The position numbers and the translations under genes were made by a program. Shown here in pieces: positions 1-64,000 of a stretch of DNA of 64,000 nucleotides. The notes under the pieces were generated by a model. That model made no database searches. It saw nothing but the letters and a program-made list of their open reading frames with translations, and had not been told where the DNA came from. Position 1 is the first letter of the stretch, and each line of letters starts with the position of its first letter. The DNA is from Deltaproteobacteria bacterium RIFOXYD12_FULL_56_24 (GTDB taxonomy: Bacteria; Desulfobacterota; Desulfobulbia; Desulfobulbales; Desulfurivibrionaceae). The stretch spans positions 1 through 64,000 of the forward strand of contig MGTD01000065.1 in the NCBI GenBank assembly GCA_001799285.1. Reading direction: 5' to 3'.

Positions 1-93
1 CGCGCCGAAAGTATCATTGTCGGCGCTGTCATGCATCTCAGGCAAGACCCCCGATACTGGGAAGACCGTGAACAAAAATCCTTCGATGGCTGA
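1..93 (+). CDS. C-terminal end of a ParE/RelE-like toxin (partial)
   Basis: An open frame entering from the left edge encodes 30 residues and then a TGA. The residues include GAVMHLRQDPRYWEDR, which resembles the 'AVMHxRRxPxYW' end of many ParE/RelE-family toxins (mRNA interferases or gyrase poisons). Only the tail is in the window, so the antitoxin and catalytic core cannot be judged. It lies about 240 bases upstream of a second antitoxin/toxin pair, which suggests a cluster of toxin-antitoxin loci. Bases 94-335 contain no convincing gene. The identification rests on this short motif. Confidence 0.5.
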   Translation, partial: RAESIIVGAVMHLRQDPRYWEDREQKSFDG

Positions 94-335
94 AGGACAC
101 ACGAGCCAAGTAACTCGGGTAAATATCGGCCAATACCATCTTGTCTGGGAATTAAGTATTAGGCGTTCCCCGTTTCCTCATTGCTCCGGGCCTTGTGGGG
201 CATTAATGTTCATAATACAATTGAACCCCCGATAAAAAGAAAGTGGTTTCCCCGTTGAAGGTCTTTAAAGAATGATATCGTCCGTGTTCCGGCCCGTTTT
301 ATCGGGTCACACCATGTGCCGCAAGAGGTTTGCCG

Positions 336-524
336 ATGCTGGCCGCCAAAGAAGAAGTGAAGCTTATTCTGGATCAATTACCGAATGACGCCACGATTGA
401 GGACATCCAGTATCACCTCTATATCCGCCAGAAGATAGATCACGGTCTCAATGACATCGAAGCCGGGAATACTTTCTCCGCGGAAGGGTTCGACAAAAGG
501 ATGGCCCAGTGGTTCGAATCGTAA
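336..524 (+). CDS. Antitoxin-like small protein of a ParE/RelE module
   Basis: This acidic protein of about 62 residues has the pattern LPNDATIEDIQYHLYIRQKI, then a GLNDIEAG stretch and an RMAQWF end. That pattern is typical of the uncharacterised antitoxin-like partners encoded just before RelE/ParE toxins. ATG 336 was chosen because AAGAGG lies about seven bases upstream; a TTG at 330 would add two residues. The downstream toxin frame begins inside this gene (GTG at 509), a 16-base overlap that implies translational coupling. It should bind and neutralise the toxin and repress its own promoter, as is usual in this family. The toxin is frameshifted, so the antitoxin may now be an orphan. Confidence 0.65.
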   Translation: MLAAKEEVKLILDQLPNDATIEDIQYHLYIRQKIDHGLNDIEAGNTFSAEGFDKRMAQWFES

Positions 525-818
525 GATGGACCGCCACCGCCATGGAGGATTTGGCCGAGGCTGCCGAATTCATCGCCCAAGGACTCTCCATATTACGCCT
601 CATCCCTTGTCCGAGAGGCAAGGGCCGCCTCCCGTTCCCTTGGCAATTTTGCCGAACGCGGCAGAGTGGTGCCTGAATGTGAGGACCAGACGATCCGCGA
701 ACTTTTCGTCAAAAACTACCGCCTTATCTATCGGCATACGACCGATCACGTATTTATCCTTGTTTTTGTCCACGACGCCCGCGATTTGAGCGCCATCTGG
801 AGACGAAGATCGGGTTAG
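509..818 (+). pseudogene. Frameshifted ParE/RelE-family toxin
   Basis: Starting at GTG 509 the frame reads MVRIVRWTATAMEDLAEAAE and on to FIAQ, the classical ParE amino end. At the GG of 581-582 there is one extra base. In the next frame the protein resumes with DSPYYASSLVREARAASRSL and continues through GRVVPE, IRELFVKNYRLIYR and VFILVFVHDARDLS to TAG at 816-818. Together the two pieces make a full-length toxin of about 102 residues with the expected conserved Arg and Tyr region. As read, the gene cannot make the intact toxin. This is either a true inactivating indel or a sequencing error at the GG. The 16-base overlap with the antitoxin supports the start. Confidence 0.75.
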
Positions 819-1113
819 CGAGAGTACCCCGCGACCTGCCTGCGTGTTCGGCCAAACAGATTTCATCTCCAAGTGAACATTCCCATGCCGAAGTGGCACC
901 CATAACCCAATTAATCAAGAACGTCCTCTGGCTGTTCCCTGAGTCACCGGCTTTGCCGTTGGGTAGCTGACTTTTTTTCTAACAACTTTATGCTTGTCAA
1001 TCCCTGCCCTGTTGTTTAAGCTGGCCTCCTCGCTGTTCAGATAAATGCCATCGTGGGGGAAAGGCATGCCGGGACCGAGTATCGCTAACAGCCGTCAACA
1101 ACCAGGAAAACGC

Positions 1114-1155
1114 AAGCCGCTTCGGGAGATGATCTGCCCGTGAGCGGCTTTTTTT
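1114..1155 (+). terminator. Strong intrinsic terminator
   Basis: AAGCCGCT (1114-1121) pairs with AGCGGCTT (1143-1150). An inner stem pairs CGGG near 1123 with CCCG near 1137. A run of seven Ts ends at 1155. No coding gene ends nearby on the plus strand, so it may terminate a small RNA or a decayed transcript from the toxin-antitoxin region. Confidence 0.75.
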
Positions 1156-1256
1156 GTGCGTTGCCCTGATTGCATCAGAGGGGATTTTTGCATAATGCGT
1201 GACAAAGTCCCCATAGGTGCAGATCATGGCGGCAGGAAAAGCTGATTTTCCAGACC

Positions 1257-1290
1257 TGGCCCCACTTATTTTCTGGCCCCACTTATTTTC
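1257..1290. repeat. Tandem duplication of a 17-base unit
   Basis: TGGCCCCACTTATTTTC occurs twice head to tail (1257-1273 and 1274-1290). It ends eight bases before the left boundary of the integron cassette and may mark the insertion neighbourhood. Confidence 0.9.
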
Positions 1291-1298
1291 CTTACTGG

Positions 1299-1991
1299 TT
1301 AGAACTCTCATGAAACTCTTGGTGCTACTCGTCGGATTGCTCTCTCCTCTCGCCAATGCTGGCGTCTTCTCTACGGAACATGTGCAGATTTATCCATCAG
1401 ATTGGCCAAAGCTCTCTGGCATGTCAGACACTTGCGTTGAAGTCCAAGGTACTTTTGTTGATCCGAATATTTGGCGATGGGAGCGAGAGGAGAATCCTGG
1501 TTCTCCATTAGGATCTAAATACGGCGGAACCCGCGAGGCAGCTTGGATTGTATTTGGCCTACCCGCTCAAGACGTTCGCTCGGAAGACAAAAAGGTAAAG
1601 TCGCGGGTATTCACAATCTCGATTGATCCCGATAAATCCGTAACTGTCAGATACTCGATTGATGAAAAAGTAGTCGCGTCGAGATCTTTCACTAAAGATA
1701 AATTGTCATGTGGAAAGGACGGACTCACGATCACAACTCTCAAACGATCAGGTGACGTTCTCGATAAATTGCCGAATGAGGGTCACACGATACGGCACAG
1801 CACGATCTATAAGCTGAACGAACATCTTTATATCAAGACCACATACGAAACAAATGCGAGAGTGTTTTACATCGTCCCTCAGTCATTCCTGAATGTCGCG
1901 TGGTTCAGATTTTCGGAGCGCCCAAAGTGAAGAGTTCTAACCCAGCGTTCGAGCGGGACACCGCAAAATCGCGGCGCCCCTCAACTTTACG
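1299..1991 (+). mobile_element. Integron gene cassette (one gene plus attC)
   Basis: The left boundary is G/TTAGAAC (1298-1305). The right side is an attC whose first core site, GTTCTAAC (1934-1941), is the exact reverse complement of that left boundary. This is expected if the two were joined in the circular form of one cassette. The 693-base cassette encodes one secreted-protein gene. No integrase, attI or second attC lies in the window. It is therefore either a lone cassette at a secondary site or the remnant of an array. It occupies the place where trpBA would often follow trpF. Confidence 0.8.
1310..1930 (+). CDS. Cassette-encoded secreted protein of unknown function
   Basis: This 206-residue protein has no family I recognise. 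ATG 1310 gives a clean signal peptide, MKLLVLLVGLLSPLANA followed by G, so export is likely. An in-frame ATG at 1217 lies outside the cassette and would bury the signal. The mature part is rich in beta-type alternation and charged residues and has two Cys (near DTCVEV and LSCGKD) that could form a disulfide. The start lies five bases after the cassette boundary, a common arrangement in integron cassettes, so expression probably depends on an outside promoter. Its A+T content is higher than that of the neighbouring trp genes, consistent with transfer. Confidence 0.75.
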   Translation: MKLLVLLVGLLSPLANAGVFSTEHVQIYPSDWPKLSGMSDTCVEVQGTFVDPNIWRWEREENPGSPLGSKYGGTREAAWIVFGLPAQDVRSEDKKVKSRVFTISIDPDKSVTVRYSIDEKVVASRSFTKDKLSCGKDGLTITTLKRSGDVLDKLPNEGHTIRHSTIYKLNEHLYIKTTYETNARVFYIVPQSFLNVAWFRFSERPK

Positions 1992-1997
1992 TTATAC
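1934..1997 (+). other. attC recombination site
   Basis: This is a 64-base imperfect palindrome with attC architecture. The outer core site GTTCTAAC is followed by an arm GTTCGAGCGGG. That arm pairs with CCCCTCAAC on the other side, leaving two unpaired C bases like the extrahelical bases that give attC its polarity. The central stem is CCGC/GCGG. The site ends with the core site GTTATAC (1991-1997). The order and spacing match the aadA-type attC sites. Integron integrase would recombine it as a folded single strand. Confidence 0.82.
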
Positions 1998-2138
1998 GGC
2001 TCCTTCGACATCGAGCGAACTCATGAGTATTGCGGAATATCAACATGGCATCTGTTGAGACTAAACTTCAATTCAGGCGCATCTCTAGGGCGATGGAAGC
2101 CCAAGCCGAGGTGGCCTCAGGAACTGGGCATGCGTCTC

Positions 2139-2807
2139 TCAACTGTCGGCTGACAAACGAGATACAGCAGCATCCACCGCCGCTACCTGGGCAATGGCTG
2201 CCCTTACCTTATCAATATCCTTGCGACCGGGAGCAAACTCCACCCCGGAATTCAGATCCACGGCAAAGGGACGCGCCTGCCGAATCGCCTCACCCACATT
2301 CTCAGGGGTGAGGCCACCCGCCAGAACAACCGGACTTACAGGCGACAGTTTTTTCAGCAGACTCCAGGCAAAGGTCTGCCCGGTGCCACCGGCAAGCTTC
2401 TCCTGAAAGGTGTCAAACAAAAAGGCGGCAACCTTTCCGGCATAGGGCGCCAGGTCATCCGTGCTCAGGGAGTCCTTCACCCGAAAAGCCTTCAGCACCC
2501 GGCAGGCGATTGCCGCGCAATAGTCGGGGGTCTCTGACCCGTGCAGCTGAACCATGGTCAGACCGCAGTAGCGGGCAATCTCGTTCACCTCATCAAGCGG
2601 CTGATCGACAAAAACCCCCACCGCATCAACAAAGGGCGGCAGGCTGGCGACAATTTCCCGAGCCCGCTCCGGCTCAATGTACCGGGGGCTTTGCCCGGCA
2701 AAGATCAGGCCGATCGCGTCCACTCCGGCGGCCACCACTGCGGCGACCTCCGTGCGCTCTCGCATCCCGCATATCTTGATCCGCGTTCGCCCAATCATCT
2801 TTTTCAT
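2139..2807 (-). CDS. trpF: Phosphoribosylanthranilate isomerase
   Basis: This cytoplasmic enzyme catalyses the third committed step of tryptophan synthesis, converting N-(5-phosphoribosyl)anthranilate to its carboxyphenylamino-deoxyribulose isomer. The 222 residues are of normal length for a TIM barrel of this family. Seen motifs are RIKICGMR near residue 9 (catalytic Cys), the FVDQP and VQLHG strands, FLFDT with the catalytic Asp, and the carboxy-terminal phosphate loops LAGGLTPENV and DLNSGVE. Its start overlaps the trpC stop by four bases. It is the last trp gene here: trpB and trpA do not follow, and DNA beyond its stop is accessory. Met4 is an alternative start. Confidence 0.96.
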   Translation of the reverse strand: MKKMIGRTRIKICGMRERTEVAAVVAAGVDAIGLIFAGQSPRYIEPERAREIVASLPPFVDAVGVFVDQPLDEVNEIARYCGLTMVQLHGSETPDYCAAIACRVLKAFRVKDSLSTDDLAPYAGKVAAFLFDTFQEKLAGGTGQTFAWSLLKKLSPVSPVVLAGGLTPENVGEAIRQARPFAVDLNSGVEFAPGRKDIDKVRAAIAQVAAVDAAVSRLSADS

Positions 2808-3577
2808 CCTTGCTCTCTACCCGCCAACGTCCGCAGGGCCTCAGCCGGGTCCGCGGCCCGCATCAGGGTCTCCCCCACCAAGGCCGCCTTTACTCCATGC
2901 GCCGCCAGCCGTACCATGTCCCGATGATCACGAATTCCTGATTCGCTCACCAAGGGGATTTCCACCGGAATCATCTTCTGGAGGCGAAAGGTGGTATTCA
3001 GATCCATGGAAAAATCGCGGAGATCGCGGTTGTTGACCCCGATCAGCAGGCTGCCCGCAGCCACAGCCTTTTCGACCTCCGCCTCGTCATGCACCTCCAC
3101 CAGGGCATCCATGCCCAGCTCCAAGGCCAGGGCCTGATAATCCTGGATCTGGGAAGTCTCCAAAATGGCGGCAATCAGGAGAATAGCATCGGCGCCGTAA
3201 ACCCGCGCCTCCCTGATCTGCAACGGATCGATGATAAAATCCTTGCGCAACACCGGCAGAGCGACCGCCGCCCGCACTGCGGTGAGATAGGCGAGCGAGC
3301 CCTGGAAAAAATCCACATCGGTCAGCACCGACAAGGCTTGAGCCCCACCGGCCTGATAGCTGCGGGCGATGGCCACCGGATCGAAGTCGGCCCGGATCAC
3401 CCCCTTGGAGGGCGAGGCCTTCTTGGCCTCAGCGATGACGGCCACGCCGACAAAGTCGATAAGCGCCCGGATAAAGCCGCGTGGCGGCTCAATCTCCAGT
3501 TCGGGTGCAACAAGGCCTCGGGCCTTGAGGGCTGCAACCTCTTCTTTTTTTCGGGCGACGATGGTGTCGAGGATCAT
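2804..3577 (-). CDS. trpC: Indole-3-glycerol phosphate synthase
   Basis: This enzyme closes the indole ring from carboxyphenylamino-deoxyribulose phosphate, step four of tryptophan synthesis. At 257 residues it is a normal-length TIM barrel. Motifs include an amino-terminal [13 protein letters not shown] helix, [10 protein letters not shown] with the catalytic Lys and substrate loop, [44 protein letters not shown] and the phosphate-binding VSESGI and LVGETLM. It overlaps trpD by four bases upstream and trpF by four bases downstream, so these genes are probably translationally coupled. Confidence 0.97.
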
Positions 3578-4602
3578 TTCCGCACCGAGCGGGAAAAGGC
3601 GATGAGCGCCTCCACCTTGTTGAGCGCCGCGCCGCTGGCCACCACCTCCCGGGCCAGAGCCACGCCGGCGGCAAGATCAGCGGTGCGTCCGGCCGCCATC
3701 AGGGCGGCGCCGGCATTGAGCAGAACCATGTCGAGACAGGGCCCGGCCTCGCCGCCCAACACCAGGCGCAGCTGCACCGCCGCCTCGGCCGCGGTTGTCC
3801 CACCTTTGATCTCGGCCAGGGAGGCCGTAGCCATACCCAGCTCCGAGGGATGGATGCGGTAGGTTGTCAGTTCGCCGTTGGCCCAGTCGGCCACTTTGGT
3901 CGCCCCGGTAATGGTGATCTCGTCGAGATTGCCCTCGCCGCAGACCACCAGAGCGCGCTTGGTGCCAAGCCGCCCCAGCACCCTTGCCAGGGTTTCGGTG
4001 AGGGAGGGATCATACACCCCCATGACCTGAACATTGGCTCCGGCCGGGTTGGTCAGGGGGCCTAAGATATTAAAGATCGTCCGGATGCCGATTTCGCGGC
4101 GCGGGCCGATGGCATGCTTCATCGCCCCATGCAGGGCTGGGGCAAACATGAAACCGATGCCGATCTCCCTGATGCATTGGCCTATCTGCTCCGGGCTCAA
4201 GCTTAAGTCCACCCCCAGAGCCTCCAGCACATCGGCGCTGCCGCAATGGCTGGAGACGGAGCGGTTGCCGTGCTTGGCCACCGGCACCCCCGCAGCGGCC
4301 ACGACAAAGGCCGTGGTGGTGGAAACATTGAAGGTCCCGGAGGCGTCGCCCCCGGTGCCGCAGGTATCGACGAGAATCCCGCCCTCCGCGCCCGCCTCGA
4401 CCCTGGTGGCCTTGGCCCGCATCACCCTGGCCGCGCCGGTGATCTCGTCCACGGTTTCGCCCTTGATCCGCAGGGCGGTGATAAAAGCGCCGATCTGGGC
4501 CTGGGTGGCTTCGCCGCCCATGATGGTTTCCATCACCCCGATCATCTCCGCTTCGCTAAGATCGGTACCCGCCACCACTTTGCCAATGGCCGCTTTCATC
4601 AT
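3574..4602 (-). CDS. trpD: Anthranilate phosphoribosyltransferase
   Basis: This enzyme transfers phosphoribose from PRPP to anthranilate, the second step of tryptophan synthesis. The 342 residues have the nucleoside phosphorylase class III fold. Seen are the helical amino end, the PRPP-binding [18 protein letters not shown] loop (near residue 78), KHGNRSVSS, the hinge FMFAPALH, and [14 protein letters not shown]. There is no amino-terminal glutaminase domain; that is the separate gene trpG. Four-base overlaps link it to trpG and trpC. Confidence 0.97.
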
Positions 4603-5207
4603 GACGGCATCTCCCGGCGTTGCCTGGCAAGGATTTCCGGGTAGTCCGGATCAAGAAAATTCTTCAGCAACTGCACCCCTGCCGGGGTCATGATGGATTC
4701 GGGATGAAATTGCACCCCTTCCACCGGCAGGCTCCGATGTCTTAGCCCCATGAGCTCGCCCTGGTCTGAACGCGCCGAGACCAGCAGACAACCGGGCAGG
4801 TCGGATTCCTGCACCACCAGGGAATGATAGCGCATGGCCTCGAAGGGGTTGGGAAGGCCGGTGAACACCCCTAGACCGTCGTGGCTGATGGGGCTGGTCT
4901 TGCCGTGCATCAGCCGCCCGGCCCGCACCGTTTGTCCGCCAAAGGCCTCGCCCAGGGACTGATGCCCCAGACAGACGCCCAGCACCGGAATCCGGGTGCT
5001 GAAAAAACGGATCGCTTCGATGGAGATGCCTGCCTGGGCCGGCGAACAGGGGCCAGGCGAGATCAGCAGCCGGTCGGGCGCCAGCGCGGCGAGAAAGGCA
5101 AGATCCACCTCGTCGTTGCGAAAGATCTTCATCTCGGCGCCCATTCCCCCAAGGGTCTGGACGATGTTGTAGGTAAAGGAGTCGTAGTTGTCGATAATAA
5201 CGATCAT
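4599..5207 (-). CDS. trpG: Anthranilate synthase glutamine amidotransferase subunit
   Basis: This subunit supplies ammonia from glutamine to TrpE. It is a class I glutaminase of about 202 residues with [14 protein letters not shown] at the start, a nucleophile Cys in GVCLGHQ, and the His/Glu pair in VQFHPES. The ATG at 5207 was chosen over an upstream frame extension because it begins the conserved strand directly and has GAGAAAG just before it. In some bacteria the same protein also serves p-aminobenzoate synthase (PabA). It lies between trpE and trpD, separated from trpE by a palindromic repeat and joined to trpD by a four-base overlap. Confidence 0.95.
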
Positions 5208-5294
5208 ATTCTTTCTCGCGCTCCGCCGGAGCAAGCCGGTTGCCTAAGCCGTTGTTCAAAAAAACTGTAACCTTGAAATATCGTGATCGGCATA

Positions 5295-5345
5295 AGAAGC
5301 CGTAACGAAATGGACAAAAAAAACACTTATTTCGCAACGGCTTCT
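5295..5345. repeat. Palindromic repeat in the trpE-trpG gap
   Basis: AGAAGCCGTAACGAAAT (5295-5311) and ATTTCGCAACGGCTTCT (5329-5345) form a long imperfect hairpin. The right arm touches the trpE stop. A second copy of this family lies upstream of speA (50131-50182), and the similarity extends outward through 'gatcggcataag'. In the operon transcript it would fold between trpE and trpG, where it could affect RNA stability or the TrpE/TrpG ratio. Confidence 0.8.
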
Positions 5346-6858
5346 AAAATTCTTTTTCCGCCAGCTCCACCGCCCGCCGCAGCCCCATGGATTTGTTGAT
5401 GGTTTCCTGATACTCCAGGGCGGGCACCGAATCGGCGACAATTCCCGCCCCGGCCTGCACCCAGAGATCGTCGCCCTGCATGACAAAGGTCCGAATGGTG
5501 ATGCAAAAATCCATATTCCCGGAAAAGCCGAAATAGCCGACCGAGCCGGCATAGGGGCCGCGCCGCTCCGGTTCAAGCTCTTCGATGATCTCCATGGCCC
5601 GGATCTTGGGAGCCCCGCTCACCGTACCTGCGGGAAAGCAGGCGCGCAGGACGTCGAATTGATCCCTGCCAGGGGCCAGGGTGCCATGCACCCCGGAAAC
5701 CAGATGCATGACATGACTGTAACGCTCAACCACCAGCAGATCGCGAACCTCCACCGAGCCATAGCGGGCAACGCGCCCCACATCGTTGCGGCCCAGATCG
5801 ACGAGCATCAGATGTTCGGCCCGCTCCTTGGGATCGGCCAGCAGTTCCTGCTCCAGGGTCGCGTCCTCTTCCGGGGTTTTGCCACGCTTTCTCGTCCCGG
5901 CAATGGGGCGCAGCTCGATATCCTCCTGTTCCAGGCGGACCAGGATCTCCGGGGAAGAACCGATCTGGACCAGATCTCCGAGCTTGAGATAAAAAAGGTA
6001 GGGGCTGGGGTTGATATGGCGCAGGGCGCGGTAAAGCTTGAAGGGCTCCAGCGCTGTTTTGGTGTGAAAGCGTTGTGACAGCACAACCTGGATGATGTCG
6101 CCGGCCTGGATATACTCCTTAGCCGCCTCCACCATTTTCTCAAAAGCCGCCTCGCTCATGTTGGCAGTGAAGGCGTGGGGCGTGGCGGCCTTTAAGCCTG
6201 CGCCACCGAGATACTCCGTGGGCATGGGTGCCTGGAGACGGAGGATGATCTCCTCGATCTCGGCCTGCGCTTTTGCGTACAAGGCCGGGATATCCAGCGT
6301 TTGCCTCCCGGCACCAGAGGTCTGCACCAGATTGACCACGGTGAGCACTTGCCTGAGGTTGTCGTAGATCAAGACGGTTCGCGGCACCATAAAAGCGCTT
6401 TCGGGAAACTCGGCCAGGGGCGGATTGCGCTCGGGCAGCCGCTCCATGAAACGGACCATGTCGTAACCCAAAAAACCAACGGCCCCGCCGAAAAAACGCG
6501 GCAGCAGCTCCGGGTCGCAGGCCATCTCCGCATTGCAGGCATTAAAAGATTTCAGCAGACTTTGCAAGGCGGCAAGCGGGTCGCCCTCCTGCTCTTCCGC
6601 CATTCCCTCCCGGATGATGGTGATCCGGGTGCCGCAGCTGGCAAAGGTAACGATGGGGTTAAAGCCGATAAAGGAATACCTCCCCCATTTCTCCCCGCCC
6701 TCAAGGCTTTCAAAAAGAAAGGCGTGCGACTCCCCGCCCGACACCTTGGCAAAGATGGTCAGCGGCGTATCGAGATCGGCGATAATTTCCCGATAGATCG
6801 GCACCAGACCGGCATCGACCGCCAGGTGTTCAAACTCCTGCAGGGAAGGTCGGAACAT
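5344..6858 (-). CDS. trpE: Anthranilate synthase component I
   Basis: This is the large subunit, which makes anthranilate from chorismate with ammonia delivered by TrpG, and is the first and usually feedback-regulated step. The 504 residues are of typical length. The amino-terminal FESLEGGEKWGRYSFIG is the tryptophan-binding region (LLES-type motif). The chorismate-binding carboxyl half has YIQAGDIIQVVLSQRF, PSPYLFYL, GSSPE, RPIAGTRKRG, ADPKERAEHLMLVDLGRND, FPAGTVSGAPK and the terminal IQAGAGIV-like sequence VQAGAGIVADS. The ATG at 6858 has GAGGAG upstream. It heads trpEGDCF. A strong hairpin with a T-run lies about 20 bases upstream of the start. Confidence 0.97.
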   Translation of the reverse strand: MFRPSLQEFEHLAVDAGLVPIYREIIADLDTPLTIFAKVSGGESHAFLFESLEGGEKWGRYSFIGFNPIVTFASCGTRITIIREGMAEEQEGDPLAALQSLLKSFNACNAEMACDPELLPRFFGGAVGFLGYDMVRFMERLPERNPPLAEFPESAFMVPRTVLIYDNLRQVLTVVNLVQTSGAGRQTLDIPALYAKAQAEIEEIILRLQAPMPTEYLGGAGLKAATPHAFTANMSEAAFEKMVEAAKEYIQAGDIIQVVLSQRFHTKTALEPFKLYRALRHINPSPYLFYLKLGDLVQIGSSPEILVRLEQEDIELRPIAGTRKRGKTPEEDATLEQELLADPKERAEHLMLVDLGRNDVGRVARYGSVEVRDLLVVERYSHVMHLVSGVHGTLAPGRDQFDVLRACFPAGTVSGAPKIRAMEIIEELEPERRGPYAGSVGYFGFSGNMDFCITIRTFVMQGDDLWVQAGAGIVADSVPALEYQETINKSMGLRRAVELAEKEF

Positions 6859-6876
6859 GATGGCTCCTCAACTCAT

Positions 6877-6922
6877 AAAAAAAGCCATGGAACAATAGCG
6901 TCCCATGGCTTTTTATTTTTTT
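6877..6922 (-). terminator. Terminator, or possible attenuator, between rpsT and trpE
   Basis: AAAAAGCCATGG (6879-6890) pairs with CCATGGCTTTTT (6903-6914). U-rich runs lie on both sides, so it can terminate on either strand. Read in the minus direction it follows rpsT and sits directly before trpE, so it ends the rpsT message and may also control read-through into trp. I found no leader peptide with clustered Trp codons, so classical attenuation is not supported. Confidence 0.8.
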
Positions 6923-7075
6923 ACCGCAAAACACTCTTCATCATAACAGGTCTGATCCTGCGCATGGCGGAAGAGGCGACGCAACCCGGATGGCCAATCG
7001 GAGAGTCCCGGACAAAGCCTTCTCCCTCGGGAGAACAACCGCATCAGGACTCCAGCCGTTTCGGCTATCGCCTGA

Positions 7076-7348
7076 TTACACTGCGGCCAACAAAGCATTT
7101 ACCCGCTTGGTCAAACGGGAAACCTTGCGGGAGGCATTCTTCTTGTGGATGGAACCTTTCACCGCTGTTTTCTCAATAATGGGGATCGCCAACTTCAGTG
7201 CTTCCTGCGCCTGATCCCCGGCTTTCAGCTCAACGGCTTCAAGAACTTTCTTTACAACGCCCTTCATCTTGCTCTTGTTGGAGCGATTACGAAGCCGTTG
7301 CAACTGGTTCTGACGATTCCTTTTCTCGGCGGATTTATGATTAGCCAA
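7076..7348 (-). CDS. rpsT: 30S ribosomal protein S20
   Basis: The 90-residue basic helical protein binds 16S rRNA early in small-subunit assembly. The sequence begins MANHKSAEKRNRQNQ and has VKKVLEAVE, HKKNASRKVSRLTKRVN, all typical of S20. The start codon is TTG (read at 7348-7346) with AGGAG upstream, the same rare start used by E. coli rpsT, where it is linked to autoregulation. It is monocistronic or reads toward trpE through the terminator at 6877-6922. Confidence 0.97.
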   Translation of the reverse strand: MANHKSAEKRNRQNQLQRLRNRSNKSKMKGVVKKVLEAVELKAGDQAQEALKLAIPIIEKTAVKGSIHKKNASRKVSRLTKRVNALLAAV

Positions 7349-7479
7349 TTCTCAACTCCTGTTTGCTGTATTGTTGATTGAATCAAACACTCTGCCCGCG
7401 CCGTTTCCCGGCTGGCAGGTTTTCTGCACGGCTACCGTTTTCCGGGAACACGGACAGAAATATGCTGGAAAATTTTGTG

Positions 7480-7508
7480 AAGTTAAATCAATTCTCCGGC
7501 CTTGTCAA
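7480..7508 (-). promoter_or_regulatory. Probable sigma-70 promoter of rpsT
   Basis: On the minus strand, TTGACA (7508-7503) and TAACTT (7485-7480) are separated by 17 bases, about 130 bases upstream of the rpsT start. The -35 is perfect and the -10 is weak. Confidence 0.5.
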
Positions 7509-7764
7509 GCAACAACTGGGTCGTATGTTTCGATATTTTAAAAGAACCGCTGCAATACTGAGATATCTCCATAACCATTCAGTTAGTGTCCATCCGGAAA
7601 CTTCAGAAACGCGCCACCCCTGTGTAAAACACAAATCTTTTTGCGCCGTGCCATGCCAGATCTCCTTAATTTTTTTTAAAAAATTCACTCATGCCCCTTG
7701 CCTCTGGCCCTGCTTTTCGTTTACCTTATAGATGCAGATATGCTCAACGATTCCATCCTATTTT

Positions 7765-7971
7765 GTAACTATCCAGCAGCACCGCATCTGCGTTGTTATC
7801 AGCCTGCTCATGGGCACCAGCACACTTCGCAGGCTTCTGCCTAGCAGCTATAGCTGAGTTGGGCAGCTTGCCTGCCCAAACGAAACTTATGCCCTTTGGG
7901 TGAACGGCACTGCTGGATAGTTACGGCTTGGGTTGTTTTTGTTCTTTTCCGGCCTTGAGTTGGATAGTTAC
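7765..7971. mobile_element. IS66-type miniature element, copy 1, upstream of cdaA
   Basis: The element starts GTAACTATCC and ends GGATAGTTAC. It is flanked by CCTATTTT (7757-7764) and CCCATTTT (7972-7979), an imperfect 8-base target duplication. An inner copy of the arm, CTGCTGGATAGTTAC, ends at 7924 and pairs perfectly with the 15-base left arm; the outer end lies exactly 47 bases further. The core reads GCATCTGC...GCTCATGGGCA...AGCACACTTCGC, shared with copies at 37685 and 62780. It has no coding capacity. A second repeat module (7849-7902) lies inside it. It ends about 30 bases before the cdaA start codon. Confidence 0.8.
7849..7902 (+). repeat. Two-hairpin module, copy 1
   Basis: A stem TTGGGCAG/CTGCCCAA with loop CTTGC is followed by the linker ACGAAACTTAT and a small hairpin GCCCtttGGGT. 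The same module occurs at 16841-16892 and 50279-50331, with paired changes in the first stem. Here it sits inside the miniature element at 7765-7971. Confidence 0.8.
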
Positions 7972-8002
7972 CCCATTTTTTTATTACGGAACCAAAACCA
8001 CG

Positions 8003-8794
8003 ATGCTGGAATTTGCCCAATCACTCCGCTGGCAAGACATATTCGATATCTTGATCGTTTCGTTCATCATTTATCGTATCATGTTGCTGATCCGGGGAAC
8101 CCGCGCCGTCCAAATGCTGGTTGGCATTGCTGTCCTCATCGTCCTCTATTTTGCCGCCAGAGAGTTCGAATTCCTGACTCTGTACTGGCTGCTGGGAACC
8201 TTTTTAAGCTCGATTTTCCTAATCATCATCATCATTTTTCAGCGGGATATCCGGCGGGCCCTCACCCAGGTCGGACAAACCACCTTTTCCAAACCGCAGG
8301 AAAACATGATCCACATTCTGCTCGAAATTGTCAGGGCAGCGCAGCAAATGGCCCAGCGCAAGATCGGCGGCCTAATCGTCATCGAACGGGAAACCGGACT
8401 CAATGACTACATCGAGGCGGCCCACAGCCTGGATGCCATCGTCAGCAGACAATTACTGGTCAGCATTTTCCAGACCACCGCCCCCCTGCATGATGGAGCG
8501 GTAATCATTCATAATGGCCGGATCCATTCGGCCGGAGCCCTGCTCCCCCTCACCAGGAACCCTTACATCAGCAAACAGCTTGGCACCCGCCATCGGGCCG
8601 CCATCGGCCTTTCCGAAGAAACCGATGCGGTGATCATCGTGATCTCGGAAGAAACCCAGAAGATATCCCTGGTCCAGCATGGGGCCATAACCTCTGATCT
8701 CGACGAAGATGCCCTCAGAAGACGACTTGACTCAATCTTTGCCCCCAAGGAAAATCCAACCCCACTGCTATGGAAAAACTGGTTAAACAAATAA
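8003..8794 (+). CDS. cdaA: Diadenylate cyclase (CdaA/YbbP type)
   Basis: This membrane enzyme makes cyclic di-AMP from two ATP. ATG 8003 gives 263 residues: three amino-terminal membrane helices, with RIMLLIRGTRAVQMLVG between the first and second, followed by a DisA_N-type cyclase domain. The catalytic motifs are clear: DGAVIIHNGRIHSAGALLPL and GTRHRAAIGLSEETDA (the RHR motif). It overlaps the following YbbR-domain gene by 25 bases and heads cdaA-cdaR-glmM, the arrangement known from many bacteria, where CdaR and GlmM modulate cyclase activity. The miniature element just upstream has probably displaced or replaced its promoter and leader. Confidence 0.95.
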   Translation: MLEFAQSLRWQDIFDILIVSFIIYRIMLLIRGTRAVQMLVGIAVLIVLYFAAREFEFLTLYWLLGTFLSSIFLIIIIIFQRDIRRALTQVGQTTFSKPQENMIHILLEIVRAAQQMAQRKIGGLIVIERETGLNDYIEAAHSLDAIVSRQLLVSIFQTTAPLHDGAVIIHNGRIHSAGALLPLTRNPYISKQLGTRHRAAIGLSEETDAVIIVISEETQKISLVQHGAITSDLDEDALRRRLDSIFAPKENPTPLLWKNWLNK

Positions 8795-9471
8795 TCCGGC
8801 GCTTGCCCATCCCAAACCTCCTCAACTGGCCGAACAATTGGGGACTGAAGCTCCTTTCCCTGATCTTTGCGCTTCTCCTCTGGTATTTCGTGGTAGGAGA
8901 GGACAAGATTGACACCACGGTCTTCATTCCGGTGGAAATTGTCAATCTGCCCAAAGAGCTGATCATCGCCAACCAGTTCAAGAAACAGCTGGAAGCTACG
9001 GTCAGCGGCCCCCGCGGCCTGATCGGCAGCCTCAACCGCCAGCGGATCACAAGAACCGTCAACCTTGACAAAGCCACCCCAGGCACCATTGTCATCCGCA
9101 ACGAACCAGAAACGATCCCGTTTCCGCGGGGCATCACCATCTCCCGCATCCAGCCCAGCCACATTACCCTGCTCCTCGACGAACTGGTCGAAATGGAACT
9201 GCCGGTCCAGGCCAAGGTCATAGGTACCCCGGCCAACGGCCATGAGAGGGTGGAGGTTATTTTCGAACCCCAGACCATCAAGATTTCCGGCCCCAAGGCT
9301 ATTTTGGGCCACGAAAAATTCCTGACCGCAAAAGCCATTAATATCAGCGGTCTGAAAGAGACGACAGCCATCCAGGTTCCCCTGGTACTGCGTCCCGCGC
9401 TGCTCGAACTAATGGGCGAGACCGTGGTCACCGCCAATGTGGTGATTCGCGAAAAAACAGGAACACCATGA
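8770..9471 (+). CDS. cdaR: YbbR-domain protein, CdaR-like regulator of CdaA
   Basis: This 233-residue protein has one membrane helix near residues 20-38 ([16 protein letters not shown]) followed by repeated extracytoplasmic YbbR beta domains, for example [39 protein letters not shown] and ISGPKAIL. Family members bind CdaA in the membrane and tune c-di-AMP synthesis. It starts 25 bases before the cdaA stop and ends overlapping the glmM ATG by four bases. It has only about two YbbR repeats, fewer than Bacillus CdaR. The assignment is firm for the domain and inferred for the partner. Confidence 0.88.
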
Positions 9472-10826
9472 AAAAACTATTCGGCACCGATGGGGTCCGG
9501 GGGGTGGCGAACATCTATCCCATGACCACCGAAATCGCCATGCAGATAGGCCGCGCCCTCGCCTTTCTGGTCAGGGACATGCGGCACGGCCACCGGATCG
9601 TCATCGGCAAGGATACCCGTCTTTCCTGCTACATGCTCGAAAATGCCCTGGCCGCCGGCATCTGCTCCATGGGGGTGGATATCCTCCTGGTCGGGCCGCT
9701 TCCTACTCCGGGCATCGCCTTCATAACTACCAGCATGCGGGCCGACGCCGGGGTGGTAATCTCCGCCTCCCACAACCCCTTCCAGGACAACGGCATCAAG
9801 ATCTTCGCCAGAAACGGCTTCAAGCTCAAGGACGAGCTGGAGCTTGAAATCGAGAACCTGGTATTCTCCGAGAAGATGTCGGCCTTGCGACCGGTGGCCG
9901 AGGAAGTGGGGCGCGCCACCCGGATTGATGACGCCAAGGGCCGCTACATCGTCTCCTTAAAAAATACCTTCCCCCAGAAATACACCCTGGATGCCTTCCA
10001 CATCGTGCTGGACTGCGCTAACGGCGCCACTTACGGGATAGCCCCCCACGTTTTCGAGGAACTGGGGGCCACCGTCACCACCCTGTCGGCGGAGCCGGAC
10101 GGCACCAACATCAACCGCGATTGCGGCGCCCTGCACCCGGAACACATGGCCGCCAAGGTTCGGGAACTCGGGGCGGACATCGGCATCGCCTTGGACGGCG
10201 ATGGCGACCGGATCATCGTAGCGGACGAACACGGCAACATCGTGGACGGCGACCATATCATGGCCATCTGCGCCGCCGATCTGCTCAGCCGCAAAAAACT
10301 GAAGAAGAAAACCCTGGTGGCCACGGTGATGAGCAACCTCGGCTTGGAGATCGCCATGCAGCAAATGGGCGGGGCCATGGTCCGCACCCAGGTCGGCGAC
10401 CGCTACGTGGTGGAAGAGATGCGCCGATCCGGCTACAACTTCGGCGGTGAGCAATCCGGGCACCTGGTGTTTTTGGAGCACAACACCACCGGCGACGGCA
10501 TCCTCGCCGCGCTCCAGCTGCTGGCGGTGATGATCAAAAAGCGCAGACCCCTGTCGGAGCTGGCCACCATCATGGAAAGCTTTCCCCAGGTGCTCAAGAA
10601 CGTCCGGACCGCTGAAAAGATCAACACCGCCCGCATCCCGGGTTTTAATAAAAAGATCCAGACCCTGGAAAAAAAATTGGGCACGGATGGCCGAATCCTC
10701 GTCCGTCCCTCAGGAACCGAACCGGTTATCCGGGTAATGGTGGAAGGCAGGGACGCTGGGCTGATCAACACCATGGCCGACGAACTCTGCGAGATGATCC
10801 GCAAGGCCGACACCGTCCGAGTCTAA
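9468..10826 (+). CDS. glmM: Phosphoglucosamine mutase
   Basis: The enzyme interconverts glucosamine 6-phosphate and glucosamine 1-phosphate on the path to UDP-GlcNAc, peptidoglycan and lipopolysaccharide. The 452 residues are of normal length. Motifs in order: [10 protein letters not shown] at the start, the phosphoserine loop VVISASHNP near residue 100, the Mg-binding DGDGDR near residue 244, the sugar loop GGEQSGH near residue 327, and the phosphate-binding [15 protein letters not shown]. In other species GlmM binds CdaA and inhibits it, and the gene order here fits that. The ATG overlaps the cdaR stop. Confidence 0.97.
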
Positions 10827-10850
10827 CCCCAGCCTCTTGCCCGGCAAATC

Positions 10851-11618
10851 ATGAAGACCAGACTAGACCAGCTTGTCCTCCTTCAGGGATTCGCCCCTAC
10901 CATCCGGCAGGCCCAAGCCCTGATTGCCGCAGGCCAGGTGCTGGTAAACGACCAGCCGGCCGACAAGGTCGGCGCACTCTTTGCCGAGGAGTGCGAGATA
11001 CGGCTGAAGGGAAAAGCCTGCCCCTATGTGAGCCGGGGCGGCCTCAAACTGGCGGCTGGCCTGGACCATTTCCAGATCGACCCAGTCGGCTTCGTCTGCG
11101 TCGACATCGGCGCCTCCACCGGCGGCTTCACCGACTGCCTGCTGCAGCGTGGCGCCGCCAAGGTATATGCAATTGATGTCGGCTATGGTCAGCTGGCCTG
11201 GAAACTGCGCCAGGATCCGCGGGTGACGGTTATGGAGAGAACCAACGCCAGAAATCTGAAACCCGGCGATCTTGCCGACCCCTTGGATCTGGCGGTGATT
11301 GATGCTTCTTTCATTTCCCTCAAAACACTGCTGCCGCCGTTGCTGGTTTTTTTCCCGGGAGCAATCCGGATGCTGGCCCTGATCAAGCCGCAGTTCGAGG
11401 TCGGCCGCGGTCAGCTCGGCACGGGCGGGGTTGTCCGCGACCGCGACCTCCACGAGAAGGTGATCGACGAAATCAGGGAATTTGCCGACCAGCTTGGTCT
11501 TGTCCCGATTGGCGTCAGCCCCTCCCCGATTCTTGGCCCCAAGGGCAACCGGGAGTTTTTGATCTATCTTGTTGCCGGAACGGAAGAGCGGACCATTGAC
11601 CATGCCCAGATACCTTAA
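10851..11618 (+). CDS. tlyA: TlyA-family rRNA 2'-O-methyltransferase
   Basis: The 255 residues comprise an amino-terminal S4 RNA-binding domain (RLDQLVLLQGFAPTIRQAQALI, VLVNDQPADKVG) and a Rossmann methyltransferase domain. SAM-binding motif DIGASTGGFTDCLL is near residue 84, followed by VYAIDVGYGQLAWKLR, DLAVIDASFISL and LIKPQFEVGR. Family members methylate cytidine 2'-OH in 16S and/or 23S rRNA; the old name is hemolysin A. It begins 25 bases after glmM and overlaps the following gene, so it is probably co-transcribed with the cda group. Confidence 0.92.
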   Translation: MKTRLDQLVLLQGFAPTIRQAQALIAAGQVLVNDQPADKVGALFAEECEIRLKGKACPYVSRGGLKLAAGLDHFQIDPVGFVCVDIGASTGGFTDCLLQRGAAKVYAIDVGYGQLAWKLRQDPRVTVMERTNARNLKPGDLADPLDLAVIDASFISLKTLLPPLLVFFPGAIRMLALIKPQFEVGRGQLGTGGVVRDRDLHEKVIDEIREFADQLGLVPIGVSPSPILGPKGNREFLIYLVAGTEERTIDHAQIP

Positions 11619-12264
11619 CCGACTCCTGACCGCCGCAGCCTTTCTTGGCATCACCCTCTCGGCCGCAGGCTCCAGCCCGAGGGAGCAGATCCTGGACGAC
11701 TATAAAAAAGGCTTGGGGCCGGGCTGGGAAGCGAAGTACTTTGTCGGCCAGACCAATTATGCAGTCGAACACGATGGCAAAAACCCCTCCATTAAGGCGA
11801 CCAGCACTGCGGCTGCCTCCGGTCTTTTTTTCAAGATTGCCTATGAGGCAAAAGAACAGCCGCTCCTTCGCTGGAGCTGGAAGATCGAGCGCACCATCGC
11901 CAAGGGGGACGAACGCACCAAGGCGGGGGACGATTATGCGGCCAGGGTCTACGTGGTTTTCCCCTCCCTTTTGTTCTGGAACACCAAAGCGCTCAACTAT
12001 ATCTGGGCCAACAAGCTGCCCAAGGGCGAGGCCCTACCGAACGCCTTCACCGCCAACGCCATGATGATCGCGGTGGAGAGCGGCAACGAGCGCGCCGGTC
12101 AGTGGCTGAACGAAGAACGCAACATCTATGCGGATTTCAAAAAATATTTCAAGACCGAGCCTCCCAGGGTGGGCGCCATCGCCATCATGACCGACACCGA
12201 CAACACCGGGGAGAGCGCCGTTGCCTGGTACGGCCCGATCAGCATTCGCAAATACCGCCTGTAG
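11602..12264 (+). CDS. DUF3047 domain exported protein
   Basis: This protein of about 220 residues starts MPRYLNRLLTAAAFLGITLS, a signal peptide with cleavage near AAGSSP. The body has the DUF3047 pattern: QILDDYKKGLGPGWEAKYF, ATSTAAASGLFFK, LLRWSWKIE, DDYAARVYVVFP, LNYIWANKLP and a carboxy-terminal TDTDNTGESAVAWYG. The domain is found in periplasmic proteins of proteobacteria and has no established role; the fold is likely a beta-sandwich. The ATG at 11602 lies inside the end of tlyA, a 17-base overlap, so it is probably translated from the same message. Confidence 0.85.
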   Translation: MPRYLNRLLTAAAFLGITLSAAGSSPREQILDDYKKGLGPGWEAKYFVGQTNYAVEHDGKNPSIKATSTAAASGLFFKIAYEAKEQPLLRWSWKIERTIAKGDERTKAGDDYAARVYVVFPSLLFWNTKALNYIWANKLPKGEALPNAFTANAMMIAVESGNERAGQWLNEERNIYADFKKYFKTEPPRVGAIAIMTDTDNTGESAVAWYGPISIRKYRL

Positions 12265-12310
12265 CCAAGCGCCGGCCTTCTGCCGGAAAGCAAAAGGGAT
12301 TTGGAGACGG

Positions 12311-12339
12311 TTGACTTGCCGGAGTGAAAATGCTACCTT
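12311..12339 (+). promoter_or_regulatory. Probable promoter of the SH3-domain gene
   Basis: TTGACT (12311-12316) and TACCTT (12334-12339) are spaced by 17 bases and lie about 90 bases before the start codon at 12428. They follow a small hairpin (GCCGG/CCGGC near 12270-12285) that may end the upstream transcript. Confidence 0.5.
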
Positions 12340-12427
12340 GGCTGGGTGCCGACCTCAGACCTGTTCAGCACTTCCATGCGTTGTGCGGACCATATTATTC
12401 TCCAATTTTTCCAGGAGTTTTTCTATC

Positions 12428-12976
12428 ATGGCCAAAAAACATCCCCTTTTCCGACCATCTCTGCTCTGCTGTCTTGCGGGCGCCTTTCTCCTGACGCTCG
12501 GAGTCAGCGCCAACGCCGCCCCAAAAAAGGATTCTACCAAGACTTCCTCCAAAAAATCCACCGCCAAAACGACTTCGAAAAAGGCCAGCATCACCGCGAC
12601 GGAATACGTCAGCGTCCTGAAAGATGGGGTCAATATTCGCTCAGGCCCTGATACAAATAAGGAAATCCTCTGGACGGTATTCAAGGATTTTCCGCTTAAG
12701 GTCAGCACCCGCAAGGGGAAATGGGCTCAGGTGGAAGACTTCGAAGGGGATAAAGGCTGGATTTTCACTGAACTAATCAACAAAGAGAAAACCGTCATTG
12801 TCAAGGTTGACAGCGCCAACCTGCGGGGGGGAGCGGGAACAGATCATGAAACCGTTGCAGATGTCAAACACGGCGTAGTGTTCAAGCTCCTGACTACCAA
12901 AGGAGACTGGGTCAAGGTCCAACATGCGGACGGCACCACCGGCTGGATATTCAGCAAGCTGCTCTGGCCCAATTGA
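12428..12976 (+). CDS. Exported protein with two bacterial SH3 domains
   Basis: This 182-residue protein has a signal peptide with hydrophobic core CCLAGAFLLTLGVSANA. A low-complexity linker rich in Lys, Ser and Thr follows (about residues 33-55), then two SH3b repeats. The first has LKDGVNIRSGPDTNKEILW through KGWIFTELI; the second has VDSANLRGGAGTDHETV through GWIFSKLLW. Bacterial SH3 domains usually bind cell-wall peptides. There is no catalytic domain, so a periplasmic wall-binding or adaptor role is most likely. The ATG at 12428 has a weak AGGAG at 12413-12417 and places the signal peptide correctly. Confidence 0.85.
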   Translation: MAKKHPLFRPSLLCCLAGAFLLTLGVSANAAPKKDSTKTSSKKSTAKTTSKKASITATEYVSVLKDGVNIRSGPDTNKEILWTVFKDFPLKVSTRKGKWAQVEDFEGDKGWIFTELINKEKTVIVKVDSANLRGGAGTDHETVADVKHGVVFKLLTTKGDWVKVQHADGTTGWIFSKLLWPN

Positions 12977-13031
12977 CCCCCGATTCAAGGATGGGCAAAA
13001 TCGTAACCTCACAAACTGATAAGGCCTTCAT

Positions 13032-14714
13032 ATGGTTTCCATAGCCACCATCGGCCCGGAAGGCTCCCACGCCTGGCAGGCTGCCCGCCAGTACAGCCCC
13101 GAGGCGACAATCAGGCTATTCCCCAATCTGGTCGCGGTATTCAAGGCCTTTGCCGCCGGGGAGGCCGATCTGGCTCTGGCGCCGGTTTACAATACTCGCG
13201 AAGGGCAAGTAAAGGAATACAGCCGGTTGGTCAAAGGTTTGGACAAGGGCTTCTGGATGGGCAATATCGTTCTGCCCATCAATCTTTCCCTGGGGACCAT
13301 CTCCGCCAACGAACCCATTACCATGCTCCTTGGCAAGAGCGGGGTACTGCGGCAATGCGAGGATTACATCACCAGCGCTTACCCGGAGGCAACTCTTACC
13401 TCTGTGCATGATCTGGATGGTGCGGTGCGCGAAATCAAGGCCAAAGGCCTTGCCGGCCATGGGGTCATCGAGTCGGAGGAAGCCTTGCGCACTTACGGTT
13501 TGGCCATCCGCGCCAGGGAGATCGTCCCCCATAATCGGACCCGCTACGCGGTGCTTGGCTCGACCCCGGCCCTCCGCACCGGTTACGATGCAACAACCAT
13601 GATTACCACCCCCATCAAGGACCGGGTCGGCATCCTGGCGGACATTTTACATGAGTTCACCAAACGCAGCATCAACCTCATCGACCTGCAGACGGAAACC
13701 GACCCCCAGAGCCAGAAGCTGCAATTTTTTATCGAATTCGAGGGGCATCTTTCTGACGAGCGGGTTCGTGCGGCCATCGAGCGCATCGAGCATCAAATCA
13801 TCGAAGAGCCAGGCTCGGTAAGGGTGCTGGGCAGCTTCCCCAGGGTGGACATGAGGGTCAAGCGCATCAAGACCTTTGGTTTTATCGGCAGCGGTGAGAT
13901 GAGTCTCTGGTTCGCCGAGCGCTTGCAGAGCGAAGGCTACGAAACGATGATCACCGGCCGGAACAGCGCGTTGCGGCCCGAAGAGATGATCCACCAGGTA
14001 GAGGTGGTGGTGATCTGCGTACCCATCAGCGCCACCCCGGCAACGGTGACGGAATACGGGCCGCTGCTGGCGGAAAACCAGGGGCTGATTTTGCTGGCCG
14101 GCGAGGCGGAAAACGTGCTGGATACCGCCTTGGCCCACACCAGGGAAGGGGTGGAAGTGCTGCTGGTCCATAACCTGTGGGGGCCGGCCGCCGCCACGAT
14201 GAAAGACAAGAACGTCTCGGTGGTCCGCACCGTGCGAAGCGGGGTTTTAAGCAGCGAGTTCGAAGCCTTTCTCTATAAGCACGGGGCCAAGATCTCCCTC
14301 GACACCCCGGGTCGGCACGATCTCCTGATGGGGGTCAGCCAAAAGCTGCCCACCTCCATCTCGGTGGCCCTGGCCATGGCCCTCAAGGACAACGGCATCC
14401 CCCCGGAGGCCATCGGCAGCCACGCCACCCTCACCTCGCTTTACTCTATCCTCTCCATGGCCAGGGTGCATGGGCAAAACCCCCGCACCTATGCGGAGAT
14501 CATGGCGACCAGCGGCCAAGGGCGCCGCATTGTCCAAAGCTTTGCCGAAAACCTGAACCGGATCACCAGACTGGCCGAATCCGGCGAGATCGAAACGCTC
14601 TGCGCCCTGATCGAAGATAACCGGCGATATCTTAGCGAACCGTTCCTCAAGGAAAGAATGCAGCAGGCCCTGGCGGTGGACGCCACCCTGGGCCGCGTAC
14701 TCAGCCGCGATTGA
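13032..14714 (+). CDS. Prephenate dehydratase-like / ACT / prephenate dehydrogenase fusion
   Basis: The protein has 560 residues in three parts. Residues 1-180 resemble prephenate dehydratase (IGPEGSHAWQAARQYSP, GEADLALAPVYNTREGQV, and HNRTRYAVLG with the conserved Thr-Arg). Residues 190-270 are an ACT domain (DRVGILADILHEFTKRSINLIDLQT) for amino-acid feedback. Residues 280-560 are TyrA-like: a Rossmann GFIGSGEMSLWFAERL, VVVICVPISA, the VHNLWGP region aligned to the catalytic-His loop, and HDLLMGVSQKLPTS. It should act at the branch to phenylalanine and tyrosine. Deviations: the dehydratase PIEN motif reads PVYN, and the second His of the TyrA motif is not seen. Whether one or both activities survive is unclear. 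No chorismate mutase domain is present. Confidence 0.82.
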   Translation: MVSIATIGPEGSHAWQAARQYSPEATIRLFPNLVAVFKAFAAGEADLALAPVYNTREGQVKEYSRLVKGLDKGFWMGNIVLPINLSLGTISANEPITMLLGKSGVLRQCEDYITSAYPEATLTSVHDLDGAVREIKAKGLAGHGVIESEEALRTYGLAIRAREIVPHNRTRYAVLGSTPALRTGYDATTMITTPIKDRVGILADILHEFTKRSINLIDLQTETDPQSQKLQFFIEFEGHLSDERVRAAIERIEHQIIEEPGSVRVLGSFPRVDMRVKRIKTFGFIGSGEMSLWFAERLQSEGYETMITGRNSALRPEEMIHQVEVVVICVPISATPATVTEYGPLLAENQGLILLAGEAENVLDTALAHTREGVEVLLVHNLWGPAAATMKDKNVSVVRTVRSGVLSSEFEAFLYKHGAKISLDTPGRHDLLMGVSQKLPTSISVALAMALKDNGIPPEAIGSHATLTSLYSILSMARVHGQNPRTYAEIMATSGQGRRIVQSFAENLNRITRLAESGEIETLCALIEDNRRYLSEPFLKERMQQALAVDATLGRVLSRD

Positions 14715-14757
14715 GAGTAGTTTAGTGAAAAAAATTAGCGGCCCGCGCAAACAACTC

Positions 14758-14787
14758 TTGACGCTCTATTATTTTTTTCTATATCCT
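14758..14787 (+). promoter_or_regulatory. Probable promoter of the chemoreceptor gene
   Basis: TTGACG (14758-14763) and TATCCT (14782-14787) are separated by an A/T-rich 18-base spacer, about 70 bases before the GTG start at 14856. Confidence 0.45.
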
Positions 14788-14855
14788 AACAGCATAAGGT
14801 AGATCATCTAAATTTTACCACTGCTTCTGGTTAACCAGCGGTGAGGAGACGACAA

Positions 14856-16451
14856 GTGCCCAAACTAACAATAAGCAAAAAAATCGGCTGCGGCTTCGCG
14901 GTTACCTTGACCCTGATCGCCTTGCTCACCGGGGTCTACCAGTTCGCCCTCCTCTCCGTCACCTCCACCTTCACCAGTCTCCTTGGAGTGGAGATGACCA
15001 TTGCCGCTCGCGCCAACGCCTCCCTTGCGGCACTCAACAAGTGCCGCCGCTACGAAAAAGATTTTCGCCTCACTTACGAAATGGACTATGCCAAAAAACA
15101 GCAAGCCAGCATGAATGACCTGCAAGGGGATCTGGACGCCATATTGGCCATTGCCAAAAAAGACAACCAGGCCGAAATGGCGGATAAAATTCAAAAAATC
15201 AGTGCGCTGGCGCAAACTTACCAAAAAATCTTCGAAGCCATGGCTGCAGCTCCACAGGCGGACGAGATGCAATTCGCGGCGCAGCTTCCGAAGCCCTCAA
15301 GCGAAGCGGAAGTGCTCTTGCGTGAGCTGTACGAGCATGCCATAGAAGACGCAAGCAAACATGAGTTTGCCGCCAAGGACCGAGCCAAGACTTTCAGCTG
15401 GCTGGCTCTGCTTGTGAGCGCCCTTGCCATGGTCAGCGGCGCTGCCCTGGCCTTTTTCCTGAGCAGGGGGATTTCCACCTCCCTTAAGCAGGTAAGTCAC
15501 ACCTTAAACGACGGGGCGGATCAAGTGGCCGCTGCGGCGGGCGAGGTTTCTTCTTCCAGTCAGTCCCTGGCAGAAGGCGCTTCCCAACAGGCGGCGTCGG
15601 TGGAAGAAACCTCCGCTTCTCTGGAAGAGGTCGGGGCCATGATCAAACAGGATGCCGACCATGCCAGACAGGCTGATGACCTGATGAAGGAAGCCAACAA
15701 GGTTATCCTGAGCGCCGACGAATCCATGAAAAGACTCACCGCCTCCATGCAGGAGATTTCGGCCGCCAGCAGCCAAACCCAGAAGATCGTCAAGACCATC
15801 GACGAGATCGCCTTCCAGACCAACCTGCTGGCCCTGAATGCTGCGGTCGAGGCCGCCCGAGCCGGTGAGGCGGGGGCAGGCTTCGCGGTGGTGGCCGACG
15901 AGGTTCGCAACCTGGCCATGCGGGCGGCGGAGGCGGCGAAAAACACCTCGAACCTCATCGAGGGCACGGTGCAGAAAATCAACACCGGCAGCACCCTGGT
16001 CAAGGAAACCAGCGAGTCGTTCAACATTGCCGCCCAATCCACCAGCCGCATCGGCACAATCATCACCGAGATGGCAGGAGCGGCAAGCCAGCAGGCCAGC
16101 GCCATCGTCCAGGTCACCAAGGCCATCCATGAGATCGACACCGTGACCCAGAGCAATGCAGCGGCCGCGGAACAATCTGCGGCCGCCTCCGAAGAACTGA
16201 GCGCCCAGGCGGAAATGATGAAAGGCTCGGTTGGCTATCTGCTGGAAATGGTGGGCGGCACGGAAGGGCCGAGCAATACACGGCCTGAGACGAAAAAATT
16301 GCGCCGCCCCCCCGCCCCGGCATTGGCCAGCACCAAAAAAATCGCTCCTCCCGCCAGAAAAGCTCTGCCCCCTGCGCCTAAAAGCCTGTCCGGAAAGGGA
16401 AGCAAACCAGAAGATATCATCCCCATGGGCGATGACTTCGAGGATTTTTGA
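14856..16451 (+). CDS. Methyl-accepting chemotaxis protein
   Basis: This inner-membrane chemoreceptor has about 531 residues. One transmembrane helix near residues 13-33 and another near 188-208 ([21 protein letters not shown]) bound a four-helix-bundle type periplasmic sensor with the [17 protein letters not shown] pattern. Cytoplasmic helices carry the signalling hairpin [21 protein letters not shown] then [12 protein letters not shown]. The tail is Pro/Ala/Lys-rich and ends in an acidic GDDFEDF; I see no CheR-binding NWETF pentapeptide. The GTG at 14856 was chosen because GAGGAG lies eight bases upstream; an in-frame GTG at 14841 overlaps that ribosome site. It is a single-gene unit with a promoter before it and a terminator after it. 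Confidence 0.95.
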
Positions 16452-16597
16452 TTATTTTTAATAAAAAGGGAACTTTTACCACGAAGGGACAGTCTGTATT
16501 ATAAAGGCAAGGTGAAAGATCGGAAATCTCCCACCTGGTTTCTTTTCACTTGCCTGGTTTTCCCCTCTCTCCTCTACGCCGCCACACGCGGCAGACA

Positions 16598-16637
16598 GAG
16601 GCCATTTCCCCCCCTCCGGAAATGGCCTCTGTTTTTT
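16598..16637 (+). terminator. Intrinsic terminator after the chemoreceptor gene
   Basis: AGAGGCCATTTCC pairs with GGAAATGGCCTCT (16618-16630), with a short C-rich loop and then GTTTTTT. It is about 150 bases after the stop at 16451. The stem is also preceded by an A-rich stretch further out, but the T-run marks the plus direction. Confidence 0.85.
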
Positions 16638-16733
16638 CCAGCCAAGTCCCTCCTCCTTTCTCGTAAAAAAATGGTTTTGTCGAAGCAACAATTATTCGCG
16701 TTTTCAGCGAGGATTGAAATTACCAGCCAATCC

Positions 16734-16921
16734 TGATGATCGTGTAACAACTGAAAAACGTAACGCCAAGACGCAGATGAGCAAAGGCAACATGCTGAAA
16801 TAAAAAGATAAAAAATTTGCTACTTGATGCCTCTGCGTTAAAGCTGAGCTGAGCAGCTTGCCTGCTCATACGAAACTTATACCCTTTGGGTGTAAAAAAT
16901 AAGTTATTACGAGTCCATCAA
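16734..16921. repeat. CGCAGAG-type intergenic repeat, copy 1, carrying a nested module
   Basis: The outer ends TGATGATCGTGTAACAACT and AAGTTATTACGAGTCCATCA are imperfect inverted repeats, also seen at 46466-46604. Inside are short ACGCAGA and CTCTGCGTT arms. Compared with the 46.5-kb copy, a segment of about 50 bases (16841-16892) is inserted between 'ctctgcgtt' and 'aaaaaataagtt'. The stretch from 16638 to 16733 holds nothing recognisable. Confidence 0.75.
16841..16892 (+). repeat. Two-hairpin module, copy 2
   Basis: The stem TGAGCAG/CTGCTCA with loop CTTGC is followed by ACGAAACTTAT and ACCCtttGGGT. It is absent from the otherwise matching repeat at 46466-46604, so it inserted into, or was captured by, this copy. 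Stem bases differ from copies at 7849 and 50279 but pairing is largely kept. Confidence 0.8.
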
Positions 16922-16948
16922 TCCTTGCCAGCCCCCCAAAAAATACAG

Positions 16949-16978
16949 TTGATAAAAATTCTCAAAACGTAGTATCTT
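16949..16978 (+). promoter_or_regulatory. Probable promoter of the hemerythrin gene
   Basis: TTGATA (16949-16954) and TATCTT (16973-16978) are separated by 18 bases and lie about 55 bases before the ATG at 17034. Confidence 0.55.
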
Positions 16979-17033
16979 GATCGCACAACAGTTTTATCCG
17001 CTAAAACGACAATCAATCGAACAGGAGTCAAGC

Positions 17034-17441
17034 ATGGCACTTATAACCTGGCAGGACCGCTATTCCGTCGGCATCAGAGAAATCGACGACCAGCACAAGC
17101 AGCTCATCAACATGATCAACGAACTCAATGACGCCATGCTGGCAGGCAAGGGGAAGGAACTCCTACTGCCGGTCCTCAATAAATTGGCCAGTTACTGCGT
17201 GAGCCATTTCGCCGTCGAGGAAAAACTGTTCGCCACCCATGCCTACCCGGAAACCGCCGACCACTTGGACAAACACCACAAGATGACCGCCAAAGTCACG
17301 GCTCTCATCGGCGAGGTGAAGAGCGGCAAAAGCACGATCAGTATCGAGGTGATGAACTTTCTCAAGAACTGGCTGGACAAGCATATCATGGAAACGGACA
17401 AGAAATACGGCCCCTATCTGAACAGCAAGGGCGTAAAATAA
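17034..17441 (+). CDS. Bacteriohemerythrin
   Basis: This 135-residue single-domain, non-heme diiron O2-binding protein carries the full ligand set: His in REIDDQHKQLI (near residue 21), His and Glu in VSHFAVEEKLF, the HLDKHHKM pair, and His plus Asp in WLDKHIMETDKKYG. It is the length of the four-helix domain alone, so it is likely cytoplasmic. In anaerobes and microaerophiles such proteins bind or deliver O2 or act as O2 sensors. AGGAG precedes the ATG. The stop codon lies inside the 8-base target duplication of a miniature element that begins two bases later. Confidence 0.95.
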   Translation: MALITWQDRYSVGIREIDDQHKQLINMINELNDAMLAGKGKELLLPVLNKLASYCVSHFAVEEKLFATHAYPETADHLDKHHKMTAKVTALIGEVKSGKSTISIEVMNFLKNWLDKHIMETDKKYGPYLNSKGVK

Positions 17442-17442
17442 G

Positions 17443-17597
17443 GTAACCGTCCAGCAGCACCACATCTTCGGACGATCGGCCCGGCTTACGTACACGAGGT
17501 ACGCAGCGCCGGTCCGCTTATCCAAATCTGCACCACTGCTGAAAGGTTACAGTCCGGTGGTTTTGGTACTTTGACGACCGCCTCGGTGAACGGTTAT
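17443..17597. mobile_element. IS66-type miniature element, copy 2, with perfect target duplication
   Basis: The element starts GTAACCGTCCAGCAG and ends GTGAACGGTTAT. It is flanked on both sides by AAAATAAG (17435-17442 and 17598-17605), a perfect 8-base duplication. An inner arm, CTGCTGAAAGGTTAC, ends at 17550, exactly 47 bases before the outer end. The core CACCACATCTT...GATCGGCCCGGCTTACGTAC...GTACGCA matches the copies at 26403 and 50208. The tail AGTCCGG...GGTGAACGGTTA matches 34712-34764. It has no open frame of its own. Confidence 0.88.
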
Positions 17598-17684
17598 AAA
17601 ATAAGCGATCCCGCTTCGGGCCGGGGAGCAGCCAGCTTCGCTCCCCCGGCCCCTCTCACTATCCATCCACCCCAAGGGCTCCCC

Positions 17685-17882
17685 ATGAACTGCCGGGTAA
17701 ACATCGATACTTACCGCTGCAATAGTTGCGAAACCTGCGTGATCATCTGCCCGGAGGTCTTCCGGATGAGCCCGGCCCTGGAAAAAGCGGAACCCACCTC
17801 CGATACCGTAAAGTGCAGCGAATCTCTTGATCGGGCCGCAGCCATGTGTCCGGAAAAATGCATCGAAATTGAAACGCTCTGA
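17685..17882 (+). CDS. Single-cluster [4Fe-4S] ferredoxin
   Basis: This 65-residue acidic electron carrier begins MNCRVNIDTYRCNSCETC. The ligands are C12-x2-C15-x2-C18, with C22-Pro close by and a distal Cys-Pro (AAMCPEKC). This spacing resembles the one-cluster ferredoxins of sulfate reducers, with extra Cys that may form a disulfide. AAGGG lies upstream of the ATG. It stands alone between the miniature element and adk. Its redox partner cannot be told from the neighbours. Confidence 0.88.
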   Translation: MNCRVNIDTYRCNSCETCVIICPEVFRMSPALEKAEPTSDTVKCSESLDRAAAMCPEKCIEIETL

Positions 17883-18084
17883 TTCCAGCTGCGCCAACGT
17901 TTCCATCCCCATGGATCCATCTTTGCCAAACAACGATGTTTCCCCTATCCCCAAGAATAAAAATCGGCTATAGTTGCTACCCGATTCATGCCGCGACCAG
18001 TGACGTTCCGGCAGTCCTGCCCCATTACGGCTCCCTGCCGTCTCTTGCGGCGTACCTTCATAAAAAAAACAGGAGAAACACAAC

Positions 18085-18732
18085 ATGAAACTTATTCTTT
18101 TGGGCGCTCCCGGCGCCGGTAAAGGCACCGTGGCAAAGCTGCTCACCGCCATTGACGGTTCGGTACAGATTTCCACCGGCGACATTCTCCGCGGCGCAGT
18201 CCAGGCCGGCACCCCGCTCGGCAAGGAAGCGGAAGGCTACATGAATCGGGGCGACCTGGTTCCCGACTCGCTTATCATGGGAATCATGGAAAATCGTCTT
18301 CAGGAGCCGGATTGTGCCAAGGGCTTTTTGCTGGACGGCTTCCCCCGCACCATCCCTCAGGCCGAGGCCCTGACCGCACTCCTGAAAAAACTGGGCATCG
18401 CCCTGGACATGGTCGCCTCCATCGAGGTTCCCCGCGATGTGATCTTCGACCGCCTCTGCACGAGAAGAACCTGCACCAACCCAACTTGCCAGGCGATCTA
18501 TAACACCAAGAGCAACCCGACCAAGGTGGAAGGGATCTGCGACAAGTGCGGCAGCCCGGCCATCCAGCGCGAGGATGAAACCCAGGAAGCCATCGCCCAC
18601 CGGCTTGACACCTACAACGAGAAAACCGCCCCCCTCGCCGGTTTCTACGAGAAGGCGGGCCTGCTGAAATCCATCGTCGGCACCTCCAGCGATGTGGTGG
18701 TTGACGCCATCAAGAAGCAACTTGGCCTCTAA
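18085..18732 (+). CDS. adk: Adenylate kinase with a zinc-type lid
   Basis: It catalyses AMP + ATP to 2 ADP, balancing cellular nucleotides. The 215 residues begin [20 protein letters not shown] (P-loop). [10 protein letters not shown] binds AMP, and [14 protein letters not shown] is the next conserved strand. The lid has four Cys in the pattern CTxxTCTNPTC then CDKCG, so a structural zinc is likely, as in Gram-positive and many deltaproteobacterial enzymes. AGGAGAA lies before the ATG. The 3' end overlaps trmFO. Confidence 0.97.
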
Positions 18733-20056
18733 TATCCCGGAGATTGCCATCATCGGCGGCGGCCTCGCGGGATGCGAGGCCGCCTGGCAGATCGCTCAAC
18801 GGGGCGGCCGGGTAACGCTGCACGAGATGAAGCCGGTGCGCTTCAGTCAGGCTCACGAGTCGCCGCAGTTGGCGGAACTGGTTTGCAGCAACTCCCTGCG
18901 CGCCGCTGATGTCTCTTCCGCGGTGGGTCTGCTTAAAGAAGAGATGCGGTGCCTGGGCTCCCTGATTATGGCCGCGGCCGACCAGACCCAGGTTCCGGCC
19001 GGTCGGGCCCTGGCCGTGGACCGCGACCTCTTCGCCAGGTTCATAACCGAAAAAATCCAATCGCATCCGGACATCACCGTGGTCCGGGAGGAAATCACCG
19101 AAATTCCCCAGCCCGGCAAGTGGCCGGTCATCCTGGCCAGCGGCCCGCTTACCTCAAGCCCGCTTGCCGCATCCCTGGCCCAACTCACCGGGGAAGAACA
19201 CCTGTCCTTTTACGACGCCATTGCCCCCATCGTTGCCGTCGAATCCCTGGACCTGAGCATCGTCTATCGGGCCTCCCGCTACGACGACGGGCCGGGGGAC
19301 TACCTGAACTGCCCCCTGAACCGCGATGAATACGCCGCCTTTATCGAGGCCCTGCGCAACGCCGACAAGGTGCCACTCAAGGAATTCGAGGAACAAAAAT
19401 ACTTCGAGGGCTGTCTGCCCATCGAGGTTATGATGGAGCGTGGCGAAAACACCCTTCGCTTCGGCCCCATGAAACCGGTGGGATTGCCCGACCCGCGAAC
19501 CGGCCGCGACCCGTACGCCGTGGTCCAGCTCCGCATGGAAAAAAAAGACGGATTGTTCTACAATATGGTGGGCTTTCAAACCAAACTGACCTATGGGGCG
19601 CAACAGGCGGTCTTCCGTCTGATTCCTGGCATGGCCCAGGCGGAGTTCACCCGGCTCGGCAGTATCCACCGCAACACTTTTGTCTGCGGACCCAAGGTGT
19701 TGCTCCCCAGCCTGCAGGTGAAAAGCCGGCCCGATCTCCTGCTGGCCGGACAGCTCACCGGGGTGGAAGGTTATGTAGAGTCTACGGCCATGGGCTTGCT
19801 GGCCGGGATCAACGCGGGGCGGCTGGCCAATGGCCAAGCACCTCTTGAGCTGCCCGCCAATACCGCTTTGGGCGCTTTGCTCGGCCATCTGACTCGGACC
19901 GATCCAAAACATTTCCAGCCTTCCAACATTAACTTCGGTCTTTTCCCTGCCTGGGAGACCAAGCTCCCCAAAAAACTGCGAGGACAACACCGTGCCCAAA
20001 CAGCCCTGGCTGCCCTTAAACAGTTCTGCGACGCGGAAAAGCTGGAACCGGCTTGA
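18722..20056 (+). CDS. trmFO: Folate-dependent tRNA m5U54 methyltransferase
   Basis: This FAD enzyme uses methylenetetrahydrofolate to methylate U54 in the tRNA T-loop. The FAD-binding [18 protein letters not shown] starts a protein of about 444 residues. TrmFO/GidA signatures follow: [87 protein letters not shown] and [17 protein letters not shown]. The TTG at 18722 lies just after AAGAAGC and gives a family-like amino end. ATG 18692 would add ten residues and overlap adk by 41 bases, so the start is uncertain. The end overlaps the next gene by 65 bases. Confidence 0.94.
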
Positions 20057-23000
20057 GCATGGCCACCATTTTTTCTGCCTTCTCCTGCTCGTCGGTCTGC
20101 TGATTCTCTCCGTGGTCCACTCTTCCGCCGCAACCCCGCCCCGCCCCCGGCAACAGCTCGATATCGCCTTTGATCTTCAAGCCCGCCGGCTCACCGGCAG
20201 ATCCCTGATCACCATCCCCGCCCGGATTGAAATCACCGTCATCCTTGCCGGCCTGGAGATCACCGGGTTGCAATTGGATGGAATCCCCCTCCAGGACGCG
20301 GGACAGATAACCATTCCCTTCTCCCCGCAAGAGCAGCAGCTGGTTGTCAGCTTTCATAAAACCTACGCTGAGGGGCAAGCCGACGGACTCATCGGGCCAA
20401 ACGGCATCGCCCTCACCGGTCTCTGGCATCCGCGGCTTGACACCGACTGCCATTATGCGCTGACCGCCGCGATCCCCAAACAGTTTACCGCCGTTTCCGA
20501 AGCCGAAGAGATCAGCGACACGGTGACCGGAAATATCCGCACCGTCCGCTTCCGCTTCGACCATCCTCTTGCCGGTCTCAACTTCGTGGCCGGGCCCTAT
20601 GTGGTGGAGCAGGAGTCCTTCGGCCCTGGGCAGGCCCTTTATTCCTATTTTTTTGCGGAAGATCGGGAGCTGGCCGCAGAATACCGGAAGAAGGCCCTTG
20701 CCTATCTCAAGCGCTACCAGGAACTGATCGGCCCTTATCCCTACCAGCGTTTCAGCATCGTGGAAAACCGGCTCCCCACCGGCTACGCCATGCCCACCTT
20801 CACCCTGCTCGGCCAGGCCGTGGTTCGGTTGCCTTTTATCACCGAGACCTCCCTGGGCCATGAAGTGCTGCACAGCTGGTTCGGCAACGCGGTTGACGTG
20901 GATGCCAGCCAGGGCAACTGGTGCGAGGGGCTGACCACCTACCTGGCGGATCAGGCCTTTGCCGCGGAATCCGGGACCGGGGCCGCGTTCAGGAAGCAGC
21001 AGCTTATCACCTACCAGAGCTATGTGACCGCCGACAACACCATGGCTATCAAGGATTTCAGCGGGGCAGGCAGCCATCTTGCTTCCGGGAACAAGGTGGC
21101 CAGGGCTGTAGGTTACGAGAAGACCAGCATGATTTTTCACATGTTGCGCCGGGAGATAGGCGATCCCGCTTTTTATGCCGGGCTCCGTGATTTTTATGCC
21201 CTTTTCCGGCATCAACAGGCAGGGTGGCAGGATTTGGCCGCAAGTTTCAGTAAAAACGCGGGCCGGGATCTTACCCCGTTTTTCAGCCAATGGCTCAACC
21301 GGCCCGATCTTCCCCGCCTGCAAATCACCGCCGGTCCCCTTACGGAAAAAGAAGGCCAACTGCAACTTGCCCTCACCATCAAGCAGCTCCAGAAAAACCC
21401 TTACCGGCTGAGATTGCCCCTGGATATCACAACCGCCACGGACCAGGAGAGGCTGGAAGTGATCCTGACCGAACCAGAGACCAAACTGACCGTAAGCCTG
21501 GCTGATTATCCCTTACGGGTGATTGTCGACTCCGACTATGACCTGCTGCGAACCCTGGCCCCAGAAGAATTACCGCCCGCCTGGGCGCGCTTCCTCGGCG
21601 CCCGTGAGAAGGTGGCCATTATCCCGGAGGGAGAGGCAAAGCAGATCTATGCCCCGCTCAGCGACCTTCTGGCCGCCTTGAACTGCCCGACCAAGGGGGC
21701 AAGCGAGGCCACGGACAAGGATCTGGCCGACAAGTCCGTAATTTTTCTCGGCAGCGACAGCCGCCTGGCCCGCTCCCTCTTTGCCGGGCAGCCCCAAGCA
21801 GCCCAAGGTTTCACCCTGGAGACCAAGGAAAACCCCCTTGCCCCCGGTCAGGTTGCGGTGCTGACCGCCTCAGCCAGCGCGGCGGAAACCACAGCGGCCG
21901 CGCCCAAGCTCGCTCATTACGGCAGATACAGCGCGCTTCATTTCAACCTGGGACGAATCGAGCGAAAAATCATCGCCGATACCGACCAGGGATTGCGCCT
22001 GACCATTGACACCCCGCCCATGGGGATCGGCCTGCCCCAGGCATCTTCCTTTGCCGCAATCATGGAGCAGCTCGCCGTTAAACGGTTGGTGTATGTGGGC
22101 GAAACCCACACCCGGCATGAAGACCATCTCCTGCAACTTCGGGTGATCCGGGCCCTCTTCGCCCAGAACCCCAAACTTGCCATCGGCATGGAGATGTTTA
22201 GCCGGGAGGCGCAGCCCGTTCTCGATCGCTATGTGGCCGGGGAGCTGAACGAAAGGGAATTCTTGCAGCAGTCGGGATATTTTTCCAAGTGGGGCTTCGA
22301 TTACCGGTTGTACCGAGAGATCATCAATTTTGCCCGTCGCCACCGGCTGCCCATTGTCGCCCTGAACCAGGAAAAGGCGATTGTCGGCAAGATTTTCAAG
22401 GAGGGCACCTCAGTCCTGACCGCCGAGGAGATTGGCAAAATCCCTGCGGACCGCGATCTTGCCATCCCTGGCTATCGCCAACGGATAACCGAGGTCTTTG
22501 CCATGCACGGTCAGCAAGGCAGCCCAGCCAAAGGGCAGCTCAACGGCTTTTTTCAGGCCCAGGCCCTCTGGGATGAGAGCATGGCCGAATCCGTGGCCGA
22601 CTTTCTCAACGCCAATCCGGAGAGCCGGATGGTGGTGCTCGCCGGTCACGGGCACACCGACAAGGCCACGGCCATCCCACCAAGAGTCGCTCGTCGCCTT
22701 CCGGCCATCAGTCAGGCCGTCATTTTAAACAGCAGAGGCGGGGAACTTGAGCAGACCGAGGCTGATTATCTGATCTTTTCCAGGCCCGTCGAGCTGCCCC
22801 CAGCCGCAGTTCTAGGGGTGATGCTGGCCAACACTTCCGGGGGTCTGCAGGTGGAAGGGTTGTCCGAGCAAAGCAAGGCCAAAGAGGCAGGCATCCTGGC
22901 AAAAGATGTGATCCTGGCCCTGGATGAGGAACCGGTGGCCACCATCGACGATCTGAAGATCATTCTGCTGGCCAAAGAAACCGGCAAGCCGGTGATGGTC

Positions 23001-23072
23001 CGGATCAAACGTAAATCCGATTCCTGGTTCAAGCCGGAGGAGTCTATTCTTACCATCCCGGTAGAATTGTAG
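19992..23072 (+). CDS. Exported M1-type peptidase / ChaN-like / PDZ fusion protein
   Basis: The 1026-residue protein has a hydrophobic segment near residues 26-45 and then three regions. Residues 50-530 look like an M1-type gluzincin: [10 protein letters not shown] gives H290, E291 and H294, and [13 protein letters not shown] supplies Glu312. Residues 690-905 are ChaN/DUF399-like ([48 protein letters not shown]), a family of heme-binding iron-regulated lipoproteins. Residues 945-1010 form a PDZ domain ([19 protein letters not shown]). GTG 19992 was chosen for the GAGGA nine bases upstream and the signal-like segment; it overlaps trmFO by 65 bases. It probably acts in the periplasm, perhaps on heme proteins or bound peptides. 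That role is inferred. Confidence 0.82.
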
Positions 23073-23168
23073 CAGGAGTCGGCAACCGGCCATGCCCCTC
23101 TGCAGGAGTCTTTTCTTTTGGCCTAAATCATGCTCCGGGCTATAATGGGCAAAAATCAAGGAGCACCC

Positions 23169-23972
23169 ATGACCACGCCAGAGCAAAAATATCCCGCAAC
23201 CTCGCCGATTCCTGCCCAGGCCGCCCTGGAATTTCTCCAGGATATCAGGCAGCTGGTCGCCTTCCAACAGGCAATCGGGATCGAAGGCTATCCCCGCACC
23301 CCTGGGATTGCCCGGTTTATTGCCGGTCAGCAGCAAGCTCCACCACCTGCCCAAGCCAAGACCTTAGCCTCCTGCAAGCCGGAGATGAGCAAAACCCCAG
23401 CAGCCCGGCCCCGGACTGCGACCGCAGTCATGCCGAACGCCACCCTGACCGTGCTGTATGCCGAGATAGCAGCCTGCCAACGCTGCCGGCGCCAAACCAG
23501 AGTAATCACCGGCGAAGCCACGACCGGGGGCAAACTCATGCTCATCACCGATGCGCCCTCTGCCGAGGATGACCTTTCCGGCCTGCCCATGAGCGGAGAG
23601 CCGGGGTTGCTCCTCGACAAGATGCTGGCCGCCATCGGCCTGAGCCGGGCAGACGTCCACCTGAGCCTGCTCACCAGATGCCATGCCATGGAGCCTGCGG
23701 ACCAAGAGGCAGTGGAAGCCTGCCTGCCCTTCCTGCTCAAGGAGATCCTGCTCGTGGCCCCCAAGATCATCTGCACCATGGGGGTACTCACCGCCCAGCA
23801 GCTGCTCCATACCAGCAAACCCTTGAGCCGGCTGCGCGGCAGGTTCCACGATTTCCAGGGCATTGCGCTGATGCCCACCTTCTCACCGGAATTTCTTTTG
23901 AAAAACCCGGAGATGAAAAAAGCAACCTGGCTGGACCTGCAACTGATCCAGAAAAAGCTCCAAATCTTATAG
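23169..23972 (+). CDS. Family-4-like uracil-DNA glycosylase homologue with altered active site
   Basis: This protein of about 267 residues has a UDG-superfamily domain in its carboxyl half. The Fe-S type Cys pattern is kept: CQRCRR, RCHAM and EACLPFL. The fold markers LLLDKMLAAIGL and LVAPKIICTMGVLTAQQLL are clear. The catalytic motifs differ from family 4. The usual GEAPG region reads ITDAPSAEDD, and the usual His-Pro of the second motif reads FSPEFLL. It may therefore bind DNA or a cluster without glycosylase activity, or act on another substrate. ATG 23169 follows AAGGAG; earlier ATGs at 23130 and 23145 lack a good site. A variable, Pro/Ala-rich linker covers about residues 45-90. Confidence 0.75.
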   Translation: MTTPEQKYPATSPIPAQAALEFLQDIRQLVAFQQAIGIEGYPRTPGIARFIAGQQQAPPPAQAKTLASCKPEMSKTPAARPRTATAVMPNATLTVLYAEIAACQRCRRQTRVITGEATTGGKLMLITDAPSAEDDLSGLPMSGEPGLLLDKMLAAIGLSRADVHLSLLTRCHAMEPADQEAVEACLPFLLKEILLVAPKIICTMGVLTAQQLLHTSKPLSRLRGRFHDFQGIALMPTFSPEFLLKNPEMKKATWLDLQLIQKKLQIL

Positions 23973-24066
23973 CCGCCCCATCGGCATAAAGTCCGCGGGC
24001 AAAACGCGGCATGGTTCCGCCTGATTTTTACGCCAACTCCGGTAACAATCTTTTCCCTTGGGAAAA

Positions 24067-26406
24067 ATGAGCATGACCAAACACACGGATGATATTCTGG
24101 GCAGCCTCAATGATGGAATACTGATCATTGACCGGAACTATACGATTATTTATGCCAACGAAAAGGTGGCGGAATTTTGCGGGAGCCCAACCGGCGGGAT
24201 AATCGGGCAAAAATGCCACGCGGTCTTTCACTCCAGCTCCACCCCCTGCGAACCAGGCGCCCGGTGTTCCCATCTGGAGGTATTCAGCAAAGAGCAGCCC
24301 GTCACCCTGAAGCATCATCATCTTCTGCCGGACGGTTCAACCAGGATCCTTGAAATTTCCGCCTCTCCCCTCCGGGATGGAAATGGAACGGTTGACCGGC
24401 TGATTCAGATCCTGCGGGACATCACCGTGGAAGAAAAGCTGCGCCAGGAGCTCGCCGTCAGTCACCATAACCTTGAGCTGATATTCACCAACGCCCCCTT
24501 TGTCATCTGCTTCGTTGACAAGGAGATGCGGATAATCCAACTGAATGCGGCCCTGGAAGCCCTGGTAGGAATCAAGAGTGAGGAGGCCAGGGGAAAGCAC
24601 TGCTATGACTGCTGGGGGCAGTATAGCCGCGATCCCGACCGGCGCGGCAGGGAAAGAATCTGCGATGGCTGCCAGGTTTCGAGTGCCTTGCTTGATGGAG
24701 AAAAACACAGTCATGAAAGAAGGGTCGGCGGGAGGATAATTGAGGTTATCAGCAACCCGGTACGCGATGCCGATGGTACGATTATCGGGGCCATGGAAAT
24801 CGGCTACGACATCACCGAACGCCATAGGGCCAGAGTTGCCCTGCAACAAAGTGAGCAACGATTCCGCACCATCCTTGACAGCGTCACGGACGCGATCTTT
24901 GTCACTGACCAAAACGCCCGCATTGTCAACATGAACAGGCGCGCCATTCTCTCGCTCGGCTACAGCAGCGAGGAACTGCTCCGGATGGGCATCGAGGATA
25001 TCGACCCGGATTTTTCCATGCCCCGGCACAGGGGGATTATCTGGAAAGCGTTTGATCTCGGCGAGGAGACGATCACCATCGAACGACGGCACCGGCGAAA
25101 GGACGGCTCCCTCATTCCCGTGGAAATCCATCTCGGCAAGATGGAGATCGACGGGCATCCGGCCATGCTGAATCTGGTCCGCGACGTTTCGGAACGGAAA
25201 CGCGCCGAACAGGCCCTGCGGGAAAGCGAGAACTACTATCAGGCTCTGTTCGAGAATTCGCCCAACGTCCTCTGCGTGGCCGATTTTTCCGGAATGCGGG
25301 AATGTCTTGCCGCTATAGCCGCAGGCGGCGCGACGGATTACGAGGCTTTCTTTCAGAAAAACCCAGAGGAACTGGCCGCCTGTTTATCGCGGCTGCGGCT
25401 TTCCAGGGTTAATCAGGCTGCCCTGGCGCTTTTTGGCGCACCTTCGCAGGAAGAATTGCTTGCAGGATTATGCACGATTATCGGGCCGGAAACAGCGGGG
25501 CAGACAGCCGAAGGTATGAGCGCGCTGGGGAGAAGCGAAACATCTTTCGAACATGAAATAGTTCTCCAACACCTCCTGACCGGGGCCAGGATATCCTGCA
25601 TCCTCCGCTGGAACGTAGTGCCCGGTTACGAGGAGAATTACCAGCGGGTCATCCTTTCGCTCACCGACATTTCGGCCAGAAAAAACACCGAAGACAAACT
25701 GGCAGACCACAGTGCGCAGCTACGAAGGTTATCTGCCCGGCTGGTTGAAACGGAGGAGGCAGAGCGGCGGCGGCTGGCCAGGGAACTGCACGACAAGCTC
25801 GGCCAGCAGCTGACCGCCCTTGCCCTCAACCTCAATATTATTGAGCAGAGCTTGCCGCCAAAGCAGATCATGGCGCAGCAAAAACGCATAACCGACACCT
25901 TGCATCTTTTGGAAGAAATGACCGAACAGGTCCGCGACATCACTGCGGATCTCCGGCCGCCGGTGCTGGACGATTACGGTCTGGCCGCCGCCCTGCGCTG
26001 GCATGGCGGCATATTCAGCAAGCGCAGCGGCATCTTCTGCGTGCTCAAGGGAGCGGACATCCCACGCCTGCCACCGCCTACGGAAATGACGCTCTTCCGG
26101 GTTGTCCAGGAGGCGCTGAACAATGTGGCCAAGCATTCCCGGGCAAGCAGGGTCGAAATCAGAAGCACCCTTGCCGGGAATCGCCTTTCTCTGGTGGTGC
26201 AGGACAACGGCAGGGGTTTCCCGAAGGCGGCTGAAGCGGACCTGCCGGAGGCCCTTAAGCTGGGGCTCGTCTCCATGGGGGAACGGATTGCTTCGGTCGG
26301 CGGAACGCTGGCGGTGACCTCCGCTCCCGGCTCAGGGACGATCATCTCGGTGGAGATCGTAACAGATCACGAGGTATCCCCAAGAGGTCAAAGAACCACG
26401 AAATAA
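24067..26406 (+). CDS. Multi-PAS sensor histidine kinase (NarX/DegS-like)
   Basis: This protein of about 779 residues has no clear membrane segment, so it is probably a soluble kinase. Four PAS-like regions lie at about 6-120, 128-255, 265-385 and 390-545. The first two carry Cys-rich loops (KCHAVFHSSSTPCEPGARC; KHCYDCW...ICDGCQ). The dimerisation region is HisKA_3 type with the phospho-His in RRRLARELHDKLGQQL, followed by a HATPase domain (NVAKHSRAS, VVQDNGRGF). The NarL-type regulator 120 bases downstream is the likely partner. The stop TAA falls in the end of the miniature element that separates the two genes, which suggests that the element supplied the stop. Confidence 0.9.
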   Translation: MSMTKHTDDILGSLNDGILIIDRNYTIIYANEKVAEFCGSPTGGIIGQKCHAVFHSSSTPCEPGARCSHLEVFSKEQPVTLKHHHLLPDGSTRILEISASPLRDGNGTVDRLIQILRDITVEEKLRQELAVSHHNLELIFTNAPFVICFVDKEMRIIQLNAALEALVGIKSEEARGKHCYDCWGQYSRDPDRRGRERICDGCQVSSALLDGEKHSHERRVGGRIIEVISNPVRDADGTIIGAMEIGYDITERHRARVALQQSEQRFRTILDSVTDAIFVTDQNARIVNMNRRAILSLGYSSEELLRMGIEDIDPDFSMPRHRGIIWKAFDLGEETITIERRHRRKDGSLIPVEIHLGKMEIDGHPAMLNLVRDVSERKRAEQALRESENYYQALFENSPNVLCVADFSGMRECLAAIAAGGATDYEAFFQKNPEELAACLSRLRLSRVNQAALALFGAPSQEELLAGLCTIIGPETAGQTAEGMSALGRSETSFEHEIVLQHLLTGARISCILRWNVVPGYEENYQRVILSLTDISARKNTEDKLADHSAQLRRLSARLVETEEAERRRLARELHDKLGQQLTALALNLNIIEQSLPPKQIMAQQKRITDTLHLLEEMTEQVRDITADLRPPVLDDYGLAAALRWHGGIFSKRSGIFCVLKGADIPRLPPPTEMTLFRVVQEALNNVAKHSRASRVEIRSTLAGNRLSLVVQDNGRGFPKAAEADLPEALKLGLVSMGERIASVGGTLAVTSAPGSGTIISVEIVTDHEVSPRGQRTTK

Positions 26407-26511
26407 GCGGTCACAGGGTGCCGCAGGTTGCGGCAAGCGGGACGGCGATGCGTACTTTTGTCCGTGAGCCGGATCGATCGCCGCAAGATGTGGTGCCCTG
26501 TGATCGCTTAC
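26403..26511. mobile_element. IS66-type miniature element, copy 3, between kinase and regulator genes
   Basis: ATAAGCGGTCACAGGG at the left and CCCTGTGATCGCTTAC at the right form inverted ends (reverse orientation relative to the copy at 50208). Its first 70 or so bases, read on the minus strand, closely match 50208-50278, including CACCACATCTTGC, GATCCGGCTCACG and AGTACGCATCGCCG. No target duplication is visible. The left end provides the TAA of the upstream kinase. The whole intergenic space between kinase and regulator is this element, so their co-transcription passes through its hairpin. Confidence 0.82.
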
Positions 26512-26524
26512 TGGAGATCGAATT

Positions 26525-27166
26525 ATGAGCATCCGGATAGCGCTGGTTGACGATCATGCCATGATCCGAGAGGGGCTGCGTGCCTTTCTGGAAAAAAATA
26601 CTTTCCTCAAAGTGGTCGGCGAGGCGGCGACCGGAGCCGAATGTCTGGCCATGCTCGAGGCCTGGCGGCCGGAGGTGGTGATCATGGACATCTCCATGCC
26701 CGATCTGAACGGCATCGAGACGACTCGGGAGATTGCCCGGCAATGGCCGTTGGTCAAGGTGGTCATCCTCTCGGTACATTCCACGACGGAGCATGTTTCC
26801 CAGGCCTTTGCCGCCGGGGCCATTGGCTATGTGCTTAAGGAGTCCATCGGCCGGGAACTGCTGATGGCCATCCGCGCGGCCCATGGCACAAGACGTTATT
26901 TGAGCGAGAAAATCGAGGCGACCGGCTGGAGGTATGTGGCGTCGGGGATGGCGAAATCCCCTCTGGAAAGTCTCAGCAGGCGCGAACGGCAGGTGCTGCA
27001 ACTGGTGGTGGAAGGCCACGCCAGTGTGGAGATCGCCGCTCGGCTTGACCTTTCCGCAAAAACGGTGGAAACCTACCGCAGCCGGCTCATGCAGAAGCTA
27101 GGGGTGAGCGATATCACCGCCCTGGTCAAGTTCGCCATCCAGCATGGCCTCACCACCCTGGGGTAG
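26525..27166 (+). CDS. NarL/LuxR-family response regulator
   Basis: This 213-residue protein has an amino-terminal receiver domain: IALVDDHAMIREGL with the acidic pair, VVIMDISMPDLNG with the phospho-Asp near residue 56, VILSVHS and VLKES. A LuxR-type helix-turn-helix follows in the last 65 residues (LSRRERQVLQLVVEGHASVEI...KTVETYRSRLMQKL). It should be phosphorylated by the multi-PAS kinase encoded just upstream and bind DNA as a dimer. The spacing between the two genes is taken up by a miniature element. Confidence 0.94.
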   Translation: MSIRIALVDDHAMIREGLRAFLEKNTFLKVVGEAATGAECLAMLEAWRPEVVIMDISMPDLNGIETTREIARQWPLVKVVILSVHSTTEHVSQAFAAGAIGYVLKESIGRELLMAIRAAHGTRRYLSEKIEATGWRYVASGMAKSPLESLSRRERQVLQLVVEGHASVEIAARLDLSAKTVETYRSRLMQKLGVSDITALVKFAIQHGLTTLG

Positions 27167-27287
27167 ACAGGAGCTGCACCCCACTCTCCACAAAAAAAGA
27201 AATCCTTAGGTATTTAGCTATACGCTTAAATATTTTTTCTTTTGTCAAGGTTTCCTGACAGACAAAGCTGTGTTTTGCTTCAATAGT

Positions 27288-27331
27288 GCAGGCGATTAGG
27301 GGAAGCCAACTGACCCCGCAAAGGAGCCTGC
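27288..27331 (+). promoter_or_regulatory. Nested hairpin before the frameshifted kinase gene
   Basis: GCAGGC (27288-27293) can pair with GCCTGC (27326-27331), and GGGG (27299-27302) with CCCC (27314-27317). The probable ribosome site AAGGAG lies in the right arm, eight bases before the outer ATG at 27339. Folding would hide the ribosome site. I do not recognise it as a known riboswitch. Confidence 0.35.
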
Positions 27332-27338
27332 CGGATAC

Positions 27339-29574
27339 ATGATACGACCTGCTTTGTCTTCCCGCCTTTTCTTCGTCACCCTTTTCCAGATCTGTAGCCT
27401 TACCCTCCTTCTTTCCATCACCCTGTTGCTCAATCTCCGTTACGGCGGAGAAAATATCCGAACCCTGGCCAAGACAACGGCCAGAACAAGCGCGACCGAG
27501 AGTCTGGAGTACAGAGAGCTGTTCGTGATGACCGGCGGCGCCTATCTGCCGGTCGACGGCTTTACTGTTGTTCCCGGCGCCGGACGGCAGGCGCTATACC
27601 CTGGTCACTCCGCCCCGGCTGCTCGCCCTGGTTCATGACGGCGATTCACAAAAAAGTCCCATTCAATCCTCGATAAAAACCTTTCAGCCCCTTGGCGCAG
27701 CCGATACCCCGGATGGCTGGGAGAAGCAGGCCCTGGCCCTCTTGAGACAAGGGAGTCCCGAGGTGAGCGCGCTGGTCTCCCTGGAAGGAGAATCATATCT
27801 CCGCTTTATGTCTCCGGTAACGGCCACCCCAGGATGCGTAAAGAACAGGCCCGAGCAAAATCTGCAGGTCGGCGATCTCCTCGGCGGACTCAGCATCCGC
27901 CTGCCCATGGCGATGTTTGAGGGCGTCCGGCAGGAACACAGCCGGATTACCTTTCTGGTGCACAGCATCCTCTGGCTCCTGGGAATGGCCGGGATATTCT
28001 GGTCTTTCAGGGGGATGCAAAGGCGGGACGCGGCAATTATTCTGGCGGAACAGGAAATGCGCACGGCCAAGGAAGAACTGGAAAAGGTTTTCGACGCCAT
28101 CGGGGACGTCATCACGATTCAGGACCCCGAGATGCGGATTACCGGAGTCAATAGAGCCACCTGCACCATGTTCAATGCCAGGCCGGAAGATCTGATCGGC
28201 AAGCATTGTTACGAGGTGTTCCGGGGTGCGGCTTCGCCCTGCCCGAACTGTCCGGAACTTGCCACCCTGAAAAATGGTGAGGTGCATGTGGCCGAGATCG
28301 AGCATGTCAACCTGAAGAAGAGGTTTGCCGTTTCCGCTTCGCCCTTGGTTGACCAGGAGGGCAAGGTGGTCAAGGTGGTTCATTACGCCCGCGACCTGAC
28401 GGAGAAAAGGAACCTTGAGAAGCAGCTTCGCCAGGCGCAGAAGATGGAGGCCATCGGCACCCTGGCCGGCGGCATTGCCCACGACTTCAATAACATTCTC
28501 GCGGCGATCATCGGCTTTTCAGAACTGGCCATGCGGGAAATCCCGACCGAGTCTGCGGCGCAGACCGACCTTGCACAGGTATTGCAGGCCAGCCTGCGGG
28601 CCAAGGAACTGGTCAGGCAAATCCTGACCTTCAGTCGGCGAACCGAGCAGAAGGTACAGCCGCTTACCCTGCAACCCATCGTCAAAGAGGCGCTCAAACT
28701 CCTGCGCGCCTCTATTCCCACCACCATTGAACTACGGCAGCAGATTGCGGAGAAGTGTGGGATGGTAGTTGCTGATCCGACCCAAATTCATCAGGTGGTT
28801 ATGAATATCTGCACCAACGGCTATCAGGCCATGCGCGAACTGGGCGGCGTCCTGGGGATTGTGCTGGAGCCGGTGGAACTGGGCCCGGCTGATGTGACGA
28901 ACAAGATGGCCCTCAAACCAGGAAAATATGTGCGCCTCTCCATAAGCGACACCGGCAGCGGCATCGACCCGGAAATCCTTGAACGCATCTTCGAACCATA
29001 CTTCACCACCAAGAAGCAAGGCGACGGCACCGGCCTGGGTCTCTCGGTGGTGCATGGCATTATCCAGGGGCTGGGCGGACATGTCTCAGTGTACAGCGAG
29101 CCGGACCAGGGGACAACCTTCCATGTCTACCTGCCGGGGTTGCCGTCTCAGGCGGACATTCTGCCGATCGGCGCCGTGACGGCGGTGCAGATCCCCACCG
29201 GTAATGAGCGGGTGCTGGTGGTGGATGACGAGGAAGGGGTGATGGTTGCGGAACAGCGGATTCTCACGAGCCTGGGCTATAAGGTGCGCGGTTTTACGGA
29301 CTGCGCTGAGGCCATGGCGGAATTCTTTCGACATTCCGAGGCCTACGATCTGGTAATCACCGACATGAACATGCCCAAGATCTCAGGCGCCGAGCTGATA
29401 ACGGCGATCAGGGCGACGCGGCCGGATATCCCGGTCATCATGTGCACCGGATTCAGTGAGATCATGAATGAAGAAAAAGCGCACCGGCTCAAGATCAACA
29501 AACTCGTCATGAAGCCTCTTACCGTGAAGGAGCTGGCCCAGGCAGTGCGACAGGTACTTGAGGCAACGCGGTAA
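27339..29574 (+). pseudogene. Frameshifted hybrid sensor histidine kinase (split at about 27565)
   Basis: Two frames make one protein. The first part from ATG 27339 has a membrane helix (SLTLLLSITLLLNL) and the start of a DUF3365/Tll0287-like heme-type sensor ending GGAYLPVDGFTV. The second frame, open from TTG 27568, continues FPAPDGRRYTLVTPPRLLALVHD and runs to 29574. It has a second membrane helix near 27955-28020, a PAS domain with KHCYEVFRGAASPCPNCPE, HisKA with the phospho-His in GGIAHDFNNILAAIIG, a HATPase domain (EPYFTTK, GTGLGLSVVHG) and a carboxy-terminal receiver (VLVVDDEEGV, DLVITDMNMP, MKPL). One inserted base in actgttgttccc (27559-27570) explains the break. The kinase part alone could still be made from TTG 27568, but sensing through the membrane would be lost. 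A sequencing error is possible. Confidence 0.82.
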
Positions 29575-29644
29575 AATTTTCCCAGGGGTTCAAACAATAA
29601 GGATCGGACTCCGGAAAAGATACCCCTTATTTGAGTGAGCATGC

Positions 29645-30655
29645 ATGAAAGAAAACAACGGTGATCAGGCCCGGAAGGCAATCGACGAGTACGAGAAAGA
29701 AAGATCCGACCTCGAAATGGTCAAGGATCAGGTGGTGTTGCAACGCCAGCTTGACAGGATTCTGGACGCCCTGCCGCATTCATTTTACGTGATCGATGCG
29801 TTTGATTATTCAATTGTGCTTGCCAACCAGGCCGCGCTGGACGGACAGAAAAAGGGAGCTCGCCTTACCTGTTATGAGTTGACCCATAACCGGACAAGCC
29901 CCTGCCTGAGCACGGAACATCCGTGCCCCCTGGAGGTGGTGAAGAAAACCAAAAAACCCGCCCTGGTTGAACACATTCATTATGACAGGATGGGCGAACC
30001 ACATTGCGTAGAGGTCCATGGCTTCCCTATCTTTGATGAGCTGGGTGAGGTTATTGAGATGGTCGAATATAGCTTCGACATAACCAAGAGGAAGCAGGCG
30101 GAGCAAAAGCTTGCCCATCTGGCAACCCATGACGCCTTGACCGATCTGCCGAACCGGGCCCTGTTCAATATCCGCCTGAGGCTGGAAATTGAGCACGCGA
30201 TCAGGGATAAAAACCAACTGGCGGTAATGCTCTTAGACCTGGACGGCTTTAAGGAGATCAACGACACGCTGGGGCATGACGCGGGCGATGAGGTGCTGAG
30301 AGCCGTGGCCAGGCGCCTGGAGGCTATCTTGCGGGAAAGCGATACGGTTGCGCGCCTGGGCGGCGATGAATTTCTGGCTCTTGTGCCAACCATTTCCTCT
30401 TTCGAGGATGCCGCAATCACGGCCGATAAAATTATTAAAACCTTGGAGAGCACGCTGGAGATTTCAGGGCAGAAGGTTGACATCAAGGGGAGTCTCGGGA
30501 TTGCAATCTTTCCCGACAACGGCGACGACCCGGAAGCCCTCATAAAATATGCGGACATGGCCATGTATTCCGTCAAGGGACACGGCGGGGGCGGCTATGC
30601 ATACTATCGCAAGGCAAGAGTGGGAGCAACCCTGAATAAGGAGCAGCGGGGATGA
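29645..30655 (+). CDS. PAS-GGDEF diguanylate cyclase
   Basis: This 336-residue protein probably makes cyclic di-GMP. Residues 1-40 form a charged coiled coil. A PAS domain at about 42-155 has the Cys-rich loop LTCYELTHNRTSPCLSTEHPCP. The GGDEF domain at 160-330 has HDALTDLPNRALF, the catalytic loop RLGGDEFLAL, and an inhibitory-site RESD five residues before it. SLGIAIFPDNGDD and DMAMYSVKGHG complete the domain. It has no membrane segment. It follows the hybrid kinase by 70 bases and may share its transcript. Confidence 0.93.
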   Translation: MKENNGDQARKAIDEYEKERSDLEMVKDQVVLQRQLDRILDALPHSFYVIDAFDYSIVLANQAALDGQKKGARLTCYELTHNRTSPCLSTEHPCPLEVVKKTKKPALVEHIHYDRMGEPHCVEVHGFPIFDELGEVIEMVEYSFDITKRKQAEQKLAHLATHDALTDLPNRALFNIRLRLEIEHAIRDKNQLAVMLLDLDGFKEINDTLGHDAGDEVLRAVARRLEAILRESDTVARLGGDEFLALVPTISSFEDAAITADKIIKTLESTLEISGQKVDIKGSLGIAIFPDNGDDPEALIKYADMAMYSVKGHGGGGYAYYRKARVGATLNKEQRG

Positions 30656-30736
30656 CTTTGGCTTGGGGTGACAGCCCTTTCATGGAGAGTAAATCATTCA
30701 ATCCTGCGGACAATCTTTCCCGAAGTCGCCCTGAAA

Positions 30737-31654
30737 CTATTCAAGAAAAAGCAGGATATCCTCAGGGAGGCGGGACAGGAACATGAGGCTGAGCAGATGG
30801 CCCTTTGCGGTGGCTTTATGTGAACGGACTATGGCAAAAATATTGACTTCAAGACTTATGGTGTTGCCGATGCCATCTCTCCGCGACAGGTCAAAATTAC
30901 AGTACAGCAAGCCATTCGGCAGTTCGGCCCCGTCCCCGTTTTTTGTCGCTATACTCATTCCGCCGCAGGAAAAATCAACCAGAGTTCCGGACAGAGGAGA
31001 ATCCTGAAGCAAGGCTTTATAGCCGGCGGCAATCTCTCCTTCCTCCTCGCAGAGAAGATCGGTAATCCTCTGTTCCTGGACGGGATCCTCGTAAACGTCC
31101 TTCGCGGCTGTCTTGCGCTTCTTTGTTTTGCCTTCTTCCGGCGGAAGCGCTTCTTCCTGTACCGTGGTTTCCTCGTCCTCCCTCAGCCCCTCCATTTCAC
31201 GGACAAGCTGCAATTTCTCCGCCTGCAACTCAAGAAGAAGCTGAGGGGGAACATTCCGAACAAGAATGTTGTGTTTCGCTACTGGCCGTACCCGTCTGTA
31301 ATAGCGGGGATCCATGATCTGCAGATCGACTCTGTCAATAAAGACGTTTTTGATGAAGGCCTGCAGAACGTACCTCATGTTATCACGCTCAGCCGGCAGG
31401 ATAACGATGATCTTTTCCCCGGCCTTGCTGCCTGCCGGAAGCACTTCAGGCGGTAGAAGCAGCCGCCTGTTTCCGGTCTCGGAGATGATCGTTTGCAGGA
31501 CAGTGCCCCGGAAAAAAATCAGGGCCTTTTTCTTCCCATGCGCAAACTGCTGACGCAGATCGGCATCCAGGGCGTCCAGGGAATGAACCTGGATGTTGTT
31601 CCTTTCGAACAGTTCCTTGACAATGCCGGAAACATTGATGTGCATGCGAGCCAT
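30737..31654 (-). CDS. PilZ-like protein, candidate c-di-GMP effector
   Basis: From ATG 31654 the protein has about 305 residues. The amino part (1-90) predicts mixed alpha/beta, with KKALIFFRGTVLQTIISE. A middle part has YYRRVRPVAKHNILVRNVPP, where Arg and Val-Arg-Pro could be the RxxxR-type ligand region. A Lys/Glu-rich linker follows (about 170-205). The carboxyl end has VDFSCGGMSIATKNG, matching the D/NxSxxG motif of PilZ domains, and FSLRRDGIGN-like strands. PilZ proteins bind cyclic di-GMP. GGDEF genes on both sides support this. The call is good for the carboxyl end and unknown for the rest. Confidence 0.68.
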   Translation of the reverse strand: MARMHINVSGIVKELFERNNIQVHSLDALDADLRQQFAHGKKKALIFFRGTVLQTIISETGNRRLLLPPEVLPAGSKAGEKIIVILPAERDNMRYVLQAFIKNVFIDRVDLQIMDPRYYRRVRPVAKHNILVRNVPPQLLLELQAEKLQLVREMEGLREDEETTVQEEALPPEEGKTKKRKTAAKDVYEDPVQEQRITDLLCEEEGEIAAGYKALLQDSPLSGTLVDFSCGGMSIATKNGDGAELPNGLLYCNFDLSRRDGIGNTISLEVNIFAIVRSHKATAKGHLLSLMFLSRLPEDILLFLE

Positions 31655-31801
31655 GGTCAGACCTGCCTGTTGTTGTAAGGGTATGAGTTCCCTGGGATCC
31701 CGTAAAGATACGCCGGACCTCACAGCCGCACTTTTACTTGATGTCCCGGTATGATATACAAAGAGGAGCGGCTCAAGGCAATGACAATTCCGGGATACCG
31801 G

Positions 31802-32443
31802 TCAGGACTCCAGGGTGGTCAGCCCTTCACGAATGGCGTATTTGGTGAGTTCGGGTACGGTGTAGAGATGGAGTTTTCTCATGCTCTGCTGACGATGGGT
31901 TTCCACGGTCTTGATACTGATGAAGAGAAGGTCGGCAATCTCCCTGGTTGATCTGCCCTGGGTGATCAACTGAAGCACCTCCCGCTCGCGGCAGGTAAGG
32001 GCCGTGGCCCCGGAGGATGAAGTTTCGAGGTCTTCGCTGACCACCGCACCGGCAATCCCCGGACTCAGGTAAATCTTTCCGTCCATAATGGTGCGGATGG
32101 CCAAGACAAGCTCCTCAAAAGAACAATCCTTCAGGAGATAACCAGAGGCCCCGGCTTTAAGAGCGCGCTCGACAAAGCGGTGGTCGGAATGCATGGAGAG
32201 GACAAGAACCTTGAGGCCATGGGTTTTGTCCGTAATCTGCCGGGTGGCTTCAATACCATTCAGGTCCGACATGGCGATGTCCATGATGACCATGTCAGGG
32301 CCAAGTTCTTCCGCCAGGCGCACGCCCTCCCGGCCGGTCCCTGCCTCGGCGACCACCCGCATGTCTTTTTCCTCGACCAACAGAGAGCGGATTCCTTCCC
32401 GCACCATCTGATGGTCGTCCACAATGATGATTTTTATCCCCAT
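31802..32443 (-). CDS. NarL/LuxR-family response regulator (paralogue A)
   Basis: From ATG 32443 the protein has about 213 residues. The receiver has IKIIIVDDHQMVREGIRSLL, VIMDIAMSDLNGIEA (phospho-Asp), VLVLSMHSD and YLLKDCSFEEL. The carboxyl helix-turn-helix has LTCREREVLQLITQGRSTREIADLL and KTVETHRQQSMRKLHL. It is a close paralogue of the regulator at 34047-34688; both end in EGLTTL followed by E/D-S. It lies downstream of the GGDEF gene on the same strand (42 bases apart). Its cognate kinase may be the product of 34761-36593. Confidence 0.93.
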   Translation of the reverse strand: MGIKIIIVDDHQMVREGIRSLLVEEKDMRVVAEAGTGREGVRLAEELGPDMVIMDIAMSDLNGIEATRQITDKTHGLKVLVLSMHSDHRFVERALKAGASGYLLKDCSFEELVLAIRTIMDGKIYLSPGIAGAVVSEDLETSSSGATALTCREREVLQLITQGRSTREIADLLFISIKTVETHRQQSMRKLHLYTVPELTKYAIREGLTTLES

Positions 32444-32484
32444 CCTTGATCCCGTGTGCGTTCGGAAACGGGCGGACCGGATGG

Positions 32485-33750
32485 TCAAACCACGCAAACC
32501 TGGTTGCGACCCAGGAATTTCGCCGTGTATAACGCCTTGTCCACCTTGTCTAGAAGTTTCTCGATGGAATCTCCATCCCCGTCAAAAGAGGCCACGCCAA
32601 AACTTACCGTGATCTTGAACAAGATCCCGCCATGATCTATTTCCATCGCGGCAATATGCCGGCGCAGCTTTTCCGCCGTTTTCCACGCCTGTTCTTTGGG
32701 CGTATCCGGCATGAGAATCATGAATTCTTCTCCGCCGTAACGGGCTATGACATCGCTCTTCCGCAAGCTGTTGCGCAGGAGGGTGCCCAGCAAGGTCAGC
32801 ACCCGATCGCCTGCCGGATGGCCATGGGTATCATTGACGCGCTTGAATTGGTCGATATCACAGGAGATCAGGCTGACAATCCCGCCATCACGACTGCTCC
32901 TCTCATTCTCCTCCTGCAACCGCTCGTTAAAATAGCGGCGATTGTAGAGGCCGGTCAATTCATCCCGGATGGCAGAGGCCAGAGTTTTCTGGAATTGTTT
33001 GGAATTGCAGACCGCCAGCGCTACCATCTGGCTGACCACGGAAAGAGCGGCAACAGCTTCGTTGCTGATGGGATTGCCGGAAAGGGAATTATCCACGAGC
33101 AGCATGCCTTCCAGTCTCTCAAAGCTCGAAAAAATCGGACAGACGGCACAGCCGTCCGCCGTACCCGCGGAAGAAGAATCCCGGCAAAGAGGGCATCTGG
33201 TCCCAGGAATATGCCAGCAGCGCAGCCAGCTCTTCCCGTGGGCCGGACAATCGGTGTCGGTGCATTCCTCAATTTTCCAGCAGGGCAGATTCTTGCGCTT
33301 GATGATGGGAATGAAGGCAAAGTTCCGCAGCTGCAGAATTTCCAGCACACCCATTTCCACCTCGCCCTTCCCGGCTGCGGAACGATACGGCAGACCTGAG
33401 GTCAGCAGCTCCGCGAGCGGTTGCCCCGCGGCCAAGGGGACTTCAACCTCTTCCGGAAGGGGCGCAGCAAATCCCCGGCTCAACTTGCCCTGCAGCACCC
33501 CCTTGCCATGCTTGACAAAAAAGAAGGCTACCCGGTCGAAGGGAAACAGTTCATCCACGAGACGAAAAAACTGTTCTTCCACGATGGCCGGATCCAGGAA
33601 ATCGGAAATCATCCCCAACATCTCGATGAGAGGCAAAGAGCCGGGATGAATCGTCAGGGATTTATGAAACTTGGCAGAGGTCACGGGCTGGCCGTTTAGA
33701 GGCAGAGGGTCACAGGATGGAAAAGACTTGAGAGCTGTCAGCGTCATCAA
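32485..33750 (-). CDS. GGDEF diguanylate cyclase with Cys-rich GAF-like sensor
   Basis: The 421-residue protein has a GAF-like amino region (about 45-250) and then a GGDEF domain with RDELTGLYNRRYF, catalytic loop RYGGEEFMIL and an inhibitory-site RKSD five residues before it. Within the sensor, between about residues 150 and 205, eight Cys occur in the sequence CWKIEECTDTDC ... RCW ... RCPLC ... GCAVC. That could bind a metal or Fe-S cluster. There is no membrane helix. It probably makes cyclic di-GMP in response to a redox or metal signal, which is inferred. M2 at 33747 is an equal start choice. Confidence 0.88.
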   Translation of the reverse strand: MMTLTALKSFPSCDPLPLNGQPVTSAKFHKSLTIHPGSLPLIEMLGMISDFLDPAIVEEQFFRLVDELFPFDRVAFFFVKHGKGVLQGKLSRGFAAPLPEEVEVPLAAGQPLAELLTSGLPYRSAAGKGEVEMGVLEILQLRNFAFIPIIKRKNLPCWKIEECTDTDCPAHGKSWLRCWHIPGTRCPLCRDSSSAGTADGCAVCPIFSSFERLEGMLLVDNSLSGNPISNEAVAALSVVSQMVALAVCNSKQFQKTLASAIRDELTGLYNRRYFNERLQEENERSSRDGGIVSLISCDIDQFKRVNDTHGHPAGDRVLTLLGTLLRNSLRKSDVIARYGGEEFMILMPDTPKEQAWKTAEKLRRHIAAMEIDHGGILFKITVSFGVASFDGDGDSIEKLLDKVDKALYTAKFLGRNQVCVV

Positions 33751-34046
33751 TCACCTGTTTCAGGTAGCATTATTGCCATCAAACCGGGGAAATACCCAGG
33801 GAGACTCGAGCCTCCGGCTGACAACATGAATTTTTTCCAATCATTCCAGAAAAACGAATACTAATGAGATGCGGGCGCTAACGTAGCATGAATGTACGAT
33901 TCCCTTCAATCAGGGAGACCACTATTTTTGCCTGGGGATTCCCTGAGAGAAAAAAGGCCTGGATATCTGAGGGTGCCGGCTTTCCGGACAGCGGAGAACC
34001 AAGGTCCGGGATGTGGCACAAAAAGGATGAGCGGGGGGGATATTCT

Positions 34047-34688
34047 CTACGAATCCAGGGTGGTCAACCCCTCGCGGATGGCATATTTGGTTAGTTCGGC
34101 CACGGTGCGAAGGTGGAGTTTCTTCATGATTTGCTGACGGTGAGTTTCCACGGTCTTGATGCTGATATGGAGCAGGAGGCTGATCTCCCTGGTGGATTTG
34201 CCTTCGGTGATCAGCTGGAGCACTTCCCGCTCCCGGGCGGAAAGGACCGGAGGAGAATCAAGACCGTTCTCGAGGTATTCCCGCACCACCAGGCTGGCAA
34301 TGCCGGGACTCAGATAAATCTGCCCGGCCATGACGGTACGGATGGCCCGGACAAGCTCCTCGAAAGCACAATCTTTCAGGAGATAGCCGGAGGCTCCGGC
34401 CTTGAGAGTGCGTTCGACAAAGCGCTTGTCGGAATGCATGGAAAGGACCATAACCCTGACCCCGGTGGTTCTGGCCAGTATCTGCCGGGTGGCCTCGATG
34501 CCGTTCAATTCCGGCATGGCAATATCCATGATTACCACGTCCGGGGTGAGTTTTTCCGCCAGGCGGACCCCCTCCCAGCCGTCTCCGGCTTCGGCGATCA
34601 CTTCCATGTCCTTTTCCCCAACCAAAAGAGAGCGGAGTCCTTCCCGCACCATTTGATGGTCGTCAACGATGATGACTTTGATTTTCAT
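34047..34688 (-). CDS. NarL/LuxR-family response regulator (paralogue B)
   Basis: From ATG 34688 the protein is about 213 residues long. The receiver has IKVIIVDDHQMVREGLRSLL, VVIMDIAMPELNGIEATRQI (phospho-Asp) and YLLKDCAFEELVRAI. The DNA-binding end has LSAREREVLQLITEGKSTREISLLL and KTVETHRQQIMKKLHLRTV. It is highly similar to paralogue A across its length, including silent positions, which suggests a recent local duplication around the GGDEF gene. The HisKA_3 kinase gene immediately upstream (34761-36593) is the likely partner. A fragment of the miniature element lies between them. Confidence 0.95.
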   Translation of the reverse strand: MKIKVIIVDDHQMVREGLRSLLVGEKDMEVIAEAGDGWEGVRLAEKLTPDVVIMDIAMPELNGIEATRQILARTTGVRVMVLSMHSDKRFVERTLKAGASGYLLKDCAFEELVRAIRTVMAGQIYLSPGIASLVVREYLENGLDSPPVLSAREREVLQLITEGKSTREISLLLHISIKTVETHRQQIMKKLHLRTVAELTKYAIREGLTTLDS

Positions 34689-34711
34689 CTGTTCTTCCCT
34701 GCGCAGCATTC

Positions 34712-34764
34712 GGTTACAGTCCGGCGGTTATTGGTGCTTTGGTGACCCACCGGTGAACGGTTAC
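34712..34764. mobile_element. Remnant of an IS66-type miniature element (one end)
   Basis: GGTTACAGTCCGGCGG at the left and CACCGGTGAACGGTTAC at the right correspond to the 47-base tail plus outer end seen at 17546-17597. The long palindrome of the full element is missing. The outer GTAA, read on the minus strand, supplies the TAA stop of the kinase gene at 34761. Confidence 0.72.
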
Positions 34765-36593
34765 ACTGGAACATGCAGAATAACGACCGTCCCTCTGCCG
34801 GGGAGCGAATCGATGGCCAGATCGCCGCCAAAATGGGCGAGCCTTTCCCGGATATTGAAAAGCCCGAAGCCGTCCCTGGTTGCCATGGCCTCATCCAAAA
34901 GAAAACCCACGCCCTGGTCACGAACTTCGATGCGCAAGCGGTCCTTCTCCTTCTGCATGCGTATCCAGGCCTGGGAAGTTCGGGCGTGTTTGACGATATT
35001 GACCAGCAGCTCCCTGATGGAGCGGAAAAGAACCATCTGTAATTCGCCGCTCACCGTCTTTGCTTCGCCGTCTTCGTCAACGAGATGACAATGCAGCCCG
35101 TGCAGGCCGGCAAACTGCTCGCCCAGCCATTCCAGGGCCGCCTTCAAGCCAAGTTCGTGTAAAATCGGCGGACTCAGTTCAAAGGTCAGGGAGCGGGTTT
35201 CCTGGATGGCCCGGTCAAGAAATTCGCGGATTTCGGCAAAAGACTCGGCATTCTGGCTGTTATCCTGTTGCATGCGACCCAATTTCATTTTGACCACGGA
35301 CAGGGTCTGCCCGATCTGATCATGAAGCCCCACCGCGATCCGCCGCCTTTCCTGCTCTTCGGCCCGGGAAAGTTTCGAGGCCAGCTTGCGCAGCTGTTCC
35401 TGGTAGCGAAGCAGGTTCTTTTCCCCCTGCTTGCGGTCGGTGATGTCCCGGGCTGCGGCCACGATATAGTTGCAATCGTCCTGGGCAACAAATTTAAGGC
35501 TTATTTCCGCGGGAAACACGGTGCCGTTCTTTCTCTGTTGCGGAAATTCCCTCACTTCGGCGCCACTGCCCCGGACTCTGGCCACCTGATCCCGCCAGAA
35601 AAATCCTTCCGGCAGATTGAGCAGGGCGGCGATGCCCATTCCCTGGAGCTCCTCCCGGTCATAGCCGGTGCTGAAGCAGGCCTCTTCGTTGACGTCGAGG
35701 ATCTGACCGCGCTCTGCGTCGATGATAAAAATGGCGTCATCGAGTTTCTCGATCAGGCTGCGGAAGAGCTGCAGGGAGCGGGCGGTCTGATGGTGCTCGG
35801 TGAGGTCGCAGATTTTTACCACCACCCCGGCGATGGAGATATCTTCGGAAAAAGAAGGGTAGTACGTCACCTCCATATACCGTTTCCCCATACCGCCAAA
35901 AGAAAACCAGTTTGTGAAACGGACCTGTTCCCCCCCCAAGGCCCGGTCCAAATTCGCCTTGACCAGATCTGCATAGACCTCCTGCCCAAGCACCTCAGCC
36001 ACGCTGCGCCCGACAATCTCGGTGCGCTCTTTTCCATGATAGGCCAGATAGGTGTCATTGGCCGCTTGATAGACATATCGGTCATCCACGAAGGCCATCA
36101 GCTCCTTGGAGGCGGTGAGCATGTCCTGGAACCTGCGCAGCCGGCCTTCCGTAAGCTTTCTCTGGGTAATATCGCGGCTGTTGACCACAAAGCCCATTCT
36201 GCCCGGGCTTTGACCGTCAACCCTTTTGCCCACCGCCTCCAGAATGCGCCAGGAGCCGTCCTTGTGAAGGCAGCGAACTTCGACACTCCGAACCCGGTCG
36301 GGATGTGTTCCGTCATCCTCAAGGGCCGCCAGAATTTTGTCATGATCATCAGGATGGAAAAAATCCAGAAAATTCCGGCCGCGCAACTCCCGGGGGAGAT
36401 ATCCCAGGACGCGCTCCACGGAGGGGGTCTGGTAAACGACCTTGCCCTCGTTGCTCATCACCGTGATGAGATCAAGGGTGTTTTCGATCAACAGCCTGGA
36501 CCAGCTGCTGCTTCTCCACCGCGGAGTAAGCCCTGTCCGGGCGCGCACCTCTTTTCGTTGCTCGCTCTTTTCCTTGCTGATTTTCATCCACAC
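34761..36593 (-). CDS. PAS sensor histidine kinase (HisKA_3 type)
   Basis: The 610-residue kinase has three PAS regions at about 35-155, 155-275 and 275-395 (DLITVMSNEGKVVYQTPS; MAFVDDRYVYQAANDTYL; AIFIIDAERGQILDVNEEA). No membrane helix is visible, so the signal is probably intracellular. The dimerisation helix has the phospho-His in RRRIAVGLHDQIGQTLSVVK. The HATPase domain has LVNIVKHARTSQAW and VRDQGVGFL, ending LPGRGTVVILHVPV. The stop lies in a mobile-element remnant, so the last codon or two may be acquired. Paralogue B regulator follows by 72 bases and is the probable partner. An ATG six bases inside is an alternative start. Confidence 0.92.
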   Translation of the reverse strand: MWMKISKEKSEQRKEVRARTGLTPRWRSSSWSRLLIENTLDLITVMSNEGKVVYQTPSVERVLGYLPRELRGRNFLDFFHPDDHDKILAALEDDGTHPDRVRSVEVRCLHKDGSWRILEAVGKRVDGQSPGRMGFVVNSRDITQRKLTEGRLRRFQDMLTASKELMAFVDDRYVYQAANDTYLAYHGKERTEIVGRSVAEVLGQEVYADLVKANLDRALGGEQVRFTNWFSFGGMGKRYMEVTYYPSFSEDISIAGVVVKICDLTEHHQTARSLQLFRSLIEKLDDAIFIIDAERGQILDVNEEACFSTGYDREELQGMGIAALLNLPEGFFWRDQVARVRGSGAEVREFPQQRKNGTVFPAEISLKFVAQDDCNYIVAAARDITDRKQGEKNLLRYQEQLRKLASKLSRAEEQERRRIAVGLHDQIGQTLSVVKMKLGRMQQDNSQNAESFAEIREFLDRAIQETRSLTFELSPPILHELGLKAALEWLGEQFAGLHGLHCHLVDEDGEAKTVSGELQMVLFRSIRELLVNIVKHARTSQAWIRMQKEKDRLRIEVRDQGVGFLLDEAMATRDGFGLFNIRERLAHFGGDLAIDSLPGRGTVVILHVPV

Positions 36594-36767
36594 TACTCCA
36601 GCAGCAGCAAGCCGACTTCCCTTGACTTGCTTTGGTGCTTATGAAACCTGGCGGACCATTTTTCGGGACGTGGCAGAGCGGTCGCGATTAACCTTCCGTC
36701 ATTTTTCGAGGTTGATGTTTAAAACACTTACCCTATTTTGCCATTTAGGCAAGAAGCAAAAAATCTC

Positions 36768-37682
36768 TTACAGCCCTTCCGGCGTGAAGGCCACCACCTG
36801 ATCGATATTGTCCGCCCCGACAAAGAGCATAACCAGCCGGTCTACCCCCAGAGCAATGCCCGCAGCCGGGGGCATGAGTTCAAGACCGGCAAGAAACACC
36901 TCCGGCATGGGGCCAGGCTCACGGCCTTGCCACCGGATGACCTCCCGCTCCGCCAGAAACCTGGCTCGCTGCTCCACCGGATCAACCAACTCGGAAAAGC
37001 CGTTGGCCAGCTCCAGCCCGGCCACATATAGCTCGAACCGCTCGGCCACTGTGGGATCGGTCGGAGAAAGCCGGGCCAGGGCGCCAAGCTCCGCCGGGTA
37101 ATCGTAGAGAAAAGTTGGGGTAATCAAGCCCAGATGCGGTTCCACATACTCCACCAGCAGCTCATCAAACCGGTCCTTGGCCAGCGCCTCCTCCAGCGCG
37201 CAGGGCGCATAGCGGCGGAAGGCCTCAGCCACGGTGATTCGCTCCCAGTCCGGGGCAAGATCAATCCTGCGCCCCTGCCATTCCAGCTCTCCAGCCTTCC
37301 CGGCCTTGCCCAAGGCCGCAGCCAGGTAGCGCAGCAGCGCCTCGCAATCCGCCATCAGGTCGAGGTAGTCGCTCCCGGCTGCGTACCACTCCAGCATGGT
37401 AAATTCGGGCAGGTGGCGGTCGCCGCGCTCGCCATGGCGGAAGCATTTGCAGATTTGGAAGATCTTGGGGATACCCGCGGCCAGCAACCGCTTCATGCAG
37501 AGCTCCGGCGAGGTTTGCAGATACCAACCTTCACTGGTCAGGGACACGATATGGGCTTCCGGGGCAGGGGCAGGGATACGGAGGGGAGTTTCGACCTCAA
37601 GATAGCCTCGGTCGATAAAGAAGGTGCGCAGGGCTTGACTGAGAACGGCCCGCAATCGCAGGCCGTGGAGAGGGGGGATCAT
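36768..37682 (-). CDS. epmA: EF-P lysine lysyltransferase (EpmA/GenX/PoxA)
   Basis: The 304 residues form a class II lysyl-tRNA synthetase catalytic core lacking the anticodon-binding domain, the hallmark of EpmA. Motif 2 is ICKCFRHGERGDRHLPEFTMLEW, and motif 3 is AAGIALGVDRLVMLFVG. YLQTSPELCMKRLL and ELANGFSEL are also conserved. It attaches (R)-beta-lysine or lysine to EF-P. efp follows upstream on the same strand about 160 bases away, separated by a miniature element. The element begins three bases before the epmA start codon, and no Shine-Dalgarno sequence is visible in front of the ATG at 37682. EpmB is not in this window. Confidence 0.93.
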   Translation of the reverse strand: MIPPLHGLRLRAVLSQALRTFFIDRGYLEVETPLRIPAPAPEAHIVSLTSEGWYLQTSPELCMKRLLAAGIPKIFQICKCFRHGERGDRHLPEFTMLEWYAAGSDYLDLMADCEALLRYLAAALGKAGKAGELEWQGRRIDLAPDWERITVAEAFRRYAPCALEEALAKDRFDELLVEYVEPHLGLITPTFLYDYPAELGALARLSPTDPTVAERFELYVAGLELANGFSELVDPVEQRARFLAEREVIRWQGREPGPMPEVFLAGLELMPPAAGIALGVDRLVMLFVGADNIDQVVAFTPEGL

Positions 37683-37684
37683 GG

Positions 37685-37837
37685 GTAAACGTTCAGCAGC
37701 ACCGCATCTGCTTTGTCATCGGCCTGCTCATGTGCAACAGCACACTTCGCCGGCCTCTTCCGCGCATCTGCAGCACTGCTGGACGTTTACCTCTCAGTGA
37801 TAAATTCACGGGAGTCCCTTTCCTAATGGACGTTTAC
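37685..37837. mobile_element. IS66-type miniature element, copy 5, between epmA and efp
   Basis: It starts GTAAACGTTCAGCAG and has an inner arm CTGCTGGACGTTTAC ending at 37790. The outer end GGACGTTTAC at 37828-37837 is exactly 47 bases later. The core GCATCTGCTTTGTCATCGGC, then GCTCATGTGCA and AGCACACTTCGC, is shared with copies at 7765 and 62780. No target duplication is visible. The element sits between two minus-strand genes. It ends three bases before the efp stop codon and begins two bases beyond the epmA start codon. Confidence 0.8.
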
Positions 37838-37840
37838 AGC

Positions 37841-38404
37841 TTACTCTTTTACTCTAGTAACGTACACCCCGGTGCGGGTGTCGATCTGCAGCTTGTCCCC
37901 TTCTTCGATAAAGGGCGGCACCTGGACCACATACCCGGTTTCCATGGTTACGGGCTTGGAGTCGCTGCCGCTGGTGTCCCCCTTGACCCACGGATCGGAC
38001 TGGGTGACCTTGAGGTTAACGAAGTTGGGCAGGGTGACGCCGATGGGACGGCCATTGTACTGCAACACTTCCACATCCATGTTGTCGGTAAGAAAGTTGA
38101 CGGAATCGCCCAACTGCGCCTTGGAGATCTCCAGCTGCTCAAAAGAGACATTGTCCATGAAGATGTAGTCATCCCCCTGGCTGTAAAGGTACTGCATGGT
38201 CCGCTCCTCAAGGGCAGCCTTTTCCAGCTTGTCGTTGGAGCGGAAGGTCTTTTCAAAGGCATTGCCGGTGATCATGTTCCGCAGCCTGGCGCGGTACAGG
38301 GCCTGACCCTTGCCGGGCTTGGAAAAGGAAAAATCCGTCATGATATAAGGCTCGCCGTCGATCTGAACCTTTAACCCTTTGCGAAAATCAGAAGCGGAAT
38401 ACAT
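37841..38404 (-). CDS. efp: Elongation factor P
   Basis: EF-P rescues ribosomes stalled at polyproline. The 187 residues give the normal three beta domains: KOW-like amino domain, OB domain with DNVSFEQLEI and VTLPNFVNLKV, and a carboxyl domain ending DTRTGVYVTRVKE. The modification loop reads FSKPGKGQA, with Lys32 at the tip where E. coli EF-P carries the beta-lysyl modification. The neighbouring epmA fits that chemistry. ATG 38404 is the conserved start; an upstream in-frame ATG adds a non-conserved 38 residues. Confidence 0.96.
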   Translation of the reverse strand: MYSASDFRKGLKVQIDGEPYIMTDFSFSKPGKGQALYRARLRNMITGNAFEKTFRSNDKLEKAALEERTMQYLYSQGDDYIFMDNVSFEQLEISKAQLGDSVNFLTDNMDVEVLQYNGRPIGVTLPNFVNLKVTQSDPWVKGDTSGSDSKPVTMETGYVVQVPPFIEEGDKLQIDTRTGVYVTRVKE

Positions 38405-38501
38405 ACTCGTTTTCTCCCTGTGGCAATCGAAATCAAAGTCAAAAAATACGGTGCGGCACCTTACTAACCGGATTGACGCATTTTTGCAAGGGTGAAGTGA
38501 G

Positions 38502-38679
38502 AGCTTGTTCGTAAACAAATCCTTTATGCTCGCATCCTGCTTTTGGCCGCCTTTGTCCGCTCCTTAATCACAAAATCCTCGCCGTAGCGCTGCTACGCCT
38601 CCGGGTTTGCTCAATCGTCGCGGTCAAATCCGGCTCAAAATCAGGCGCGATCCCAACAAGGCTTATTTACGAACAAGCT
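38502..38679. mobile_element. Miniature element with 14-base perfect inverted ends
   Basis: AGCTTGTTCGTAAA (38502-38515) and TTTACGAACAAGCT (38666-38679) bound a 178-base noncoding segment. It ends two bases before the stop codon of the MoaE-like gene. A fragment resembling its left end (GCCTGTCCGTAAATAG) lies near 51916. No target duplication is evident. Confidence 0.75.
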
Positions 38680-38680
38680 T

Positions 38681-39046
38681 TCAGGCCAGCATCACTTCAT
38701 TTTTATTGATGGCCTCAGCCTTGATGCGATCCAAAAGCTCCCCCAGCACCGGCTTCACATTCTCCCGGATATCGCCGGCCACGATGATGAACAACAGATC
38801 ATCGCCGGGCTGAAAGCTGCCGCTTTTGGCCTCGACCACTATGGCGAAGATCCCTGGCCTTTGCAAAAATTCCCGGCGAATCTCCTCGACCTTTGCCTGA
38901 TCCGGGGTGACCTCAAGGGCGGTCACCCCTTCCCTGGTCTTGCGCGACCAGGCCCGGACCACGCCGTTATGAACCAGGACCATCCCCACGTTCTCGGCAA
39001 AGGCGGGGTTTTTCTTCATCTCGGCAATCGTTTTGGAAATATCCAT
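38681..39046 (-). CDS. MoaE-like protein (molybdopterin synthase large-subunit family)
   Basis: This 121-residue protein has the MoaE core order: GMVLVHNGVVRAWSRKTREGV, ALEVTPDQAKVEEIRREFLQRPGIFAIVVEAKSG, then GDDLLFIIVAGDIRENVKPVLGELLDRIKAE. MoaE with MoaD inserts sulfur into precursor Z in molybdenum cofactor synthesis. It is shorter than E. coli MoaE (150 residues) and I do not see the usual carboxyl KxxxW-type end. It may be a diverged member. No other moa gene is nearby. Confidence 0.72.
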   Translation of the reverse strand: MDISKTIAEMKKNPAFAENVGMVLVHNGVVRAWSRKTREGVTALEVTPDQAKVEEIRREFLQRPGIFAIVVEAKSGSFQPGDDLLFIIVAGDIRENVKPVLGELLDRIKAEAINKNEVMLA

Positions 39047-39082
39047 CAGCGCACCTCAGTAGCAATATAATTTAAATCTCTT

Positions 39083-41749
39083 TCACCCCAAACTCTTGCT
39101 CACCACCTCATACACATCCCGAGACAACGAGGGCGTTGCGACAAGCCGCTCTAGCTGAGCCCGCATCAAAGCGCGCCTTCCCTCATCATAGCGGCCTCCC
39201 CGCCCGAGCCGGGCGGCCAGACGGGCGGCAATCTGCGGGTTAAGCCGGTCCAGGACGAGAATCTGCTCGGCCAGAAAAACATAACCCCGGCCTGACACCT
39301 CGTGAAAACAAAGCGGGTTGCCGCCGGCAAAGGAGCCAATCAGCGAGCGGACCTTGTTCGGATTTTTCAACTGAAAGTCCGGGTGCCGCATGAGCTCCTG
39401 CACCTCACCCAAGGTATCCGGCAGCGGGGCCGTGGCCTGGACGGCAAACCACTTGTCCAGCACCAGGGGATCCCCCTGCCACTGCCGGTAAAAATCAGCG
39501 ATAATCTGCCGGCGCTCCCGGCGGGCCGAATGAGCCAGGGCCGCCAAGGCGGCCAGCTGGTCGGTCATGTTGTCCGCCTTGGCGAACTGGACAAGGGCGA
39601 GCTGAACCGCCGCATCATCCTCCAGGCTCATCAGATAGCTAAGGCAGAGATTGCCGAGCGCCCTCTGCCCTGCCAGCTCCGGCTCGTAACGGTATGGCCC
39701 GTCGGCCCGGTTGGCCTGATAAACCTCCTCCCACATGAGACGCAGGGAGCGGGCCAGGGTCTGCCGGACAAAGGTACGAGCCTCGTGGATTGCCTCGACA
39801 TCCACCACTCCCATCTGCTCGGCCAGATACTCCTCCGAAGGCAGGGTGAGCAAGAGGGCGAGAAAAGCCTTGTCCCCGCCGCCTTCTCTCTCAAGCAACC
39901 TAGCGCAGGCCTCAATAAACCTCTGGTCCAGTGCCAAAGGTCGCTGGTTTCGAAAATCCTCCACCAGCCCCAGAAGCAAACGGCTGGCCAGACACTGTCC
40001 AGCCTCCCAGCGGTTGAATGGATCCTGGTCATGGCGAAAGAGAAAAAGCAGCTCATCATCCTCGCAGGGGTATTCCACCTTGAGCGGCGCGGAAAAATTG
40101 CGCAGGATCGAGAGGCGCGGCTTTTCCGGTACCGCGCTGAAGCGGATGGTCTCCTCGGCCCCGCGCAGCTCGAACAGGCCGCGCGAAGCCTCTGTCTGCC
40201 GTTCCGGGCAGGACAGTTCCATCTCCCTGCCATCGCCATCGAGCAAGGCAAGGGCAATCGGGATATGGAGCGGCTCCTTTCCAGGCTGACCGGCAGTGGC
40301 AGGAGTGCTTTGCCCGAGGGTCAGGGTATAGCTGCGGGCCTGGCCGTCATACTCGCCCTGCACCGTGAGCCGCGGGGTGCCGGCCTGGGTGTACCAGCGC
40401 TTGAACTGGGTGAGCTCGCGGCCCGAGACCTCGGCCATGGCCTGGACAAAATCATCGGTGGTGGCGGCCTGTCCGTCGTGCCGGGTGAGATACAGGTTCA
40501 GCCCCTGCCGGAACAGCTCAGCACCCAGTAGGGTGTGGAGCATCCGGATGATCTCAGCCCCTTTTTCGTAGATGGTGACGGTGTAGAAGTTGTTGATCTC
40601 CATGAAGGAATCGGGCCGCACCGGGTGGGCCATGGGCCCGTTGTCCTCGGGAAACTGCACGTTGCGCAGGAGCCGGACATCGTGAATGCGTTTGACCGCA
40701 GCAGAGATCTGATCCGCGGTGAACTGCTGGTCGCGGAACACGGTGAGCCCTTCCTTGAGGCTTAACTGGAACCAGTCCCGGCAGGTGACCCGGTTGCCGG
40801 TCCAGTTGTGGAAATACTCGTGGGCGATGACCGCCTCGATCCCCTCGTAGTCCGCGTCCGTGGCGGTATCGGGCCGGGCCAGCACGTACTTGGAGTTGAA
40901 AACGTTCAACCCCTTGTTTTCCATGGCGCCCATGTTGAAATCGTCCACCGCCACGATCATGTACTGGTCGAGGTCGTATTCCAGGCCAAAGGTCTCCTCG
41001 TCCCAGCGCATGGCCTTAATAAGCGAGGCCATGGCATGTGCGCATTTGTCTCGATTGTGCGCCTGTACATAGATCTCCAGGGCCACCGGCCGGCCGGAGC
41101 GGGTGATGAAGGTCTCGGCGATCTTGACCAGATTGCCGGCCACCATGGCAAAGAGATAAGAGGGCTTGGGAAAAGGATCCTGCCAGCGTGCGTAATGGCG
41201 GCCTTCCGGCAGCTCTCCTGTCTCAAGCAGGTTGCCGTTGGCGAGAAGCACCGGATAGCGCTGTTGCTCGGCGGTGATCGTTACCTCGTAGCGGGCCAGC
41301 ACATCGGGCCGGTCGAGGAACCAGGTAATCTTGCGGAAGCCCTCGGCCTCGCACTGGGTGCAGAAATTGCCGCCTGAGCGGTACAGACCATCAAGGGAGG
41401 TATTGCGCTGGGGATAGAGCTCGGTTTCGACCTCAAGGACGAACCTCTCCGGCACCGTTTCAATAGTAAGGGTTTCATCGCCCTGCCGGTACCGGTCCGA
41501 AGGGAGAGCCACCCCGTCCAGAGCAAGGGACTTGAGTACCAGTTCCCTCCCCTGCAGCACAAGGGGAGCCTCCGGCGCGGTCTGGATATTGCGGCGGCAG
41601 ATCAGCCGGGAACGGACTTCCGCCCGCTCCTCGAACAGGTCTACCCAAAGGGCCACCTCTTCGATCATATAAGCGGGCGGACGGTAATCCTTGAGCAAAA
41701 TGGTTTTTGGCTTGGCAGTCATGGCATCATCAATCAGGGAATAACTCAA
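39083..41749 (-). CDS. pepN: Aminopeptidase N (M1 family)
   Basis: The 888 residues are of standard proteobacterial PepN length. The exopeptidase motif reads FNMGAMENKGLNVF. The zinc site is VIAHEYFHNWTGNRVTCRDW, with the third ligand in LSLKEGLTVFRDQQF. The carboxyl half is the all-helical domain specific to this subfamily. It removes amino-terminal residues from peptides in the cytoplasm. The start ATG overlaps the stop of the upstream transglycosylase gene by four bases (41746-41749), so both are probably on one message. Confidence 0.96.
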   Translation of the reverse strand: MSYSLIDDAMTAKPKTILLKDYRPPAYMIEEVALWVDLFEERAEVRSRLICRRNIQTAPEAPLVLQGRELVLKSLALDGVALPSDRYRQGDETLTIETVPERFVLEVETELYPQRNTSLDGLYRSGGNFCTQCEAEGFRKITWFLDRPDVLARYEVTITAEQQRYPVLLANGNLLETGELPEGRHYARWQDPFPKPSYLFAMVAGNLVKIAETFITRSGRPVALEIYVQAHNRDKCAHAMASLIKAMRWDEETFGLEYDLDQYMIVAVDDFNMGAMENKGLNVFNSKYVLARPDTATDADYEGIEAVIAHEYFHNWTGNRVTCRDWFQLSLKEGLTVFRDQQFTADQISAAVKRIHDVRLLRNVQFPEDNGPMAHPVRPDSFMEINNFYTVTIYEKGAEIIRMLHTLLGAELFRQGLNLYLTRHDGQAATTDDFVQAMAEVSGRELTQFKRWYTQAGTPRLTVQGEYDGQARSYTLTLGQSTPATAGQPGKEPLHIPIALALLDGDGREMELSCPERQTEASRGLFELRGAEETIRFSAVPEKPRLSILRNFSAPLKVEYPCEDDELLFLFRHDQDPFNRWEAGQCLASRLLLGLVEDFRNQRPLALDQRFIEACARLLEREGGGDKAFLALLLTLPSEEYLAEQMGVVDVEAIHEARTFVRQTLARSLRLMWEEVYQANRADGPYRYEPELAGQRALGNLCLSYLMSLEDDAAVQLALVQFAKADNMTDQLAALAALAHSARRERRQIIADFYRQWQGDPLVLDKWFAVQATAPLPDTLGEVQELMRHPDFQLKNPNKVRSLIGSFAGGNPLCFHEVSGRGYVFLAEQILVLDRLNPQIAARLAARLGRGGRYDEGRRALMRAQLERLVATPSLSRDVYEVVSKSLG

Positions 41750-43797
41750 CGGACTGCTTCAACCCGGGGCACTACCAAGCGCAGACCGGACTTAAGGTGA
41801 GTAAAGTCAATAGCAGGATTGTATTTCCTGATCAGCCAGAAAGGCAGTTCAAATTCCTTGTGACACAGGGACCAGATGGTATCTCCCGCCTTAACCTGAT
41901 AGCTGCTGGTGCCTTCCAGCAGCCGGTAAGCGGCAAAGAAATCCTCCACCATTTCCTTGTGAAACTCATAGCGTTGGGACTCAAAACGTTTCTTGTCGCC
42001 CTTACCCAGGGGAATCTTGACCTGCTGGTTCACCGTCAGGGATTGTTCGTAGCGCAAGTTATTCAGCCGGCGCAGATCCCAGGCCCGCACCCCCAGCCAG
42101 CCCGCATAATGGCCCAGGGTTTCCTCGGCCTCCACCCGGACGAGGCCGTAGAACTTGCCCTGCTTCTTGACCAACTCCACCCCGAGATTGCCCAAAACCT
42201 TGGCCGGAGTCAGGGGCGGACACTGCGCCCCCTTGACCGGCGCAACCACCGGCTCCGGGGCTTTTTTCACCTTGCTTTGCTGTAAGGCCTCTATAACCGG
42301 CACGCCCTCTGATTTAGCCGGGAGCATCAATTCACTACCAAGCCGCGTTGCCTTTTTTTCTTCAGAGACCAGCGGCTTCAGGGCAGCCAGCTGCGGGGTT
42401 TCCACCTTTTTCCCGCCGGCGGCCAGCTGCACCCCTCGCTCATCCACCCCTGGAATCCGCAGATTCTGACCAGGGCAGAGTACCGCCTGTTCATCAAGTC
42501 CATTGCCCCGTAAAAGATCGGCCACCGTGATCCCATACGCCAAAGCGATGGAATTGGCGTTATCTCCCTGGCGCACCTGATACATATTGGTTTGCGCCTG
42601 ATCCTCCTTGAAAATCTCCGGAGGGATATTGTCCGCCAGCCGCACAACCTTGCCCTGGTGCGGCACCCGAACCTCGTAGTCTTTGGGAATCAACTTCTGT
42701 CCGAGATAAACCGGTTCGCGCAGGGCTGGATTCAAGGCCTTGAAGGTTGCCAGATCAACCTTGAGATGCTTGAGCAGATCATCCACCAGGGCATAGTTGG
42801 GCAGGATCACAGCCTTGCTGTTGACCGGCGGCTCAATGGGGATTGGGCCGAAAAACGCCTGGTAGTTTTTGGCCACCTCCCTGGCGGCGAGAAATTCGGA
42901 ATAAAAATTCCGCGAGGCAAACTTGAACAACTCGCTTTCATGCTCCTGGAAGATCTTTTCATAATCCCCCTTGGCCGCTTTGGCCCGCAGCATGCCATTG
43001 ATCCCGTGATTGTAGGCGGTCACCGCCAGGGGCCAGGTACCGAGCTTCTCGTAATTATGCCTGAGCATCCTGGCCGCGGCATGCGTAGCCTTGAGCGGGT
43101 CGCGCCGCTCGTCAATGGCATAGTCCACCTCCAGCTTGAACTGTTTGCCGGTGGCTTCGGTGAACTGCCAGATGCCGGCGGCGCCGAATTTGCTGTACGC
43201 CTTGTAGTTGAAGGATGATTCCACATGAGGCAGATAGGCGAGATCCTCGGGCACCCCGTAGCTCGCCATGATCTGTTTGATCTCTTCGAGATAGGCACCG
43301 GAACGGATCAAGCCCTTACGAAAATTATCCTTCTGGCCGGATTGGAAACGGATATTGTCCTTGGCAAGCAGGAAATCCTCGCCCGTGGCCTTGGGACCGA
43401 AAAGCGCGGCAACCCGTTTTTCCTCCCTGGTCTGCGGGGGAGCACCCGCGGCCAGGGCATCGAAGATCTCCAGATACCTCTCCTTGGCCCGCTCTATCCT
43501 CTCCCTGTCCCGTTCCCTGGCACCCTTTTCCCAGGTTCCCTCGATATCCAGCACCTCATAGATAATGCGCAGGTTCCGCTTATCGTGAAGCACCCCCTGG
43601 CTGGAAGGATACCTGCCGTAAATATCCATCCAGAAGGCAACATTGGGCGTGACGCAGTCGTAGAGGGGAAAGGGATCCTGGCTGGCCCGGACCGGAAAGG
43701 CACCAAGGGTGGCCAGACAGAAAAACAGCGTTGCCGCCAATAAACGAAGATGCACCATAACCGCTCTCATAACCCTTATTTTTAGCCGGAAATTCAC
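41746..43797 (-). CDS. mltD: Lytic murein transglycosylase with LysM repeats (MltD-like)
   Basis: This exported 683-residue protein has a signal-like segment (LRLLAATLFFCLATLGAFPVRA). The GH23 domain at about 165-320 has the catalytic Glu in LPHVESSFNYKAYSKFGAAGIWQF, then AYNHGINGML. LysM modules follow: YQVRQGDNANSIALAYGITVADLL near 405-450 and the carboxy-terminal YQVKAGDTIWSLCHKEFELP. A further degenerate one lies between them. It cleaves peptidoglycan to 1,6-anhydro-muropeptides. Met starts occur at 43797, 43770 and 43758; the last gives the shortest signal peptide. pepN follows with a four-base overlap. Confidence 0.92.
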   Translation of the reverse strand: MNFRLKIRVMRAVMVHLRLLAATLFFCLATLGAFPVRASQDPFPLYDCVTPNVAFWMDIYGRYPSSQGVLHDKRNLRIIYEVLDIEGTWEKGARERDRERIERAKERYLEIFDALAAGAPPQTREEKRVAALFGPKATGEDFLLAKDNIRFQSGQKDNFRKGLIRSGAYLEEIKQIMASYGVPEDLAYLPHVESSFNYKAYSKFGAAGIWQFTEATGKQFKLEVDYAIDERRDPLKATHAAARMLRHNYEKLGTWPLAVTAYNHGINGMLRAKAAKGDYEKIFQEHESELFKFASRNFYSEFLAAREVAKNYQAFFGPIPIEPPVNSKAVILPNYALVDDLLKHLKVDLATFKALNPALREPVYLGQKLIPKDYEVRVPHQGKVVRLADNIPPEIFKEDQAQTNMYQVRQGDNANSIALAYGITVADLLRGNGLDEQAVLCPGQNLRIPGVDERGVQLAAGGKKVETPQLAALKPLVSEEKKATRLGSELMLPAKSEGVPVIEALQQSKVKKAPEPVVAPVKGAQCPPLTPAKVLGNLGVELVKKQGKFYGLVRVEAEETLGHYAGWLGVRAWDLRRLNNLRYEQSLTVNQQVKIPLGKGDKKRFESQRYEFHKEMVEDFFAAYRLLEGTSSYQVKAGDTIWSLCHKEFELPFWLIRKYNPAIDFTHLKSGLRLVVPRVEAVR

Positions 43798-44131
43798 AAC
43801 GCACGAGGAGATCAGTGTACTCTCTCCCGCCGTAATTAGCCGCTAAAATCAGGTTCAGCCTGGAATTTCAGGCAAGGGGCGGGAAGAGTTTTTCGGCTGT
43901 TATCTTTTCTTCTTTTGCGTGCCCAAAAGAAGAAACAAGAAAAAGGCACCCCAACCAGTCTTGGCCCTGCGGGCTTCCCTTACTTCTCGCCGAGGGCGGG
44001 ACGCGGAAAAACTTGGGCTTCGCCCTCAGACAGTTCCCGCGTTTTTTTCCGCCCCCGTCTGCGAGGCGCGGCAGGACAAATGGGGGGAGGGAGGGGCGAA
44101 ACAAACCAACCGTCCAACTCACCTCCAAGGA
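43798..44131. other. Intergenic stretch with low-complexity repeat-like DNA
   Basis: There is no gene here. The stretch 43900-44120 has alternating purine- and pyrimidine-rich blocks (CTTTTGCGTGCCCAAAAG palindrome near 43911, then G/C-rich segments) of a kind often seen as dispersed intergenic DNA in proteobacteria. CTTTTGCGTGCCCAAAAG is a short hairpin on both strands that could end the M32 peptidase transcript. Confidence 0.5.
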
Positions 44132-45613
44132 TCAACCAGCCAAGGTGCTGAACTTCTCCTCAAGGTAGGCAAGAAATGGCCTGGCGGCAAGGGGGGCGCC
44201 CGTCACCCGTACCAGCAGCTCCTCGGGCAGATAGATACTGCCGTGGCCATGAATTTCCCGTCCCTGCCACTCCCGGATCTTGGCCAGATCCCCCTCGGCA
44301 ATGGTCCGCTCGAAGCCTGGATCATATCTTTTATAGGCCTCCCAGATCTGGGCGGCGGCCAGATTGCCGATGGTGTAAGTAGGGAAATAGCCGAAGCTGC
44401 CGTGGGACCAATGGATATCCTGCAAGACCCCGTCGGCGTCCGACTCGACCTCCACTCCGAGATACTGCCGGTACTTCTCCCGCCAGATCCCGGGCAGCGC
44501 CCCGACCTCCAGGCTCCCCTCGATCAGCCCCTTTTCAATCTCAAAACGAATCAGGACATGGAGGTTGTAGGTCAGCTCGTCGGCATCCACCCGGATCAGG
44601 CCGGGAGTAACGGCGTTGATGCCCCGGATAAAATCCTCGAACCCGAGGCTGGCAAATTGGGCTGGAAATGCCTGCTGCAGCTCCGGGAAAAATCGCTGCC
44701 AGAATGGCCGGCTCCGCCCCACGACATTCTCCCAAAAACGCGATTGCGACTCGTGGATGCCTAAGGAAACCCCGTCATCCAGAGGGCTGTGGGCCAGACG
44801 CGCGTCGATGCCCTGCTCGTATAAGGCGTGGCCGCCCTCGTGCAGGGCGCCGAAGATAAAATCAAGGCTCCTGGGGGCATAGCGGTTGGTGATGCGCCGG
44901 TCGTGGTGCCCCAGGGTGGTGGTGAAGGGATGGGGGGAGCGGGCCAGACAGCCCCGGCTGAAATCAAAGCCCATGGCCTGGAGAAGGTGTTCGGCAAACT
45001 GCTCCTGACCTGGCTGAGAAAAAGGCTCGGCAAAGGCCAAGGGAGTCAGGCGGCCGGCAAACCTTTTGACCAGCTCCACCAAGGGCGCTTGCAGCTCAGC
45101 GAACATCTCCGCCACCTTGGCGGTGGTGAGCCCTTCCTCGTACAAATCGAGCAGCGCGTCATAGGGATGGGCCGGGTAGCCCAGGTATTCGGCCTGCTGC
45201 CGGGACAACGCCACGAGCCGTTCCAGCAGAGGCTGAAAAATGGCGAAATCGGACTGCTCCCGGGCCTCAAGCCAGGCCATCTGGGCCTGGGAGGTGAGGC
45301 GGGAAAACTCGGAGACAAACTCCTCGGGCAGTTTGCTGTTCTGGTCATAGCTGCGCCTCATGACCCGCAGCAGGGCGCGCTCCTCCACGGACAGCCCATC
45401 TTTTTGCGCCTCGGCCTTCGCCAGAAGGGCGCCAAGCTCCGGGGACACCTCCCTCCGGTGTACCAGAGCGCTCAAGGTGGCAAACTGCCAGGCCCGCTCT
45501 TCCGCACCCCGGCGGGGCATGCGTACTTCCTGATCCCACTGCATGAGGGCCAGGGTATGGTGCAGGTCAACAAGTTCGGCGGAATATTTTTTTAGTTGGG
45601 TTAGGGTTTCCAT
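44132..45613 (-). CDS. Carboxypeptidase Taq (M32 metallopeptidase)
   Basis: The 493 residues are of family length and mostly helical. The zinc motif is HEGGHALYEQG, followed by DDGVSLGIHESQSRFWEN with the third ligand, and by YNLHVLIRFEIEKGLI. LMQWDQEVRMPRRGAEERA near the amino end is also typical. It removes carboxy-terminal residues from cytoplasmic peptides and is often thermostable. It stands between a noncoding stretch and a divergently unrelated permease gene on the same strand. Confidence 0.95.
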   Translation of the reverse strand: METLTQLKKYSAELVDLHHTLALMQWDQEVRMPRRGAEERAWQFATLSALVHRREVSPELGALLAKAEAQKDGLSVEERALLRVMRRSYDQNSKLPEEFVSEFSRLTSQAQMAWLEAREQSDFAIFQPLLERLVALSRQQAEYLGYPAHPYDALLDLYEEGLTTAKVAEMFAELQAPLVELVKRFAGRLTPLAFAEPFSQPGQEQFAEHLLQAMGFDFSRGCLARSPHPFTTTLGHHDRRITNRYAPRSLDFIFGALHEGGHALYEQGIDARLAHSPLDDGVSLGIHESQSRFWENVVGRSRPFWQRFFPELQQAFPAQFASLGFEDFIRGINAVTPGLIRVDADELTYNLHVLIRFEIEKGLIEGSLEVGALPGIWREKYRQYLGVEVESDADGVLQDIHWSHGSFGYFPTYTIGNLAAAQIWEAYKRYDPGFERTIAEGDLAKIREWQGREIHGHGSIYLPEELLVRVTGAPLAARPFLAYLEEKFSTLAG

Positions 45614-45682
45614 TGCGTCCTCCCTTTTTTCCTTTGATTATCAAACATCTCAGCCAGGGGCTTTGACCTGGCTGTCCCCAAG

Positions 45683-46429
45683 TCAGGCCGCCAACGCCTT
45701 CACCAGCAGAGCGATCCCGCTGCCAAGCAAAATCATGCTCACCATGCGGACAAAAGCCGCATGGCTGATCCGCAGATGCACCTTCCCGCCAAGCCAGAGG
45801 GCCAAGCCACCCACGGGCACAATCGCCGCGCAAAGCGCCATGGTTTGCAGGGTATAAAAACCACTCAGGGAAAAACCCACAATCCGGCAGAGCCCGTCGA
45901 CCACAAAGATCGTGGCGATGGTGGCGCGGAACTCGGTTTTGTCCGGCTGGCGCAGGGTAAAGTAAATCACATAAAACGGCCCTCCGGTGCCAAAAAGAGC
46001 GCCCACCACCCCCCCGAACAAACCGGCAGGCCCGGCCAGCCACCGCCCGCCATGCAAAGGCGGAAAGGGCAACAGGGCATAGACCGCGTAGAGCAGGACA
46101 AAAATGGAGAGGGCGAGGAGCAGACTGGCCGGGGCCACAACCGTATGCAGATAGATACCTGCGGCAACGCCCAGCACGGTAAAAGGCAAAAGCGGCAGCA
46201 TATCACGCCAGCGGATGAGGCGCCGGTTGGGCAGCCCCTGGCTAACCGAGGCCAGCCAATCAAGCAGCCCGATCAGGGGCACCACCTGGGCAACCGGGAA
46301 AAAGAGGGCCAGCAGAGGCACGGAAATGAGCGCCGAGCCGAATCCGGCAATGCCGCGGATAAAATAGGCGAAAAACAGCACCCCTGTAGCAAATAAGATC
46401 TCGGGCTGCACCATCGAAATATAAGTCAT
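45683..46429 (-). CDS. TauE/SafE (TSUP) family membrane permease
   Basis: This 248-residue hydrophobic protein has about eight membrane helices in two halves. The amino half has FFAYFIRGIAGFGSALISVPLL, the conserved GxGxxxxxVP pattern of the family. The second half repeats it as GLFGGVVGALFGTGGPFYVIY. TSUP proteins export or import sulfite, sulfoacetate or similar anions. The siroheme-type reductase gene 390 bases upstream is on the same strand but separated by two repeat elements, so a sulfite link is only suggestive. ATG 46414 is an alternative start. Confidence 0.88.
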   Translation of the reverse strand: MTYISMVQPEILFATGVLFFAYFIRGIAGFGSALISVPLLALFFPVAQVVPLIGLLDWLASVSQGLPNRRLIRWRDMLPLLPFTVLGVAAGIYLHTVVAPASLLLALSIFVLLYAVYALLPFPPLHGGRWLAGPAGLFGGVVGALFGTGGPFYVIYFTLRQPDKTEFRATIATIFVVDGLCRIVGFSLSGFYTLQTMALCAAIVPVGGLALWLGGKVHLRISHAAFVRMVSMILLGSGIALLVKALAA

Positions 46430-46465
46430 GCCGGGTCAACACCCCTTTTTGTGGCTGCAAAAAAA

Positions 46466-46604
46466 TTTGATGATCTCGCAACAACTAAAAAACGTAACGC
46501 AAAGGCGCAGAGACGCAAAGACAACGTCTTTGAAATAAAAGGATTAAAACTTTGCGACTTTGCGCCTCTGCGTTGAAAAAATGAGTTGTTACGAGTCCAT
46601 CAAA
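46466..46604. repeat. CGCAGAG-type intergenic repeat, copy 2
   Basis: The ends TTTGATGATCTCGCAACAACT and AGTTGTTACGAGTCCATCAAA match 18 of 21 bases as inverted repeats. The inside is AACGCAAAGGCGCAGAGACGCAAAG-like, with the complementary arm ACTTTGCGCCTCTGCGTT. It can form one long hairpin. It is the uninterrupted counterpart of the copy at 16734-16921. Confidence 0.82.
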
Positions 46605-46623
46605 ATTTGGTTCATGCAAGTTG

Positions 46624-46812
46624 GTAGGTCGGATAGAGCAACGCGAAATCCGACGCAATAGCTCCATCGCAGTAGGAAAATCAGGCAATTCCGACAGTCG
46701 AGGGCAAGAGGAGCGGCTTTTTTCTTTACCGGCATGACCTGAGAAAAAGGAAGGCGGCCCCCTTTTGAACCCTAGAACGATGTCGGATTTCGCTTTGCTC
46801 TATCCGACCTAC
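46624..46812. mobile_element. Miniature element with 31-base inverted ends
   Basis: The left arm 46624-46654 (GTAGGTCGGATAGAGCAA...) and right arm 46782-46812 are inverted repeats matching at 30 of 31 positions. The 127 bases between them have no gene. GTAGGTCGGAT-type ends are widespread in dispersed proteobacterial repeats. It ends three bases before the stop of the siroheme-protein gene and could act as its terminator. Confidence 0.82.
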
Positions 46813-46815
46813 TGA

Positions 46816-47439
46816 CTACACCGCCTCTTTGTACGGGAACTCCGGGTGATTAATCAGCTTTACCATTCGCTGCTTGCTCTCGGTATGGGCATCGTGAAAC
46901 TCCACCAACTCCGCCACTGCCGCCACCACCCCCTGCTCGTCGAGATCCCGCAAAATCCTGCGGCCCACCCTGGGGCTGGGACCGCCCTTGCCGCCCACGT
47001 AAAGATCAAAGCCCTTGCGGGTGGCCATGATGCCGATATCCGAGGTCGCCGCCCCGGAACAACTCAGGGTGCAGCCGGAAATGGCGATCTTGAGCTTTTG
47101 CTTGGTTTTCTCCCTGCCCTTGAAATGATCGAGGATCAGGGCGGAGATCCGCTCCGGGTCGCCGACGCCCATGGTGCAGTCGCGCACCCCGATGCAAACC
47201 CTTGGCACCGGAAACCTGCCCGGACCCTTGAATTGGGCGCCCAATGCGGCCAGCTCCCCGCGGATCACGGGCAAATCTTCCTCCCGAATGCCCATGAGCC
47301 GCAGATTCTGCAGGGTGCTCAGATAAATTTCCAGCTGATATTTTTTGGCCAGCTCATATGCCTTGGCCATAATCGCCAGGGGCAGACGGCCTGCGGGCAG
47401 CAGGACAGTCAGCCGGGTTGAAGCAATAGCGTTTGTCAT
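46816..47439 (-). CDS. Small nitrite/sulfite reductase-type siroheme/[4Fe-4S] protein
   Basis: The 207 residues contain one ferredoxin-like half-domain (TVLLPAGRLPLAIMAKAYELAKKY) followed by a nitrite/sulfite reductase 4Fe-4S domain. Both halves of the cluster/siroheme ligand motif are present: CIGVRDC (Cys-x5-Cys) and SGCTLSC (Cys-x3-Cys). DIGIMATRKGFDLYVGGKGG is also conserved. It is about the size of the DsrA/AsrC-like small proteins of anaerobes and has no extra [4Fe-4S] insert. It may reduce sulfite or nitrite, or serve another siroheme role. Electron donors are not encoded next to it. Confidence 0.85.
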   Translation of the reverse strand: MTNAIASTRLTVLLPAGRLPLAIMAKAYELAKKYQLEIYLSTLQNLRLMGIREEDLPVIRGELAALGAQFKGPGRFPVPRVCIGVRDCTMGVGDPERISALILDHFKGREKTKQKLKIAISGCTLSCSGAATSDIGIMATRKGFDLYVGGKGGPSPRVGRRILRDLDEQGVVAAVAELVEFHDAHTESKQRMVKLINHPEFPYKEAV

Positions 47440-47638
47440 CTCTCACCTCATCGTTGCAGAAGAAATCGGATTCGGAACGGAAAAGAAACATTCATCTTCC
47501 CGTTGTTTAGCAAACATTTTTATCCTAAGTCAAAAATTCTCTTATCTTTACCCTTTCCCTTTATGTAATTTTCCGTTATTTAACTAAAATTCATCCAAAC
47601 ATCATTTTGCATTGCACAGGCGCGGGAGAAAAAAAGAA

Positions 47639-48058
47639 ATGGGCAGTCACAGCAGACCTCACAACGACACGGCGGGTGGAGCAATCGACCGTAAACGCGA
47701 GCGGGAACGGCGTTATATGATGCAGCTGCTCTACAAGAACGCCGATGAGTTGGCAACCAAGATGGTACAGCGGTTGCTGGACAAAAAGATTCTCGAGATC
47801 ACCGACGAAACCGCGATGCGGAAACTCTTCAGCGAGCTGTTCGAAAAGCTCTCCAACATGGAAGAGTTCGACATGCTGTACAAGATCGCCCCGCTTCGGC
47901 AGCTGGTGGCCGACCCCAGTTTCCTGAGCCTCTATGTGACCCAGTACATCTGCGAGGATCTGGTGGAAAACGACAAGGTTCAGGACGTCTATGGCGACGA
48001 CCTGGAAATCTACCAGGCCGTTGAATCCGTATTCAAGGTTCTCCGCCCCCAGGACTGA
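47639..48058 (+). CDS. Hypothetical small helical protein
   Basis: This 139-residue protein belongs to no family I can name. The start MGSHSRPHNDTAGG is polar, followed by a Lys/Arg/Glu-rich stretch (DRKRERERRYM) and amphipathic helices (LLYKNADELATKMVQRLLDK, LFSELFEKLSNMEEFDML). It has one Cys and no membrane segment. The ATG at 47639 follows GGGAGAA. The frame is well conserved in codon use with its neighbours, so it is very likely real. It stands alone, divergent from the siroheme gene and convergent with speA. Confidence 0.72.
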   Translation: MGSHSRPHNDTAGGAIDRKRERERRYMMQLLYKNADELATKMVQRLLDKKILEITDETAMRKLFSELFEKLSNMEEFDMLYKIAPLRQLVADPSFLSLYVTQYICEDLVENDKVQDVYGDDLEIYQAVESVFKVLRPQD

Positions 48059-48161
48059 TGAAATCGCCAGAAGCCGCGATTACATCGGTTGTTAATTCGC
48101 CTCTCGCTCCTGCAGCGTGGACCTGTGACTTTTCCCGGTTATTCCGAGTCCGTTTTTTTGA

Positions 48162-50108
48162 TCAGCCCTTCTTCCGCACCTTCTTGAGGTCCAGGTAGGT
48201 GTAGCCCTTCAGCCCCTTCTCATACTCGCCCAGAAGCCGCATGGCCTCATTGGGCCGCAGCCTGTCTTCCTTAATGGCGCTGTCCACCTGACTTTTCATC
48301 TTCCGCTTCAGATCGGTGCCGGTATACTGGACCAGGGCCAGCACCTTTTCCATGGTGGTGCCCTCGATGGTCTCCTCGATGTAGTACCCGGAATCCTCAT
48401 CCTCATCCAGAAAGACATGAGCCTCGTTTACCCTGCCGAAGAGGTTGTGCAAATCGCCCATGATATCCTGGTAGGCGCCGGTGAGAAAAACCCCGAGATA
48501 ATAGGGCTTGCCGTTTAAGTCATGCAGCGGCAGGGTATCCACCCCCTCCTCGTACAGGTTGATGAACTTGGAGACCTTGCCGTCGGAATCGCAGGTGATG
48601 TCGGCCAGGGTTCCCCGCCGCTGGGGCTCCTCGTTCAGCCGGTGCAGGGGCATGATCGGAAAAAGCTGGCCGTAGCCCCAGTGATCGAGAAGAGACTGAA
48701 ACACACTGAAGTTGCAGAGGTACTGGTCGGAAAACTTGCTCTCCAGCTCGACAATATCGTCAGGCTTGTATTCGGCCTCCTTGAAATGCTCCAGCACCCT
48801 GGCGCCGGTGAGCCAGAAAAGTTTCTCCACCTCCGCCTTCACCTCCAGGCCGATGAGGCCCAGCTCGAAATGGACCTGAGTCTCCTCCTTGTTGTGCAGG
48901 GCATCGTGGTAGGCCTCCAGCGGGTTGCTGGGATTGACGTGGGTGTAGTTGTACCAGGCCTCGTCAACCAGTTTGTGGCTGATCTCCGGCTTGGCAGGCT
49001 CCCGGGCATGCTCCATCTTCTTGATGTCGCCGAAGGTCTCCACAACCAGCACGGAATGATGTGCCACCACGGCTCGGCCCGACTCGCTGACGATTACTGG
49101 GTGTTCGACCCCCTGAGAATCGCATACATCCATGATATTGTGGACGATGTCCCGGGCATATTCGTTGAGGGAATAGTTGATGGAAGAATGAAAGGTGGTA
49201 CGGCTGCCATCGTAATCAACACCTAAGCCGCCGCCGACATCGATGTACTCCAGGGCATGGCCGAGCTGTTTGATCTTGGCGTAAAACATGGCCCCCTCCC
49301 GCACCGCCTTCTTGATCGTCAGAATGTCCGGGATCTGGGAGCCGCTGTGGAAATGCACCAGCTTGAGGCAATCGGCAAGGCCGGCCTTCTTGAGCAGGTC
49401 GGAGACCTGGATAATCTCCTGGGTGGAAAGGCCGAACTTGGCATCCTCGCCGGTTGATTTTTCCCACTTGCCCTTGCCGCCGCTCATCAGGCGAACTCGC
49501 AGGCCGATCATCGGCTCCACCTTTAATTCCTTGGCGTAGCGGATGATGTTGCTAACTTCCTCGACTTTTTCCACCACCAGGATGATTTTCTTGCCCAGCT
49601 TGCGGCCAAGAAGCGCGGTCTTGATATATACGGAATCCTTGTAGCCGTTGCAGATGATCAGACTTTCCCGATCTTCGTGAAAGGCCAGGACCGCAAAAAG
49701 CTCCGGCTTGGAGCCGACCTCAAGACCATGATGAAAGGGCTTGCCCGCATCGATGATCTCCTCGACCACTTCCCGCAGCTGGTTTACCTTAACCGGATAG
49801 ACGCCACGATAGATGGATTTGTATTCCAGATCGATAATGGCGTCGTTAAAGGCCTTGTTGATCCGCTCCACCCGGTTGCGTAAAAGATCGTGAAATCGGA
49901 TGAGCATGGGAAAATGAAGGCCCTGCTCCACCGCTTCCTTGATTACATCAACAATGGCGATGGAGCCGCCCTGTTCCTTAAGAGGGGCCACAGTCACCTG
50001 TCCCTTGCCATTGATATCAAAATAACGCAGGCCCCAGCGGGCAACGCCATACAGCTCCCTGGCCCGGTCGATACTCCAGGCCTTTGTTTCCGCTGTCGTC
50101 TGCTGCAT
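48162..50108 (-). CDS. speA: Biosynthetic arginine decarboxylase
   Basis: This PLP enzyme converts arginine to agmatine, the first step of one putrescine route. The 648 residues match the SpeA family (fold III). The Lys in YPVKVNQLREVVEEI binds PLP. HFHSGSQI, YIDVGGGLGVDYDGS and SESGRAVVAHHS are conserved. LCNFSVFQSLLDHWGYGQLFPIMPLHR and TCDSDGKVSKFI follow, with the catalytic Cys in the latter. The polyamine ring is completed outside the window. Upstream of its start lie a palindromic repeat and a miniature element that have replaced or pushed away the promoter. Confidence 0.97.
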   Translation of the reverse strand: MQQTTAETKAWSIDRARELYGVARWGLRYFDINGKGQVTVAPLKEQGGSIAIVDVIKEAVEQGLHFPMLIRFHDLLRNRVERINKAFNDAIIDLEYKSIYRGVYPVKVNQLREVVEEIIDAGKPFHHGLEVGSKPELFAVLAFHEDRESLIICNGYKDSVYIKTALLGRKLGKKIILVVEKVEEVSNIIRYAKELKVEPMIGLRVRLMSGGKGKWEKSTGEDAKFGLSTQEIIQVSDLLKKAGLADCLKLVHFHSGSQIPDILTIKKAVREGAMFYAKIKQLGHALEYIDVGGGLGVDYDGSRTTFHSSINYSLNEYARDIVHNIMDVCDSQGVEHPVIVSESGRAVVAHHSVLVVETFGDIKKMEHAREPAKPEISHKLVDEAWYNYTHVNPSNPLEAYHDALHNKEETQVHFELGLIGLEVKAEVEKLFWLTGARVLEHFKEAEYKPDDIVELESKFSDQYLCNFSVFQSLLDHWGYGQLFPIMPLHRLNEEPQRRGTLADITCDSDGKVSKFINLYEEGVDTLPLHDLNGKPYYLGVFLTGAYQDIMGDLHNLFGRVNEAHVFLDEDEDSGYYIEETIEGTTMEKVLALVQYTGTDLKRKMKSQVDSAIKEDRLRPNEAMRLLGEYEKGLKGYTYLDLKKVRKKG

Positions 50109-50130
50109 CTGATATCCTCCTCGGTAGATT

Positions 50131-50182
50131 AGGAGCCGTTACGAAAAATCTGTACTTGCCGTACCTTTTCGTTACGGCTCCT
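50131..50182. repeat. Palindromic repeat upstream of speA (family of 5295-5345)
   Basis: AGGAGCCGTTACGAAAA (50131-50147) and TTTTCGTTACGGCTCCT (50166-50182) match as inverted repeats at 16 of 17 positions. The loop contains GTACttgcCGTACC. The outward extension 'tatgccgatcattgc' matches the trp copy. It lies 22 bases upstream of the speA start codon, on the 5' side of the message. Confidence 0.85.
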
Positions 50183-50207
50183 TATGCCGATCATTGCATC
50201 CCAAATT

Positions 50208-50378
50208 GTAAGCGGTCACAGGGCACCACATCTTGCAGCGATCGGTCCGGCTCACGTACAAAAGTACGCATCGCCGCTTATAGCCGAGCTTGGCAGCTTG
50301 CCTGCCTAGCGAAACTTATACCCGAAGGGTGATTCCGTGTTTATTTGACCTTTGTGGGTTTGCCCCGTGACTGATTAT
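50208..50378. mobile_element. IS66-type miniature element, copy 6, with 8-base target duplication
   Basis: It starts GTAAGCGGTCACAGGGCA and ends TGCCCCGTGACTGATTAT. It is flanked by CCCAAATT on both sides (50200-50207 and 50379-50386). The duplicated stretch can be read as 12 bases, ATCCCAAATTGT, if the boundary is shifted. The left 70 bases match the element at 26403 in the opposite orientation. At 'acgcatcgccg' that similarity stops and the two-hairpin module (50279-50331) begins. The rest, to 50626, has no convincing gene. Confidence 0.87.
50279..50331 (+). repeat. Two-hairpin module, copy 3
   Basis: TTGGCAG/CTGCCTA (one mismatch) with loop CTTGC is followed by GCGAAACTTAT and ACCCgaaGGGT. 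It interrupts the miniature element at 50208-50378. The second hairpin has a different loop (GAA instead of TTT) but the same stem as the other two copies. Confidence 0.78.
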
Positions 50379-50626
50379 CCCAAATTGTTTCACTTTCCGG
50401 ACAACGGCTTGTTGCCGAAATCAAGAGGGACAAAATACACAATTATCACAGAAACTCAACAGGTTTTTGCCTGATTGCCGTACGCTCGCGGCAGAGTTGT
50501 CTACAGAAAAAAATTTTATGCTTGCCTTCGAAAATCCATTCACTATATACATTACAGATAAAACGACCCCTGGGTAACCTTTATTCATTTACTCGGCTCC
50601 CCTTTACAGGAGTTACTCAAAGCCAC

Positions 50627-51898
50627 ATGAACCGTTTAAGAACCAAATTATTTTGGCGCCAGCCGGAAAATTCCGCTGGCCATTTTTTCTTTTTTATTGT
50701 TTTTCTCGGGCTGCTTTCCATCGGGCTAATTATTTTTCTGGCGACGTATGGTTTGCAGAAGACAATAAGCCAACAAATTTACATCGACGCAGAGGATGAT
50801 GCCATTAATATCAGTCAGGCCATTATGCGTATTGAGGAGGCCTGCTTTCTCAAAGAGAACAGCCCGGACAAATGGCAGATGCAGATTAACAAAGCCGACC
50901 TGAAGGCCTTCGATGAGAGAATGCGGCATTTTTTAATGTTGTTTAAAATTGCCAAGATTAAAATATATGACGAACATCGCACGGTGATTTACAGCACTGA
51001 TCTCTCCATCGTCGGCATGACAGACAGGGATAATCATCGGCTGGAAATGGCCATGGCCGGCTTCAGCAATTCCACTCTGAAGCGAAAGGAGTCAATGGTC
51101 GATCTGTCAATGGAAGAGATATTTGATGTCGACGTGGTGGAAACGTATGTCCCCATTTTCATCAAACAGGGTAAGGTGATCGGCTCTTTCGAGATTTACA
51201 AGGACATAACGCGCTACCGGGATACCATTTCTTCGCTGATCAAGAAAAATATCGGCATTCTTGCCATAGTTCTGCTCATGGTCTTTACGCCGTCCATGCT
51301 AATAGTCAGATCGCTGACCAGACGACTGACTATTATCCAGGCGAGACTTAAGCAACAAGCCAGCGTTGACTCTCTTACCGGCCTCTTGTCCCGCAGTGAG
51401 ATTCTGGCGCAGGCGCGCGGCAGGATTGTCGGTCCACACCGGCGATGCAACGATCCTCGCCATGAGGGGACAGATGGCATCATCATGCTGGACATCGACC
51501 ACTTCAAAAGAATCAATGATACATACGGCCATCTGGTGGGCGACCTTGTGCTCGCAGAGTTAGCTCAACGCCTTATCGCAGCTCTGCGGCAGGATGATAT
51601 CGTCGGACGATACGGCGGCGAGGAATTTCTCGTGGTGCTGCCGGATAGTTCCCTGGAAACAACCCGTTCTTCAGGGGAGCGGATCAGGCGAATCATTGCA
51701 GACAATCCGATTATCTGTGAAGGGCACCACCTGCCGATTACCGTGAGTGTGGGTATTTCCTGTCTTGAGAGAAGCGATGAGCAGGGATTCTCACTTGCCT
51801 TGGAAGAAGCGGACAAAGCTCTTTATCTGGCCAAGAATGCTGGTCGCAATCAGGTCCGGAGCTTGCTTGGAACCGGAGAAAATGAAATAGCTCCATGA
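50627..51898 (+). CDS. Membrane-bound GGDEF diguanylate cyclase
   Basis: From ATG 50627 the protein has about 423 residues. A membrane helix (FFFFIVFLGLLSIGLIIFLA) and a second near residue 215 (IGILAIVLLMVFTPSMLIV) bound a periplasmic sensor of about 160 residues. The GGDEF domain has VDSLTGLLSRSEIL, IIMLDIDHFKRINDTYGH, the catalytic RYGGEEFLVVL and an inhibitory-site RQDD five residues before it. It should make cyclic di-GMP at the membrane. AGGAGTT lies before the ATG; an upstream ATG at 50522 would add 35 non-conserved residues. Confidence 0.9.
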   Translation: MNRLRTKLFWRQPENSAGHFFFFIVFLGLLSIGLIIFLATYGLQKTISQQIYIDAEDDAINISQAIMRIEEACFLKENSPDKWQMQINKADLKAFDERMRHFLMLFKIAKIKIYDEHRTVIYSTDLSIVGMTDRDNHRLEMAMAGFSNSTLKRKESMVDLSMEEIFDVDVVETYVPIFIKQGKVIGSFEIYKDITRYRDTISSLIKKNIGILAIVLLMVFTPSMLIVRSLTRRLTIIQARLKQQASVDSLTGLLSRSEILAQARGRIVGPHRRCNDPRHEGTDGIIMLDIDHFKRINDTYGHLVGDLVLAELAQRLIAALRQDDIVGRYGGEEFLVVLPDSSLETTRSSGERIRRIIADNPIICEGHHLPITVSVGISCLERSDEQGFSLALEEADKALYLAKNAGRNQVRSLLGTGENEIAP

Positions 51899-51907
51899 TC
51901 TTTCGCA

Positions 51908-52363
51908 TTGCCTGAGAGCCTGTCCGTAAATAGTGCCCGCAATGATCTTATCGGCGGCGGCCTTAAACGGAGCCAGGGAGAAAAACAAAATCACGAATAC
52001 GAAAGCTTTGACGAAAGGGTACTGGGGAGCGGTGATTTCGTTGACAGCCTTAAAGAGGATTTCCAGCTGCGGGGCAGGATGAAAAGGGTTGTCGCTCTCA
52101 CGCAACTGCTGGCGATTGTTTCGGCGGTATTGGCGCTTGAGCCGGATTTAATCAGGAAACCAAGCAAAAACAGGACGTCGGCTGCGGCGCGGGGGATAAT
52201 CTGCCATCTGGCCATATACGAACTAGCTTATACCGGTCGTGAAGTCGGCAAGTTTCTCCACCTGGGTCCGACAGGAGTCAGCCTGGCCTCAAGGCGCGGT
52301 GAAAAGATCCTGAAGGCAGATTCGGTGCTGTTTGAGAGAATCATGGGCGCAATAGAAAAATAG
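51908..52363 (+). pseudogene. Carboxy-terminal remnant of a REP-associated transposase (RAYT)
   Basis: The open frame keeps the carboxyl part of RAYT/Y1-type transposases: ARNDLIGGGLKRSQG, then DERVLGSGDFVDSL, and a DnaA-like helix-turn-helix end (AIYELAYTGREVGKFLHLGPTGVSLASRRG). The amino half with the HUH and catalytic Tyr is missing, and about ten residues between the two conserved blocks are also lost. It cannot transpose. It lies between a GGDEF gene and a kinase gene. A fragment similar to the 38.5-kb miniature element abuts its 5' side. Confidence 0.72.
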
Positions 52364-52507
52364 ATAAAATGTCCCCCCGCGATACCCCAGATTCGCACCA
52401 AGTGCGATCAAGGACTTGCCGACAGAACGCAGGAACTCCCGGCGAGCATTCGCTGAATTGCCATGACTAAAGCCTGCTCTCCAATCAGCCAATCCAGGAG
52501 TCCCCGC

Positions 52508-54427
52508 ATGGAAAGCCCAAATTTTTCCAGCCAGCTGCGCAGGTCCATCCTTGTCCACTCCACCATGGGGATCCTGACCATAGGTCTGACCGTCTCCATT
52601 GTCAGCATCGCCTTCTTCTACTTCAATCTCAGATCCGAATTGATCGACAAGCTGGCCTACTCCCTCCGGATAAAGAGTATGACCGTTGACGAGTTCTCAA
52701 ACCGGGCCCAGGATATCACTTTACAAATCACCAGCAGGACCAAGATCAGAGAAAAGCTGGAAGAGTTTAATCGAGGTGAGATTCGCCGTGAGCAACTGGC
52801 ATCCTTCAGCGCCCCGCTGCTCGCCGACGCCATGCGCCAATCGTCGGAAATTGCCGGCATCAGCAGGCTTGACGCCAAGGGAGAGCTTGCTGTCAGCATC
52901 GGCATCCCGATCCCCCCAGCAGTATGGCCGATTCCGGAAACCACGAGCGGAAAAGTACGGTTCCGTGGGCCGCTGATCCTGGAGGGCAACTCGTATTTAG
53001 TCCTGGGGGCGGCTATTATCGGCCAGGAGAACCGACGGGCCGGGACGGATATCGTCCTCTTCAACACCGAAAAGCTGCAAGAGTTCCTCAAGGACTATAC
53101 CGGCCTCGGAAAAAGGGGAGAGACGATTCTCGGCCTCCCCGGTAACGGCGGCATCAACCTCCTCGTCCCCTTACGGGCCGAGATGAAGAGACGCCACCTT
53201 GCCGCCCCCATTGTTCTTTCCCCCACGGCTCCGGTGGCCGAGGCCTTGCGGAGTGGCTTGGCAAACAAGAGTGGCACCCTGATCCCGGACTCCACATCCA
53301 TTATCGCCTATGGCCCCCTCCCCCGTCCCGGCTGGGCGCTGGCTGTCCGGATGGATAAAGATGATCTGTACGCCCCAATGTACCATGAGATCTTGATGAT
53401 GGTCGCAATCATTCTGCTGCTGCTCTTGATCGGGTACTACGGGATGATTGTTGTACTCCGGCCGCTCACCAAGGCAATCCTGATCAAAGCGGAAGACCTG
53501 GAAAAGCAGATCAAGGAGAAGACCGCTCAGCTTGAAGTATCTACCGCCGCCTTGCTCGACGAGAAGGACCAGCTCATTAAAAGTCATGCCGAGCTTGGGA
53601 AAACCTACGCCGATCTTAAGGCTGCCCAATCACGGATTCTCCAGCAGGAGAAAATGGCCTCCATTGGCCAACTGGCCGCAGGTGTTGCCCACGAAATCAA
53701 TAATCCTATGGGCTTCATCATCAGTAACCTCAACACCCTGGCAAAATATATGGGCCGAATCTTTGAAGTAATGAAGGCTCAAGATGTGGCCTTGGAGGGC
53801 CTTGCCGCCAATGGATCGGAGGAGCTCACCGAGGTATCCAAGCGGGTGAATGAAAAAAAACGCCAGGCCAAAATGGATTACATTACTGAGGATACCGCCG
53901 CCCTTATCCGGGAGTCATTGGAAGGAGCGGAGCGGGTTAAGAAGATCGTCCAGGACCTGAAGGAGTTCTCGCATATCGATGCAGCAAAATGGGGCGACCA
54001 AGACATCAATGCCGGCCTTGATAGCACCCTGAGAATGCTGACTAACGTGCTGAATCAGGCGGTTGTTATCAAGAAGTATGGCGACCTGCCCCTGATCCGC
54101 TGTAATATTGGCCAGCTCAATCAAGTCTTCATGAACATCTTGACGAACGCAGCCCAATCAATAGCCCCGCAGGGAGAAATTATCATCGAGACCTGGAGCG
54201 ACCACAACAGTGCCTTTATCTCGATAGCGGATGACGGCTGCGGCATCCGGCAGGAAGACCTCAACCGGATATTTGAGCCTTTTTTCACCACCAAGGAGGT
54301 GGGGCAAGGGACCGGCCTGGGATTGAGTATCGCCTACGATATTGTCAAAAAACACAATGGCACCATGCAGGTGTGCAGCGAAGTCGGGCATGGCACCACC
54401 TTAACCATAAAGATCCCTGTTGTTTGA
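52508..54427 (+). CDS. Membrane sensor histidine kinase
   Basis: From ATG 52508 the protein is about 639 residues. Two membrane helices (ILTIGLTVSIVSIAFFYF near residue 20, and ILMMVAIILLLLLIGYYGMIVVL near residue 300) enclose a large extracytoplasmic sensor of the dCACHE type. A coiled coil follows. HisKA has the phospho-His in GQLAAGVAHEINNPMGFI, followed by an alpha-helical insertion of about 60 residues. The HATPase has NILTNAAQSI, DDGCGI and GQGTGLGLSIAYDIV. AGGAG lies eight bases before the ATG. No regulator gene is adjacent. Confidence 0.93.
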   Translation: MESPNFSSQLRRSILVHSTMGILTIGLTVSIVSIAFFYFNLRSELIDKLAYSLRIKSMTVDEFSNRAQDITLQITSRTKIREKLEEFNRGEIRREQLASFSAPLLADAMRQSSEIAGISRLDAKGELAVSIGIPIPPAVWPIPETTSGKVRFRGPLILEGNSYLVLGAAIIGQENRRAGTDIVLFNTEKLQEFLKDYTGLGKRGETILGLPGNGGINLLVPLRAEMKRRHLAAPIVLSPTAPVAEALRSGLANKSGTLIPDSTSIIAYGPLPRPGWALAVRMDKDDLYAPMYHEILMMVAIILLLLLIGYYGMIVVLRPLTKAILIKAEDLEKQIKEKTAQLEVSTAALLDEKDQLIKSHAELGKTYADLKAAQSRILQQEKMASIGQLAAGVAHEINNPMGFIISNLNTLAKYMGRIFEVMKAQDVALEGLAANGSEELTEVSKRVNEKKRQAKMDYITEDTAALIRESLEGAERVKKIVQDLKEFSHIDAAKWGDQDINAGLDSTLRMLTNVLNQAVVIKKYGDLPLIRCNIGQLNQVFMNILTNAAQSIAPQGEIIIETWSDHNSAFISIADDGCGIRQEDLNRIFEPFFTTKEVGQGTGLGLSIAYDIVKKHNGTMQVCSEVGHGTTLTIKIPVV

Positions 54428-54456
54428 GTTGACTGACATCCAGCCCTAAAATAGCC

Positions 54457-54567
54457 ATGACGCCCGGCCAGAATCTGCTCGCCAACTTGAAGTCTTCCGC
54501 CTCACGGACTGTCCAGAGCGCCATGAACGTCCTCAAAGAAATCAGGAACAGATCCGAATGGCGCTAG
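54457..54567 (+). CDS. Possible 36-residue peptide, ending in a repeat arm
   Basis: The frame reads MTPGQNLLANLKSSASRTVQ and continues to RNRSEWR. It is a short Lys/Arg-rich frame of 36 codons with no recognised family. The stop TAG is part of the inverted end of the element at 54549-54747. It could be the remnant of a gene cut by that element, or chance. Codon use is unremarkable. Confidence 0.25.
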   Translation: MTPGQNLLANLKSSASRTVQSAMNVLKEIRNRSEWR

Positions 54568-54747
54568 TTTAAGATTTTTCCTATCGTTCCCACGGTCTCC
54601 GTGGAAACGCAGCCCTGGAAACTCCAGCGTCCTTTCGACCTTTGGTGAAGCGGACGCATCGCCAAATCCCGTTCCCACGCTGGAGCTTGGGAACGATGGG
54701 TATTACTCAACCCCAAAAACCTTCCTGATTAGCGCCATTCTGGTCTG
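54549..54747. mobile_element. Miniature element with GAATGGCGCTA ends
   Basis: CAGATCCGAATGGCGCTA (54549-54566) and TAGCGCCATTCTGGTCTG (54730-54747) match as inverted repeats at 16 of 18 positions, with 11 perfect inner bases. Inside lie CGTTCCCACGGTCTCCGTGG- and CGTTCCCACGCTGGAGC-type palindromes, each a hairpin. It has no coding capacity. From 54748 to 55095 I see no gene, only A/T-rich decayed DNA. Confidence 0.75.
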
Positions 54748-55095
54748 CCCTCGATTCCTCCGATTATTATTACCGCAAAAATCCAGTCAAGACAGGGTTA
54801 CAGCAACGATTGGCACAGAGCTAAAAGGGGGCTGGTGGTATCAAGGAAACAGGAAGAAAGCCGGGCTCCATTGCCGCAGGCAACCAGATTGAGCAAATTG
54901 CTATTATCTCTGAAGGCCGGTTGACAATGAAACTGGGGGGCGGCCCGTATTTTTTCTTTTGCTGATAAGTGGAAAAAGAATATATTTCTGGACACCTGCC
55001 TGTTACCAAGACAGATTTATGCAGCGCGGCCTGGCGGCAGTGAGGTTGATTTACCCTGCCCAGATTATCACATGTTTGTTGGACATACATGCGTA

Positions 55096-55124
55096 TTGAC
55101 AACCCCGCTCTTTTGCCATATTTT
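55096..55124 (+). promoter_or_regulatory. Near-consensus promoter of the vapBC operon
   Basis: TTGACA (55096-55101) and TATTTT (55119-55124) are exactly 17 bases apart and about 50 bases before the antitoxin start. VapB-type antitoxins usually bind their own promoter, but I see no clear operator palindrome here. Confidence 0.7.
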
Positions 55125-55174
55125 ATGTCTTACTGATTTCTTACCTCCCCGCGCCTGACAACAGGAGAATTCCC

Positions 55175-55438
55175 ATGCCGACCACCAACCTCTCCAGTAA
55201 GGGGCAGGTCATCATCCCCAAGCCGCTCCGGTCGCTGCACAATTGGCGTCCCGGCCAGAAATTACAGGTAATCGACATGGAGGATGGCATTATGCTCAAG
55301 GCCGCACAACCTTTCGCGGAAACAATCCTTGAGCAGGTTGCCGCCTGCCTGCCATACCACGGCAAGGCCAAAACCCTTGCCGAAATGGATGAAGCCATCC
55401 GGGAAGGCGTCGAGGAGGCGAACCGTGACCGCGGTTGA
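55175..55438 (+). CDS. vapB: AbrB/MazE-type antitoxin (VapB)
   Basis: This 87-residue protein begins with an AbrB/MazE swapped-hairpin domain: LSSKGQVIIPKPLRSLHNWRPGQ, then LQVIDMEDGIMLKA. An acidic carboxyl tail (AEMDEAIREGVEEAN) probably wraps the toxin. It binds DNA as a dimer and represses the operon with the toxin bound. The toxin start at 55425 lies inside its end, so the pair is coupled. A conserved Cys near residue 54 is also seen in related proteins. Confidence 0.9.
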   Translation: MPTTNLSSKGQVIIPKPLRSLHNWRPGQKLQVIDMEDGIMLKAAQPFAETILEQVAACLPYHGKAKTLAEMDEAIREGVEEANRDRG

Positions 55439-55814
55439 CACCAATATTATTGTCCGGCTGCTCACCGGAGATGATGCGGCCCAATTCCAGAAGGCCCGGC
55501 AGGTCTTCGCAAGCCAGGACATCTTCATCCCCGACACGGTAATTCTTGAGGCCGAGTGGGTGCTGCGGTTTGCCTACAAGTTTGAGCCAGCCGCCATCAA
55601 TACCGCCTTCACCAAGCTGCTTGGTCTGGCGAATATCCGCGTGGCGCGGCCGGAAACAATGGCCACGACGATGGACTGGCACCGGCAAGGGCTTGACTTC
55701 GCCGATGCCCTCCATCTGGCGGCCTGCCATGAACAATCGAGATTTTTGACCTTTGACGCACGCCTTGCCCGTAAGGCCAAAGGTCTTTCCTCCTGCCAGG
55801 TGGAAGCTCCGTGA
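55425..55814 (+). CDS. vapC: PIN-domain ribonuclease toxin (VapC)
   Basis: The protein of about 129 residues has all four PIN acidic residues: Asp in VDTNIIVRLLTG, Glu in ILEAEWVLR, Asp in GLDFADALHLA and Asp in FLTFDARLARKA. It should be a Mg-dependent RNase acting on tRNA or rRNA. GTG 55425 follows GAGGAGG and overlaps vapB by 14 bases. The frame upstream of it is only an open extension. The stop overlaps the start of the radical SAM gene by four bases (GTGA). Confidence 0.92.
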   Translation: MTAVDTNIIVRLLTGDDAAQFQKARQVFASQDIFIPDTVILEAEWVLRFAYKFEPAAINTAFTKLLGLANIRVARPETMATTMDWHRQGLDFADALHLAACHEQSRFLTFDARLARKAKGLSSCQVEAP

Positions 55815-57109
55815 GCAGCGGCCCCCGACACCCAAACAAAATCCCCAGCCTGGTTTTTGCCAACGCCGCAGGCGAGATCACGGATTTCCCCAAACTCGAC
55901 ATGGCAGGGCGCAGCGGCAGCAATTTTTCCCGACCCAGCCTCGAAGACCTTATCCCTCTGCCCGAAGGCAGCGACATCTTCGTCCTGCCTGGCCGCCTGC
56001 CGGTGGGCATCGACCCGAAAACCGGCGAGCCGCTTCTGGTGGCGGAAAACCCGCTGGATCCGGACGGTGGCCTCCAGGCGGTGGCGGCCTTCATGTCCCC
56101 GGCCCACACCGCCATCCACTGGGCCGGATTTGAAAAGCCCAAAGCCGACCTTGCCCATCTGCCGCTTTTCGCCTACACCGCGGTGGGCTGGCACGATGGC
56201 CAGTTCTGGGTCAGCGCTTTTCGCAGCGACCCGGACCGGCGCCAGGAGATGAACCGCTTTCAGCCGGAAAAACTCGTCCGCCGCACCGAGCAGTGGCTGA
56301 GGCAGCACGAGCATAACCGGCTCATCCAGCACCTGGGCAAGTGCTGCCTCACCTACCGCTGTCCGGCGGCGATCAATTATTTTCTCCGCCAATTCGAGGC
56401 ACCCCTGCCCTGCTCGCCGGTGTGCAACGCCCAATGCCTGGGCTGCATCTCGCTTCAGCCCTCGGGCTGCTGCCCCTCCACCCAGGACCGGATCACCTTT
56501 GTCCCTACGCCGAGGGAGATCGCCGAGATCGCGGTGCCCCATCTTAAGGCAGTCAAGGGCGGGGTGGCGAGCTTCGGCCAGGGTTGCGAGGGCGAACCCC
56601 TGCTCCAGGCGGAGACCATCGAACAGGCCATCTTACTAATCCGCAAGCAAACCGATCAGGGCACCATCAATCTCAACAGCAACGCCTCCCTGCCCAGGGC
56701 CGTTGACTGTCTGGCCCATGCCGGGCTGGACAGCCTGCGGGTCAGCATGAACAGCGCGCAAGACGTTTATCACCAGCGCTATTACCGGCCCAAGGGGTTC
56801 AGCCTGGATTCAGTCAGGCAGTCGATCCGGGTAATGAAGCAGCATGGCCGCTTTGTCTCGCTCAATTATTTCATCCTGCCGGGATTTACCGACGACCCGG
56901 CGGAGTTTGCCGCCCTTTGCGAGCTGATCACGGAATACCAGCCTGATTTTCTCCAACTCCGCAACCTCAACATGGACCCGGACTGGTATTTTGAATCCCT
57001 GCAATTCGAAGCGGCCGGCGCGCCCATGGGCATCCTCGCCTGGCTAAAACAGCTGAAGCAACGCTTTCCCCGGCTGCGCTTCGGCTATTTCAACCCGCCC
57101 CTGCGCTGA
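55811..57109 (+). CDS. Radical SAM enzyme with extra Cys, unknown substrate
   Basis: The 432-residue protein has about 195 residues of unrecognised amino region followed by a radical SAM domain. The cluster motif CNAQCLGC gives C205-x3-C209-x2-C212, the canonical spacing. Further Cys at about 178, 179, 184, 201, 220 and 221 flank it and could bind a second cluster. VASFGQGCEGEPLL is the GGE-like strand, and TINLNSNASLPRAV and GLDSLRVSMNSAQ are later barrel strands. GTG 55811 overlaps the vapC stop. The CarS-like/phosphoesterase fusion gene starts six bases after its stop, so a joint pathway is likely. The substrate is unknown. Confidence 0.85.
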   Translation: MSSGPRHPNKIPSLVFANAAGEITDFPKLDMAGRSGSNFSRPSLEDLIPLPEGSDIFVLPGRLPVGIDPKTGEPLLVAENPLDPDGGLQAVAAFMSPAHTAIHWAGFEKPKADLAHLPLFAYTAVGWHDGQFWVSAFRSDPDRRQEMNRFQPEKLVRRTEQWLRQHEHNRLIQHLGKCCLTYRCPAAINYFLRQFEAPLPCSPVCNAQCLGCISLQPSGCCPSTQDRITFVPTPREIAEIAVPHLKAVKGGVASFGQGCEGEPLLQAETIEQAILLIRKQTDQGTINLNSNASLPRAVDCLAHAGLDSLRVSMNSAQDVYHQRYYRPKGFSLDSVRQSIRVMKQHGRFVSLNYFILPGFTDDPAEFAALCELITEYQPDFLQLRNLNMDPDWYFESLQFEAAGAPMGILAWLKQLKQRFPRLRFGYFNPPLR

Positions 57110-57115
57110 ACCAAA

Positions 57116-58534
57116 ATGACCGACGCGCTCAAGATCCTTTTCTTTCTCTTCTGGGGCAACCTGCTGCCGCCCCTGGCCAGCCTGATCATGGGCGAACGCT
57201 TCGCCCGGCCGGTGGACTTCGGGGCAACCTGGTTCGACGGCAGGCCGCTCTTCGGCCCCCACAAAACCATCCGGGGCATCCTGGTATGTTTTACCGGCTC
57301 CACCCTGGTCTTCCCGCTGCTCGGAGTTTCCTGGCAGGTGGCGGCTTACGCCGCAGCCCTGCTCATAGCAGGCGACCTGCTCTCCAGCTTCATCAAGCGG
57401 CGGCTGCGGATGGCCAGCGGCGAGTCGGTCTTCGTTCTGGACCAAATTTTCGAATCGCTGCTGCCCGCCCTCTATCTGGGCAGCCAGATGCAGGCCCATC
57501 TCTGGTCAAATGCCCTGATTCTGGCCGTCTTCATGCCTGTAGCTCATGCCGGAGCCCGCTTCTGGAAATACGTCCTCTCCCGGCCTCCCATGGAAAACTA
57601 TTCCCGCATTGTCCGCTCCACCGTGCGGCTGCGGGAATGGCGCTCCTGCCACCAGCCCCTGGCCCGCTGGCATGTCTGGCTCAATCTCTCAAACCTGCTC
57701 TACAACCGGGGGCTGGTGTCCACCGTCTTCCGACTTCTGGGCCGCTACGAGCAAGGGGTTGCCAACGCCCTCAAACTGGAGCTTAACGAACACGAGATCG
57801 TCTGCCCCACCCTGCCCAAATCCTTTGACGGCCTGACCATCCTGCTACTCACCGATCTGCATCTCGACGGCCTGCCGGGGCTGGTCGATGTCATTCTCGC
57901 CCGGATCGAAGGTCGAAGATTCGACCTCTGCCTGATCGGCGGCGACATCCGCATGCAAACCTACGGCCCCACCGCCCCAAGCCTCAGGGAGCTTCGCCGC
58001 CTGCTGCCGCGCATCCGGGCGAAGCACAGAATCTTCGGGGTGCTGGGCAACCACGACTGCATCGAAATGGTTCCTGATTTCGAGGAGGCAGGGATGCTGA
58101 TGCTGGTCAACGATGCGGCCCGGATCGAACAAGACGGCGAAAGCCTCTGGCTGGTGGGCCTCGACGATCCCAACTATTACAAGACCCACGATCCGGCCAG
58201 AGCCTTCGCGCCGGTCCCGCCGGATGCCTTCAGCATCCTGCTCGCCCACTCGCCCGAGGCATACCAGGAGGGGGCCAGGCACCAGGCGGCCTTGTATCTC
58301 TGCGGCCATACCCACGGCGGCCAGATCTGCCTTGCATCGGGCAGACCCATCTACACCAACAGCCGCGCCCCCCGTTTCACCGCCAGAGGACGCTGGCAAT
58401 ACCAGGGCATGCAGGGCTTCACCAGCCGGGGGGTCGGGGCTTCCGGCGCGCTGCTGCGCTTCAACTGCCCCGGCGAGATCGCGGTCCTCACCCTGCGCGC
58501 CGCGCCAGCCAACCCCTTAACGGATAAGCTCTAG
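57116..58534 (+). CDS. CarS-like membrane domain fused to a metallophosphoesterase
   Basis: The 472-residue protein has two parts. Residues 1-150 have about four membrane helices and the CarS/DUF46 signature RPVDFGATWFDGRPLFGPHKT then IRG; this family makes CDP-archaeol or CDP-like lipid heads. From about residue 235 comes a calcineurin-like phosphoesterase: LLLTDLHLDG, IGGDIRMQT, GVLGNHDC, LLAHSPEAYQ and CGHTHGGQIC supply the two-metal ligands. The second part resembles YkuE/LpxG-type enzymes that hydrolyse UDP-sugar lipids or phospholipid head groups. The fusion suggests a membrane enzyme making and then cleaving an activated lipid phosphate. That is inference. It sits between the radical SAM gene and a [2Fe-2S] ferredoxin gene. 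Confidence 0.83.
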   Translation: MTDALKILFFLFWGNLLPPLASLIMGERFARPVDFGATWFDGRPLFGPHKTIRGILVCFTGSTLVFPLLGVSWQVAAYAAALLIAGDLLSSFIKRRLRMASGESVFVLDQIFESLLPALYLGSQMQAHLWSNALILAVFMPVAHAGARFWKYVLSRPPMENYSRIVRSTVRLREWRSCHQPLARWHVWLNLSNLLYNRGLVSTVFRLLGRYEQGVANALKLELNEHEIVCPTLPKSFDGLTILLLTDLHLDGLPGLVDVILARIEGRRFDLCLIGGDIRMQTYGPTAPSLRELRRLLPRIRAKHRIFGVLGNHDCIEMVPDFEEAGMLMLVNDAARIEQDGESLWLVGLDDPNYYKTHDPARAFAPVPPDAFSILLAHSPEAYQEGARHQAALYLCGHTHGGQICLASGRPIYTNSRAPRFTARGRWQYQGMQGFTSRGVGASGALLRFNCPGEIAVLTLRAAPANPLTDKL

Positions 58535-58555
58535 CGCCTTTACGGGAGAACCGCC

Positions 58556-58870
58556 ATGCCGAACCAGCCCCAGGTGTTCATCGCCAACCGCTCCCTCACC
58601 ATAACGGTCAACCCGGCCTACAGCCTGCTCAATAATTACCTGATGCAGAGGATTCCCGTGCAGACGCTCTGCGGCGGCAAGGCCGCTTGCGGCCGCTGCC
58701 GGTTCCGGGTGCTTGCCGGCAGAACTCACCTGAGCCCGGTGCGCCCCGCCGAGCTAGCCCGCCTGGGGGAAACGCTGATCGCCGCAGGCTGGCGGCTTTC
58801 CTGCCAGAGCCACGCTCTGCGGGATCTGACCATCGAGCTGCCGGAGATGGACGAGGAACTTGAACCATAA
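58556..58870 (+). CDS. Plant-type [2Fe-2S] ferredoxin
   Basis: The 104-residue protein has the ligand pattern LCGGKAACGRCRFRV (Cys-x5-Cys-x2-Cys) and a fourth Cys in LSCQSH, typical of the adrenodoxin/plant-type fold and of the ferredoxin domain found in corrinoid activators. AGGRT-type strands and an acidic end (EMDEELEP) fit an electron carrier. It starts 21 bases after the CarS/phosphoesterase gene with GGGAG before it. It could feed electrons to the radical SAM enzyme of the operon, though radical SAM enzymes usually use flavodoxin or [4Fe-4S] donors. Confidence 0.87.
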   Translation: MPNQPQVFIANRSLTITVNPAYSLLNNYLMQRIPVQTLCGGKAACGRCRFRVLAGRTHLSPVRPAELARLGETLIAAGWRLSCQSHALRDLTIELPEMDEELEP

Positions 58871-58921
58871 ACAAGCACCAACCAGCCGGCAAGCGGCCAT
58901 AATTACCTCGCCCGATACATA

Positions 58922-58950
58922 TTGACATTCCCGCATTCCTTGTGCAATAG
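58922..58950 (+). promoter_or_regulatory. Probable promoter of the large hybrid kinase gene
   Basis: TTGACA (58922-58927) and CAATAG (58945-58950) are spaced by 17 bases, about 65 bases before ATG 59017. The -35 is perfect and the -10 is moderate. Confidence 0.5.
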
Positions 58951-59016
58951 TGATGGGCAGTCGCCATCCGCCTTATCATGCCACCTGCCCGCCCCAAGGA
59001 CTACCAGAGATGAGCC

Positions 59017-62000
59017 ATGGCCGCTGAGCTTCCAGACAGAGATAAAAACCGCGACTCCCCCCCATTTCAAATTCTGCTTCGCATCTGTGCCGGGTTTATA
59101 GCCCTAGCTGGAAGCGGCGCTATTTTAGGTTGGCTGCTCGGCTCGCCTTTTCTCTTAAGCCTCGGCTCCGGCAATATCCCGGTGGCGCCAAGCACAGCCC
59201 CGTTGTTCGTGCTGTACGCTTTGGCCCTCTACCTCCGCTCCCGCCCTCCGCACCGCAAGACTTATTGGGCAGGCCTGATCATCACCTCGGCTGGAGCTAC
59301 AATCGCCCTGCTGCTTTTCACTCTCTCCTCTCAAGGCATACACCTGGAGGCGGAACACCTCGGCATTGCCATCCTTCATCCAGCCGGGAAAACACCCATC
59401 GGGCATATGTCTCCGGCCACTGCCCTCGGCTTCCTGCTTGCTTCCCTTTCGTTTCTCTGCTCGTCTACAAAATACCCCTGGTCGGCCAAAATAGCGGGGT
59501 TGCTCGCCGTGATTCTGGCCGGAGGCGGGTTCGTCTTCACCATCGCCTATGCATATGGAGCGCCATTGCTCTACGGCAGCGACTACATTCCGCCCGCGGC
59601 CCTGACCAGCCTGGCCTTCTTCTTTTTGGGCAGCGCCCTGTTCGTCCTTGCCCTGTCACCTGTCTGGCTGACCCGCCTGCGAACAGAGTCGCCCCCCCGC
59701 ATCGCGCTTAAAATGGCTCTGCTTTTTTCCTGCTTAGCTGCGGTCATCATCGGTATCGGTTTTTTCGCTTACCGAAACTTCGAGCTTCACCACCGATCGG
59801 ATGTGGCACATCAGCTTTCGGCCATCGCCGAGCTGAAGGTAAACCAATTGACGGAATATCGCCGGGAACGGCTTGAGGATGCCAAGCTCCTGTCAAACAA
59901 CACCTCCATTGCCGCCCTGGTCCGCCGCCAGCTAAAAAACCCTGAAGATACGGGCAACACCCGGCAACTTCAGGAATGGCTGAAAAAAATCCAGACGCAC
60001 GACCAGTACGACCAGATCCGTCTGCTCGATACCCAAGGGATAACCCGCCAATCGATCCCGGCCGATTTAAAGCCGGTTTCGGCGGTTATCGCCCAGCGGT
60101 TGCCGGAGATTCTCCGCTCAGGCCAGGAAACCATCCAGGATTTTTACCGGCACGACTACAATGGCAAGGCTTATCTTGCCATCCTGGCGCCCATTCTCGA
60201 CCCCGAGAACGGCGGCCGGCCGCTGGGGCTGATCGCCCTGCGCATCGATCCGGCTACATACCTCTACCCCTTTCTCCAGCGCTGGCCCATCCCCAGTCAG
60301 ACGGCGGAGACCCTGCTGGTTCGCCGGGAAGGCCGGAAGGTTGTCTTTTTAAACGAACTCCGTTTCCGAAAAGATGCCGCCCTGCGCCTGCATTTCCCAT
60401 TGAGCCAAACCGATCTTCCCGCCACCCAGGCGGTGCTGGGCCAGAGCGGAGCCTTCAAGGGGTATGACTATCGCGGCAAGCCGGTGGTAACCGATGTGCG
60501 CGCCATCCCTGATTCGCCCTGGTTTCTGGTCAGCAAGATAGACATCCTGGAAGCCTATGCGCCGCTAAGGACCCAGTTGTGGCTCACGGGCGGCTTTGTT
60601 CTGGTCCTGCTTTTCGGACTCGGGTCGATCCTGGCCTTTGTCTGGCAGCGCCAGCGCGTGGCTTTCTTCCGGGAACGGCTTAAAACCTCGGCAGCACTCA
60701 AGAAACTGAACCGGGTCTATGCGGTGTTGAGCAACATCAACCAGGCCATCGTCCGGGTCCGCGACCCGCAGGAGCTGTTTCGGGAAGCCTGCCGCATTGC
60801 CGTGGAAGATGGCGGCTTTCGTCTGGCCGGAATCTGCCTGCTTGACAAGGAGTCGGGAACTTTCCGCCAGGAGGCCGGCGCCGGGAAGGATGACGGCTAC
60901 CTCGCCCGGCTCTGCTCCACTCCGGAAAACATCCTCTCCGAGCAGGGGCCGACCGGCTCGACGGTACGGGAAGGCCGGTACAGCGTAGTAAACGATATCG
61001 AACATGATGAACTTTCGGCCCCCTGGCGGGCCGAGGCGCTTGCCTGCGGCTACCGCTCTCTGGCGGCCTTCCCCCTGGTCGTCTTTGCCGAGGTCCGGGG
61101 AGTCATCAGCTTCTATGCCGACGAACCCCATTTTTTCAATGCCAACGAAGTCCAACTGCTTGACGAGCTGGCTCGCGACATCTCCTTTTCCCTGGAGTTT
61201 TCCAAACAGGAAGATAGCCGCCGCAAGGCTGAGGAGGCTCTGCGCGAGTCGCAGCAGCTCTTTGCCAGCATCGCCAACACCTCGCCCGCCCTGCTCTGGA
61301 TGTCCGGCCTCGACAAAGGCCGCATCTGGTTCAACCAGCCCTGGCTGGGCTTTACCGGCCTCAGCCAGGAAGAGGCGGTGGACAATGGCTGGACCGCCGG
61401 GGTGCATCCCTATGATCTGCCCCGCTTTCTGCAAACTTACAACGAGGCCTTCGAGGCCCGGCAGCCCTTCAGCCTCGAATACCGCCTGCAACGCCATGAC
61501 GGCGAATACCGCTGGCTCCTCAACCAAAGTCAGCCGCGCTACGATGCCTCCGGCGCCTTTGCGGGCTATATCGGCTCCTGCCTGGATATCAGCGACCACC
61601 GTAATCTGGAAAACCAGATGCGCCATGCCGTGAAGATGGAATCCATCGGCACCTTGGCCGGAGGCGTGGCCCACGACTTCAACAACATCCTCACCGCGAT
61701 CATCGGATACGGTCAGTTGACCCTCATGGCCATGGCCCCGGACGACCCCCAGCGGTTAAACATCCAGCACATACTGGAGGGAGCCGACCGGGCCGCCCAT
61801 CTCACCAAGGATCTCCTGCTGTTCAGCCGCAAGCAGATCAGCGAGCGCCAGCCCGTGAACCTGAACAAAATCATCAACACCGTGGAAAAATTTATTGTTC
61901 GGGTGATCGGCGAAGACATCGCCTGCCAGATCCAGCTCCCGGAAAGGCCGCTCACCGTGCTGGCCGACAGCCATCAGCTCGAGCAGGCGCTGATGAACTT

Positions 62001-62772
62001 CGCCACCAACGCTCGCGACGCCATGCCCGCAGGCGGCACCTTCAGCATCACTGCGGAAGAGACCATCCTGCACCGGGATTTCATCGCCGCCCATGGTTTC
62101 GGCAAACCAGGCCTATATGCGCTGCTCACCATCGCCGACAGCGGCTACGGCATGGATGAAAAAACCCGCAACCGGATCTTCGAACCCTTCTTTACCACCA
62201 AGGAGGTGGGTAAGGGCACCGGCCTGGGGCTGGCCGTGACCTACGGAATCATCAAACAGCACGAGGGCTACATCAACGTGTACAGCGAGCCAGGGCAGGG
62301 CACCACCTTCCGGGTTTACCTGCCGCTGCTCAGCGCGGGGGCACCGGCAGAGAAAAGCCCTGTAGAGGAAGAAACCCCTACCCAGGGAACAGAGGTCATC
62401 CTGGTAGCCGAGGACGATGAAGCCCTGCGAGCTCTTACCAAAACAGTCCTTACTCAGTTCGGCTACACAGTGATCGAGGCGGGTGACGGGGAGGAAGCGG
62501 TACGAAGATTCGCGGAGAATCGGGCCGCCATCCAGCTGCTGCTGTTCGACATCATTATGCCGAAGATGAACGGCCAGGAGGCCTTCGAAGCGATCAACCA
62601 TATCCAACCAGGGATAAAGGCCATCTTCATGAGCGGCTATGCGCCTGACACGATCCGCGAGAAGACCACCCTGGATGACTCCGTGCCCATGCTGGCCAAG
62701 CCCCTCTCGCCCACGGAGCTGTTGCAGAAGGTGCGGGAGGTCCTGGATCAGCAGCCAGCCAGCGCTAACTGA
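59017..62772 (+). CDS. Large membrane hybrid sensor histidine kinase
   Basis: The 1251-residue protein starts with about six membrane helices (residues 15-225) of a MASE-like sensor, followed by another helix and a dCACHE-type sensor (235-520) with LLDTQGITRQSIPA and DYNGKAYLAIL. A last helix near 525-548 is followed by a GAF domain (560-740), a PAS domain (750-865), HisKA with the phospho-His in GGVAHDFNNILTAIIG, HATPase (EPFFTTKEVGKGTGLGL) and a carboxy-terminal receiver (ILVAEDDEALR, LLLFDIIMPKMNG, LAKPL). The receiver may pass the phosphate to an unknown regulator. The stop TGA overlaps the left target duplication of a miniature element. Confidence 0.93.
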   Translation: MAAELPDRDKNRDSPPFQILLRICAGFIALAGSGAILGWLLGSPFLLSLGSGNIPVAPSTAPLFVLYALALYLRSRPPHRKTYWAGLIITSAGATIALLLFTLSSQGIHLEAEHLGIAILHPAGKTPIGHMSPATALGFLLASLSFLCSSTKYPWSAKIAGLLAVILAGGGFVFTIAYAYGAPLLYGSDYIPPAALTSLAFFFLGSALFVLALSPVWLTRLRTESPPRIALKMALLFSCLAAVIIGIGFFAYRNFELHHRSDVAHQLSAIAELKVNQLTEYRRERLEDAKLLSNNTSIAALVRRQLKNPEDTGNTRQLQEWLKKIQTHDQYDQIRLLDTQGITRQSIPADLKPVSAVIAQRLPEILRSGQETIQDFYRHDYNGKAYLAILAPILDPENGGRPLGLIALRIDPATYLYPFLQRWPIPSQTAETLLVRREGRKVVFLNELRFRKDAALRLHFPLSQTDLPATQAVLGQSGAFKGYDYRGKPVVTDVRAIPDSPWFLVSKIDILEAYAPLRTQLWLTGGFVLVLLFGLGSILAFVWQRQRVAFFRERLKTSAALKKLNRVYAVLSNINQAIVRVRDPQELFREACRIAVEDGGFRLAGICLLDKESGTFRQEAGAGKDDGYLARLCSTPENILSEQGPTGSTVREGRYSVVNDIEHDELSAPWRAEALACGYRSLAAFPLVVFAEVRGVISFYADEPHFFNANEVQLLDELARDISFSLEFSKQEDSRRKAEEALRESQQLFASIANTSPALLWMSGLDKGRIWFNQPWLGFTGLSQEEAVDNGWTAGVHPYDLPRFLQTYNEAFEARQPFSLEYRLQRHDGEYRWLLNQSQPRYDASGAFAGYIGSCLDISDHRNLENQMRHAVKMESIGTLAGGVAHDFNNILTAIIGYGQLTLMAMAPDDPQRLNIQHILEGADRAAHLTKDLLLFSRKQISERQPVNLNKIINTVEKFIVRVIGEDIACQIQLPERPLTVLADSHQLEQALMNFATNARDAMPAGGTFSITAEETILHRDFIAAHGFGKPGLYALLTIADSGYGMDEKTRNRIFEPFFTTKEVGKGTGLGLAVTYGIIKQHEGYINVYSEPGQGTTFRVYLPLLSAGAPAEKSPVEEETPTQGTEVILVAEDDEALRALTKTVLTQFGYTVIEAGDGEEAVRRFAENRAAIQLLLFDIIMPKMNGQEAFEAINHIQPGIKAIFMSGYAPDTIREKTTLDDSVPMLAKPLSPTELLQKVREVLDQQPASAN

Positions 62773-62779
62773 AAGAAAT

Positions 62780-62987
62780 GTAATCGTTCACCAGTATCGT
62801 TGAACGTGCAAATTTCACCGGACAGTAAACGTTTATCGAGTGCCCCAGATGCGCGTGTCAGTCGTCGGCAGAAGTGTCCGACAAAGCTTGCTTGCGAAGT
62901 GTGCAAGTCGCACATGAGCTGGCCGCTGACTGTCAATCATCGACAGCAGTGCCGATAAAGCAGATGAGGTGCCCGGTGATCGTTTAC
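62780..62987. mobile_element. IS66-type miniature element, copy 7, inserted at the end of a ferredoxin gene
   Basis: The ends are GTAATCGTTCACC (62780-62792) and GGTGATCGTTTAC (62975-62987). The flanks are AAAGAAAT on both sides (62772-62779 and 62988-62995), a perfect 8-base duplication. Read on the minus strand it starts GTAAACGATCACC and has the GCATCTGC/GCTCATGTGC/GCACACTTCGC core. An inner arm, GTAAACGTTT at 62825, lies 45 bases inside the outer end. It supplies the last codon base and stop of the ferredoxin gene at 62984. It separates two genes that would otherwise converge and overlap. Confidence 0.88.
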
Positions 62988-63163
62988 AAAGAAATGGCGC
63001 TGACCGGGCAAGAGGCTGCGGCATCCTCGCAGTCGCAGGTGTGGCACTGGTCCGGGCCGATCACCCATGACTTGTCATCCCGCAGTTCAAAAACCGCCGG
63101 ACACAACTCCACGCACACCCCGCAACCGATGCAGGTATCCTGATCCACTATTGGTCTAGCCAT
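62984..63163 (-). CDS. Small [4Fe-4S] ferredoxin, altered by an insertion
   Basis: The 59-residue protein reads MARPIVDQDTCIGCGVCVEL, then CPAVFELRDD, ending GPDQCHTCDCEDAAASCPVS and AISL. The cluster ligands are Cys11-x2-Cys14-x2-Cys17-x3-Cys21-Pro and a distal Cys-Pro. The end pair CHTC/DC has additional Cys. GGAGAA precedes the ATG. The stop TAA is inside the miniature element. Before insertion the frame would have continued TTC AGT TAG, ending in Phe-Ser. The change is only at the last two residues, so function is probably kept. Confidence 0.9.
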   Translation of the reverse strand: MARPIVDQDTCIGCGVCVELCPAVFELRDDKSWVIGPDQCHTCDCEDAAASCPVSAISL

Positions 63164-63191
63164 GATTTTCTCCTTTGTTTTTTAAACAATG

Positions 63192-63221
63192 TGTATGGGC
63201 ACGGCATGCTGTGCCCATACA
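63192..63221. repeat. Thirty-base palindrome in the ferredoxin-dgkA gap
   Basis: TGTATGGGCACGGCA and TGCTGTGCCCATACA form a 15-base arm hairpin with one G-T type mismatch. It lies between two divergent starts (ferredoxin 63163, dgkA 63330) and could be an operator or a dispersed palindromic repeat. Confidence 0.6.
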
Positions 63222-63253
63222 GGATTCCGGCCTCAGCTGGAATGACGAAGGGA

Positions 63254-63281
63254 TGGACTTTTTCCTGATCCCGGCTATATT
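63254..63281 (+). promoter_or_regulatory. Possible promoter of dgkA
   Basis: TGGACT (63254-63259) and TATATT (63276-63281) are spaced by 16 bases, about 50 bases before the start at 63330. The -10 is good and the -35 is weak. Confidence 0.4.
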
Positions 63282-63329
63282 GTGACAGTTTTGGCGGCTT
63301 ACGGCAAGAAAACCTCGGAGGAAAATCCC

Positions 63330-63692
63330 ATGGGCAAAAAAAGCGGCACCGGCCTTACCCGCCTGCGAAACGCCTTCGGCTGGTCCATGGCAGGACTCGC
63401 CGCCGCCCTGAAGCACGAAAAGGCCTTTCAGCAGGAGCTTGGCCTCTGCCTCATCCTGGCGCCCCTGGCCCTCTGGCTGGGCGAAACCGGGAGCGAAAAA
63501 GCCCTGCTCCTCGGCTCTCTCTCCCTGGTGCTGATCGTCGAGTTGCTGAACAGCGCCATCGAAGCGGTGGTGGACCGCTTCGGCGACGAAATCCATCCCC
63601 TGTCCGGCCGCGCCAAGGATATTGGCTCGGCCGCGGTGTTTATCGCCTTGGCAAACGTGGCGCTGGTCTGGATTCTGGTCCTCTTCTGCTAA
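63330..63692 (+). CDS. dgkA: Diacylglycerol kinase
   Basis: This inner-membrane protein of about 120 residues has three membrane helices. The family signature reads ELLNSAIEAVVDRFGDEIHPLSGRAKD, with the catalytic Glu in the NSAIE pattern. An amphipathic start (LTRLRNAFGWSMAGLAAALKHEKAF) precedes the helices. It phosphorylates diacylglycerol (or undecaprenol in some relatives) to recycle lipid head-group products. GGAGG lies before the ATG at 63330; an upstream ATG at 63282 is not conserved. Confidence 0.95.
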   Translation: MGKKSGTGLTRLRNAFGWSMAGLAAALKHEKAFQQELGLCLILAPLALWLGETGSEKALLLGSLSLVLIVELLNSAIEAVVDRFGDEIHPLSGRAKDIGSAAVFIALANVALVWILVLFC

Positions 63693-63786
63693 CCTGCGGA
63701 ACCACCGCGGTCAGCCTTCAGCAATCTGCTTTCAGCTTAACGTGTTTAGTTAATTAAGTTTTTTGCTGACCGCTGATAGCAGCTAA

Positions 63787-64000
63787 CTATTTCGCGTACA
63801 TGGCCGCCATCTCCGCCGTGTCCGCGCCAACCTTCTCCTGCCGGAGAAAAAGCGGCGGCAAAACTTCCAGCCCCTCCCCGCCGTCCTTAACCGCCTCCGC
63901 CAGCACCAGCCTGGCCTCCGCGCCCGGCCAGGGATGCACCAGCCGCAACCGCCTCGGCGTCAGCCCGTTTTCCCGCAAGGCGTCAAGCAGAGTTGCTTGC
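63787..64000 (-). CDS. Carboxyl end of a TrmN6/YfiC-like methyltransferase (partial)
   Basis: The frame runs off the right edge. The visible 70 residues include LRENGLTPRRLRLVHPW, AEARLVLAEAVKDGGEGL and VLPPLFLR. This pattern matches the last part of tRNA1(Val) adenine-N6 methyltransferases and related small methyltransferases (YfiC family), after the NPPY motif that is outside the window. The stop is at 63787. The upstream part of the gene is missing, so substrate and exact family cannot be confirmed. Confidence 0.6.
   Translation of the reverse strand, partial: QATLLDALRENGLTPRRLRLVHPWPGAEARLVLAEAVKDGGEGLEVLPPLFLRQEKVGADTAEMAAMYAK

Follow-up and report, generated by a model that had tools for sequence, protein, structure and literature searches.

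Surveys of integrons skip single stray cassettes by default because these may be false hits, and the question raised by the locus described here is whether one such candidate is real and, if it is, by what route it came to lie on its own beside a trp gene. The window that was analysed is the opening 64 kb of contig C65, one of 67 contigs in a draft genome of 3.04 Mb; as the contig begins at window base 1, 1.3 kb are visible to the left of the candidate. An earlier note, made from the sequence of the window, had placed an integron gene cassette at 1298-1997, and this proved to be real, with boundaries that were right to within a base. It can be held with considerable confidence that 1299-1991 is a single integron gene cassette stranded in the chromosome downstream of trpF, on the grounds of a match to an attC model from which the site had been left out, inverted edges, covariation in the attC stem, conservation of the attC DNA and the presence of intI remnants elsewhere. 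In the terminology of IntegronFinder users such an element is a SALIN, a single attC lacking an integron-integrase (PMC12690207), and single-attC elements in IntegronFinder 2 can be true positives (PMC9024848).

The attC site and the edges of the cassette

1299..1991 (T1299 to G1991), + strand: very probable integron gene cassette (693 bp), from its 12-bp inverted edges, attC model match and low G+C
1298..1305, + strand: left core site G|TTAGAAC, with the crossover following 1298, from exact reverse complementarity to R'' and adjacent bases
1310..1930, + strand: ORF of the cassette (206 aa; signal peptide seen by inspection), from translation
1935..1997, + strand (strand expected to recombine, -): attC site, 63 bp, from fold, covariance model and conservation
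1935..1941, + strand: attC R'' box TTCTAAC, from sequence and covariance model
1991..1997, + strand: attC R' box GTTATAC, from sequence and covariance model

The textbook consensus for the two core boxes is RYYYAAC/GTTRRRY, from which R'' and R' here are each one base away, a departure that was counted against the cassette reading. The site nevertheless has both boxes, a bulged stem and GTT at the crossover. Its bottom strand folds with stem bulges, but for this single sequence the energy is only modestly better than that of shuffles (z -1.65), and it is this figure that speaks for a chance palindrome or an ordinary terminator having been taken for an attC. The consensus bottom-strand fold of 10 attC sites, by contrast, contains 20 pairs and bulges of the attC kind, with double-sided compensatory changes at 7 of the 20 (in the rows of the attC alignment, N marks closed-up spacing and the excised variable loop). 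An independent line is provided by a covariance model, R3, built from 11 attC sites in arrays of related genomes beside intact intI, registered by hand and trained with the window site left out; it is a small model, so that its E-values are rough and divergent attCs are missed. A search with such a model had been set beforehand as a possible refutation, and the window attC, at 37.2 bits and E 1.4e-6, was its sole match in the 64 kb, no second attC being found there, whilst sites in true arrays, the training sites included, score mostly 18-49 bits. Across the whole genome the window site ranks best and the second match, on contig C28, is also integron-borne. The attC DNA was found in 17 of the 258 genomes of the order that were searched (the genome itself and 16 others), at identities of up to 95%, and the matches in other genomes always end at the attC edges, with differing genes on both sides in those that were read. 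An exact 22-base attC core pattern was absent from the genome contigs database, and an Rfam search of window 1-5000 gave no match. The covariance match, the conservation of attC DNA between unrelated genes and the compensatory stem changes refute the palindrome or terminator reading, against which the inverted cassette edges also tell, and it is left with almost no credence.

Recombination of a circular cassette at G|TT transfers the 3' half of the cassette's R' to the left edge, where it is necessarily complementary to R''. The earlier note had described the left boundary and the attC core as exact reverse complements, and they are so over 12 bp: the left crossover, G1298|T1299, lies inside GGTTAGAACTCT (1297-1308), a sequence exactly reverse-complementary to AGAGTTCTAACC (1931-1942). 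The left edge reads G|TT and then the complement of R''. The same rule holds for many cassettes of relatives. Inverted 12-mer pairs spaced 300-1500 bp apart number just 11 in the whole window, so that chance falls far short of explaining such a pairing at an attC edge specified in advance. The right crossover is G1991|T1992, and bases from 1992 onward belong to the recipient site and not to the cassette. The G+C content of the cassette is 47.6%, compared with 57.2% for the window.

A single ORF (1310-1930) fills the cassette in the same direction as the attC. Its N-terminus reads MKLLVLLVGLLSPLANA/GVF... and its product is probably exported, a prediction made from the leader; as had been proposed, the protein belongs to no known family, there being no match to the 206 aa in Pfam, NCBIfam, PADLOC or PDB, nor among plasmids, viral contigs, genome contigs and 395 genomes of the phylum. 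A predicted structure of this orphan, made without relatives, has a mean pLDDT of 36 and is useless. The ATG lies 11 bases past the crossover, there is no Shine-Dalgarno sequence within the cassette and no promoter for the ORF was found above chance level, which makes its expression doubtful; if it is expressed, it would rely on promoters outside the cassette.

The rearranged flanks

908..1289, + strand: dispersed element abutting the cassette, from copies in the same genome, alignment and an intact relative with a Y1_Tnp gene
1998..2132, no strand assigned: 135 bp separating the cassette from conserved intergenic sequence at trpF, from comparison with relatives
2139..2807, - strand: trpF, conserved neighbour, from comparison with relatives

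The cassette had been described as standing beside the trp genes, and it does adjoin trpF, but not at a simple insertion point, since in relatives that place is occupied by a glycine-zipper gene and/or htrA. Sequence downstream of trpF is common to most relatives, and the neighbour of trpF is the glycine-zipper gene in 13 of the 14 same-genus relatives examined and htrA in the remaining one (G009); htrA is close to trpF in all four relatives checked (G008-G011), and in the genome studied here no close copy of it was found. By this comparison of sequences, the trpF-htrA interval is rearranged in this genome. An empty insertion site was found in none of the 14 same-genus relatives, in all of which the flanks differ, and a search for the same flanks without the attC likewise found no relative that has the same flanks; it is the rearrangement of the locus that prevents an empty site from being demonstrated. 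A short match beside trpF in G009 was considered as an empty site and rejected, being the repeated terminus of a Y1 element.

On its left the cassette abuts a dispersed element (908-1289) made up of a 190-bp core with a strong terminator-like hairpin and a Y1-transposase element terminus, the transposase itself being missing. The core is present in six copies in the genome (also on contigs C11, C39, C8 and C54). On C8 the core is followed by a Y1 (IS200-like) transposase gene that is intact, and the copy in the window corresponds to both ends of the C8 element without that gene; the alignment marks it as a MITE-like derivative, lacking the transposase, of an element of the Y1/IS200 type. The dispersed repeat has no match in Rfam beyond chance level. 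A perfect 17-base tandem repeat, CTGGCCCCACTTATTTT, occupies 1256-1289, just left of the cassette. Further to the left, window 330-789 holds an antitoxin-like ORF, with no Pfam match, followed by a frameshifted partner that by eye resembles a RelE/ParE toxin.

On its right, no homologue of 1998-2132 was found among cassettes or relatives, and this stretch is perhaps the stub of a second cassette.

Integron remnants and scattered attC sites

L096 (contig C28) 1-1550: decayed integron with an intI stump, attI-side DNA, a frameshifted DUF4062 cassette and an attC
L022 (contig C39) 6153-6329: C-terminus of a second intI type, truncated by the end of the contig, 84% to a different intI of G007

The earlier note had seen no integrase or attI. 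This stands for contig C65, which has no integrase-family match and, between window 1 and 2139, no recognised remnant of intI, attI or a further attC; the window accordingly holds one attC, with neither a second attC nor intI in its 64 kb, on a contig that starts at window base 1. It does not stand for the genome, as fragments of intI lie on C28 and C39. The C28 intI starts at 1464 and runs for 28 codons before it is interrupted by sequence containing GGGGTCAGGTC, which resembles the ends of Y1 elements; the 28-aa stump is 96% identical to the intI of G007 and G016, and the attI-side DNA matches the integrons of the same two genomes at 80-83%. No full intI above the family cut-off was found in the genome, but the C39 copy is cut by the contig end, so that an intact intI may exist. 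That the C28 and C39 pieces might be halves of one broken intI was rejected, as they match different intI types. The C39 fragment adjoins Phd/PIN toxin-antitoxin genes and a copy of the dispersed repeat.

Past integron activity in the lineage, which had been proposed, is supported. Of the 17 genomes of the genus, 9 have intI above cut-off, and with R3 one or more attCs at E 0.01 or better were found in 14. The further suggestion that lone cassettes are uncommon fails for this lineage, as several sister genomes that lack intI have single attCs at scattered positions. G008 (3 contigs) has no intI above cut-off and yet has five attC sites, and G011 (20 contigs, 99% complete) is likewise without intI above cut-off, yet has four; at the sensitivity of R3, 4/4 sites in G011 and 3/5 in G008 are solitary within 16-kb neighbourhoods. 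Many of the dispersed attC sites of the genus have an exact R'' complement upstream at cassette distance. G008 and G016 have 1.28 kb in common (91%), starting exactly at R' behind two unrelated cassettes, and the pair shows a natural, exact exchange of cassettes at the G|TT crossover. The shared gene is methyltransferase-like and in both species starts exactly at the attC crossover (L157 8016-9294, L165 6592-7866). One chromosomal interval carries different single cassettes in G011 and G007 (L152 5486-8216, L158 7056-15335), and is a possible cassette hotspot.

Routes to a solitary cassette

The evidence for IntI-mediated arrival near trpF is the edges of the cassette themselves, no empty site or homologous cassette having been found. 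It counts against the solitary reading that a larger rearranged integron could lie beyond the contig start, 1.3 kb to the left. In the mechanism proposed, the circular cassette would have been joined to a G|TT site by the IntI of the lineage via the folded bottom strand of its attC, and we infer that it was IntI that put the cassette at its present place. With no integrase, attI or sister cassettes nearby, it would now be movable only with IntI supplied in trans, and is presumably static.

What took place around it is less certain. The most likely course, to which slightly better than even chances are given, is decay of a larger local integron or array that lost intI and its other cassettes, trimmed by rearrangements involving the Y1-transposase-type repeat, the cassette being a leftover and 1998-2132 the stub of the next one. 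Consistent with this, GTTATAC with an ATG about 30 bp further on resembles the start of a cassette, the trpF-htrA interval is rearranged and the C28 integron is visibly decaying, its intI interrupted by sequence like the termini of the class of repeat next to the cassette. However, the short ORF in 1998-2132 stops after 11 codons, the stretch matches no cassette or relative, and there is no attI or attC remnant to the left of the cassette. The main alternative leading to the same solitary cassette, rather unlikely but to be taken seriously, is that a circulating cassette recombined directly with an attG-like G|TTAT site close to trpF, at a place where there had never been an integron. The solitary location beside a core gene, the lack of an attI and the single attCs at many unlinked positions in sister genomes would all fit, and insertion at attG sites is described as an established route (Loot et al. 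2024, as cited in PMC11023631 and PMC12901181). Against it, no relative has empty flanks and both flanks are non-ancestral, and comparable stray attC clusters in Xanthomonas, which are fairly conserved in position, have been interpreted as ancestral integron activity and contrasted with attG insertion (PMC12444791).

Set beside known systems, the element differs in nothing essential from a SALIN, with one attC, one cassette ORF and no intI nearby, although its crossover edges and the integron remnants of its host are documented as well. It resembles the Xanthomonas CALINs away from ilvD (PMC12444791) in having an attC stranded from intI in a lineage whose integrons are ancestral, but those have two or more cassettes, whereas here there is one, in another lineage and at a rearranged locus. 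Like the attG-inserted cassettes of Loot et al. (2024), as these are described in PMC11023631 and PMC12901181, it lies outside an integron and is bordered by G|TT, but unlike them it has no empty site proving insertion into ancestral sequence. In the G010 integron the first cassette (L038, at about 1238-1706) has the same class of attC (82% over the matched attC part), but is at attI beside an intact intI and carries another gene.

The window cassette is thus an already named kind of element, one stray cassette verified by independent lines, and its gene adds one more orphan, probably exported protein. Close relatives hold similar stranded cassettes, and their sequences suggest that stray cassettes are common in this lineage, an exact natural swap included. 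It is a speculative, and on balance improbable, extension that the genus routinely scatters single cassettes, its integrons repeatedly seeding attG-like sites and then losing the integrase, with Y1-transposase repeats helping the trimming, so that dispersed SALINs and not arrays would be the standing pool of cassettes. The genus is a testing ground for how cassettes come to lie outside integrons, whether through decay of arrays or through insertion at attG sites.

Follow-up and report, generated by a model that had tools for sequence, protein, structure and literature searches.

A single open reading frame in a Desulfurivibrionaceae genome encodes a prephenate dehydratase-like (PDT) domain, an ACT domain, and a dehydrogenase of the prephenate dehydrogenase (TyrA) type. 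On the sequence comparisons below, the chances are about even that this is the order's TyrA carrying a captured PDT-ACT module, one that is no ordinary dehydratase and that controls the TyrA domain. The gene occupies positions 13032–14714 of the window (the whole stretch of 64,000 nucleotides that was analyzed) and codes for one chain of 560 amino acids from ATG to TGA. The gene and all features described within it are on the + strand. The PDT domain (aa 4–178; 13041–13565) matches Pfam PF00800 with an E value of 3.3e-30 and 105.7 bits against a cut-off of 25.2, and the ACT domain (aa 196–253; 13617–13790) matches PF01842 with 32.5 bits against a cut-off of 27. The TyrA part consists of a nucleotide-binding domain with a GxGxM motif and a later T-G-R (about aa 280–425; 13869–14306), identified by a fold match to 2pv7, and the dimerization domain PDH_C (aa 426–527; 14307–14612; PF20463, 32.9 bits, cut-off 22). 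PDH_N scored 14.8 bits, under the Pfam cut-off of 26.5, but its region is nevertheless covered by the fold match. No chorismate mutase (CM) domain was matched in this frame by Pfam. The nearest NCBIfam models are prephenate dehydratases for the N-terminal half and prephenate dehydrogenase for the C-terminal half, all far under their naming cut-offs. A PDT-ACT-TyrA chain without a mutase, as proposed in a preliminary description of this DNA, is thus borne out by the reading frame, the Pfam matches, and the fold.

The structure of the fusion was modeled with AlphaFold2 from 55 input sequences (mean pLDDT 87.0; pTM 0.68, at which the relative orientation of the domains is not to be interpreted). 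The model contains a complete two-lobed PDT fold of the periplasmic-binding-protein type, an ACT domain, and a TyrA dehydrogenase. Prephenate dehydratases are the best solved fold matches to the PDT-ACT part (6vh5, Z 26.0, 268 residues, rmsd 3.2; 2qmx, Z 25.6), with 3mwb as a further match to the PDT domain. Model residues 276–554 match the Haemophilus influenzae TyrA 2pv7 (Z 24.3, 273 aligned, rmsd 3.1). A frameshift or a chimeric assembly was ruled out as the origin of the gene. The full-length frame is open in 15 other genomes at 53–64% identity, and the fusion is therefore no assembly artifact.

A sample of 395 genomes from the phylum was searched for the fusion. Among the matches listed, the full-length form occurs in 16 genomes: the host, four members of the same family, and 11 further members of the order. 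These 16 are every genome of the order in the sample, and no full-length unbroken fusion was present among the matches listed for the other 379. Next-best matches include two genomes (G015 and G172) with adjoining but separate CM-PDT-ACT and TyrA frames. An order-wide search with a fusion profile (E ≤ 1e-60) matched 239 of 257 genomes, including 144 of the 148 that are of high quality, and the matches listed span nearly the full model length. PDH_C was found in 232 of the 257 genomes, exactly once in each, and PDT in 250; each of the 16 genomes sampled from the order gave two or more PDT matches. The best 80 of 216 loci related to the fusion are of Desulfurivibrio, Desulfobulbus, Desulfocapsa, Desulfoprunum, Desulfosediminicola, and Desulfopila types. 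A 435-aa frame in the single-contig genome G458 (L208, G458:C1) was considered as a natural split of the fusion and rejected, as it is a frameshifted fusion; the frameshift is likely a sequencing error. One genome of the order that is 98% complete (G526) has no PDT, PDH_C, or fusion match and may belong to an aromatic amino acid auxotroph. PDT matches in five genomes of family f30 (G027, G203, G308, G344, and G154) lie within long frames of 666–961 aa, some with stops read through, which may represent additional fusions or may simply be long.

The host genome contains a second PDT (213 bits) on another contig, C59, in an ordinary CM-PDT-ACT protein that also carries the only chorismate mutase match in the genome. 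PDH_N had zero matches in the host genome search, the only PDH_C match is the fusion itself, and phenylalanine hydroxylase was not matched in the host genome. Of the stand-alone pheA and tyrA genes that had been suggested as worth looking for, pheA was found in the host genome and tyrA was not. The genome is 95.29% complete and a missing tyrA could in principle fall in the gap, but the order-wide count of a single PDH_C per genome argues against this. Given a separate canonical CM-PDT-ACT protein and no other TyrA-type match, the fusion is probably the tyrosine enzyme of the order.

Residues of the PDT site were compared between 70 fusions and 48 real PDTs (47 from the phylum and that of Escherichia coli), with PDT loci L028 and L188 dropped. 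The fusions, all from one order, comprise 55 alignment rows and 15 sequences from the genome search, with at least one probable duplicate record (L005/L110); 54 of the 80 relative loci were translated for the alignment and 26 were left out. N160, S208, Q215, and T278 of the E. coli PDT are residues that we take to be catalytic. The PIEN motif had been described as altered, and this holds: it reads P-V-Y-N in the host (Y53-N54; 13188–13193), with E. coli E159 replaced by Tyr and N160 kept. Glu occupies the E159 position in none of the 70 fusions (Tyr in 64, Phe in three, His in three) and in all 48 real PDTs, and Asn is found at the N160 position throughout both sets. The SHPQ motif is lost. 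At the position of S208 the host has G101 (13332–13334), and Ser is present in 2/70 fusions versus 48/48 PDTs; H209 is retained in 0/70 and Q211 in 4/70. Further losses affect H117, D171, and T234 (each 0/70) and S233 (3/70), and the E183 position has Asn in 70/70 and Glu in none. H117, E159, D171, E183, S208, H209, and T234 are near-universal in the 48 real PDTs and occur in only 0 to 2 of the 70 fusions. Residues kept in all 70 fusions are Q108 at the position of Q215 (13353–13355), T170 and R171 at the positions of T278 and R279 in the TRF motif (13539–13544), and G164 in E. coli numbering; N276 is retained in 69/70 and C216 in 68/70. The fusion PDT has also acquired new fixed residues (R56, W75, N78, and R162), and residues of its cleft rank with the best conserved in the domain.

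The ACT domain has lost the phenylalanine-binding ESRP motif. QTET stands in its place (aa 220–223; 13689–13700), and E329, R331, and P332 are retained in 0, 1, and 0 of the 70 fusions and in 48/48 PDTs each. The earlier proposal that one ACT domain senses Phe or Tyr is therefore weakened in its Phe part. Median dN/dS among 14 close relatives (91 pairs, with L107 left out for its differing length) is 0.170 for PDT, 0.107 for ACT, and 0.105 for TyrA. Together with the residue pattern, these values indicate a PDT domain under slightly looser selection than TyrA, with a specific cleft that has departed from the typical dehydratase form. The cleft appears to have been rebuilt, not to have decayed.

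These data bear on whether the protein is a bifunctional enzyme. In that case, the PDT domain would make phenylpyruvate as a second, differently regulated isozyme, and TyrA would make 4-hydroxyphenylpyruvate from the same prephenate pool. The invariant N160, Q215, T278, and R279 equivalents (70/70), the complete two-lobed PDT fold of the model, and the purifying selection on PDT are what such an enzyme should have, and a score far over the Pfam cut-off with a retained TRF threonine leaves room for dehydratase activity. The PDT relative GqqA is reported to have two of the four E. coli catalytic residues and yet to complement a pheA mutant; it keeps the equivalents of E159 and E232, which are described as substrate-binding in the E. 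coli enzyme (PMC8192741). We consider a bifunctional enzyme unlikely, because the seven near-universal residues listed above are so rarely retained, a canonical P-protein is already present in the host genome, and a related fusion described below manages without the second-lobe region of PDT. The preliminary reading that a single chain simply carries both branches is likewise unsupported, as a separate canonical CM-PDT-ACT protein exists and the fused PDT lacks residues that are universal in the 48 PDTs.

The TyrA site was compared between the 70 fusions and 13 stand-alone TyrAs of the phylum. H380, at the position of the catalytic H197 of E. coli (14169–14171), H429, at the position of H245 (14316–14318), and R478, at the position of R294, which contacts the substrate carboxylate (14463–14465), are each kept in 70/70 fusions. 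Also intact in all 70 are the G-x-G loop and the counterparts of Gln298 and Tyr303. The second His of the TyrA active site, previously thought to be missing, is therefore present if the H245 kind is meant (H429), and it is the H257 kind that is missing. The host has T441 at this position (14352–14354), the fusions have Thr in 64/70 and Ser in 6/70, and His is found in 13/13 stand-alone TyrAs. Mutants tie this His to tyrosine inhibition and not to catalysis, with inhibition abolished in E. coli H257A and Aquifex aeolicus H217A, and the tyrosine-insensitive TyrA of Synechocystis is reported to have Val at this position (PMC2954222).

The equivalents of Ser176 and Lys178, which the preliminary description did not mention, are also lost (G357-A359; 14100–14108), with neither kept in any of the 70 fusions. 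The S176 position is Gly in 70/70 fusions and Ser in 13/13 stand-alone TyrAs, and the K178 position is Ala in 37/70 and Ser in 33/70 versus Lys in 13/13. At two further positions that are uniform in the stand-alone enzymes, Asp173 (13/13) is replaced by Leu, Ile, or Val and Pro198 (13/13) by Asn in 70/70 fusions. S333 was examined as a candidate for the catalytic Ser and ruled out, since its counterpart in E. coli is H153; the true position is G357. The active-site Ser is described as important for catalysis yet dispensable in absolute terms, with a 15-fold lower kcat and a tenfold higher Km in A. aeolicus Ser126Ala (PMC2954222). Given this effect and the absence of the Ser176 and Lys178 equivalents, catalysis by the fused TyrA is not assured. 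The T-G-R after the second strand of the nucleotide domain is conserved (G309 and R310 in 70/70) and resembles the NADP+-linked Arg of Synechocystis, where NADP+ use is attributed to Arg31 (PMC2954222). From this resemblance and the residue losses, the domain is predicted to be a TyrA of the NADP+ type that has no tyrosine feedback at its active site and whose catalytic residues are in part new. Q482 is invariant in the fusions and aligns with Gln301 of H. influenzae, which we infer to be position 222 of PMC5681985; the alignment to the soybean chain ended short of this position. A preference for prephenate over arogenate is faintly suggested. The partial loss of motifs and the possible regulatory role put forward in the preliminary description are both supported.

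Since both sites are off-canon at fixed positions (S176, K178, D173, and P198 in TyrA; E159 and S208 in PDT) and PDH_N falls under the Pfam cut-off, it was also considered that both domains have turned to another substrate or to a function other than catalysis, with tyrosine coming from an enzyme that was not recognized here. GqqA would be a precedent for such a change, as this PDT relative is reported to have acylase activity toward homoserine lactones (PMC8192741). A new role of this kind seems quite improbable in view of the retention of the fusion across the order, the lack of any other TyrA-type or phenylalanine hydroxylase match in the host genome, and the intact catalytic His, His partner, substrate Arg, and nucleotide loop in 70/70 fusions. 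Channeling or scaffolding alone, in which the PDT-like domain would sense no ligand itself and would only tether TyrA to the P-protein, for instance through ACT-ACT pairing, is very unlikely: the ACT domain is retained and the GqqA dimer shows pairing of ACT domains (PMC8192741), but a mere scaffold would have no need of such highly conserved cleft residues.

The PDT-ACT part may instead act as a control module for the order's TyrA. The TyrA domain would oxidize prephenate (arogenate being less likely) with NADP+, and direct tyrosine inhibition at its active site would have been lost, since the responsible His is now Thr or Ser. An aromatic ligand would be bound by the ACT domain (tyrosine) and by the conserved cleft of PDT (prephenate or something similar), and binding would switch the dehydrogenase through domain closure. 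Phenylalanine would be made by the separate CM-PDT-ACT protein. A more specific version is tentative and on balance doubtful: the order would have swapped the active-site feedback of TyrA for a pseudo-enzyme whose PDT domain has stopped dehydrating prephenate, continues to bind it or an analog and, with ACT, sets the ratio of the Phe and Tyr branches, while TyrA runs without a Ser and a Lys that are fixed elsewhere. If the PDT-ACT part is a control module, a branch-point competitor has turned into a regulator, and tyrosine synthesis in a sulfur-cycling order is explained by an enzyme that annotation from motifs can overlook or mislabel, as PDH_N, with no match in this genome, illustrates. The fusion also allows one to ask which residues of the TyrA active site are indispensable.

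A related fusion of about 460 aa was identified in two genomes of another family (G348 and G654) among the 42 genomes searched in the class, at L175:1501–2883 and at L176. In L175, which alone was scanned with Pfam, the PDT match covers only profile positions 11–76 of 181; the second-lobe region is absent, and the truncated match is followed by a TRF segment and then by the TyrA part. Pfam gave no ACT match in L175 at E ≤ 0.1; alignment to the full fusion and inspection of the sequence suggest that the stretch before TyrA is an ACT domain. In each of the two genomes, a separate frame of 365 aa also matches the PDT-ACT part. Loss of the second lobe is structurally plausible, because the fold of GqqA survives the loss of its middle domain, which was removed by proteolysis in the crystal with the rest of the fold intact (PMC8192741).

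Phylogenetic analysis placed the TyrA parts of the full and half-PDT fusions in one clade with support of 98/96 (TyrA locus L184 was dropped from the tree). The PDT parts are compatible with a joint clade in an unrooted tree, with 94/88 for the stand-alone side, where long branches meet according to a program warning. Descent of the fusion PDT from a recent duplicate of the host P-protein is not supported, as the fusion PDTs stand apart from the P-protein in the tree. The half-PDT fusions retain the Lys178 and His257 equivalents of TyrA. A full PDT cleft without the tyrosine His, set against half a PDT with it, fits a transfer of feedback to the PDT module in the two lineages compared. Because the half-PDT fusions keep that His, the link between its loss and the PDT module rests on very few lineages.

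Proteins with comparable architectures were compared to the fusion. The half-PDT fusions likewise have a PDT-derived part and then TyrA in one frame, but differ in the absent second-lobe region and the retained Lys178 and His257 equivalents. The closest solved TyrA, both by profile (3e-29) and by fold, is that of H. influenzae (2pv7), and the fusion keeps the kinds of residue found at its His200, His248, Arg297, and Gln301. The H. influenzae enzyme also has the catalytic Ser179 and His260, both absent from the fusion, and is joined to a chorismate mutase. P-proteins of the AroQ-PheA type, such as E. coli PheA and the one on contig C59 of the host, have PDT followed by ACT with the same fold as the N-terminal part of the fusion. 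They differ from it in containing a chorismate mutase, intact PDT motifs, and ESRP, and in having no TyrA. TyrA-ACT proteins of Bacillus, Xanthomonas, and others also combine TyrA and ACT in one chain, but as described they have ACT at the C terminus and no PDT (PMC1173090); in the fusion, ACT is N-terminal to TyrA.

The parallel with Archaeoglobus drawn in the preliminary description is partial. Archaeoglobus fulgidus has a four-domain TyrA-AroQ-PheA-ACT protein (PMC1173090), and according to a 2024 survey of archaeal fusions the triple fusion occurs only in Archaeoglobus and Ca. Huberarchaea (PMC11237513). TyrA, PDT, and ACT share one chain in both cases, but the archaeal protein begins with TyrA and includes chorismate mutase, whereas the fusion begins with PDT and has no mutase. 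No description of a PDT-ACT-TyrA protein, or of PDT as a control module, was found in the open-licence PMC literature. TyrA fusions and ACT on TyrA are already known, and the PDT-ACT-TyrA order is apparently new.

Gene neighborhoods were inspected by eye. No aromatic operon was seen beside the fusion in eleven loci, nine of them flanking a fusion of the order, which is a weak test. Upstream of the fusion, the region 9468–12973 of the window codes for glmM-like, FtsJ/S4 (TlyA-like), DUF3047, and SH3 proteins; some of these neighbors seem to recur near the fusion in relatives (L143, L115, and L131) and have no evident link to aromatic synthesis. Farther away, translations of the open reading frames at 2139–6858 on the − strand read as trpE, trpG, trpD, trpC, and trpF, a putative tryptophan operon about 6 kb from the fusion gene.
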